DNA of 35,771 nucleotides from contig NZ_SZYE01000017.1 of NCBI RefSeq assembly GCF_005239125.1, positions 1 to 35,771 of the forward strand, written 5' to 3'. Shown here in pieces: positions 1 through 35,771 of this stretch. The stretch is from Cellulomonas hominis (lineage in GTDB: Bacteria; Actinomycetota; Actinomycetes; Actinomycetales; Cellulomonadaceae). The translations under genes were made by a program, and so were the position numbers. The notes under the pieces were generated by a model. That model was given only the letters and a program-made list of their open reading frames with translations, searched no databases and had not been told where the DNA came from. Within the stretch, counting starts at the first letter, position 1, and every line of letters starts with the position of its first letter.

Positions 1-855
1 CGCGCCGCCCGGACGGCCGCGCCCGCCCCGGCGACCGCCCGCAGCCCGCGCCGCGGCCCCCGCGTCGGCCCGCTCCTGCTCGCCCTCCCCGTGCCCGCGC
101 TCGTCCTGGTCCTGTGGACCGTCGGCGTGCAGCAGGCGTGGGAGCTGCCGTTCGGCATCAAGATGGGCTTCCTGCCCACCCCGCTCGAGGTCGGCCGGCG
201 CCTGGTCGACCTGGCCGCGGGCGGCATCGTCGACGACGCGTTCAGCGGCACCCTGCTCGCCCACCTGTGGGCGTCGACCCAGCGGGTGCTCGCCGGCTTC
301 GCCCTCGCCGTCGCGCTGGCCGTGCCGCTCGGCGTCGTGATGGGCCGGTTCTCGCTCGCGTTCCGGATGCTCGAGCCGACCGTGAACCTGGCCCGGCCGA
401 TCCCGGTCACCGCGTGGGCCCCGCTGACTCTGCTGATCATCGGCTACGGCGACGGCTCCGCGATCTTCCTGGTGTTCCTCGCGGCGTTCTTCCCGGTGCT
501 GCTCAACACGATCGCCGGCGTGCGGCAGGTCCCGGTGCGGCTGCTGGAGGCCGCGGCGATGCTCGGCACCCGCAAGGCGCAGGTGCTCTACAAGGTGGTG
601 CTGCCCGCCTCGATGCGGTCGATCGCCAGCGGCCTGCGCGTCGCCCTGGGCCTGTCCTGGGTGATCCTCGTCGTCGGCGAGACCGTGGGCATCAACACCG
701 GCCTCGGCGCCATGATCACGCAGGCCCGCGACCAGTCGAAGACCGACCTGATCGTCGCCGGGATGGTCGTCATCGGCCTGTGCGGCTTCGTCGCCGACCG
801 GCTGCTCACCGGGCTGCTCGCGCTGGTGACCCGCGGCCGCCCCACCCTGACCTGA
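1..855 (+). CDS. ABC transporter permease, SsuC/TauC type (5' truncated by window edge)
   Basis: Integral-membrane subunit of an importer of the nitrate/sulfonate/taurine class. The reading frame is open from base 1, with an Arg/Pro/Ala-rich cytoplasmic stretch before the first hydrophobic segment, so the true start lies outside the window; the first ATG/GTG-type start inside is near 91. The visible part has about six hydrophobic segments and the family's cytoplasmic EAA loop (LLEAAAMLGTRKAQVLYKVV followed by LPAS), which docks on the ATPase. The ATPase gene follows after 32 bases, so the two form an operon; a substrate-binding protein gene is expected upstream, outside the window. The substrate cannot be told from the permease alone: aliphatic sulfonates, taurine or nitrate are all possible. 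Confidence 0.9.
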   Translation, partial: RAARTAAPAPATARSPRRGPRVGPLLLALPVPALVLVLWTVGVQQAWELPFGIKMGFLPTPLEVGRRLVDLAAGGIVDDAFSGTLLAHLWASTQRVLAGFALAVALAVPLGVVMGRFSLAFRMLEPTVNLARPIPVTAWAPLTLLIIGYGDGSAIFLVFLAAFFPVLLNTIAGVRQVPVRLLEAAAMLGTRKAQVLYKVVLPASMRSIASGLRVALGLSWVILVVGETVGINTGLGAMITQARDQSKTDLIVAGMVVIGLCGFVADRLLTGLLALVTRGRPTLT

Positions 856-887
856 CCGCACCCGTTCCGACCCGAGAGGAGACGGCC

Positions 888-1703
888 ATGCCCCGCATCG
901 GCACCGTCCGCTCCCGCCAGCCCGCCGACGTCCGCGTCGCCGGCCACGGCAAGCAGTACCCGACCCGCTCCGGCGGCGCGGTCGTGGCCATGGCCGACGT
1001 CGACCTCGACGTCCCGGCCGGCGAGTTCGTCTGCGTGGTCGGCGCCTCCGGCTGCGGCAAGAGCACCCTGCTGCGGATCCTGGCGGGCTTCGAGGACGCC
1101 ACCTCGGGGACCGTCGAGGTCGCCGGGGCGCCGGTGGCCGGGCCCGACCCCGAGCGCGGCGTCGTGTTCCAGGACTACGGGCTGTTCCCGTGGCTGTCCG
1201 TCCGGGAGAACATCGCGTACGGCCCGCGGCAGGCACGGCTGCAGCGGGCGGCGGTCGCCGAGCGCACCGACCGGTTCCTGACCGCGGTCGGCCTGACCCG
1301 GTTCGCGGACAAGTACCCCAGCGAGCTGTCCGGCGGCATGCAGCAGCGCGTCGCCATCGCCCGGGTGCTCGCGAACGACCCGTCGCTGCTGCTGATGGAC
1401 GAGCCGTTCGGCGCGCTCGACGCGCTGACCCGGTCCTCGCTGCAGGGCGAGCTGTCCCGCATCCACCGGGAGACCGGCACGACGGTGCTGTTCGTGACGC
1501 ACTCGATCGAGGAGGCCGTGTTCCTGGCCGACCGCGTCGTGGTGATGGCGGGCGGCGCCTCGCACGGCGTGCCCGGGCACGTGAAGGAGATCGTGCGCAT
1601 CGACCTGGGCGACGAGCGCGACGTGACCTCCGCGGACTTCAACGCCCTGAAGCGCCGCATCGCGGCCCTCGTCCACGAGGAGGTCGCGGCGCCGGCCGCC
1701 TGA
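888..1703 (+). CDS. ABC transporter ATP-binding protein, SsuB/TauB/NrtD type
   Basis: Cytoplasmic ATPase (271 aa) that powers the permease encoded just upstream. Motifs in order: Walker A GASGCGKST, Q-loop region VVFQDYGLFPWL, signature LSGGMQQR, Walker B LLLMDEP, D-loop ALDAL and switch His in VTHS. The Q-loop followed by LFPW and the DALTR segment after Walker B are typical of the SsuB/TauB/NrtD subfamily. I chose the ATG at 888 because GAGAGGAG lies 6 bases upstream; the frame is open further upstream, but that part is a shadow of the permease gene. The C-terminal 30 residues are charged and fit the family. The next gene (1758) has its own promoter, so this is probably the end of the operon, although I see no strong terminator. 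Confidence 0.93.
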   Translation: MPRIGTVRSRQPADVRVAGHGKQYPTRSGGAVVAMADVDLDVPAGEFVCVVGASGCGKSTLLRILAGFEDATSGTVEVAGAPVAGPDPERGVVFQDYGLFPWLSVRENIAYGPRQARLQRAAVAERTDRFLTAVGLTRFADKYPSELSGGMQQRVAIARVLANDPSLLLMDEPFGALDALTRSSLQGELSRIHRETGTTVLFVTHSIEEAVFLADRVVVMAGGASHGVPGHVKEIVRIDLGDERDVTSADFNALKRRIAALVHEEVAAPAA

Positions 1704-1745
1704 GCCGGGCGCGCGGAGCAGCCACGCGAGGACGCCGGCGCTGGC

Positions 1746-1751
1746 TACGGT
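1746..1751 (+). promoter_or_regulatory. -10 hexamer of a leaderless promoter (AAA+ gene)
   Basis: TACGGT ends 6 bases before the ATG at 1758, and there is no Shine-Dalgarno sequence in between. Transcription would start at or next to the A of the start codon. No convincing -35 box is visible. The same geometry recurs at four other genes in the window. Confidence 0.6.
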
Positions 1752-1757
1752 CGGGGA

Positions 1758-3188
1758 ATGACCGACGGCATCCCGGGGGTCGTGGCCCCCGACCCGGACC
1801 CCGCCCGCACCGACGCGTTCCTCGACGCGGTGGGCACGCTGATCGAGCGGGTCAACGAGCGCGCGCAACGGCGGAGGTCGGGGGAGGCCACCCCGATCGC
1901 CGAGGTGCTGCGCGAGCACCTCGGCACGGACCCCCGCGGCCTCGCGGTGCTGACGGAGGAGGTCGGCGCGCTCCGCGCCGTCGACGCCGACGTGGCGCTC
2001 GAGGTGGTCGTGGCCGCCGCGGGCGGTGGGCGGCTGGTCGGCGTCGGCGGCGGTGAGCAGCGCCGGCACTCGTCGTTCTCCGAGATCGTCGAGCACTCCG
2101 GCGCGTGGGCGCAGTTCCCCGTCGGCGCCGTCGACTACGTCCGCGTGCCCGTCGGACCCGACGCCGACCGCCGGGTCGTCGCGTTCGGCGTGCACCTGTT
2201 CCGGTTCGCGGACGCGCCGGTGGCCCTGCTGCAGCGGGCGGCCGCGCCCCAGCAGGGACAGGAGGCGAAGCTCGAGGCGCTGTCGCCGGACGAGGACGCG
2301 GCGGCGGCTGCTCTCGCGGCGGTCCGCGACGCGATGCTCCGCCACTCCGTGCTCCGCGGCCAGGTGGTGAGCTTCACGCCCAGCCCGTACGGCCAGTCGG
2401 CGGGTGGGGTCACGTTCCTGCCGCGGATGCAGGTCCCGGCCGAGGACGTCGTGCTGCCCGACGGCACCCTGGAGAAGGTCGAGCGCCAGGTGCTCGGTGT
2501 CGCCCGGCACCGGGATCGGTTGCGGGCCGCCGGCCAGCACCTCAAACGCGGCGTCCTGCTCTACGGACCGCCCGGCACGGGCAAGACGCACACGGTCCGC
2601 CACCTCCTCGGCGCCGACCCGGGGACCACGGCGATCGTGCTGGCTGGTCAGTCGCTCGCCCTGGTCCGGTTGGCCACCGAAACCGCGCACGCGCTGCAGC
2701 CGGCGGTGGTCGTGCTCGAGGACGTCGACCTCATCTCCGAGGACCGGACGCTGCACGCCGGTCCGCAACCGCTGCTGTTCGAGGTGCTCGACGCCATGGA
2801 CGGCCTGGGCGGCGACGCCGACGTGGCGTTCCTGCTCACCACCAACCGCGCGGACCTCCTGGAGCAGGCGCTGGTTCAGCGCCCGGGCCGGGTAGACCTC
2901 GCCGTGGAGATCCCGCTGCCCGACGACGACGCCCGGCTGCGGCTGTTCCGCCTCTACGCCGGTGGGCTCCCGCTCACGCCCGACGCGCTGCGCGAGGCGG
3001 CCGGGGCCACGGCCGGGGTGACCGCGTCGTTCGTCAAGGAGGTGATCCGGCGGGCCGTGCTGCTCGCCGCCGAGGCGGACCGCACGGTGGACGACGCAGC
3101 ACTCCGTGCGGCGGTCGCGGAGCTCACGGACGACACCCAGCGTGTCACCCGGTCGCTGCTCGGGGCCGGGCCGGGTCAGCCCGGGTAG
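1758..3188 (+). CDS. AAA+ family ATPase of unknown role
   Basis: 476 aa. Residues 1-230 are an unrecognised N-terminal domain, probably a substrate or partner adaptor. Residues about 235-400 form one AAA+ module: Walker A GPPGTGKT (270-277), Walker B VVVLEDVDLI (317-326), sensor-1 TTNR (361-364) and an arginine-finger region QRPGRVD (374-380); a helical lid follows. Walker B reads E-D rather than the usual D-E, as in BCS1-type AAA proteins. Such ATPases usually act as hexameric remodelers; the substrate here is not evident, and no protease domain or transmembrane segment is seen. The gene stands alone, has a leaderless-type promoter, and its 3' end overlaps the convergent beta-lactamase gene by 13 bases. 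The family assignment is firm, the function unknown. Confidence 0.9.
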   Translation: MTDGIPGVVAPDPDPARTDAFLDAVGTLIERVNERAQRRRSGEATPIAEVLREHLGTDPRGLAVLTEEVGALRAVDADVALEVVVAAAGGGRLVGVGGGEQRRHSSFSEIVEHSGAWAQFPVGAVDYVRVPVGPDADRRVVAFGVHLFRFADAPVALLQRAAAPQQGQEAKLEALSPDEDAAAAALAAVRDAMLRHSVLRGQVVSFTPSPYGQSAGGVTFLPRMQVPAEDVVLPDGTLEKVERQVLGVARHRDRLRAAGQHLKRGVLLYGPPGTGKTHTVRHLLGADPGTTAIVLAGQSLALVRLATETAHALQPAVVVLEDVDLISEDRTLHAGPQPLLFEVLDAMDGLGGDADVAFLLTTNRADLLEQALVQRPGRVDLAVEIPLPDDDARLRLFRLYAGGLPLTPDALREAAGATAGVTASFVKEVIRRAVLLAAEADRTVDDAALRAAVAELTDDTQRVTRSLLGAGPGQPG

Positions 3189-4144
3189 GCCGCGAGGACG
3201 GACCGCGCGGCCGCGGCGAGGACGGCGTCGTCCGGCTCGGCGGCCTCGTCCGGGTGGTCCGTCAGCACCGCCAGCACGATCGGCTGGCGCCCGGGGGGCC
3301 ACACGACCGCGATGTCGTTGCGGGAGCCGTAGCGGCCCGCCGTGCCGGTCTTGTCGCCCACGGTCCAGCCGTCCGGCGTCCCCGCGCGGATCGCGTCGGG
3401 CCCCGTCGTGCTCGCGGTGAGCCAGCCGACGTACGTCTCGCGCACTGCGGGGTCGAGCACGTCGCCGAGCGCGTACGTCGCCAGCCCCCCGGCGAGCGCG
3501 CGCGGCGTCGAGGTGCGCGCCTCCCCGCCGGGCGTGAACGCGTTGAGCTCCGGCTCGTCGGCGTCGACCCGGGTCGTGGTGTCGCCGCGCGCCGCGAGCG
3601 CCGCCTGCAGCGCGGCGGGTCCGCCCAGGTGCCGGAGCAGGACGTTGAGGGCGCCGTTGTCGCTCTCGGACACGGCGGCCGCGCCGAGCGCGGCGATCGT
3701 CAGGTCCGTGCCGGCCGCGTCACCGGTCACGGGCGCGTGACCCGCGCCGGCCACGTCGTCCGGCGCGACGGTCAACGGCTCGTCGAGCACCGACGCCGGC
3801 CGGCCCGCCAGCACCTCGCCCACGGCCAGCGCCTTGAGCGTCGACGCGTAGCCGAACCGCTCGTCGGCCCGGTACGCGACCGTGGCGCCGGTACCGGTGT
3901 CGCGGGCGTAGACGCCGACGCGGCGGCCCGTGGACTCCTCCAGCGCGGCGAGGTCGCCCGCGACCGCAGCGGTGAGGTCCGCCGGTGCCGACAGCGACGG
4001 CGTGGTGCCCGGCTCCGGGGGCGCCGTGACCCCGGTCGCCCGCGTGCCGGGTCCCCCGGGAGTGCCCGGCGAGCACGCGGCCGCGAGCACCGCCGTCAGC
4101 ACGAGCGCCGCCAGGCAGGCCGCCGCCCGGCGCTCAGCGCGCAC
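3176..4144 (-). CDS. Class A beta-lactamase (serine hydrolase), predicted lipoprotein
   Basis: 322 aa. The N-terminus (RAERRAAACLAALVLTAVL) is a signal peptide ending in a lipobox LAAAC, so Cys24 is probably lipidated and the enzyme held on the outer face of the membrane. Class A motifs are all present and correctly spaced: S101-T-L-K104 (nucleophile and general base partner), S161-D-N163, E197-P-E-L-N201 (deacylation Glu of the omega loop) and K265-T-G267. It should hydrolyse beta-lactams by acyl-enzyme chemistry; the spectrum cannot be read off. The GTG start at 4144 lies inside hspR (11-base overlap), which suggests translational coupling to the heat-shock operon. The stop overlaps the convergent AAA+ gene. 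A penicillin-sensitive or cell-wall role rather than resistance is possible. Confidence 0.93.
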   Translation of the reverse strand: MRAERRAAACLAALVLTAVLAAACSPGTPGGPGTRATGVTAPPEPGTTPSLSAPADLTAAVAGDLAALEESTGRRVGVYARDTGTGATVAYRADERFGYASTLKALAVGEVLAGRPASVLDEPLTVAPDDVAGAGHAPVTGDAAGTDLTIAALGAAAVSESDNGALNVLLRHLGGPAALQAALAARGDTTTRVDADEPELNAFTPGGEARTSTPRALAGGLATYALGDVLDPAVRETYVGWLTASTTGPDAIRAGTPDGWTVGDKTGTAGRYGSRNDIAVVWPPGRQPIVLAVLTDHPDEAAEPDDAVLAAAARSVLAAYPG

Positions 4145-4583
4145 CCGGCCGCCAGAGCACGATCGCCCCGCGGGCGCCCACGGCCCGCGGGTCCTCGGCC
4201 GGGGCGGCGCCGTCCGGGACGGCGCGGCGGCGCTGGCCGCGGCCCATCGCCACGACGTCGCCCGACGGGTGCGCCGTGAACACCCGGCGCCCCGGCTCGG
4301 CGAACGGGCGCAGGTACTCGACCTGGCGGCGCAGCCGGTCCACCTCGGACTCGAGCTCCAGGATCCGCTTGATGCCGGCCAGGTTCACGCCCTCCTCCTG
4401 GGAGAGCCGCTGCACCTCGCGCAGCGTCGCGATGTCGCGCAGGGAGTACCGCCGGCCGCGCCCGCGGGTGCGGCCGGGCTGCACCAGCCCGAGCCGGTCG
4501 TACTGCCGCAGGGTCTGCGGGTGCATGCCCGCGAGCTCGGCGGCGACCGAGATCACGTAGACCTGCGCGTCCTCCGAGACCAT
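4134..4583 (-). CDS. hspR: HspR, MerR-family heat-shock repressor
   Basis: 149 aa. The N-terminal winged helix-turn-helix (YVISVAAELAGMHPQTLRQY, then the wing GRTRGRGRRYSLRDI) is MerR-like, and residues about 60-92 form the coiled-coil dimer helix (LSQEEGVNLAGIKRILELES and onward). HspR binds HAIR inverted repeats together with DnaK as co-repressor and shuts off the dnaK operon; two HAIR sites are present upstream of dnaK (8360-8443), closing the feedback loop. Start ATG at 4583 is preceded by AGGAGGAGG. The tail beyond residue 93 (VFTAHPSGDVVAMGRGQRRR and onward) is variable in the family. It follows dnaJ after 80 bases, and its last codons overlap the beta-lactamase start. Confidence 0.96.
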   Translation of the reverse strand: MVSEDAQVYVISVAAELAGMHPQTLRQYDRLGLVQPGRTRGRGRRYSLRDIATLREVQRLSQEEGVNLAGIKRILELESEVDRLRRQVEYLRPFAEPGRRVFTAHPSGDVVAMGRGQRRRAVPDGAAPAEDPRAVGARGAIVLWRPGAR

Positions 4584-4620
4584 CCCCGCCACCTCCTCCT
4601 GTCGGTCGTCCGTGGGCGGG

Positions 4621-4636
4621 CCCGGGCGCGCCCGGG
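4621..4636. repeat. 16-bp perfect palindrome between dnaJ and hspR
   Basis: CCCGGGCGCGCCCGGG is self-complementary, with GC-rich flanks that extend the potential stem. It sits in the 80-base dnaJ-hspR gap, where it could act as an mRNA-processing or attenuation hairpin. In DNA this rich in G and C such palindromes also arise by chance. Confidence 0.4.
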
Positions 4637-4663
4637 GCGCGGTGCCCCGTGCGCGCCGACCCG

Positions 4664-5677
4664 TCAGTCCTTCGCGCGCGCCAGCAGGTCGGCCCGCGGG
4701 TCCTCGCCGGACGTCGCGATGCCGAACGCCTGCACGGCCTCCTTCGCGGCGGCGCTGAGCCGCTGCGGGACGACGACCTGCACGGTGACCAGCAGGTCCC
4801 CGGTGCCGCTCGTCGTGGTGACGCCGCGGCCCTTGACCCGCAGCGTCCGGCCCGACGGGGTGCCCGCCGGGATCTTCAGGCGCACCTGCCCGCCGTCGAG
4901 GGTCGGCACGGGCACCTCGGCGCCCAGCGCGGCCTCGTCGAAGGCGACCGGCAGGGTCACCCGGAGGTTGTTCCCGTCCAGCGCGAACACCGGGTGCGGC
5001 GTCACGCGCACGGTGACCTCGAGGTCGCCCGCGGGCGCGCCGTTCTCCCCGGGGCGGCCCTTGCCGCGCAGCCGGATCTTCTGCCCGTCCCGCACGCCGG
5101 CGGGGATGCGGGCCTTGACGGTCCGCCCCTCGACGCCGAGCGCCACGGTCGAGCCCTCCACGGCCTGCCGGAACGGCAGCGTCGTCACGGCCGCCAGGTC
5201 GGCGCCGCGCCGGGCGGTGCGGCCCTGGCCGAAGCCGCCGCCCCCGCCGAACAGGCCGCCGAGCAGGTCCTCGAACCCGCCGCCGCCCGCGCTCGCGCCG
5301 CCGGTGCCCGCGCCCTGCGGGAACCGCACGCGGGTGCCGCCCGCGCCGCCGCCGAACACGCCGCCGAACAGGTCCTCGAAGCCGCCGTTGGCGCCACCGG
5401 CGCCACCCGGGCCACCCGCGCCCGCGCGGAACCGCGCGCCGCCGGCCATCGCCCGGAGCTGGTCGTACTGCTGCCGCTGCTCCGGGTCGGAGAGGACCGC
5501 GTAGGCCTCGCCGACCTCCTTGAACTTCGCCTCGGCCGCCGCGTCCCCCGGGTTGTGGTCGGGGTGCATGGTGCGGGCGAGCTTGCGGTACGCCTTCTTG
5601 ATCGTGGCCGCGTCCGCGTCCTTGGCGACGCCGAGCACGGCGTAGAAGTCCTTCTCCAGCCAGTCCTGACCGCTCAC
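4664..5677 (-). CDS. dnaJ: DnaJ-type co-chaperone without zinc finger (type II / CbpA-like)
   Basis: 337 aa. J domain at residues 9-75 with the HPD motif (MHPDHNP) that stimulates DnaK ATPase; then a long Gly/Phe-rich linker (about 80-165) and two beta-barrel substrate-binding domains (about 170-330). No cysteine and no CxxCxGxG repeats are present, so it is a type II J-protein, unlike the zinc-finger DnaJ1 usual in mycobacterial and streptomycete dnaK operons. GTG start at 5677 is preceded by a strong GGAAGGAGG. It lies third in the operon, 127 bases after grpE, a gap holding two hairpins. The C-terminal dimerisation helix is short. Confidence 0.94.
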
Positions 5678-5700
5678 GACGCCTCCTTCCGCTCTCTCGT

Positions 5701-5736
5701 CCGGTCCACCGGGGCGTGCGTCCCGCCCCGGACCGG
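5701..5736 (-). repeat. Hairpin with a 3-nt bulge in the grpE-dnaJ gap
   Basis: Arms at 5701-5716 and 5724-5736 pair as CCGGTCC + GGGGCG against CGCCCCGGACCGG, with ACC bulged out and a 7-nt loop. It lies in the 127-base gap between grpE and dnaJ on the operon transcript. It has no T-run, so a processing or attenuation role is more likely than full termination. Confidence 0.5.
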
Positions 5737-5752
5737 GGTCGACCCCACGGCC

Positions 5753-5779
5753 GGGGCCGCGCCGTCACGACGCGGCCCC
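5753..5779 (-). repeat. Perfect 9-bp hairpin in the grpE-dnaJ gap
   Basis: GGGGCCGCG at 5753-5761 and CGCGGCCCC at 5771-5779 pair perfectly around a 9-nt loop. Together with the hairpin at 5701-5736 it could lower dnaJ, hspR and bla expression relative to dnaK and grpE. It also lies close behind the grpE stop codon, as an intrinsic attenuator would. Confidence 0.55.
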
Positions 5780-5804
5780 TGCCGGTGGGTCCTGATGATG
5801 CCCG

Positions 5805-6430
5805 TCACGCCTCCGGGTCGACGACCGCCACCCGGGCGGCGCGGATCACGCGCTCGCCCATGCGGTAGCCCGGCTGCAGCACCTGCTGCACCGTCGGCTC
5901 CGTGACGTCGGCCGAGTGCCCGTGCATGAGCGCCTCGTGCACCGTCGGGTCGAACGGCTCGCCGGCGGCGCCGTAGCGCTCGATGCCGAACCGCCCCAGG
6001 GTGCCCTCGAGCTTCTCCGCGATCGACGCGAACGGCCCGACCAGGTCGCCGTGCTGGCGCGCCAGCTCGATGTCGTCGAGGACGCTGATCAGCGCCTCGG
6101 CGACCGCCGCGACGCCCTGGTCCCGGGCGGTGAGCGCCTCGGCCTTGGACCGCTTCACGTACGCGGAGTACTGCTGCTCGAGGTTGAAGTAGTCGGCGTT
6201 CCGCCGCTGCAGCTCGTCGAGCCGCTCGGCGGCGAGCTTCTGCGCCTCGACCAGGCCCTCCAGGACCACGGCCTCCTCGGCGGCGGTCGCCGCCGCCTCG
6301 GCCTCGGCCAGGACCTGCTCCTCGGCGGTCGGCTCACGCAGCTCCCCGGTCTCCGGGTCGATGCGCCGCTTGTCGGTCACGCGCGGGGCCTCCTCCTCGG
6401 GATCGCGCCCCTGCGGGTTCGGCTGGTCCG

Positions 6431-6434
<4 letters not shown>
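5805..6434 (-). CDS. grpE: GrpE nucleotide exchange factor
   Basis: 209 aa. GrpE releases ADP from DnaK and works as a dimer. The N-terminal about 65 residues are acidic and disordered ([20 protein letters not shown]); a long helix follows (about 60-120, [27 protein letters not shown]), then the small beta domain with the family motif near [10 protein letters not shown] and [15 protein letters not shown] at the end. The GTG start at 6434 overlaps the dnaK stop by 4 bases (GTGA), so translation of the two is coupled. The length is on the long side because of the acidic N-terminal arm. Confidence 0.96.
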
Positions 6435-8293
<1,859 letters not shown>

Positions 8294-8359
8294 GTCTGTG
8301 CTCCTTCGTCGTGCTGCTGCGTGATCCGGCGCTCGGCCGCCCGGGCGGGGCGGTGGCGC

Positions 8360-8380
8360 CTTGAGCCTGCTGCACTCAAG
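8360..8380 (-). promoter_or_regulatory. HAIR element 1 (HspR operator)
   Basis: CTTGAGC-N7-ACTCAAG on the plus strand matches the HspR consensus CTTGAGT-N7-ACTCAAG with one mismatch. It lies 67 bases upstream of dnaK and overlaps the end of the candidate -10 box and the expected transcription start, a classic repressor position. Confidence 0.92.
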
Positions 8381-8407
8381 TCTGCGTCGCGGTCGGTCGT
8401 GGTGCAA
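8379..8407 (-). promoter_or_regulatory. Candidate dnaK promoter
   Basis: On the minus strand TTGCAC (8402-8407), a 17-base spacer and CAGACT (8379-8384) form a plausible sigma-70-type promoter. The -10 abuts HAIR 1 and the -35 lies 15 bases from HAIR 2, so bound HspR would cover or flank both boxes. The -10 match is modest. Confidence 0.45.
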
Positions 8408-8422
8408 CTCCGCGGCGGCGAA

Positions 8423-8443
8423 CTTGAGTCCACCCCACTCAAC
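8423..8443 (-). promoter_or_regulatory. HAIR element 2 (HspR operator)
   Basis: CTTGAGT-N7-ACTCAAC has one mismatch to the HspR consensus. Its centre is 63 bp from the centre of HAIR 1, about six helical turns, so both sites face the same side of the DNA. Confidence 0.88.
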
Positions 8444-8510
8444 TCACGCCTCACGCGAAATGTTCCCACCCTCCCCCGAGGCACCACCGGTCGCCGAGAA
8501 CGCAGAAGAC

Positions 8511-8537
8511 GCGGGGTTCGACGGGCGTGAACCCCGC
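8511..8537 (-). terminator. Terminator downstream of the GNAT gene
   Basis: GCGGGGTTC (8511-8519) and GAACCCCGC (8529-8537) form a 9-bp stem with a 9-nt loop. On the minus strand the stem is followed by a pyrimidine-rich tract (GTCTTCTGCGTTCTC). It separates the acetyltransferase gene from the dnaK promoter. Confidence 0.7.
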
Positions 8538-8589
8538 AGCTGGTGCGATCTCGATGAGACTCGACCGCGAGCCCGGGGGTGGGCCGGCG

Positions 8590-9183
8590 TCAGGCGCGAG
8601 CGGCCCGGCGCTGCTCCCACTGCTCCCGGGTGATCTCGTACCGGTAGCCGCCGAGCTCCGCACCCTCGACCGCGAGCATGTCCTCGGGGGTCGGCAGCGT
8701 CTGCGCCACCGTCATCCCCGCCTTCTCCATGACGCGCTGCGACGGGCGGTTCAGCGCCATCGTCGCGCCCCAGACGACGCGCACGTCGAGGTCGGTGAAC
8801 GCCCTGGCGAGGAGGGCCGACGACACCTCCGTCGCGTAGCCGCGACCCCAGGCGGCGCGGCGCAACCGGTAGCCGAGCTCGACCTCGTCCAGCGGGCCGT
8901 CGCGCTCGGGCCGCAGGCAGAACCACCCGAGGAACGCCCCGCCCGCCGTCTCGTACGCGGCGAACAGGCCGAACCTGCCGGCCCACCGGTCGTAGCCCGC
9001 GAGGACGCTCGGCAGGTCGCGCTCGCGGACCAGCTCCGGCGCGGTCGGCTCGCCGCCGGACAGGTAGCGCATCACCGCGGGGTCGCTGTCGAGCTCGACG
9101 AGCAGGTCGGCGTCGGACGGGGCGAACGGTCGCAGCGTCACGCGCTCGGTGCGCAGGTAGGACGTGTCCACGGCGGCCAGCAT
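8590..9183 (-). CDS. GNAT-family N-acetyltransferase, RimJ/RimL-like
   Basis: 197 aa single GNAT domain. The N-terminal strand (LRTERVTLRPFAPSDADLLV) is typical of the RimJ/RimL branch; the acetyl-CoA pyrophosphate loop is in RRAAWGRGYATEV (residues about 110-122) and the C-terminal motif is NRPSQRVMEKAGMT. Members acetylate protein N-termini, ribosomal proteins or small amines; the substrate here is unknown. The ATG at 9183 lacks a clear ribosome binding site; a GTG four codons in is an alternative. It lies 47 bases downstream of the four-CSD gene, separated by a hairpin, and ends ahead of its own terminator, so it may be its own transcription unit. Confidence 0.9.
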   Translation of the reverse strand: MLAAVDTSYLRTERVTLRPFAPSDADLLVELDSDPAVMRYLSGGEPTAPELVRERDLPSVLAGYDRWAGRFGLFAAYETAGGAFLGWFCLRPERDGPLDEVELGYRLRRAAWGRGYATEVSSALLARAFTDLDVRVVWGATMALNRPSQRVMEKAGMTVAQTLPTPEDMLAVEGAELGGYRYEITREQWEQRRAARA

Positions 9184-9195
9184 GCCGGACCGGCC

Positions 9196-9219
9196 GGCCG
9201 GGGCGGCAGCGCCCCGGCC
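9196..9219 (-). terminator. Hairpin terminator after the cold-shock-domain gene
   Basis: GGCCGGGGCG (9196-9205) and CGCCCCGGCC (9210-9219) form a perfect 10-bp stem with a 4-nt loop just behind the stop at 9231. No T-run follows, as is common in high-GC genomes. Confidence 0.65.
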
Positions 9220-9230
9220 GACCTCGTCGG

Positions 9231-10181
9231 TCAGATGAGCTCGACGCGGTCCGCCTGCGGGCCGCGGTCGCTCTGGCGGACCTGGTACCGGACGCGGTCG
9301 CCCTCGAACAGGGCCTCCTCGCCGCGCAGCACCGACACGTGCACGAACAGGTCCGGCCCGCCGTCGTCGGGCGTGATGAAGCCGAAGCCGCGGTCGCCGT
9401 CGTAACGCGCGACGACGCCCTGGCCACCGCGCGCCGATCCGCGGGGCGCCGGCCCCCGACCCGAGTCGCGCCGGTCCGATCCGCCACGGCCGCCGCGGGA
9501 CCCGCCGCCGACCAGCCGGACGCCCTGCGCCTGCAGGCCCTTGTCGCCCTCCGAGGCCCGGTAGCTCACGCGGTCGCCCTCGACCAGCTCGGTCACGTCC
9601 CCGGACAGCGACCGGGCGTGCACGAACACGTCCTGCTCCCCGGAGTCGGGGGTGATGAAGCCGAAGCCCTTGCCCGCGTCGTACCAGGTCACGGTGCCGT
9701 CGGCGCCGTCGTTCCGCGCGGCGCCCCGGATGGCGCCCGCACCGGCGCCGGCCGCGAGCGGCAGCACGTGGTCCGCCTGCGGGCCCTTCTCGCCCTCGAC
9801 GACCAGGAACGCGACCGGCTGGCCGTCGGTGAGGACGCCGCCGCCGACGATCGCCGAGCTGTGCACGAAGATCTCGCCCGCGCCGTCGTCCCGGGTCAGG
9901 AAGCCGTAACCCTTGGCCGGCTCGTACCAGTTGACCGTGCCGAGCACGCCGAGCGCGGCGTCCGAGGCGACCTCACCGGTGACCCGGACCTGACGCGCCT
10001 GCGGCCCGCGGTCGCTCTCGCCGATCTCGAACTCGACGGACTGCCCCTCGCGGAGCGACGCCGGACCGTCCTGGCCGACGATCTCGGACGCGTGGACGAA
10101 CAGGTCCTCGGCGTCGTCGCCGAGGGCGAGGAAGCCGAACCCTCGCTCGGTGTCGAACCAGCGGACGGTTCCCTGCGGCAC
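9231..10181 (-). CDS. Multidomain protein with four tandem cold-shock domains
   Basis: 316 aa, almost entirely CSD folds. CSD1 (about 2-68) has FDTERGFGF and DLFVH; CSD2 (about 80-141) has PAKGYGF and EIFVH; CSD3 (about 162-224) has AGKGFGF and DVFVH; CSD4 (about 255-316) has GDRGFGF and DLFVH. These are the RNP1 and RNP2 nucleic-acid-binding motifs. Residues 225-254 are a Gly/Arg-rich linker like RGG boxes. Each domain ends in a G-x-Q-A-x-x-V signature. Cold-shock proteins bind single-stranded RNA or DNA and melt mRNA structure; four linked domains should give high avidity. Bacterial CSPs are normally about 67 aa with one domain. I chose GTG at 10181, where GAGGAG lies 7 bases upstream and the first CSD starts; the frame stays open upstream. 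It is divergent from the HNH gene. Confidence 0.92.
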
Positions 10182-10271
10182 GGTGGTACTCCTCGTGGTG
10201 ATGGCGGTTGCTGCCACCCAGTGTCCCCCCGTCGCCCGCGCGGGACGAACCGCTCGCGGACGCCGGGGCGG

Positions 10272-10277
10272 TAGCGT
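10272..10277 (+). promoter_or_regulatory. -10 hexamer of a leaderless promoter (HNH gene)
   Basis: TAGCGT ends 6 bases before the GTG at 10284, with no room for a ribosome binding site. The 102-base divergent gap also carries the promoter of the cold-shock-domain gene on the other strand. Confidence 0.55.
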
Positions 10278-10283
10278 CGCCGC

Positions 10284-10673
10284 GTGGTCCGTCGGCGCAA
10301 GGTCTCGTCCGGGGCGTCGCCGTCCACCCGCGCGCGCTACGCGAAGCGCCGGCGCCGCCGGGTCGCCCTCGCGGACAACGACCTGGTGCCGGCCGAGTGG
10401 GACACCCTCGTCGCCGCCTGGGGCGGCTGCTGCGCGTACTGCGGGAGCGCGACCGGCGCGCTGCAGCGGGACTGCGTCCTGCCGATCTCGCGCGGTGGCC
10501 GGTACACGCTGGAGAACGTCGTCCCGGCGTGCGCGTCGTGCAACGCGAGCAAGCACAACGACGAGGTCACCGGGTGGCTCCGGCGCAAGAAGCTGGACGA
10601 GCGGGCCTTCCTGGTCCGGCACGCGACGATCCTGCGCGACCTGCGCCCGGCCGACCCGCTCGACCGCGCGTGA
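10284..10673 (+). CDS. HNH-type endonuclease-like protein with altered HNH core
   Basis: 129 aa. An Arg/Lys-rich N-terminus (3-26) precedes a compact HNH/zinc module: C50-x-x-C53, then D63-C64[11 protein letters not shown], N78, C83-x-x-C86-N-A-S-K90. In canonical HNH nucleases the residue after that Asp is the His general base (D-H-V-x-P); here it is Cys64. The four zinc-binding cysteines and the Asn are intact, so the fold should form, but cleavage may be lost or altered. It is not flanked by a methylase, terminase or mobile element. GTG start chosen from the leaderless promoter geometry. DNA binding through the basic N-terminus is likely. Confidence 0.85.
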
Positions 10674-10683
10674 GCACGCCCGT

Positions 10684-10748
10684 CGCCGAGTGTCCAGGAG
10701 GTCGACCGGGTCGGGCGGGCCTGTCCGGCGGGTCGTGGACACTCGGCG
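10684..10748. repeat. Long inverted repeat downstream of the HNH gene
   Basis: CGCCGAGTGTCC (10684-10695) and GGACACTCGGCG (10737-10748) are perfect 12-bp inverted arms around 41 bases. The outer CGCCGAG/CTCGGCG ends resemble those of the element at 35329-35394. The loop is too large for a normal terminator. Confidence 0.75.
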
Positions 10749-10868
10749 CGGTGGGCGCGCGCGGGGTCGTGTGAGCAGGCGCACCCTCGGGTTCCGGGGG
10801 GTGGCCGCGTACGATTCTCCGGGCCCCGCGCGACCGCGGCGGCCTCACCCTCCCAGGACGGACGGCGC

Positions 10869-12410
10869 ATGAGCGCGCAGACGACCACGCCCGCGCAGCA
10901 GCCGGGCGAGGCCCCCGGCACGGACCTCGACCTCGCGACCGGGGCCGACGTGCCGCCCGGCGTCGACCCCGCCGAGTTCGCCGTCTTCCTGCGCGTCGCC
11001 GACCAGGTCGCCGCCCTGCCCCAGACGCACCCGCAGCACACCGCCGCCCGCCGTGCCGCGTCGGCGATGTTCAAGGCCGCCAAGAAGCACCGCCGCGGCG
11101 AGAAGCGCCGGCTGATCGCCGAGGCCGACGCCGCCGTGGTCGCCGCGACCGCGACCGGCAGCCCGGGCCGCATCGACGACGAGACGGCCGGCATCCCGAT
11201 CAGCTCGGCGACCACCGGTGCGGTCGCCGGCACGCTGCTGCGCCCGCGCCCGTGCTACGTCTGCAAGCAGGACTACACGGTCGTCGACGCGTTCTACCAC
11301 CAGCTGTGCCCGGACTGCGCGGCCCTGCACCACGCCAAGCGGGACGCGCGCACCGACCTCACGGGCCGCCGCGCGCTGCTCACCGGCGGCCGCGCCAAGA
11401 TCGGCATGTACATCGCGCTGCGGCTGCTGCGTGACGGCGCCGACCTGACGATCACGACCCGGTTCCCGAAGGACGCCGTCCGCCGGTTCAGCGCGATGGA
11501 CGACTCCGCCGACTGGCTGCACCGGCTGCACGTCGTCGGGATCGACCTGCGCGACCCGGCCCAGGTGGTGTCGCTCGCCGACCACGTCGCCGCCCAGGGC
11601 CCGCTGGACATCCTCATCAACAACGCCGCGCAGACCGTGCGGCGGTCGCCGGGGGCGTACGCGCGGATCGCCGACGCCGAGGACGCGCCGCTCGACGCGG
11701 ACGCCGCGCGGATGATCACCACGTTCGGCCGCACGAGCGACGCCCACCCGCGGGCGCTCGCCGGGTCGGTCAGCGAGCTGACCAGCCCCGCCCTGGCGAT
11801 CGAGCGGGCGGGGCGCGCCGCCGCGGAGGAGCTGACCGCGCAGTCGCTCACCGCCGAGGCCGCGAGCCTGGAGCGGCTGGTCGCCGGGACGTCGATCGAC
11901 GCCGGCGGGCTGATCCCCGACGTCGCCGAGACGAACTCCTGGGTCGCGACGGTCGACGACGTCGACCCGATGGAGCTGCTCGAGGTCCAGCTCTGCAACC
12001 AGACGGCGCCGTTCATCCTGGTGAGCCGGCTGCGTGCCGCCCTGGCGGCGTCGCCCGCGCGCCGGACGTACATCGTGAACGTCTCCGCGATGGAGGGCGT
12101 CTTCGCCCGCGGGTACAAGGGCCCCGGCCACCCGCACACGAACATGAGCAAGGCCGCGCTGAACATGCTGACCCGCACGAGCGCGGGCGAGATGCTCGAG
12201 GACGGCATCCTGATGACCGCCGTCGACACCGGGTGGATCACCGACGAGCGCCCGCACCCGACGAAGGTGCGGCTCGCCGAGGAGGGCTTCCACGCGCCGC
12301 TGGACCTGGTCGACGGCGCCGCGCGGGTGTACGACCCGATCGTGCGAGGCGAGGCCGGCGAGGACCTGTACGGCTGCTTCCTCAAGGACTACGCGCGCTC
12401 CCCGTGGTGA
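10869..12410 (+). CDS. Zinc-ribbon / short-chain dehydrogenase (SDR) fusion protein
   Basis: 513 aa. Residues 1-125 are a helical, charged region. A treble-clef-like zinc ribbon follows: C129-x-x-C132 and C147-x-x-C150. The Rossmann SDR domain starts at about 165 with T172-G-G-R-A-K-I-G179 (NAD(P) binding) and has N251-N-A-A254. About 100 extra residues are inserted after NNAA. The catalytic Ser is S406 (NVSAMEG), Lys is K428 (NMSK), but the position four before Lys is Thr424, not Tyr. The protein may therefore be an atypical oxidoreductase or a nucleotide-sensing, nucleic-acid-binding protein; I cannot assign a substrate. ATG at 10869 has AGGACGG upstream; TACGAT at 10810-10815 is a candidate -10. 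A strong terminator follows. Confidence 0.9.
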   Translation: MSAQTTTPAQQPGEAPGTDLDLATGADVPPGVDPAEFAVFLRVADQVAALPQTHPQHTAARRAASAMFKAAKKHRRGEKRRLIAEADAAVVAATATGSPGRIDDETAGIPISSATTGAVAGTLLRPRPCYVCKQDYTVVDAFYHQLCPDCAALHHAKRDARTDLTGRRALLTGGRAKIGMYIALRLLRDGADLTITTRFPKDAVRRFSAMDDSADWLHRLHVVGIDLRDPAQVVSLADHVAAQGPLDILINNAAQTVRRSPGAYARIADAEDAPLDADAARMITTFGRTSDAHPRALAGSVSELTSPALAIERAGRAAAEELTAQSLTAEAASLERLVAGTSIDAGGLIPDVAETNSWVATVDDVDPMELLEVQLCNQTAPFILVSRLRAALAASPARRTYIVNVSAMEGVFARGYKGPGHPHTNMSKAALNMLTRTSAGEMLEDGILMTAVDTGWITDERPHPTKVRLAEEGFHAPLDLVDGAARVYDPIVRGEAGEDLYGCFLKDYARSPW

Positions 12411-12431
12411 GCGCCTGACCCGACCCCACCC

Positions 12432-12467
12432 CGAACGGCCCGACGCACGCCCGCGTCGGGCCGTTCG
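12432..12467 (+). terminator. Intrinsic terminator after the SDR gene
   Basis: Perfect 15-bp stem, arms 12432-12446 and 12453-12467 (CGAACGGCCCGACGC and its complement), with a 6-nt loop, 22 bases behind the stop codon. Followed by TCGTCG rather than a pure T-run. Confidence 0.85.
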
Positions 12468-12507
12468 TCGTCGCGGGCGCGCCCGCGGAGCCCGTCGGTA
12501 TTCAGTG

Positions 12508-12546
12508 TTGCCAAGTACCGGTACCTAGCGTTACGTTGTACCGGTA
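12508..12546 (+). promoter_or_regulatory. Promoter and palindromic operators of the padR operon
   Basis: TTGCCA (12508-12513) and TACGTT (12532-12537, 18-base spacer) form a plausible promoter. The palindrome GTACCGGTAC (12515-12524) sits in the spacer, and a second copy GTACCGGTA (12538-12546) covers the expected start site. This is a layout expected for autorepression by the PadR regulator encoded next. Confidence 0.65.
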
Positions 12547-12575
12547 GTCAGCGACACCGAGTACAGGAGCTCACG

Positions 12576-12959
12576 ATGGCCAACCAGATGACCGAGATGC
12601 TCAAGGGCACGCTCGAGGGCATCGTCCTCGCGATCCTCGAGGCGCGGCCGGCGTACGGGTACGAGATCACCGCGCAGCTCCGGGACGAGGGATTCGCCGA
12701 TCTGGCCGAGGGCACGGTCTACGCGCTCCTCGTCCGCATCGAGCAGCGCGGGTTCGTCGACGTCGAGAAGGTCCCGTCCGAGAAGGGACCCCCGCGCAAG
12801 GTCTACTCGCTCAACGCCGCGGGCCGGGTCCAGCTGGACGAGTTCTGGGCCACCTGGGCGTTCCTCGCCGGGCGGATCGAGCACCTCCGCGCCGCGCACA
12901 CCGACCGCACCACCGGCTCCACCCACCGCACCACCGACCGCACCGAAGGGGACGACTGA
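12576..12959 (+). CDS. PadR-family transcriptional regulator
   Basis: 127 aa. PadR winged helix-turn-helix: LEGIVLAILEARPAYGYEIT (residues 13-32), EGTVYALLVRIEQRGFV and the wing ending in PPRKVYSLNAAG; the C-terminal helix (LDEFWATWAFLAGRIEHL) is for dimerisation. The last about 20 residues are Thr/Asp/Arg-rich and disordered. PadR proteins usually repress a neighbouring efflux pump and release the DNA on binding the drug; the ABC exporter genes downstream are the likely target. ATG at 12576 has AGGAG 6 bases upstream. It heads a four-gene operon (12576-14902) with 1-base gap or 4-base overlaps. Confidence 0.93.
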   Translation: MANQMTEMLKGTLEGIVLAILEARPAYGYEITAQLRDEGFADLAEGTVYALLVRIEQRGFVDVEKVPSEKGPPRKVYSLNAAGRVQLDEFWATWAFLAGRIEHLRAAHTDRTTGSTHRTTDRTEGDD

Positions 12960-12960
12960 C

Positions 12961-13329
12961 ATGGTCGCGAAGTGGATCGAGGCCCTGACGGGCTCGCTCG
13001 AGCAGAAGAAGCAGTACCGGCAGGCCATGGCCCGGATCAAGGCGCTGCCCGAGCCGTACCGCACCGCCGCGAAGGCCACCCACCGGTACCTGATGTACTC
13101 CGGGGGCGTCACGGACGGCGACACCATGATCACGATGTTCACCGACCTCGCCGACCTGTGGGACCGCGCCGCGGCCGACGGCACGCCGGTCCGCGACGTC
13201 GTGGGCGACGACCCGGTCGAGTTCGCCGAGACCTTCAGCCAGGCGTACGTCGGCGAGCGGTGGATCGACAAGGAGCGCGCCCGCCTCACCCAGGCGATCG
13301 AGGACGCGGAGCAGGGCGGCCCCCGGTGA
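12961..13329 (+). CDS. DUF1048-family protein
   Basis: 122 aa, soluble, mostly helical. Recognisable features are the N-terminal EALTGSLEQKKQYRQAMARI, the central segment LPEPYRTAAKATHRYLMYSG and the DDPVEFAETFSQAY segment near the C-terminus. DUF1048 proteins are commonly encoded next to PadR regulators and DrrAB-type ABC exporters; their role is not established to my knowledge. Starts one base after the padR stop, and its stop overlaps the ATPase start (GTGA). It could be an accessory to the regulator, but nothing in the sequence proves it. Confidence 0.85.
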   Translation: MVAKWIEALTGSLEQKKQYRQAMARIKALPEPYRTAAKATHRYLMYSGGVTDGDTMITMFTDLADLWDRAAADGTPVRDVVGDDPVEFAETFSQAYVGERWIDKERARLTQAIEDAEQGGPR

Positions 13330-14129
13330 CCGCCGCCGGGGCCGCCGCGCCCGCGCCGCCCGCCGTCGCCGTCCGCGGCGTCGAGAAGTCGTTCGGCGAC
13401 CTGCGCGTGCTGCGGGGCGTCGACCTGGAGGTGGCGCCCGGGACCATCGTGGCGCTGCTGGGGTCGAACGGGGCCGGCAAGACGACCCTCGTCCGCATCC
13501 TGGCCACCCTCCTGAAGCCCGACGCGGGCACCGCCACGGTGCACGGGTTCGACGTGGTCGGCCAGGCCGCCGACGTGCGGGAGTCGATCAGCCTCACGGG
13601 CCAGTTCGCGGCCGTCGACGGGATGCTGACCGGCCGGGAGAACCTGGCGCTCGTCGCCCGGCTCCGGCACCTGCCGGACCCGGGCGCGGTCGCCGACCGC
13701 CTGCTCGACCGGTTCGCCCTCACGGAGGCCGGCGGGCGACGGGCGTCGACCTACTCCGGCGGCATGCGCCGGCGGCTGGACATCGCCATGAGCCTGATCG
13801 GCGACCCGCCGGTGATCTTCCTCGACGAGCCGACCACCGGGCTCGACCCGCAGGCCCGCAACGAGGTCTGGCGGACCGTCGAGGAGCTCGCCGGCGGCGG
13901 CACGACCGTCCTGCTCACCACGCAGTACCTGGACGAGGCGGAGCGCCTCGCCGACCGGATCGCCATCCTGCACGAGGGGACGATCATCCAGGACGGCACG
14001 CTCGCCGAGCTCAAGCGGCTCCTCCCGCCCGCGCGGGTCGAGTACGTCGAGAAGCAGCCCACGCTCGAGGACGTCTTCCTCGCCCTCGTCGGCGCCGGCG
14101 ACCAGCCGGCCGGGAAGGACCCGCGATGA
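13326..14129 (+). CDS. ABC exporter ATP-binding protein, DrrA type
   Basis: 267 aa. Walker A GSNGAGKTT (about 46-54), signature YSGGMRRRLDIAMSL, Walker B VIFLDEPTTGLDPQ and switch region LTTQYLDEAERLADRIAIL are all intact; the C-terminal part (VEYVEKQPTLEDVFLAL) is typical of the daunorubicin-resistance DrrA group. It energises the permease encoded next. I chose the GTG at 13326, which overlaps the DUF1048 stop by 4 bases; the frame extends upstream but only as a shadow. Likely drug, lipid or antibiotic exporter. Confidence 0.93.
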   Translation: MTAAGAAAPAPPAVAVRGVEKSFGDLRVLRGVDLEVAPGTIVALLGSNGAGKTTLVRILATLLKPDAGTATVHGFDVVGQAADVRESISLTGQFAAVDGMLTGRENLALVARLRHLPDPGAVADRLLDRFALTEAGGRRASTYSGGMRRRLDIAMSLIGDPPVIFLDEPTTGLDPQARNEVWRTVEELAGGGTTVLLTTQYLDEAERLADRIAILHEGTIIQDGTLAELKRLLPPARVEYVEKQPTLEDVFLALVGAGDQPAGKDPR

Positions 14130-14902
14130 GCGCCACCGCCACCGCCCACGTCGTCGGCGACACCGTCGCCCTCACCGACCGGTCGCTGCGGCACATCCTG
14201 CGCAGCCCCGACACGATCATCACGACCGCGGTCACCCCGGTCGCCCTCATGCTGCTGTTCGTCTACGTGTTCGGCGGGGCGATCCACGGCGGCTCCACCG
14301 CGTCGTACGTCGACTACCTGCTGCCCGGCATCCTGCTCATCACGATCGCGTCGGGCGTCGCGTACACGGCCTACCGGCTGTTCCTCGACCTGCAGGGCGG
14401 GATCGTCGAGCGGTTCCAGTCGATGCCGATCGCCCGGCCGAGCGTCCTGTGGGCGCACGTGCTCACGTCGATGGCGGCCAACCTCACGTCGGTGGTGCTG
14501 GTCGTCGGCATCGCCCTGCTGATGGGGTTCCGCACCGGGGCGTCCGTCCTCGCGTGGCTGGCCGTCACCGGGATCCTGGTCCTGTTCACCCTCACGCTGA
14601 CCTGGATCGCGGTGCTCGCGGGGCTCTCCGCGAAGACGGTGGACGGGGCGAGCGCGTTCTCCTACCCGCTCATCTTCCTGCCGTTCATCAGCTCGGCGTT
14701 CGTGCCGACCGGCTCGATGCCGGCCGCGGTCGCCTGGTTCGCGGAGCACCAGCCGGTGACCGCCGTGGTCGACTCGATCCGGGCGCTGTTCGCGCAGCAG
14801 CCGGTCGGCGCCGACCTGTGGGTGGCGCTGGCGTGGCTCGTCGGGATCCTCGCGCTGGCGTACGCGCTGGCCGTCCGCGCCTACCGCCGCAAGGTGGGCT
14901 GA
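14126..14902 (+). CDS. ABC-2 type exporter permease, DrrB type
   Basis: 258 aa, six predicted membrane segments of the ABC-2 fold: TAVTPVALMLLFVYVFGGAI, then segments near residues 60-80, 110-135, 140-165, 175-195 and 230-250. The N-terminal cytoplasmic part (ALTDRSLRHILRSPDTII) and the loop after the first segment fit DrrB exporters. It pairs with the upstream ATPase; the start ATG overlaps its stop by 4 bases (ATGA). It is the last gene of the operon and is followed by a strong hairpin. The exported compound is unknown. Confidence 0.92.
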   Translation: MSATATAHVVGDTVALTDRSLRHILRSPDTIITTAVTPVALMLLFVYVFGGAIHGGSTASYVDYLLPGILLITIASGVAYTAYRLFLDLQGGIVERFQSMPIARPSVLWAHVLTSMAANLTSVVLVVGIALLMGFRTGASVLAWLAVTGILVLFTLTLTWIAVLAGLSAKTVDGASAFSYPLIFLPFISSAFVPTGSMPAAVAWFAEHQPVTAVVDSIRALFAQQPVGADLWVALAWLVGILALAYALAVRAYRRKVG

Positions 14903-14919
14903 GCGCGACCGGCCCCGAG

Positions 14920-14956
14920 GACGGCCGGACCCGCCCCCGCGGCGGGTCCGGCCGTC
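14920..14956. terminator. Bidirectional terminator between convergent genes
   Basis: GACGGCCGGACCCGCC (14920-14935) and its exact complement (14941-14956) form a 16-bp stem with a 5-nt loop between the exporter operon (plus) and the S41 peptidase gene (minus), 17 and 7 bases from their stops. Confidence 0.85.
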
Positions 14957-14963
14957 GTCGCCG

Positions 14964-15980
14964 TCAGGCGGGCGTCCCGCACCCCAGGCCCGCGAGCCAC
15001 TGCGCCGCACGCGCCGGGGCGTCCACCGCCGGCACCGCCTCGTCCGGGGGGATCGGCTCGTCCCCGAACAGCTCGCCGGTGCGGGCCCGGGTCTGGCCGA
15101 CGGTGAGCACCAGCGTGGAGCCGCTGTACAGCGTGGTCGACCGGTTCACGCTCGCGTAGCCGGCGGTGGGCTCGCCGAACGTCCGGGTGTCGTCCAGGCC
15201 CCGGAACGCGAGCAGCACCTGCTCCCCCGAGCTCCCGGTCCCGCCGTCGGTGAGGACGGCCACCGGCACGTCCAGCGCCGTCGCCCCGCTCTGGGTGCGC
15301 GTGGGCGTGCCGCCCCCGGTGAACCGGCCGTCGTCGACCCGCAGGTCGGTCACGCGGTCGCCGACGACGAACGACCCGGTGACGCCCTCCGGGAGCAGCG
15401 GGGCCAGCCCGGCCACCATCGGGCCCATGTCCCCGCCGCCGTTGCCCCGCAGGTCGACGACGACGCCGCACGCCCCCGACCCGGCCAGGCCGGCGGCGAT
15501 CGTCTCGGCGTAGGCGTCGCCGGCCGCGGTGCCGCCCGTGAACGCCGGCACGACCGCCGTCGCGATCCCGCCGTCCACCCGCACGGACGGGGCGAGGTCG
15601 TCGGCGGTGCCGCCACCGGCCGCCCCCGGGGGCAGCACCGTCGAGTGGTGCCCGCCGGCGACCACCACCGCCGCACGCAGCACGTCGTCCGCCTCGGCGA
15701 ACGACGTCACCTGCTCCAGCGCCGTCAGGGCGGAGGCGCGCGCCTCGTCCCACGCCGGGCCGCGGGCGTACAGGCCGGCCTCCATCTGCCGCACCGCGTC
15801 CTGCCCGTACCGGGCGGGGCTGGGCGGCACCACCCAGAGCCCCACCCGGGGACCCAGCTGCCACGCCGCCACCCCGGTCGCCGTCACCGCCACCACGCCG
15901 ACCACCGCCACTGCCCGCGCGACCCGTCGCGCCGTCCGCCGTCCGCCCCGCACTCCCGCGCTCCCTCGTCCCGCTCGCAC
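14964..15980 (-). CDS. S41-family (tail-specific/tricorn-like) serine peptidase, membrane-anchored
   Basis: 338 aa. Arg-rich cytoplasmic N-terminus, then one membrane helix (about 21-41), so the peptidase domain is outside the cell. Family marks: G110-H111-H112-S-T-V-L (as the GHS motif of S41), VVDLRGNGGGDM (174-185), the Ser nucleophile in TDGGTGS250-S-G-E, and GEPTAGYASVN (269-279). The position where Tsp/CtpA has its catalytic Lys is Tyr275, so it should use a His/Ser mechanism like the tricorn branch. No PDZ domain is visible. GTG start at 15980 has only a poor ribosome binding site; the anchor argues for it. Substrate unknown; processing of secreted or cell-envelope proteins is plausible. 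Confidence 0.88.
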   Translation of the reverse strand: MRAGRGSAGVRGGRRTARRVARAVAVVGVVAVTATGVAAWQLGPRVGLWVVPPSPARYGQDAVRQMEAGLYARGPAWDEARASALTALEQVTSFAEADDVLRAAVVVAGGHHSTVLPPGAAGGGTADDLAPSVRVDGGIATAVVPAFTGGTAAGDAYAETIAAGLAGSGACGVVVDLRGNGGGDMGPMVAGLAPLLPEGVTGSFVVGDRVTDLRVDDGRFTGGGTPTRTQSGATALDVPVAVLTDGGTGSSGEQVLLAFRGLDDTRTFGEPTAGYASVNRSTTLYSGSTLVLTVGQTRARTGELFGDEPIPPDEAVPAVDAPARAAQWLAGLGCGTPA

Positions 15981-16011
15981 AGGACCACGGTGCCGCGGAC
16001 GCGCAGGTCAG

Positions 16012-16052
16012 CGCGTCCCACCACGGGATCGACCCGCGTCCCACCAGGGGAT
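16012..16052. repeat. Two direct repeats with internal dyads upstream of the S41 gene
   Basis: CGCGTCCCACCACGGGAT (16012-16029) and CGCGTCCCACCAGGGGAT (16035-16052) differ at one base and have a 23-base period. Each contains a small dyad (TCCC-N5-GGGA). They lie 31-72 bases upstream of the S41 start and just behind the amidotransferase stop, a position suited to an operator for the peptidase gene. Confidence 0.6.
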
Positions 16053-16070
16053 GAGCCGCACGCCGCCGGG

Positions 16071-16910
16071 TCAGACGGACGTCAGGACCGGCGCGAACGG
16101 CACCAGCTCCTCGCGGCCGCCCTCGACGACCAGGCAGGTGCTCTCCGGGACCTCGAGCCACGCGCCCTTGAGGTCGCCGAGCGGCTCCGAGACGACGATC
16201 CGGGTGTCGTCGGACAGCCCGTGCAGCACCGGGTTGTCCGGGTACTGCGCCCGCAGCACCGCGACGTCCCGGTTCCGGAACAGCGACCGCGACCGGCCCT
16301 CGGAGGAGTACCGGAACGTCCACAGCCGCTGGCCGTCGGTCGTCGCGAACGTCCCCTGCACCGGGAACGGCACGCCGTGCCGGAGCGCGACGTCCTCGAT
16401 CAGGCCCACCGCCCGGGCCACGGCCGCCGGGGGGTCGTCGGTGAGCCCGAAGGTCAGGGCCAGGTAGAACAGCGTCTCCGAGTCGGTCGAGCCCTCGATG
16501 AGGGGGTACAGCGTCGGGTCGACGGCGAGCCGCAGGTCGCGCTTCAGGGTGCTGAACCCGTTGATCACGCCGTTGTGCGCGAACAACCACTGCCCGTGCC
16601 GGAACGGGTGGCAGTTGGTCTGCTGCACGGCGGTCCCGGTCGTCGCGCGGATGTGGGCGATCACCATGCCGGACCGGATGTGCTGCGAGAGCTCGCGCAG
16701 GTTCCGGTCGCTCCACGCCGGCTCGATGCTCCGGAACAGGCCCGGGATCGGGGAGTGGTCGTCGTACCAGCCGACCCCGAACCCGTCGCCGTTCATCGGC
16801 TCGACGCCCAGCCGGCTGTGCCGGCTCTGCATCACGAGCGAGTTCTCCGGCTTGTACAGCAGCTCGTCGAGCGTCACCGGCGATCCGGTGTACGCGAGCC
16901 ATCGGCACAT
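16071..16910 (-). CDS. Class II glutamine amidotransferase, YafJ/EgtC-like
   Basis: 279 aa. Starts MCRWLAYTGSP: Cys2 becomes the N-terminal nucleophile after Met removal, as in all Ntn-type glutaminases. Other family features are RLGVEPMNGDGFGVGWY, IAHIRATTG (glutamine-binding region) and LFAHNGVINGF. The protein consists of the glutaminase domain only, so ammonia would be handed to an unknown partner. EgtC of ergothioneine synthesis is a relative, but no other egt gene is near. The start at 16910 is fixed by the catalytic Cys and by GGGAGG 5 bases upstream; the frame is open upstream as a shadow. Confidence 0.93.
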   Translation of the reverse strand: MCRWLAYTGSPVTLDELLYKPENSLVMQSRHSRLGVEPMNGDGFGVGWYDDHSPIPGLFRSIEPAWSDRNLRELSQHIRSGMVIAHIRATTGTAVQQTNCHPFRHGQWLFAHNGVINGFSTLKRDLRLAVDPTLYPLIEGSTDSETLFYLALTFGLTDDPPAAVARAVGLIEDVALRHGVPFPVQGTFATTDGQRLWTFRYSSEGRSRSLFRNRDVAVLRAQYPDNPVLHGLSDDTRIVVSEPLGDLKGAWLEVPESTCLVVEGGREELVPFAPVLTSV

Positions 16911-17218
16911 GGCAGCCTCCCGTGGGGTGGGGCCCGCGCCGTCGCCGGCCCTCCGTGGCCACTGTGCACCGGGGCCTCGCAGGCGGGCCCCGGTGCCCGC
17001 GAGGTCAGCCCTCGGTCGGCGTCGGCTCGGCCGCGGCCGGCGCGGCCTGCCGCCGGTGCAGCGCGAGGTAGCCGGCGGAGGCGGCGGCGGCGGAGGCCAT
17101 GGCCGCCACGACGAGCCAGGTGTCGGCCTCCAGCCTCGTCGCGACGACGCCGAGGACGAGCAGCAGACGAGGACCCGGCCCCGCGTCCGTCCCGCGGCGG
17201 AGCCGCGACGCGGTCGGC
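16911..17218. other. Intergenic stretch with a doubtful 34-codon ORF (minus, 17005-17109)
   Basis: 308 bases between the tetR stop and the amidotransferase start. On the minus strand a frame ending at 17005 encodes two hydrophobic runs (LLLVLGVVA and WLVVAAMASAAAASAGYLAL), like a small two-helix membrane protein, but the only starts in frame (GTG 17109, ATG 17100) exclude the first helix and no ribosome binding site is clear. It could be a decayed gene. The rest holds the amidotransferase ribosome binding site; I see no repeat. Confidence 0.3.
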
Positions 17219-17887
17219 CTACGCCTCGGGGTCCCACCGGGACGGCACGAGGTCGGCCAGCAGCGTCCGGTGCGCCCACCGGGCCCACGCGAGGGCGCTC
17301 CACCCGCCCCGCCGCACGAGCGCGTTCCACGTCTCCGGCCCGAGCACGAGCGCCACCACGTCGGTCGCCCGCTCGACGTCGAGACCCGGCCGGAGCACCC
17401 CGTCCCGGTCGCACGCCTCGACGAGCAGCCGGTGCACGGCCCGCCGGCGCGCCTCGTCCCGCTCCCACGCGGCGTGCAGCACCGGGTCGCCGACCGCGTG
17501 CGCCCGCACCAGGTCCTGCACCGCGGCGGCACGGCCGAGCAGCTCGGCGGCGCCGCGGGCGTGCAGGAAGACCCGGCGGGCGGGGTCCGGCTCCGCGACG
17601 ACGGCGCGCACCCAGGGCTGGTCGGCCAGGTCGGGCGCGGCGTCCCGGCGGTCTGCGCCGTCGACGGCGTGGTCGAGGCAGCCGACGAGGATGTCGGACT
17701 TCGACGGGTAGGAGTAGTAGACGGTCTGGACCCCGAGCCCCGCCGCCCGCCCGACGGCGGTGATCGTGGTCGGGCCGTACCCGTCGGCGAGGAACAGCCG
17801 CGTCGCCGCCTCGGCGATCCGCGCGCGCGACGCGGCGGCCCGCGCGACGCGCCCGTCCCGGGGTGCTGCGGTCTCGCTGCTGGTCAC
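17219..17887 (-). CDS. TetR-family transcriptional regulator
   Basis: 222 aa. The helix-turn-helix is at residues about 20-65: RIAEAATRLFLADGYGPTTI then AVGRAAGLGVQTVYYSYPSK, a canonical TetR_N domain. The C-terminal ligand domain (about 70-215) ends RTLLADLVPSRWDPEA and is variable, so the ligand is unknown. I chose the GTG at 17887, 7 bases after a TACGGT -10 box (leaderless pattern); a longer frame starts at 17971 but runs through the operator. An imperfect palindrome over the promoter suggests autoregulation. No transporter gene is divergent, so the other target is unclear; the amidotransferase and S41 genes follow on the same strand. Confidence 0.9.
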   Translation of the reverse strand: MTSSETAAPRDGRVARAAASRARIAEAATRLFLADGYGPTTITAVGRAAGLGVQTVYYSYPSKSDILVGCLDHAVDGADRRDAAPDLADQPWVRAVVAEPDPARRVFLHARGAAELLGRAAAVQDLVRAHAVGDPVLHAAWERDEARRRAVHRLLVEACDRDGVLRPGLDVERATDVVALVLGPETWNALVRRGGWSALAWARWAHRTLLADLVPSRWDPEA

Positions 17888-17890
17888 GCC

Positions 17891-17917
17891 GGTAACCGTA
17901 GCAGCACTACACATACC
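17891..17917 (-). promoter_or_regulatory. tetR promoter with overlapping operator-like palindrome
   Basis: GGTA-N3-GTAG-N5-CTAC-N3-TACC (27 bp, 8 of 11 positions symmetric per arm). The minus-strand -10 TACGGT (17895-17900) lies inside it and ends 7 bases from the GTG start, so binding would block transcription. Confidence 0.6.
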
Positions 17918-18000
17918 TTCTCGTAGCGCCGCTCCCACAACCACGCCCCGGGCCCGCCCCCACTCGCCCACCTCACCGCCACCCCACCCCGGATCGTCCG

Positions 18001-18062
18001 CCGAGATGGCACCTCTCGGCTGCGATCAGGGCGTTCACGACAGCCGAGAGCTGCCATCTCGG
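18001..18062. repeat. Nested inverted-repeat element A (REP-like)
   Basis: Two 21-nt arms (18001-18021, 18042-18062) are inverted with 20 of 21 positions matching around a 20-nt loop. Each arm is itself a small hairpin, CCGAGA-N7-TCTCGG. It lies between the tetR promoter and the end of mntH. The same arm sequence recurs at 35270-35330. Confidence 0.9.
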
Positions 18063-18109
18063 GGATGGTGGGCTCGTGGGGTTGTCGGAGTTGCGCTACG
18101 GAAAGCGCG

Positions 18110-19348
18110 TCAGTGACCCGTCGCCAGCAGGAGGAGCAGGGCCAGGTTGAGGGCCACCACCAGGACGACCACGACCACCAGCACCCCCTGCAGCCGCGGG
18201 CCGTTCGCGTGCCGGCCCATCAGCGACCGGTCCCGGTTCAGCCGGACCAGCGGGATGACCGCGAACGGGATGCCGAAGCTCAGCACCACCTGGCTCACCA
18301 CCAGCGTCCACGTCGGGTCCGCGCCCACGCCGAGCAGCACCAGCGCCGGGACCAGGGTGATCGCCCGCCGGACCAGCAGCGGGATGCGCCGGTGGATCAG
18401 GCCCTCCATCACGGCGGCCCCGGCGTAGCAGCCGACCGATGTGGACGCGAGGCCGGACGCGAGGAGCCCGATCGCGAACACCACGCCGACGACCGGGCCG
18501 AGGGCCCCGCTGATCGCCGCGTGCGCGCCCTCGATGGTGTCGGTGCCCTCGACGCCGCGCAGGTTGGCGGCCGCCAGCAGCAGCAGGCCGATGTTCACGG
18601 TGCCGGCGAGCGTCAGCGCCGCGCCGACGTCCCACCGGGTCGCCCGTAGCAGCCCGGACCGCGCCGACTCGTCGGGCACCCGGCCGAACCGGTCCCGGCT
18701 CAGCGCGGAGTGCACGTAGATGGCGTGCGGCATGACCGTGGCGCCGAGCATCGACGCCGCGAGCAGCACCGAGTCCGTGCCGGCGAACCGCGGGACCAGG
18801 CCGCCGAGCATCTCGCCCGGGTCCGGCGGACCCACCAGCAGCCCGGCGAGGAAGCCGACCACGATCACGAGCAGCAGGCCGACGATCACCGTCTCGAACC
18901 GCCGCTGCCCGTACCGGTTCTGCGTCGCCAGGAGCAGCATCGAGACGCCGCCGACGATCAGGCCGCCGACCACCAGCGGGAGCCCGAACAGCAGGTTCAG
19001 CGCGATCGCCCCGCCGACCACCTCGGCGATGTCGGTGGCCGCCGCGACGACCTCGGCCTGCGCCCAGTACGCGAGCCGCGACCGGCGCCGCAGCCGCTGC
19101 CCCAGCACACCCGGCAGCGAGTCGCCCGTGACGATGCCGAGCTTGGCGGACTGGTACTGCACGAGGACGGCCATCGCGTTGGCGCCGACCAGCACCCAGA
19201 GCAGCAGGTAGCCGTACCGCGCGCCCGCGGTCAGGTTCGCGGCGACGTTGCCCGGGTCCACGTAGGCGATCGCCGCGACGAACGCGGGGCCGAGCAGGGG
19301 CAGCACGCGGCCGCGCCGCACGGCCTGCCGATCAGTCGTGGTGGCCAC
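18110..19348 (-). CDS. mntH: Nramp-family divalent metal transporter (Mn2+/Fe2+)
   Basis: 412 aa with about 11 membrane helices. Nramp metal-site motifs are present: the TM1 signature AYVDPGNVAANL (Asp and Asn bind the metal) and the TM6 signature MLGATVMPHAIYVHSAL with the conserved Met-Pro-His. MntH imports Mn2+ (and Fe2+) with protons. GTG start at 19348 is preceded by GGAGGT. The upstream region carries two 20-bp palindromes around the promoter, as expected for a metal-sensing repressor (MntR/DtxR type); no regulator gene is in the window. The C-terminal about 15 residues are hydrophobic and end LLLLLATGH. The gene is monocistronic. Confidence 0.95.
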   Translation of the reverse strand: MATTTDRQAVRRGRVLPLLGPAFVAAIAYVDPGNVAANLTAGARYGYLLLWVLVGANAMAVLVQYQSAKLGIVTGDSLPGVLGQRLRRRSRLAYWAQAEVVAAATDIAEVVGGAIALNLLFGLPLVVGGLIVGGVSMLLLATQNRYGQRRFETVIVGLLLVIVVGFLAGLLVGPPDPGEMLGGLVPRFAGTDSVLLAASMLGATVMPHAIYVHSALSRDRFGRVPDESARSGLLRATRWDVGAALTLAGTVNIGLLLLAAANLRGVEGTDTIEGAHAAISGALGPVVGVVFAIGLLASGLASTSVGCYAGAAVMEGLIHRRIPLLVRRAITLVPALVLLGVGADPTWTLVVSQVVLSFGIPFAVIPLVRLNRDRSLMGRHANGPRLQGVLVVVVVLVVALNLALLLLLATGH

Positions 19349-19357
19349 CGCACCTCC

Positions 19358-19377
19358 AAGTTCGGTCGTCCGAACTC
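19358..19377 (-). promoter_or_regulatory. mntH operator 1
   Basis: AAGTTCGG-N4-CCGAACTC, an 8-4-8 dyad directly upstream of the mntH ribosome binding site, covering the predicted transcription start. Same architecture as operator 2. Confidence 0.75.
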
Positions 19378-19383
19378 AGTGTA
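19378..19383 (-). promoter_or_regulatory. mntH -10 hexamer
   Basis: TACACT on the minus strand lies exactly between the two operators; a weak -35 (TTCGGG, 18-base spacer) would fall inside operator 2. Confidence 0.55.
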
Positions 19384-19390
19384 GGCACGA

Positions 19391-19410
19391 GAGTTCGGAT
19401 ACCCGAACTC
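19391..19410 (-). promoter_or_regulatory. mntH operator 2
   Basis: GAGTTCGG-N4-CCGAACTC, a perfect 8-4-8 dyad whose centre is 33 bp (three helical turns) from operator 1. It overlaps the -35 region. Confidence 0.78.
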
Positions 19411-19468
19411 TCCTCGGTGCCGCGCCACCGCGCACGCGGGACGAGCCGGCAGGCGGCCCGCCGCCGGG

Positions 19469-20122
19469 TCAGGCCGCGGCGGCCTCGACCTCGCGGCGCC
19501 ACCGGCCGTCGACCCGCGCGAACCCGACGCGCTCGAGGTACGGCCCCGTGTCCCGCGCGTCCTCGGCGACGACGAGCGACCGCAGCCCCGTCCCGGCGAA
19601 CACCCCCGACCGCCGGTAGACGAACTCGCCGGGCGCGAAGTCGCGGAACCGCGGCGTGACCCAGTCGAGCTCGACCTCGCCGACCCCGTCACCGGCGTCC
19701 CGGACCACCACGACGCCGACGGTCTCGTCGCCCCGCAGGACCAGGTAGGCCCAGCGGGAGCCGCCCGCGGCTTCACCCGCGTCGTCACCCGGAAGGCCGA
19801 ACGACGGGTAGTAGCGGGCGATGTCGTCCGCGTGCACCCCGAGCACGTGCCGCAGGTAGTGGTCGCCCGCGCCGACCGGCACGACCTCGTACACGTCGGC
19901 GTCGTGCCGCTCCCGCGTCAGCCGCCACAGCCAGTACGCGTCGATCACCGCGATCACGCCGTTCATGGCGGCGAACGGCCAGATGCCGACGACCGTGTTG
20001 TACGCGGTCGCGATGACGGAGCCGGCGAAGTTCAGCCACCGGAACCGCAGGACCCGGGCCTGCATCAGCGACACGACGACGAGGACGGACCCGACCCACC
20101 CGATGATCTCCAGGACTGGCAT
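19469..20122 (-). CDS. YgjV-like inner-membrane protein with extra C-terminal domain
   Basis: 217 aa. Residues 1-72 contain three hydrophobic helices (EIIGWVGSVLVVVSLMQ, FAGSVIATAYNTVVGIWPFA, AMNGVIAVIDAYWLWRL) in the YgjV-family pattern. Residues about 80-217 are soluble alpha/beta with segments RWAYLVLRGDETVGVVVV, VELDWVTPRFRDFAPGEFVY and YLERVGFARVDGRW, which look acetyltransferase-like but lack a clear acetyl-CoA loop. Function is unknown. I chose the ATG at 20122 because TACGGT lies 7 bases upstream (leaderless pattern) and the membrane domain begins there. It is divergent from the tandem-GNAT gene. Confidence 0.8.
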   Translation of the reverse strand: MPVLEIIGWVGSVLVVVSLMQARVLRFRWLNFAGSVIATAYNTVVGIWPFAAMNGVIAVIDAYWLWRLTRERHDADVYEVVPVGAGDHYLRHVLGVHADDIARYYPSFGLPGDDAGEAAGGSRWAYLVLRGDETVGVVVVRDAGDGVGEVELDWVTPRFRDFAPGEFVYRRSGVFAGTGLRSLVVAEDARDTGPYLERVGFARVDGRWRREVEAAAA

Positions 20123-20129
20123 GGCGCGA

Positions 20130-20135
20130 ACCGTA
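20130..20135 (-). promoter_or_regulatory. -10 hexamer of a leaderless promoter (YgjV-like gene)
   Basis: TACGGT on the minus strand ends 7 bases before the ATG at 20122, leaving no ribosome binding site. No good -35 is seen. Confidence 0.55.
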
Positions 20136-20240
20136 CCGGGCGGGCGGCCCCCGGGCCCGGGACCCGGTTCCGGTAGCGGCGCTCCGGAAACCGCGGGACG
20201 CCCCGGAAATCCGTGGCCCGCCGCGGCGGCCCCGACGACC

Positions 20241-21377
20241 ATGGTCCGCATGACCGCCTCCGCCGCCACCCGGCCGCACCTGGTCCCGCTCCCCGTGCCC
20301 GCCACGCTCGACGCCCCGGACGCCTGGCTGCTGCACGGCCTGGTCGACGCGGCGAACGCCGCCGTGCTCGACGCCTGGGGCGACCTCGACCACGCGCGGA
20401 CCCCCGGCGAGGTCCTGGCCGGGCTGCGGCACCAGGAGTACGCCGAGAAGCTGCGGTTCGTGGCGCTCGACGCCCCCGTCGAGGACGGCCCCGCCGACCC
20501 GGCCCGCGTGCTCGGCTACCTGGCGCTGAACCTGCCGCGGCAGGACAACACGCACACCGGCCTGCTGCAGCTGGACGTCCGACCCGGGCACCGCGGACGC
20601 GGGATCGGCTCGGCACTGCACGAGCTCGCGGTGGCGACGGCCCGCGACCGGGGGCGCAGCATGCTGACCACGTCGACGGACCACGTCGCCGAACCTGACC
20701 CGGCGGCCGACGCCCTGGTGCCGAGCACCGGCACCGGACGCGTCCCGGCGGCGCACCCGGGGGTCCGGTTCCTGGTCCGCCGCGGCTGGGACCTGGAGCA
20801 GGTCTCCCGCCGATCCGTCCTGGACCTCCCGGTGCCCGCCGACCGCCTCGCGGCGCACGCCGCGGACGCGGCCGCCGCGGCCGGGCCGGACTACCGCGTC
20901 GTGCTGTGGGAGGGCCGGTGCCCGGACGACCTGCTCGACGCGTTCGCGCTGCTCCAGACCCGGATGAGCACCGACGCCCCGGCGGGCGGGCTCGACCTGC
21001 GCGAGGACGTCTGGGACGGCACCCGCGTGCGGGACGCCGAGCGGTCGTTCGCGGAGCGGGGCCTCACCTACCGCGTCGCGGCGGCGCTGCACGGACCGAC
21101 CGGGGTGCTGGCGGCGTTCACCGCCCTGGTCTCGCGCCCGGACACGGACGAGTACGTGGACCAGGACGACACGCTCGTCCTGCGCGACCACCGCGGCCGC
21201 CGCCTCGGGATGCTGGTCAAGTGCGCGAACCTCGCCCGGCTCGCCGAGGTGCAGCCGGGCGCGCGCCGGGTCGGCACCTGGAACGCGGAGGAGAACGCGC
21301 ACATGCTCGCGATCAACGTGGCGCTGGGGTTCCGGCCCGCCGGCGGCGCCGGCGAGTGGCAGCTCCGGCTGGGGTGA
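20241..21377 (+). CDS. Tandem GNAT-fold acetyltransferase
   Basis: 378 aa with two GNAT-like halves. The first (about 1-195) is well conserved: LGYLALNLPRQDNTHTGLLQ and the acetyl-CoA loop RPGHRGRGIGSAL (about 115-127). The second (about 200-378) has a degenerate loop and ends NAEENAHMLAINVALGFRPA. The layout recalls mycothiol synthase MshD, where only one half is catalytic, but I see no specific MshD signature, so the substrate is open. The start could be the ATG at 20241 or at 20250; neither has a clear ribosome binding site. The frame is open upstream through the divergent gene. It converges on thiQ with 18 bases between stops and no visible terminator. Confidence 0.85.
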   Translation: MVRMTASAATRPHLVPLPVPATLDAPDAWLLHGLVDAANAAVLDAWGDLDHARTPGEVLAGLRHQEYAEKLRFVALDAPVEDGPADPARVLGYLALNLPRQDNTHTGLLQLDVRPGHRGRGIGSALHELAVATARDRGRSMLTTSTDHVAEPDPAADALVPSTGTGRVPAAHPGVRFLVRRGWDLEQVSRRSVLDLPVPADRLAAHAADAAAAAGPDYRVVLWEGRCPDDLLDAFALLQTRMSTDAPAGGLDLREDVWDGTRVRDAERSFAERGLTYRVAAALHGPTGVLAAFTALVSRPDTDEYVDQDDTLVLRDHRGRRLGMLVKCANLARLAEVQPGARRVGTWNAEENAHMLAINVALGFRPAGGAGEWQLRLG

Positions 21378-21395
21378 GCCGTCCGGGACGACAGG

Positions 21396-22457
21396 TCAGC
21401 CGCCGACGACGGCCACCGCACCATCCTCGGCGGCGAGCCGCACCCGGTCCCCCGGCTCCGGGGCCCCGGTCCCGCCGGCGGGGAGCGCCGCCGCGACCCG
21501 CACGTCCTCGGGCTCCAGCACCGCGACGACCTCCGCCCGGCCGCGCCGGGTCCGACGCTCCGCGACGACGGCCGCGCGCACCGGGGTCGCCGACCCGGGC
21601 TCGGGTTCGGCGGGGCCGAGCACCCGCCAGCCGCCCGCGGCCACCGCGAGCGCCGCACCTCCCGGTCCCCCCGCGTCGTCGGCGCCCAGGAACGTCCGGT
21701 ACCCGAGGAACTCCGCCACCTCCCGCGAGGCCGGCCGCCGCCACAGCGCCTCCGGCGCGTCGACCTGCAGCAGCCGCCCCGCCGACATCACCGCGACCCG
21801 GTCGGCGACGGTCGCCGCCTCGTCCTGGTCGTGCGTCACGAACAGCGCGGTCGTGGCGGTGGCGACGAGCGCCCGGCGGAGGTCGTCGGCCAGCCGCTCG
21901 CGCAGCGACCGGTCGAGCGCGGACAGCGGCTCGTCGAGCAGCAGCAGGCGCGGCCGGGGCGCGAGCGACCGGGCGAGGGCCACCCGCTGCCGCTCGCCGC
22001 CGGACAGCGTCGCGACGGGCCGCCGGTCGTAGCCGGGCAGGCCGACCAGGTCCAGCAGCTCCGCGACCCGCGCGGCCCGGGCGTCCCGGGTCAGCCCCCG
22101 CAGCCCGTAGGCCACGTTGCCCGCGACGTCGCGGTGCGGGAACAGCTGCCCGTCCTGGAACACGAGCCCGAAGCCGCGCCGGTGCACCGGCACCGCCGCC
22201 AGGTCGATGCCGTCCCAGGTCACGGCGCCCGAGGTCGGCGGCTCCAGGCCCGCGACGGCCCGCAGCAGCGACGACTTCCCGCAGCCCGACGGGCCGAGCA
22301 GCGCCAGGACCTCGCCCGCCGGCACCTCGAGCGTCACCCCGGCGACGGCGGTCACCTCCGGCGCACCGCGGCCCGACCCGGGGTAGCGCACGACGAGGTC
22401 GCGCACCGCCAGCCCCGCCGGCCCCCGCGCACCCGACCCGGACCCGGTCCCCGTCAC
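21396..22457 (-). CDS. thiQ: ABC transporter ATP-binding protein, thiamine uptake (ThiQ-like)
   Basis: 353 aa. Walker A GPSGCGKSS (55-63), Q-loop LVFQDGQLFPH, signature LSGGERQRVALA, Walker B LLLLDEPLSALD and switch FVTHD. After the ATPase core come about 100 residues forming a TOBE-like regulatory domain (SATPVRAAVVAERRTRRGR and onward), so the protein is longer than E. coli ThiQ. The GTG at 22457 overlaps the permease stop by 4 bases and has GGAGGAG upstream. It is the last gene of the TPP-riboswitch operon; substrate inferred from the riboswitch and partners. Confidence 0.9.
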   Translation of the reverse strand: MTGTGSGSGARGPAGLAVRDLVVRYPGSGRGAPEVTAVAGVTLEVPAGEVLALLGPSGCGKSSLLRAVAGLEPPTSGAVTWDGIDLAAVPVHRRGFGLVFQDGQLFPHRDVAGNVAYGLRGLTRDARAARVAELLDLVGLPGYDRRPVATLSGGERQRVALARSLAPRPRLLLLDEPLSALDRSLRERLADDLRRALVATATTALFVTHDQDEAATVADRVAVMSAGRLLQVDAPEALWRRPASREVAEFLGYRTFLGADDAGGPGGAALAVAAGGWRVLGPAEPEPGSATPVRAAVVAERRTRRGRAEVVAVLEPEDVRVAAALPAGGTGAPEPGDRVRLAAEDGAVAVVGG

Positions 22458-24229
22458 AGCTCTCCTCCCGCCGGCCCGCGGAACCGCTCCGCGAGCGCCA
22501 TCACCCCGGCCGTCAGCACCGCGAGCACCACGCTCGCCGCCAGCGCCATCCCGTAGTTGTCCGCGCCCGGCTGCCCGATGAGCCGGAAGATGACCACGGG
22601 CAGCGTCGGCAGGTCGGGCCGCGCGAGGAACGACGTCGCGCCGAACTCGCCGAGCGACACCGCGAACGCGAAGCCGACCGCCAGCCCGATCGACCGGGCC
22701 GCGAGCGCGCCGTCGACGCCGAGCAGCACCCGCCCCGGCCCGGCGCCCAGCGTCCCGGCGGCCTCGCGCAGCCGCGGGTCGATCGCCCGGAGCACCGGCA
22801 GCACGGTCCGCACCACCAGGGGCACGGCGACCACGGCCTGCACGATCGGCACCAGGATGCCGCTGCTGCGCAGGTCGGTCGCGATGCCGAACGGGTGGCC
22901 CAGGGTGAGCAGCGCACCGAACCCGACCGTCACCGCGGACACCCCGAGCGGCAGCATGAACACCCCGTCCAGCACGCCGACGGCGCGGCGGGCCGCGCGG
23001 CGCCGGGGCCGCCGCGACACCACGAGCGCGACCAGGCAGCCGACCAGCAGGGCGAGCAGCGTGGCGTCCACGGCGATCCGCAGCGAGTTGCCGAGCGCCT
23101 CCCACACGGTGACCGTGAGCGCGTTCCGCCCGCCCGTCGTGCCGAGCGCCCGGTAGTGGTCGAGCCCCCAGCCGTCGCCGGTGCGCAGCGAGCCGAGGAG
23201 CAGCGCGCCGAGCGGCAGCACCAGCAGGACGAGCACCCCCGCCGTCACGACCGCGGGTGCCCAGTGCGGCCGCCGGGGCCCCGCACCGGACGACCCCGGG
23301 GCCACGAGGGACAGGGCCCGCTCCCGGCGCGCCCGCGCCCGCCCGGCGACCGCCAGCGCCGCCACGACCACGACCACCTGCACCACCGACAGCACCGCCG
23401 CCGCGCGCAGGTCGAGGAACTGCGTGGTCTGGATCCAGATCTCCGTCTCGACGGTGCCGTACTGCATGCCGCCGAGGACCAGCACCGTGCCGAACGCCGT
23501 CGCGCAGAACAGGAACACCAACGACGCCGCGGAGACGATCGCGGGCGTGAGCGCCGGCAGCGTCACGGTCCAGAACGCGCGGGCGGGCGAGGCGCCGAGG
23601 GACCGCGCGGCCTGCTCGGGGCGCGGGTCGAGCCGCTGCCACAGCCCGCCGACCGTCCGCACGACGACCGCGTAGTTGAAGAACACCAGCGCGGCGACGA
23701 TCGCCGCGAACGTGCCGTCCAGGTGCAGGAAGCCCAGCGGCCCGTTCTCCCGGAGCAGCGCCCGGAACGCGACGCCGACCACCACGGTCGGCAGCACGAA
23801 CGGCACCGTGACGAGGGCGCGCAACGCCCCGGCCCCGCGGAACCGGCACCGGTAGAGCACGTAGGCGCCGGGCACGCCGAGCAGCACCGACAGCACGGTC
23901 CCGATCGCGCCCTGCGCCAGCGTCAGCCCGATGATCCGCCAGGTCCGGGGGCGGGAGAACACGTCGACGAACCCCGACAGGTCCAGCGCCCCGTCGGGCA
24001 GGAAGCCCCGCGCGACCAGGGAGAGCACCGGCCAGGCGAAGAAGGTGCCCAGGAACACGAGCGGCACGGCGGCGGCCAGGACCCACGCCGCCACGCGGCC
24101 CAGCGCCCAGCCGCGGGACGGCGCGCGCAGCGGGGCGCGGCTCGGCGCGCCCGGCCCCCCGGCGCCCGGGCGCGCCGGTGCCCCCGGCCGGCCGGTGCCG
24201 GTCGGGGGCGTCCGCGTCGCCGTGCTCAT
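22454..24229 (-). CDS. thiP: Thiamine ABC transporter permease, two fused permease domains (ThiP-like)
   Basis: 591 aa. Two BPD_transp-type domains in one chain, each with about six helices and an EAA loop: ARSLGASPARAFWTVTLPAL (first half) and REAAGTLGAGPGRVLLGVDG (second half). The N-terminal about 35 residues are Pro/Gly/Arg-rich and cytoplasmic. Fused double permeases are normal for ThiP and other ferric/thiamine importers. It moves thiamine or its phosphates delivered by the binding protein whose gene ends 19 bases upstream. ATG start at 24229. Confidence 0.92.
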   Translation of the reverse strand: MSTATRTPPTGTGRPGAPARPGAGGPGAPSRAPLRAPSRGWALGRVAAWVLAAAVPLVFLGTFFAWPVLSLVARGFLPDGALDLSGFVDVFSRPRTWRIIGLTLAQGAIGTVLSVLLGVPGAYVLYRCRFRGAGALRALVTVPFVLPTVVVGVAFRALLRENGPLGFLHLDGTFAAIVAALVFFNYAVVVRTVGGLWQRLDPRPEQAARSLGASPARAFWTVTLPALTPAIVSAASLVFLFCATAFGTVLVLGGMQYGTVETEIWIQTTQFLDLRAAAVLSVVQVVVVVAALAVAGRARARRERALSLVAPGSSGAGPRRPHWAPAVVTAGVLVLLVLPLGALLLGSLRTGDGWGLDHYRALGTTGGRNALTVTVWEALGNSLRIAVDATLLALLVGCLVALVVSRRPRRRAARRAVGVLDGVFMLPLGVSAVTVGFGALLTLGHPFGIATDLRSSGILVPIVQAVVAVPLVVRTVLPVLRAIDPRLREAAGTLGAGPGRVLLGVDGALAARSIGLAVGFAFAVSLGEFGATSFLARPDLPTLPVVIFRLIGQPGADNYGMALAASVVLAVLTAGVMALAERFRGPAGGEL

Positions 24230-24248
24230 GTCCGCCGGGCCCCGTCCG

Positions 24249-25361
24249 TCAGCCCACGACCAGGTCGGTCCACTCCCGGACCCAGGCGTCCCGGTTCGCC
24301 GCGATGTCGTCGAGCGGCACCTCGTACGGCGCGTCCGACAGCGGGGCCCACTGCGCCCAGTCGTCGGGCAGGTCGACGGCCGTGCTCACGGGGTACATGT
24401 ACATCGACCCCGGGATGTCGGCCTGCACCGCGTCGGACAGCAGCCAGTCGACCAGCTCCTGCGCACCCTCGGGGTTCTGCGCGCCGGCCAGCACGCCCGC
24501 GTACTCCACCTGCCGGAAGCAGGTGCCGAGCAGCGCGCCGGTGGTCGGCTCGCCGCCGCCCTCGGGGATCGTCTCGGGCGGGCTCGACGCGTAGGACAGC
24601 GCGATCGGCCGCGGTCCGCCGCCACCGCCGCCGGAGAAGTCGGTGTAGTAGGCGTCCGACCAGCCCTCGGCGACCTTCAGCCCGTTCGCCTTCAGGTCGG
24701 TCCAGTACTGCTGCCACCCGTCCTCGCCGAACGCGCCGACGGTCGCCAGCAGGAACGCCAGGCCCGGGCTGCTGGTCGCCGCGTTCGTGACGACGGTCAG
24801 GTCCCGGTACCGCGGGTCGGTGAGGTCCTCGAGCGAGGTCGGCTCCGCGAGCCCCTTCTCGGCGAACCAGGCGTGGTCGACGTTCAGGCAGACGTCGCCC
24901 ATGTCGACCGCGGTGAGCGAGTGCGACGCGTCGGGTGCGTACTGCGCGGCGTCGGCTGCCGCGGGTGCCCGGGACTCGTAGGGCTCCAGCACACCCTCGT
25001 CGATCGCCCGCGACGCGAAGGTGTTGTCGATGCCGTAGACCACGTCGCCGAGCGGCGCGTCCTTCGTGAGGATCAGCTGGTTGACCAGCGCGCCGCCGTC
25101 GCCGGGCGCGACCTGCTTCACGGTCAGCCCGGTGTCGGCCTCGAACTGCTCCAGCAGCCCGTCGCTCACGTGGAACGAGTCGTGCGTGACCAGCGTGACG
25201 GTGCCGGCGGCGGAGCCGGAGCCGTCGTCGGACGCGGCGTCGGAGCCCGAGCCCGACCCGGTCACGGAGCAGGCCGTCAGGGCCAGGACGCCCGCGAGGG
25301 CGGTCAGGCCGGCCGCGGTGGTGCGCCGGGGTGCCCGGCGTCGTGCGCGCGTGCGCGCCAT
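24249..25361 (-). CDS. thiB: Thiamine ABC transporter substrate-binding lipoprotein (ThiB-like)
   Basis: 370 aa. Signal peptide with Arg-rich start and lipobox LTAC (Cys31 region), so the mature protein is lipid-anchored outside the membrane. The fold is periplasmic-binding type II: TVTLVTHDSFHVSDGLLEQF, GDVVYGIDNTFASRAIDEGV, NAATSSPGLAFLLATV and SYASSPPETI. These match thiamine-binding ThiB. A run of six Gly precedes PRPIALSYAS. ATG at 25361 has GAGGAGGA upstream; a longer frame begins at 25406 but overlaps the riboswitch leader. Its mRNA starts with a TPP riboswitch, which fixes the substrate class. Confidence 0.94.
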   Translation of the reverse strand: MARTRARRRAPRRTTAAGLTALAGVLALTACSVTGSGSGSDAASDDGSGSAAGTVTLVTHDSFHVSDGLLEQFEADTGLTVKQVAPGDGGALVNQLILTKDAPLGDVVYGIDNTFASRAIDEGVLEPYESRAPAAADAAQYAPDASHSLTAVDMGDVCLNVDHAWFAEKGLAEPTSLEDLTDPRYRDLTVVTNAATSSPGLAFLLATVGAFGEDGWQQYWTDLKANGLKVAEGWSDAYYTDFSGGGGGGPRPIALSYASSPPETIPEGGGEPTTGALLGTCFRQVEYAGVLAGAQNPEGAQELVDWLLSDAVQADIPGSMYMYPVSTAVDLPDDWAQWAPLSDAPYEVPLDDIAANRDAWVREWTDLVVG

Positions 25362-25449
25362 GGTGGTTCCTCCTCGATGTGCACCGAGGGGGTCGCACCG
25401 CACCACCGGGCCCCGGGGAGCGCGACGGCGCGGGGCGACTGAGATCCCG

Positions 25450-25560
25450 ACTCCCTACGCCGGTGCTAACCGGATCAGGTGCGAGGGTCTGCGGATTCCG
25501 TCCGCACTCTCAGCGTCGGTCGGGCCGCGGTGTCACGCACGGCCCGGGACGCTCCCCTGT
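25450..25560 (-). ncRNA. TPP (THI-box) riboswitch
   Basis: Reading the minus strand: ACAGGGGAGC, a variable P3 arm, GCTGAGAGTGCGGA, then ACCCTCGCACCTGATCCGG followed by TTAGCACCGGCGTAGGGAGT. These are the conserved thiamine pyrophosphate aptamer segments in order. It lies 89 bases upstream of thiB, so TPP binding should turn the thiamine importer off, probably at translation initiation. Confidence 0.96.
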
Positions 25561-25572
25561 CGTTCGCCGCCG

Positions 25573-25578
25573 ACCCTA
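25573..25578 (-). promoter_or_regulatory. -10 hexamer of the thiB operon
   Basis: TAGGGT on the minus strand, 12 bases upstream of the riboswitch aptamer, would start transcription just before it. No strong -35 box is seen. Confidence 0.5.
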
Positions 25579-25681
25579 CACCGGCGCGGCGCACCCGCTG
25601 TCCGGCACCGGCTGACCTGCGGTGGCGCACCGGCGGCGCTAGCGTGGGGCGGAGCAGAGCCGTCCCGACGCAGGAGGTCCC

Positions 25682-25966
25682 GTGGCCGACGAAGAGACCC
25701 AGTCCACGTTCGCGAAGATCACCGGCCTGGTGGTCGCGGGCGCCGTCGCCTGGATCGCGGGCAAGGCCGTGGACGCGGCGTGGAAGGCGGCGTCCGGGCA
25801 CAAGCCGCCCAAGCCCGAGGACGACGACGACCCGCGCATCGCCGAGGTCGTCGCGGCCGCCGCGATCACCGCGGCCGCCGTCACGGTCGCCCGGGTGTTC
25901 GCCACCCGCGGGACCAAGAAGTTCGTGGAGCGGGTCGACAAGAACCGGCGGCTGCCGAAGGCCTGA
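25682..25966 (+). CDS. DUF4235 membrane protein
   Basis: 94 aa. Two hydrophobic helices (FAKITGLVVAGAVAWIAGKA, and IAEVVAAAAITAAAVTVARV) flank an acidic stretch (KPEDDDDPR), the DUF4235 pattern known from actinobacteria. The C-terminus (KKFVERVDKNRRLPKA) is basic. Function unknown. GTG start at 25682 with AGGAGG 4 bases upstream; TAGCGT at 25640-25645 is a candidate -10 with a normal 5' leader. It is divergent from the thiB operon and converges on mrpG with only 4 bases between stops, with no terminator in between. Confidence 0.85.
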   Translation: MADEETQSTFAKITGLVVAGAVAWIAGKAVDAAWKAASGHKPPKPEDDDDPRIAEVVAAAAITAAAVTVARVFATRGTKKFVERVDKNRRLPKA

Positions 25967-25970
25967 GGTC

Positions 25971-26375
25971 TCAGCCGCGCGCGCCGGACCCGGGCGCGTC
26001 CTCCGGCGGCGTCCCGCGCCGGGTGGCCTGGTCCTGCGCGTCGGTCAGCTCGTCGACGACCAGCAGGTCGCGGCGCACCTTCCCCGTGCGGTAGCCCGCC
26101 CGGCCGACCAGGTGCGCGGCGACCGGCGCCGTGAGCATCTGGAACAGCGCGACGAGCACGAGCGCCCACACGGCCCCACCGGACCGCAGGCGCAGGGACA
26201 GCCCGATCAGCACCAGGATCAGCCCGAGCACCTGGGGCTTGGTCCCGGCGTGCATCCGGGACAGCAGGTCGGGGAACCGCAGCACGCCCACGCCGGCGGC
26301 GAGCGCCAGCAGCGCCCCGCCGATGAGGCAGACCGAGGCCACGACGTCGGCGACCACGTCCCAGTCCCAGCTCAT
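25971..26375 (-). CDS. mrpG: Mrp Na+/H+ antiporter subunit G
   Basis: 134 aa. Three membrane helices (VADVVASVCLIGGALLALAA, LGLILVLIGLSL, VWALVLVALFQMLTAPVAAH) and the family motif LRFPDLLSRMHAGTKPQVLG. MrpG is one of the small subunits needed for assembly of the complex. The hydrophilic tail (residues about 100-134) is longer than usual. ATG at 26375 overlaps the mrpF stop by 4 bases. Last gene of the operon. Confidence 0.94.
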   Translation of the reverse strand: MSWDWDVVADVVASVCLIGGALLALAAGVGVLRFPDLLSRMHAGTKPQVLGLILVLIGLSLRLRSGGAVWALVLVALFQMLTAPVAAHLVGRAGYRTGKVRRDLLVVDELTDAQDQATRRGTPPEDAPGSGARG

Positions 26376-26929
26376 CGGGCGCTCCCCTCGTCGTGCTCCC
26401 CGGCTCCGTGCTCGTCGACGTGCCGGTCGGCGCCGTGCTCCCGGCGGTCCTCGTCCGCCACGACGCGGGCCCGCCGGGCCTCGTCGCCGTGCGCCGCGTG
26501 CTCGGCGCGGACCTCCGCGGGGTCCGCGGCGGGCCGCGGCGCGTCGCTCGCGGCTCCCTCGGCCTCGCGGGCCCGGCGCGCGCGGCGCGCCTCCTCGGCC
26601 TCCTCCTCGGCGCGGATCCGCTCGGCCTCCTCGGCGGCGATCTCCTCGCGGGTGCGGACCCGGCCCTCGCCCGCGGGCTCGACCGACGCGAACCGGGCGA
26701 TCGTGGTGGAGCCGACGAACCCGACCAGCGACAGCACCACGAGGATCGGCACCACGTCGGCGCGCCGCTCGGCGGAGGCGTACAGGGCGACGGCCGCGAC
26801 GACGACCGTCACGAGGATGTCGAGCGCCACGGTCCGGTCGAGCATCGACGGCCCGCGCTCGGCCCGGATCAGGGCCAGCGCGCCGGCGACGGTCAGCAGC
26901 ACGGCGCAGGTCAGCAGCACGGCGGTCAC
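26372..26929 (-). CDS. mrpF: Mrp antiporter subunit F with a long charged C-terminal tail
   Basis: 185 aa. Residues 1-80 are the three-helix MrpF core (VLLTCAVLLTVAGALALIRA, DRTVALDILVTVVVAAVALY, PILVVLSLVGFVGSTTIARF). Residues 90-185 are an extra hydrophilic tail: Glu/Arg/Ala-rich, coiled-coil-like (about 93-125), then a His/Asp/Glu-rich end (EHGADRHVDEHGAGEHDEG). Typical MrpF is about 90 aa. The GTG at 26929 overlaps the mrpE stop (GTGA); a longer frame upstream is a shadow. The tail is cytoplasmic or exposed depending on topology; it could bind metal or protons, which is inference. Confidence 0.9.
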   Translation of the reverse strand: MTAVLLTCAVLLTVAGALALIRAERGPSMLDRTVALDILVTVVVAAVALYASAERRADVVPILVVLSLVGFVGSTTIARFASVEPAGEGRVRTREEIAAEEAERIRAEEEAEEARRARRAREAEGAASDAPRPAADPAEVRAEHAAHGDEARRARVVADEDRREHGADRHVDEHGAGEHDEGSAR

Positions 26930-27507
26930 GCGCGCACCTCCTGGCGTCGGGAGGACCGGCCGCCGGGCGCCAGGCCCGCCTCCCGGAGCTCGTCGTCCGA
27001 GGCGAAGGCGCGCAGCACCCGCTCCTCCTGGTCCAGCACGTTCTGCCGGGCGCGCTCGACGCCGCCGGACTGCTCGACGTCGAGGACGTGCAGGTAGAGC
27101 ATGCCGGTCAGCCGGTGCGCCTCGACGACGAGCGAGCCCGGCACCAGCGAGCAGAGCTCGGCGGTCATCGTCAGGTACAGGTCGGAGTGGTTCCGGAGCT
27201 GGACGCCGATGACGGCGCCGCGCGGGGTGTGCCGCGGCCGCAGGGCGACCCAGGACACCTCGACGGACGCGTGCAGCAGGTCCCAGGCGAACCGGCCGAC
27301 CAGCAGCAGCAGCGGCACGGGCCGCACCGTCCCGTGGAAGTCGATCGGGGTCATGCGCAGGAGGCCGGTGACGGCGACCGCGATCACGGCCCCCGCCAGC
27401 ACGTTGCCGACGGACAGGTCGCCCCAGAGCAGGACCCAGACGACGACCAGCCAGACCATCGTGGGCCACTGGGCCGCCAGCTTCCTGCGGCGCGGGTGCA
27501 GGCTCAC
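26926..27507 (-). CDS. mrpE: Mrp antiporter subunit E
   Basis: 193 aa. Helices at about 13-50 (MVWLVVVWVLLWGDLSVGNV, LAGAVIAVAVTGLL) and the family segment TPRGAVIGVQLRNHSDLYLT, SLVPGSLVVE and LYLHVLDVEQ. MrpE is a small assembly subunit of the antiporter. GTG at 27507 overlaps the mrpD stop (GTGA) and is preceded by GAGGAGG. The C-terminal 30 residues extend past the usual family length. Confidence 0.93.
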   Translation of the reverse strand: MSLHPRRRKLAAQWPTMVWLVVVWVLLWGDLSVGNVLAGAVIAVAVTGLLRMTPIDFHGTVRPVPLLLLVGRFAWDLLHASVEVSWVALRPRHTPRGAVIGVQLRNHSDLYLTMTAELCSLVPGSLVVEAHRLTGMLYLHVLDVEQSGGVERARQNVLDQEERVLRAFASDDELREAGLAPGGRSSRRQEVRA

Positions 27508-29054
27508 GCGTCCTCCTCCCCGTGCGCGACGTCGACGGACTCCCCGGAGCCGCGGCCGCCCTCGGGCAGCACGGACTGGATGTACACCGAGCGGTCGTCG
27601 AGCGCGGCGGCGGCGCGCTCGGCGTAGCCGTACAGCGGCCCGGCGGCGACGGTCAGCGCGAGGCCGAGCACGACCAGGGCGGCGGCGGAGCCGACCATGC
27701 CCTTCGGCAGCGTGGCGTCCGGGAGCGGCTCGGGCGGGGTCTGCCAGAACGCCTTGTTCCAGGCCTTGATGAGCGCGTACAGCGTGAGCAGGGAGGTGAC
27801 GACGCCACCGACCACGAGGGTCAGCGCCAGCCACGACCCGTCGGCGACGCCGGCCTGCAGCAGCCCGACCTTGCCGAGGAACCCGGACAGCGGCGGGATA
27901 CCGCCGAGGTTCATGGCGGGGATGAAGAACAGGATCGCCAGGACCGGCGCGAGCTTCGCCAGGCCGCCCAGGGAGTCCAGCGACGTGGACCCGCCCCGGC
28001 GTTCGATGAGGCCCGCGACCAGGAACAGCCCGGTCTGCACGATGATGTGGTGCGCGACGTAGTAGATCGACGCGGACCAGCCGGCCTGCGAGGCGAGCGC
28101 GATGCCGAACAGCATGTAGCCGATGTGGCTGACCAGCGTGAACGACAGCAGACGCTTGAGGTCGTCCTGCGCGACGGCGCCGAGGATGCCCACCACCATC
28201 GTGGCGAGCGCCGCCCACATGAGGACGTCGTCCATCCGGCCCTCGGGGAACAGCAGGGTCTGCGTGCGGATGATGGCGTACACGCCGACCTTGGTGAGCA
28301 GGCCCGCGAACACGGCCGTCACCGGCGCGGGCGCCGTCGGGTAGGAGTCGGGCAACCAGGCGGACAGCGGGAAGATCGCCGCCTTGATCCCGAACGCCAG
28401 CAGCAGCATCACCTGCAGCAGCAGCCGCACCCCGGGGTCGATCTCCGGCAGCCGCTCGGCGAGCTGGGCGAGGTTCACCGTGCCGGCGGCCGCGTAGGTG
28501 AGCGCGATCGCGATGAGGAACAGCAGCGACGACAGCAGCGCGACGACGACGTAGATGCTGCCGGCCCGGATGCGCTCGCCGGTGCCGCCGAGGGTCAGCA
28601 GCACGTACGAGGCGGCGAGCAGGATCTCGAAGCCGACGTAGATGTTGAACAGGTCGCCGCTGAGGAACGCGTTCGCGACGCCCGCCGCCAGGATCAGGTA
28701 CGTCGGGTGGTAGATCGACACGGGCGCGGCCTCGTCGCCGTCGGCCTCGCCCTGGGCCAGCGAGTACAGCTGGACGCAGAGGGTCACCGCAGCCGAGACC
28801 GTGAGCATCAGGGCCGACAGCCGGTCCGCGACCAGGTCGATGCCGACCGGCGCGGCCCAGCCGCCGATGTCGACCACCAGCGGCCCGTCGTCCGCGAGGA
28901 CGAGGAGCGTGGCGGCGACGACGAGCACGACGCTCAGCGCGACGACGCTGATGATCCGCTGCAGCCGCGGCCGGCGGTACAGCGCCAGCGCCAGGCCGGC
29001 GCCGAACAGCGGGACGACGACGGGCAGCGGCACCAGCCACGTGTACTCGGTCAT
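27504..29054 (-). CDS. mrpD: Mrp antiporter subunit D (proton-pumping type)
   Basis: 516 aa, about 14 membrane helices, homologous to complex I subunit NuoN/M. The ion-path residues are present: the TM5 Glu in YVGFEILLAASYVLL and the TM7 Lys in FGIKAAIFPLSAWLPDSYPT. It translocates protons in exchange for Na+ together with MrpA. ATG at 29054 overlaps the mrpC stop by 4 bases. The C-terminus (SVYIQSVLPEGGRGSGESVD) is hydrophilic. Confidence 0.96.
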   Translation of the reverse strand: MTEYTWLVPLPVVVPLFGAGLALALYRRPRLQRIISVVALSVVLVVAATLLVLADDGPLVVDIGGWAAPVGIDLVADRLSALMLTVSAAVTLCVQLYSLAQGEADGDEAAPVSIYHPTYLILAAGVANAFLSGDLFNIYVGFEILLAASYVLLTLGGTGERIRAGSIYVVVALLSSLLFLIAIALTYAAAGTVNLAQLAERLPEIDPGVRLLLQVMLLLAFGIKAAIFPLSAWLPDSYPTAPAPVTAVFAGLLTKVGVYAIIRTQTLLFPEGRMDDVLMWAALATMVVGILGAVAQDDLKRLLSFTLVSHIGYMLFGIALASQAGWSASIYYVAHHIIVQTGLFLVAGLIERRGGSTSLDSLGGLAKLAPVLAILFFIPAMNLGGIPPLSGFLGKVGLLQAGVADGSWLALTLVVGGVVTSLLTLYALIKAWNKAFWQTPPEPLPDATLPKGMVGSAAALVVLGLALTVAAGPLYGYAERAAAALDDRSVYIQSVLPEGGRGSGESVDVAHGEEDA

Positions 29055-29593
29055 CGGCTGCCCTCCCCGCGGTCGTCGGTCGGTCGGTCGTGCTCCCCGG
29101 CGCGGGCCCCCACGCCCGCCGGGCCCGGCCCGCCCTCGTCCGTCTCGTCGCGGGTCTCGGCGGCCTCCTCGTCCAGGGTGGTCGTCGACTCCTCGGTGTC
29201 CGCGTCCTCGAACGCGCGCTGGTCGCGGGCCGCGAGCCGGGCGATGCGGCGGTCCTCGACGTCGTCCTGCACCTCGTCGTGCCGGTGCAGCTGCCAGGAC
29301 CGGTAGGCCATGGCCAGCAGGAACGCCGTCATGCCGAGGGTGATGACGATGGCGGTCAGCACCATCGCCTGCGGCAGCGGGTCGGCCATGTCCCGCTCGA
29401 GCTCGAGACCGACGAGCGGCGGCCGGCCGGCGGCGCCGCCCGCGACCAGGAACAGCAGGTTCGCGCCGTTGCCGATGAGGATCACCCCGATCAGCACCCG
29501 GGACAGGCTGCGCTCCAGGAGCAGGTACACGCCCGCGGTCACCAGGACGACGATGACGCCGACCAGGACCAGGTTGGGGCTCATGTCGATCAT
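29051..29593 (-). CDS. mrpC: Mrp antiporter subunit C with acidic C-terminal tail
   Basis: 180 aa. Residues 1-100 are the three-helix NuoK-like MrpC core (VLVGVIVVLVTAGVYLLLER, SLSRVLIGVILIGNGANLLF, DPLPQAMVLTAIVITLGMTA). Residues 104-180 are an extra Asp/Glu-rich hydrophilic tail. Typical MrpC is about 110-120 aa. ATG at 29593 overlaps the mrpA stop by 4 bases (ATGA); an ATG three codons in is an alternative. Confidence 0.93.
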   Translation of the reverse strand: MIDMSPNLVLVGVIVVLVTAGVYLLLERSLSRVLIGVILIGNGANLLFLVAGGAAGRPPLVGLELERDMADPLPQAMVLTAIVITLGMTAFLLAMAYRSWQLHRHDEVQDDVEDRRIARLAARDQRAFEDADTEESTTTLDEEAAETRDETDEGGPGPAGVGARAGEHDRPTDDRGEGSR

Positions 29594-32500
29594 CGCGGGC
29601 CCTCCCGGTCGTCGTGGCGGTGCTCGACCAGGCCGGCGGCGACCGCGTCCACCCGGACCTCCTCGGCGGGCTCGGCGTCGCCGCCGACCGCCTCGGGGTC
29701 GCCGTCCTGCTCGGCCTGCCGGTCGATCTCGGCGCCGAGGCTGCGCAGGATGTCGAGCACCAGGCCGACGACGACCAGGTACACGCCGACGTCGAAGAAC
29801 AGCGAGGTCACCAGGTGCAGCTCGCCGATCAGCGGCAGCGAGATGTCGATGATCCAGGACTGCAGCACCGTGCCGCCGAAGATCAGCGCGCCCAGGCCGA
29901 CGCCCGCGGACAGGAACAGGCCGCTGCCCAGCAGCAGACCCGGCTGCACCGGGGCCGCCTCGCCGAGCTCGTACCGCCCGCCCGCCAGGTAGCGGACGAT
30001 CAGCGCGATGCCCGTCACCAGGCCCGCCGCGAACCCGCCGCCCGGGGCGTTGTGCCCGGAGAACAGCAGGAACAGCGAGTACACGATCATCGTGTGGAAC
30101 AGCAGCCGCACCACGACCTCGAACACCACCGAGCGGCGGCGCGGGGCCAGGGTCCGGCCGGCGCGCAGCCACTCGCGCGGCTGGTAGCCGGCGCGCGCCT
30201 CGACGGGCGTGCGCAGCGCGGCCTGCGGGTCGTCCTCGCTCCCCCACACGGCGCGGTGCTCGGGCGCGTCGCCGGCGCGGAAGATCGCGCCCGACCGCTT
30301 GCGGAGGAACACCAGCGACGCGACGCCGGTCGCCGCGACCAGCAGCACCGAGATCTCGCCCATCGTGTCCCACGCGCGGATGTCGACGAGCGTCACGTTG
30401 ACGATGTTCTTGCCGCCGCCGAACGAGTACGCCTCCTCCGCGAAGTCGACCGACACCGGGATGTGGATGCGGGCGCTCGGCACGATCAGCGCGAGCGCGC
30501 CGACGGTCAGGCCCACGGACAGCGCCACGACGAGGCGCACCCACCGGGAGGCGACCAGCGGGCGGTCGGAGAAGTACGGGGGCAGCCGGCGCATGACGAG
30601 CACGAACACCACGAGGGTCACCGTCTCGACCAGCACCTGGGTCAGCGCGAGGTCCGGGGCGCCCTGGAGCAGGAACAGCGCCGCGATGCCGTAGCCGGAC
30701 ACGCCGAGCAGGATGACGGCCTTGAGCCGGCGGCGGGCCCGGGCGACCAGCACGGCGGCGACCGCGACGAAGGCGCCGATCACGAGCTGCGCGGGCCGGT
30801 CCCAGGGCCGGGTCTCGGTCGGCAGCGACGTGAACCGGACGAGCGGGACGCCGACCGTCACGACGAACACCACGAGGATGCCGCCGAGGTAGAACGGCAG
30901 CGAACCGCGCTGGGTGATCGCGGTGACGTCGGCGGCGACGTCGTCGAGGCGGCGCATGAACCGGCGGTACAGCCGGTCGGCCTCGGGGACGTGCGGGACG
31001 GCGGCCTGCGCGGCCTCGACCGGGCCCCGGGCCAGGAACAGCAGCACGCCGACCGCGAGCACGACCACCGTGATCGCCAGGGTCGGGGTGAAGCCGCCCC
31101 AGAGCAGCAGGTGTCCCGGCTCGCCCGCGGGGTACCGGTCCGCCTGGGGCGCCAGCAGCTCGTCGCCGACCTTCGGGGCCAGCGCGACCACGAGGCCGAG
31201 CACCGCGAGCAGCATCGCGGGCCACACGAGCAGCAGCGACGGGCGGCCGACGGCGGCGGGCTCGGCCCGGTCGTCCTCGGCCGGGGCGTCGAGCTCGGGG
31301 ACGCTGCGCTCGTCGCGCGCGGCGGGCTCGTGCTTCGCCGCCCGCGCCTCGCGGGCGAGGGTCAGGGTCTTCACCGCGGCGGGCGACAGCACGGGCTTGG
31401 TGGCGAACGCGCCCCACCACAGCCGCAGGCCGTACGCGACCGTCAGCGCGGAGCCGACCGCCACCAGCACCAGCACGGCCAGGTCGAGGGGGTGGCCGCC
31501 GTGACCCAGCGCCTCGAGCGCGGCCTCCTTGGCGACGTACCCCGCGAACGGCGGGGCACCGATCATCGACAGCGTGGCCAGCCCGCCGGCGAGCGCGGTG
31601 ATCGGCAGCGCGCGGCCGACGCCGGACAGCCGGCGCAGGTCGCGGGTGCCGGTCGCGGCGTCGACGACGCCGACCACGAGGAACAGGGCCGCCTTGAACA
31701 TCGCGTGCGCGCCGACGAGGGCGAGGCCCGCGAGCGCGGTCGCCTTCGTGCCGTAGCCGACGAGCAGCACGATGAGGCCGAGCTGGCTGACCGTGCCGAA
31801 CGCGAGGATCAGCTTGAGGTCGTGCTGGCGCAGCGCGCGGTAGCCGCCGAGCAGCAGCGTCCCGCCGCCCATCACGACCACCATCCAGCGCCACGCCGCC
31901 AGGTCCGCGTACGCCGGGGCGAACCGCGCGACCAGGTACACGCCGGCCTTCACCATCGCCGCCGCGTGCAGGTACGCGGACACCGGCGTCGGCGCGGCCA
32001 TCGCGGCCGGCAGCCAGAAGTGGGTGGGGATGAGCGCGGCCTTGCTCATCGCGCCGACCAGCAGGCAGACCACCGCCGCGGTGACCATCGGGCCGTGCGG
32101 CGGGTCCGCCAGGGTCTCGGAGATCCGGTAGGTGCCCGCGGCCTCGCCCAGCAGGATGACCCCGACGAGCATCGTCAGGCCGCCCGCGGTGGTGACGACG
32201 ATCGCCTGCATGGCCGCCCGCCGGCTGGCCTTGCGCTCGTGGTAGTGCCCGATCAGCAGGTAGGAGAAGACCGTGGTCAGCTCCCAGAACACGAACAGCA
32301 GCAGCGTGTCGTCGGCCGTGACCAGGCCGAGCATCGCGCCGGCGAAGGCGACCAGCACCCCGCTGAACCGCCCGAGCCCGCTCGCCCCCGCCTTGAAGTA
32401 GGCCGAGCAGTAGACCAGGACGATCGCGCCGACCCCGCCGACCAGCAGCGACATCAGCCAGGAGAGCGTGTCGAGCCGGAACGACAGCTCCATGCCGAGG

Positions 32501-32688
32501 CCGGGGATCCACTGGACCACCTGCGTCGGCCCGTCGCCGTCCAGCACGCGGCCGGTGAGGGAGAGCGCCCACACCGCCACCGCGGCGGGGGCGAGCGCGA
32601 GCACCCAGAACGCCTTGCGGCCGATCCACGCGACGAGCGCGGGCGCGACCAGGGCAGCGACGAGGTGCACCGCGAGGAGCTGCAGCAC
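29590..32688 (-). CDS. mrpA: Mrp antiporter subunit A fused to subunit B
   Basis: 1032 aa, more than 20 helices. The N-terminal about 500 residues are the NuoL-like MrpA core with the ion-path Glu in FWELTTVFSYLLIGHYH and Lys in VGAMSKAALIPTHFWLPAAM. The middle carries a hydrophilic linker (AAKHEPAARDERSVPELDAP). The last third contains MrpB-type segments (GVSGYGIAALFLLQGAPDLA, TVTLVVFVLVMRRLP; GHNAPGGGFAAGLVTGIALI). Such A-B fusions are common in actinobacteria. I chose the GTG at 32688 (VLQLLAVHL), with GGAG upstream; the longer frame starting at 32835 has no membrane-protein character in its first 49 residues. First gene of the operon. Confidence 0.94.
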   Translation of the reverse strand: MLQLLAVHLVAALVAPALVAWIGRKAFWVLALAPAAVAVWALSLTGRVLDGDGPTQVVQWIPGLGMELSFRLDTLSWLMSLLVGGVGAIVLVYCSAYFKAGASGLGRFSGVLVAFAGAMLGLVTADDTLLLFVFWELTTVFSYLLIGHYHERKASRRAAMQAIVVTTAGGLTMLVGVILLGEAAGTYRISETLADPPHGPMVTAAVVCLLVGAMSKAALIPTHFWLPAAMAAPTPVSAYLHAAAMVKAGVYLVARFAPAYADLAAWRWMVVVMGGGTLLLGGYRALRQHDLKLILAFGTVSQLGLIVLLVGYGTKATALAGLALVGAHAMFKAALFLVVGVVDAATGTRDLRRLSGVGRALPITALAGGLATLSMIGAPPFAGYVAKEAALEALGHGGHPLDLAVLVLVAVGSALTVAYGLRLWWGAFATKPVLSPAAVKTLTLAREARAAKHEPAARDERSVPELDAPAEDDRAEPAAVGRPSLLLVWPAMLLAVLGLVVALAPKVGDELLAPQADRYPAGEPGHLLLWGGFTPTLAITVVVLAVGVLLFLARGPVEAAQAAVPHVPEADRLYRRFMRRLDDVAADVTAITQRGSLPFYLGGILVVFVVTVGVPLVRFTSLPTETRPWDRPAQLVIGAFVAVAAVLVARARRRLKAVILLGVSGYGIAALFLLQGAPDLALTQVLVETVTLVVFVLVMRRLPPYFSDRPLVASRWVRLVVALSVGLTVGALALIVPSARIHIPVSVDFAEEAYSFGGGKNIVNVTLVDIRAWDTMGEISVLLVAATGVASLVFLRKRSGAIFRAGDAPEHRAVWGSEDDPQAALRTPVEARAGYQPREWLRAGRTLAPRRRSVVFEVVVRLLFHTMIVYSLFLLFSGHNAPGGGFAAGLVTGIALIVRYLAGGRYELGEAAPVQPGLLLGSGLFLSAGVGLGALIFGGTVLQSWIIDISLPLIGELHLVTSLFFDVGVYLVVVGLVLDILRSLGAEIDRQAEQDGDPEAVGGDAEPAEEVRVDAVAAGLVEHRHDDREGPR

Positions 32689-32981
32689 GTCCGCTCCGTC
32701 CTGTCGTGGGCGGGTGGTCGGTCGGTCGATCGCGCCGACCCGGCCCCGCGGTGGCCCTGAGGCGCGCCCGCGGCGGTTCGACGGCTGTGGTGTTGTCAGC
32801 GGGCAGGTACAGGGACGCACGGCGACGCGGCGCACGCAAGCGTGCGGAGGCCGACCGTGGTCGAGGGATTACCTGGACTCTATCAAGTGATGGCCCAGCA
32901 CCACCGGGGCCGGCCCGCGTGGGACCCGACCCGGGACCTCCGGTCGCGGGGCCCGCCGCCCCGGGCGATTAGCGTGACCAC
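32689..32981. other. Divergent intergenic region between mrpA and the Fe-S gene
   Basis: 293 bases. It holds the palindrome CGCACGC-AA-GCGTGCG at 32831-32846, possibly an operator, and a minus-strand TAGAGT as a weak -10 for the mrp operon. The leaderless promoter of the Fe-S gene is at the right end. I see no gene. Confidence 0.5.
32970..32975 (+). promoter_or_regulatory. -10 hexamer of a leaderless promoter (Fe-S oxidoreductase)
   Basis: TAGCGT ends 6 bases before the GTG at 32982; no ribosome binding site is possible in between. Confidence 0.55.
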
Positions 32982-35255
32982 GTGGACCTGCTGCGGATGA
33001 CCTGCCTCGTCGTGGTGCTCGTCGCCACCGTCGTCGGGGTCGCGACGTTCGCTCTCGGCGCACGGCGGCTCACCCGCACCATCCGGATCGGCCGCCCGGC
33101 GCCGGGCCGGCTGCGCCCGGTCGGCCGGCGGACGTGGCTCGTCGTGCGGGAGATGGTCGGGCACGGCCGCTTCCAGCACACCCCGGTGGTCCGCGCCGCG
33201 CACTGGGTCGTCATGGTGTCGTTCCCGGTGCTGTTCTTCACGCTGGTCGCCGGGTACGCGCAGGTCGCGGACCCGCGGTGGGCGCTGCCGCTGCTCGGGC
33301 ACCTGGCGCCGTGGGAGTGGCTCACCGAGGGGATCGCCTGGCTGTCGCTCGCGGGCATCCTCGCGCTGATCGCGGTGCGGGTGCGACGGACCCCGCGGGG
33401 CCTGCCCCCGACGCCCGCGCGCGCCGTCGCGGCGGTCGGGGCGGGAACCGGCGACGGGTCCGGGCCGGTCGACGACCCCGGCGCGCTGCCGCAGCGGCGG
33501 TCGCGGTTCTTCGGGTCGAGCACCGCGCAGGCCGTGGTCGTCGAGGCGACCGTGCTGCTCGTGGTCCTGGCCGTCCTGCTGCTGCGCGGCCTGGAGCACG
33601 AGCTCGCGGTGCGCGACGGCTCCCCGCTGGCGAGCGCCTGGCACTTCCCCACCACCGCGTGGATCGGCGGGCTGTGGTCCGGGGCCTCGACCGGGGCGGT
33701 CGAGGCCGCCGTGGTGGTGTGCGCCACCGTGAAGATCCTGGTCTCGATGGCCTGGTTCGTCGTCGTCGGGCTCCAGCCCACGATGGGCGTCGCCTGGCAC
33801 CGGTTCCTGGCCGTGCTGAACGTCTACGCGCGCCGGTCGACGTCGGGCGCGCCGGCGCTGGGCCCCCTGGAGCCGGTCCGCGTCGACGGGCGGGACCTGG
33901 ACGTGGCCGCCCTGGAGGACCTGCCGGACGACGCGCGCCTCGGCGCCCGCGCCGTCGAGGACCTGACCTGGAAGCAGCTCCTCGACGTCACGACCTGCAC
34001 GGAGTGCGGGCGGTGCCAGGACCAGTGCCCCGCGTGGGCGACCGGCAAGCCGCTGTCCCCGAAGCTCGTCACCCTGGCGCTCCGGGACCACGCCGCCGCG
34101 ACGGCGCCCTACCTGCGCGCCGCGCGCGCCGGGGCCGACGTCGAGCCCGGGCACGTCGACGTCGACCTGGTCGCGTCCGGCGTGATCGACGCCGACGCGC
34201 TGTGGGCGTGCACGACCTGCGGCGCGTGCGTCCAGCAGTGCCCGGTCGACATCGAGCACGTCGACACGATCGTCGACATCCGGCGGTACCAGACGCTGAT
34301 GGAGTCGGCGTTCCCCGCCGAGCTCGGCGGCACGTTCACCAAGCTCGAGCGCCGGGGCAACCCGTGGGGCCTGCCCGCGCGGCAGCGGCTCGACTGGGCG
34401 AAGGGGCTGCCGTTCGACGTGCCGGTCGTCGGTGCGGACGTGGCCTCCGCCGCCGAGGTCGACTACCTGTTCTGGGTCGGCTGCGCCGGGGCGTACGAGG
34501 AGAAGGCGAAGCGGACCACCCGGGCGGTGGCGGAGCTGCTGCACACCGCGGGGGTGACGTTCGCGGTGCTCGGCGACGGCGAGGGCTGCACCGGCGACCC
34601 GGCCCGGCGCGCGGGCAACGAGGTGCTCTACCAGATGCTCGCCTCGGCGAACGTGGAGACGCTGGCCGCTGCCGGGGCGCGGGCCGTCGTCGTGACCTGC
34701 GCGCACTGCTTCAACACGCTGTCCCGGGAGTACCCGCAGCTCGGCGGGCGGTACGACGTCGTGCACCACACCGAGCTGCTGGACCGGCTGGTGGGCGAGG
34801 GGCGGCTCACGCCGGTCGCGGCGCCGGACGCGCCCGCGCAGCGCGTGACCTACCACGACCCGTGCTACCTCGGCCGGCACAACGAGGTGTACGAGCCCCC
34901 GCGCGAGCTGCTCGCCGCGCTGCCCGGGGTCGAGGCCGTCGAGATGCCGCGCACGCGGGAGCGGTCGTTCTGCTGCGGGGCGGGCGGGGCGCGCATGTGG
35001 GTCGAGGAGTCCATCGGCACCCGGATCGGCACCGCACGCGCCGAGGAGGCGATCGGCACCGGGGCGGACGTCGTGGCCACCGCGTGCCCCTACTGCACGG
35101 TGATGCTGACGGACGGCGTGGCGGCGGCGGGCGCGAGCGCGGGTGGCGCGGGCGGCGCGGGCGCAGGGTCGGGCGTCGACCGCGGCACGGTCGGCGTCCC
35201 GGAGGTCACGGACATCGCCCTCCTCCTCCTGGACCGCGTCCGCGCCGCCCGCTGA
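32982..35255 (+). CDS. Membrane-anchored Fe-S oxidoreductase, heterodisulfide-reductase type
   Basis: 757 aa. The N-terminal about 280 residues hold five or so helices (1-27, 74-95, 112-134, 185-205, 240-266), a cytochrome-b-like or NarI-like anchor with His candidates near H66 and H74. Next come two 4Fe-4S sites: C339, C342, C345, C349 and C410, C413, C416, C420. The C-terminal half has two CCG domains (C501, C536, C573, C576; C628, C664-C665, C702, C705), as in HdrD and LutA-type proteins. It probably passes electrons between a soluble donor and the quinone pool; the partner is not identified. A Gly/Ala-rich linker (713-732) precedes the final helix. GTG start at 32982 fits the leaderless promoter. 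Confidence 0.9.
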
Positions 35256-35269
35256 CCCGCCGCACCCCG

Positions 35270-35330
35270 CCGAGATGGCAACTCTCGGCTGTGCGGCGTC
35301 ACTGGCGCGCACCCGAGAGTTGCCGTCTCG
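35270..35330. repeat. Nested inverted-repeat element B (REP-like)
   Basis: Arms at 35271-35288 and 35313-35330 are inverted with 17 of 18 positions matching, around a 24-nt loop. The left unit differs from the left unit of element A (18001-18021) at one base. Each arm again forms its own small hairpin. It starts 15 bases behind the Fe-S gene stop, so it may end that transcript. Confidence 0.9.
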
Positions 35331-35394
35331 CCGAGTCTGCAGAGCGCGCCTCCGCGCACGCGGGGGTGCACAGGCCGGGAGTGGAGACTCGGCG
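35329..35394. repeat. Second inverted repeat adjoining element B
   Basis: CGCCGAGTCT (35329-35338) and AGACTCGGCG (35385-35394) are perfect 10-bp arms around 46 bases. The ends resemble those of the repeat at 10684-10748, so the two may belong to one family. Confidence 0.65.
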
Positions 35395-35398
35395 GGAC

Positions 35399-35454
35399 GG
35401 GCGTGGCGGGCGGGACGGGCGGGCGCAGCGCGGGCGTGGCGGGCGGGACGGGCG
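35399..35454. repeat. Two 23-bp direct repeats, low complexity
   Basis: The same 23-base G-rich sequence (starting GGGCGTGGCGGGCGGGACGG) occurs at 35399-35421 and 35432-35454, 33 bases apart. It lies between the small membrane-protein stop and element B. Likely slippage-prone low-complexity DNA. Confidence 0.6.
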
Positions 35455-35465
35455 TGGCGCGGGCG

Positions 35466-35633
35466 TCAGCGCGGGGCGGAGCGGCGGGCGCGGACGGCGC
35501 GGACCGCCACCACCACGCCCGTCAGCACCAGCAGCACGCCGATGCCCTGCAGCCCCGGGGAGTCGTCCGCCTCGCCGGCGACCACCGCCGCGGCGCCGAG
35601 CAGGACGGCGAGGGCGGCGAGCACGTACGACAT
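35466..35633 (-). CDS. Small two-helix membrane protein
   Basis: 55 aa. Two hydrophobic helices (VLAALAVLLGAAAVVAG, and GIGVLLVLTGVVVAVRAV) joined by an acidic loop (EADDSPGLQ); basic C-terminus (RARRSAPR). No recognised family. ATG at 35633 has GGAGGT 4 bases upstream; a longer frame from 35711 runs through the promoter and lacks protein-like composition. The real gene is supported by the ribosome binding site, helices and promoter. Confidence 0.7.
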   Translation of the reverse strand: MSYVLAALAVLLGAAAVVAGEADDSPGLQGIGVLLVLTGVVVAVRAVRARRSAPR

Positions 35634-35681
35634 GGGGACCTCCGGGACCGGGCGCGCGCGGCGGGTCCGCGACGCACGATC

Positions 35682-35711
35682 GACTGTCGGCCGTGATCGA
35701 TCGACAGTCAA
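35682..35711 (-). promoter_or_regulatory. Promoter with dyad over both boxes (small membrane protein)
   Basis: On the minus strand TTGACT (35706-35711), a 17-base spacer and GACAGT (35683-35688). The inverted repeat GACTGTCG / CGACAGTC (35682-35689, 35702-35709) covers both hexamers, as an operator would; its centre spacing is 20 bp. Confidence 0.55.
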
Positions 35712-35771
35712 CCGATCGCACGAGACGCGCGCACACCCTCCACCGACCGCGGCCCGCCCGCCGCGCGCCGC

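Follow-up and report, generated by a model that had tools for sequence, protein, structure and literature searches.

Is a class A beta-lactamase gene (bla) that begins within the coding region of hspR expressed as a part of the HspR-controlled chaperone operon, and how did it come to be placed there? The question is raised by the window (the whole stretch of DNA that was analyzed, 35,771 nt), which is contig C88 of a 4.2-Mb genome in 407 contigs. Unless another contig is named, all coordinates refer to the window.

On the minus strand, the genes are arranged in the order dnaK-grpE-dnaJ-hspR-bla. The dnaK gene (6431..8293) was named from its sequence; its ATG is located at 8293 with the Shine-Dalgarno sequence GAAGGAG, and it is 86-99% identical to those copies in relatives that were matched in one piece. 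The grpE gene (5805..6434) overlaps dnaK by 4 nt, and the dnaJ-type gene occupies 4664..5677. The top NCBIfam matches of these two genes were GrpE and DnaJ models, respectively, all of them below the cut-offs. Because the DnaJ of this operon contains zero cysteines, it should have no zinc finger. The repressor gene hspR (4134..4583; 149 aa) exceeded the curated cut-off for membership in NF047375 (148.2 bits v. 105), and bla (3176..4144; 322 aa, with a signal sequence) exceeded that of NF033103 (254.7 bits v. 200). A convergent AAA-type ATPase gene on the plus strand (1758..3188) overlaps the 3' end of bla by 13 nt and was treated as a neighbor outside the operon. By eye, Shine-Dalgarno sequences were clear for dnaK, dnaJ, and hspR, and none was clear for bla or grpE. 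Directly upstream of dnaK and on the same strand is an acetyltransferase-like gene (8590-9183) with a weak match to BlmB (bleomycin N-acetyltransferase; 32 bits, far below the cut-off).

Predicted HspR operators and the start codon of bla

According to the available text of PMC2687793, the dnaK operon of Streptomyces coelicolor resembles the present one in four respects: it is controlled by HspR, the operator is TTGAGYN7ACTCAA, hspR is located inside the operon, and clpB is a second target. The pattern used here was TTGAGY-N7-RCTCAA, i.e. the published ACTCAA half was widened to RCTCAA. Exact matches occurred at three places in the 4.2-Mb genome, two before dnaK and one before clpB. The former are HAIR site 1 (GTTGAGT-N7-ACTCAAG; 8423..8443, minus strand) and HAIR site 2 (CTTGAGT-N7-GCTCAAG; 8360..8380, minus strand), the second of which is one base off the published ACTCAA half. 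The third exact operator (C133:3666-3684) is just upstream of clpB at C133:3801. When one mismatch was allowed, six more places were found; these were regarded as background, because a control pattern yielded five in all. A search with the consensus CTTGAGTN7ACTCAAG at up to three mismatches was discarded as too loose (16 places, compared to 51 for its control), and it missed the clpB site.

The two sites upstream of dnaK are spaced by 63 nt in 13 of the 15 loci with this operon that were compared and by 64 nt in L121; only one such site was found in L111. Between the 3' end of dnaK and the end of bla, there was no HAIR site with fewer than five mismatches. Since exact operators were found only at these two loci of the genome, the predicted HspR regulon comprises the dnaK operon, including bla, and clpB. 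HspR control of the dnaK operon, which an earlier note on this DNA had proposed in calling the dnaK promoter HAIR-controlled, is thus predicted from two exact operators upstream of the dnaK ATG. Two differences from S. coelicolor were apparent in the available text of PMC2687793: lon is an HspR target there, whereas here no exact operator occurs beyond dnaK and clpB, and no beta-lactamase cistron is mentioned in that text, in which the word "lactamase" has no occurrences.

The same note had placed the GTG of bla 11 bases inside hspR and in the same direction, and the coordinates agree. The hspR stop codon is at 4136-4134 and the GTG at 4144-4142, such that the two genes share 11 nt (4134..4144, minus strand) in different frames. 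The GTG is made up of the last bases of hspR codon 147 (GGT) and the base that follows. It is the only ATG, GTG, or TTG in the window that would leave bla with a complete signal peptide. Further in-frame GTGs do not occur until 31 and 43 nt past the hspR stop, and no other start codon was encountered when the bla frame was scanned back to its upstream stop. An identical GTG and an 11-nt overlap are present at six of the seven loci where bla directly follows hspR; in G049, where hspR is split between two frames, the overlap was judged from the hspR 3' end alone. In C. triticagri, the contig with bla carries only the 3' end of hspR, and the in-frame GTGs are located 2 nt and 173 nt past the hspR stop; the genes do not overlap at a GTG there, and a gap of more than 170 nt may precede bla.

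At the five loci with an intact hspR, 92 codons could be compared at the fourfold site, and 57 of them were invariant. Codon 147 alone among these ends in T; the other 56 end in G or C. In the relatives without bla, the GTG was missing in all eight tested, and L117 encodes the RPGAR tail likewise, but with GGC. The conservation of codon 147, together with the missing GTG in bla-less relatives, is the best evidence that this GTG is a real start and has been retained for bla, with the proviso that the linked loci share kinship and hence are not independent trials of its conservation. The gene order and the GTG were kept across the clade while synonymous sites diverged, which points to more than chance as the source of the overlap.

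Two other features of this region were noted. The stretch that encodes the hspR tail AIVLWRP (4145-4180 in the window; L114-L120) has undergone few synonymous changes across the genus, whether bla is present or absent. Structured mRNA that masks the GTG of bla as a coupling device was also considered; it was unsupported, as the predicted folds vary among six loci.

Distribution and history of the linkage

The earlier note had suggested a search for hspR-bla linkage in related genomes. A match to bla (E <= 1e-10) was found in 21 of 81 same-genus genomes. In one of them, the MAG G071, bla lies at the end of a contig and is split between two frames; linkage could not be tested there, and the genome was left out, which leaves 20. 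Linkage was called by coordinates and by flank search. In seven of the 20 (the genome of the window, G065, G029, G055, G005, G049, and G075), bla lies directly after hspR and is 64-88% identical to the window bla. The bla genes of the remaining 13 belong to the same genus and enzyme family (47-51% identical), but they have no hspR in their 1.5-kb flanks and occupy separate branches of the bla tree. In that tree of 62 proteins, the seven linked ones form one group with 100/100 support.

Outside this clade, hspR was beside none of 44 named bla loci, a count that excludes five linked loci and the contig-end copy of G071. At the level of the order, bla was present in 75 of 396 genomes at 81 places, and hspR was near it at none of the 79 places other than G000 and G029. 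At the level of the class, bla was present in 104 of 296 genomes, and hspR was near none of 110 loci; this set omits the partial matches in G728 and the second in G463, as well as nine that were in the order set or were the window itself. All of these negative results apply to flanks of at most 1.5-4 kb, shorter at contig ends. As a control, the HspR query recovered HspR in 10 of 10 distant genomes. By this survey, the hspR-bla arrangement is conserved in one Cellulomonas clade.

The insertion point could be placed from the downstream neighbor. A convergent ABC gene is found beyond bla in G071 and likewise at all but one of the seven linked loci. The ABC gene is directly after hspR in the bla-less genomes G022 and G073 and about 1.1 kb on in the bla-less G009. 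Because it adjoins hspR in relatives without bla, bla occupies the hspR/ABC-gene junction. The history of the carriers was examined with a tree of DnaK, GrpE, DnaJ, and HspR from 15 loci. In this tree, the seven bla carriers are not one group; two changes are needed, 0% of the bootstrap trees require one change, and the forks are open. Loss of bla or its transfer within the genus is therefore possible, since the chaperone tree does not unite the carriers. One of these loci, in the single-contig genome G049 (L111), has both dnaK and hspR in two frames, probably owing to assembly indels.

We consider it probable that a class A bla was captured a single time at the 3' end of hspR, in the ancestor of this Cellulomonas clade, and was kept as the fifth, HspR-controlled cistron of the HspR-autoregulated dnaK-grpE-dnaJ-hspR operon. 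What bla would gain from that position is a separate matter. With a probability only slightly short of even, bla has merely hitch-hiked: it would have been kept for the basal transcription offered by a steady chaperone operon, and HspR control would be real, yet a side effect without benefit. The confinement of the linkage to one clade, with none among the 79 order-level and 110 class-level loci, speaks for this account, as do the 13 same-genus genomes that have bla without the linkage. It entails the same anatomy as capture and retention under HspR and differs from it in benefit alone; the long-kept overlap suits either.

Transcription and translation across the operon

Strong G+C hairpins are located in the gap between grpE and dnaJ (5745..5788, minus strand) and in that between dnaJ and hspR (4618..4662, minus strand). 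The energy of the former is -34 kcal/mol or lower in every one of the 15 loci; that of the latter is -31 kcal/mol or lower in 12 of them (L118, -18; L121, -7; L117, none). Hairpin strength was compared to 40 shuffles each in nine loci. For the grpE-dnaJ hairpin, at most 1 of 40 shuffles was as strong in all nine; the same was true of the dnaJ-hspR hairpin in seven of nine (4/40 in L110 and 35/40 in L121). For the same gaps in L107-L112 and L114-L120, at the counts just given, hairpin strength is kept as the sequence changes, and the hairpins might act as attenuators of the chaperone operon or as sites of its processing. They may restrict read-through.

The junction of hspR and bla is of a different character. 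A terminator or strong hairpin was looked for there, and none was found: in six of six loci, the best hairpin was no stronger than shuffles, being equalled by 11 (L110) to 40 (L109) of 40. In the window, 37 of 40 shuffles matched it, and no 8-nt stretch has more than three Ts. Because strong hairpins precede dnaJ and hspR and none is present between hspR and bla, expression of bla is expected to follow that of hspR, and its induction may fall short of that of dnaK.

The upstream hairpins also could isolate the hspR-bla part of the operon, as would suit a bla promoter inside hspR or dnaJ and expression independent of HspR. The scarcity of synonymous changes in the AIVLWRP DNA might be read in the same way, but this DNA has changed equally little in relatives that lack bla. 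A scan of 3100-8700 detected no sigma-70-like promoter, although the scan is insensitive here and also missed the promoter of dnaK. In addition, a bla without a clear Shine-Dalgarno sequence is better suited to coupling than to an independent message. On balance, we regard a dedicated promoter as improbable.

The earlier note had put bla on the hspR transcript, with no terminator between the genes, and had coupled its translation to that of hspR. Both proposals are supported by the overlapping GTG at all but one of the seven linked loci, the junction free of terminator-like elements, the lack of a clear Shine-Dalgarno sequence, and the restriction of exact operators to dnaK and clpB; co-transcription and translational coupling of bla with hspR are likely. 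Under retention as a fifth cistron, every transcript with a full hspR would also carry bla, ribosomes ending hspR would begin bla by termination-reinitiation, and the amount of exported enzyme would follow the level of hspR. Expression of bla would be low while HspR and its corepressor DnaK occupy the operators, and it would be higher once unfolded proteins draw DnaK off.

The note's further inference, that heat raises bla, outruns the evidence, since it passes over these hairpins and the weaker response of distal genes. In S. coelicolor, all genes of the dnaK operon rise upon heat shock, the distal ones less so (PMC2687793, available text). The rise of the whole operon favors induction of bla; the weaker distal response and the strong upstream hairpins weigh against a large effect. 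Heat induction of bla is thus probable, and it may be modest. The same holds for antibiotic stress on the cell wall, which the note had included. Of 119 heat-shock genes in S. coelicolor, vancomycin induces 51, moenomycin 43, and bacitracin 27 (PMC3123327; dnaK is unnamed in the available text), and for mycobacteria one compound reportedly lowers hspR and another raises dnaK (PMC6391361). Wall stress may thus plausibly induce bla.

The enzyme and its predicted control

Class A beta-lactamases are marked by the motifs S-x-x-K, S-D-N, E-P-x-L-N, and K-T-G. All four are present in each of the seven linked copies; in the window bla, they take the forms STLK, SDN, EPELN, and KTG that the earlier note had listed. 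Like other NF033103 enzymes, the window bla has the whole catalytic domain with its active-site motifs. The solved structure nearest to it by sequence is 6wip_A ("Beta-lactamase"; E 1.2e-71). It differs from that family in its location after hspR and its predicted control, in a genome without a BlaI-type gene. It is the sole NF033103 match in its genome; elsewhere in that genome, PF13354 has two weak matches (32 and 27 bits). For the bla domain, dN/dS was 0.16-0.34 among the six close linked loci and 0.36-0.50 between those loci and C. triticagri, from which we conclude that bla is under purifying selection. That bla is a remnant, either decaying or not a beta-lactamase, as the G065 copy (no lipobox cysteine or usual stop) and the two-frame contig-end copy in the MAG G071 might suggest, is very improbable in view of these dN/dS values and of the serine, SDN, glutamate, and KTG motifs in seven of seven linked copies.

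The description of the enzyme as a lipoprotein fared less well. The lipobox cysteine is present in six of seven linked copies; however, it is gone in G065, and the window sequence, A-A-A-C, is non-canonical, as the usual leucine at -3 is absent. This part of the claim is therefore weak. The bla frame of G065 (L107) also overruns the usual stop to reach 662 codons, which is either real or an assembly effect.

Classical inducible beta-lactamases (BlaI/BlaR, AmpR) rely on sensors of either the drug itself or fragments of the wall. The present locus is similar in that it has a regulated beta-lactamase, but the predicted repressor, HspR, responds to chaperone load. A search of the genome of the window with PF03965 (BlaI, penicillinase repressor) gave no matches; in the control, 7 of 14 genomes had matches. 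The sequence predicts that bla, in this genome without a BlaI-type gene, is controlled by HspR, a repressor linked to chaperone load. If this is true, heat or protein damage would bring a rise in beta-lactam tolerance. The system is a small one, consisting of one operon, two operators, and one start codon that is seen in the linked loci and is absent in eight of eight bla-less relatives tested. Searches of the open-access literature turned up no HspR-linked beta-lactamase, in keeping with the earlier statement that none had been described. That drug defence was wired to proteostasis as an adaptation is a possibility that we put forward tentatively, as rather unlikely: selection would have made HspR and DnaK the sensor for bla, and any burden on DnaK (from heat, ethanol, mistranslation, or perhaps wall damage) would raise the exported beta-lactamase with no sensing of the drug.

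A lead was found in another family of the order. Among 252 unlinked bla loci, one (L329, in genome G125) has a HAIR site at two or fewer mismatches. On the minus strand there (~8725-5468), an exact HspR operator is followed by a clpB-type gene and then by a class A bla on the same strand. The clpB-type protein has 717 aa, with no N-domain matched, and a G+C hairpin was seen by eye between its gene and bla. Matches to bla occurred in 2 of 44 genomes of that genus, and the other one (G349) is not beside clpB. We treat the locus as a lead rather than as a second case; it hints that HspR-linked bla may have arisen more than once.
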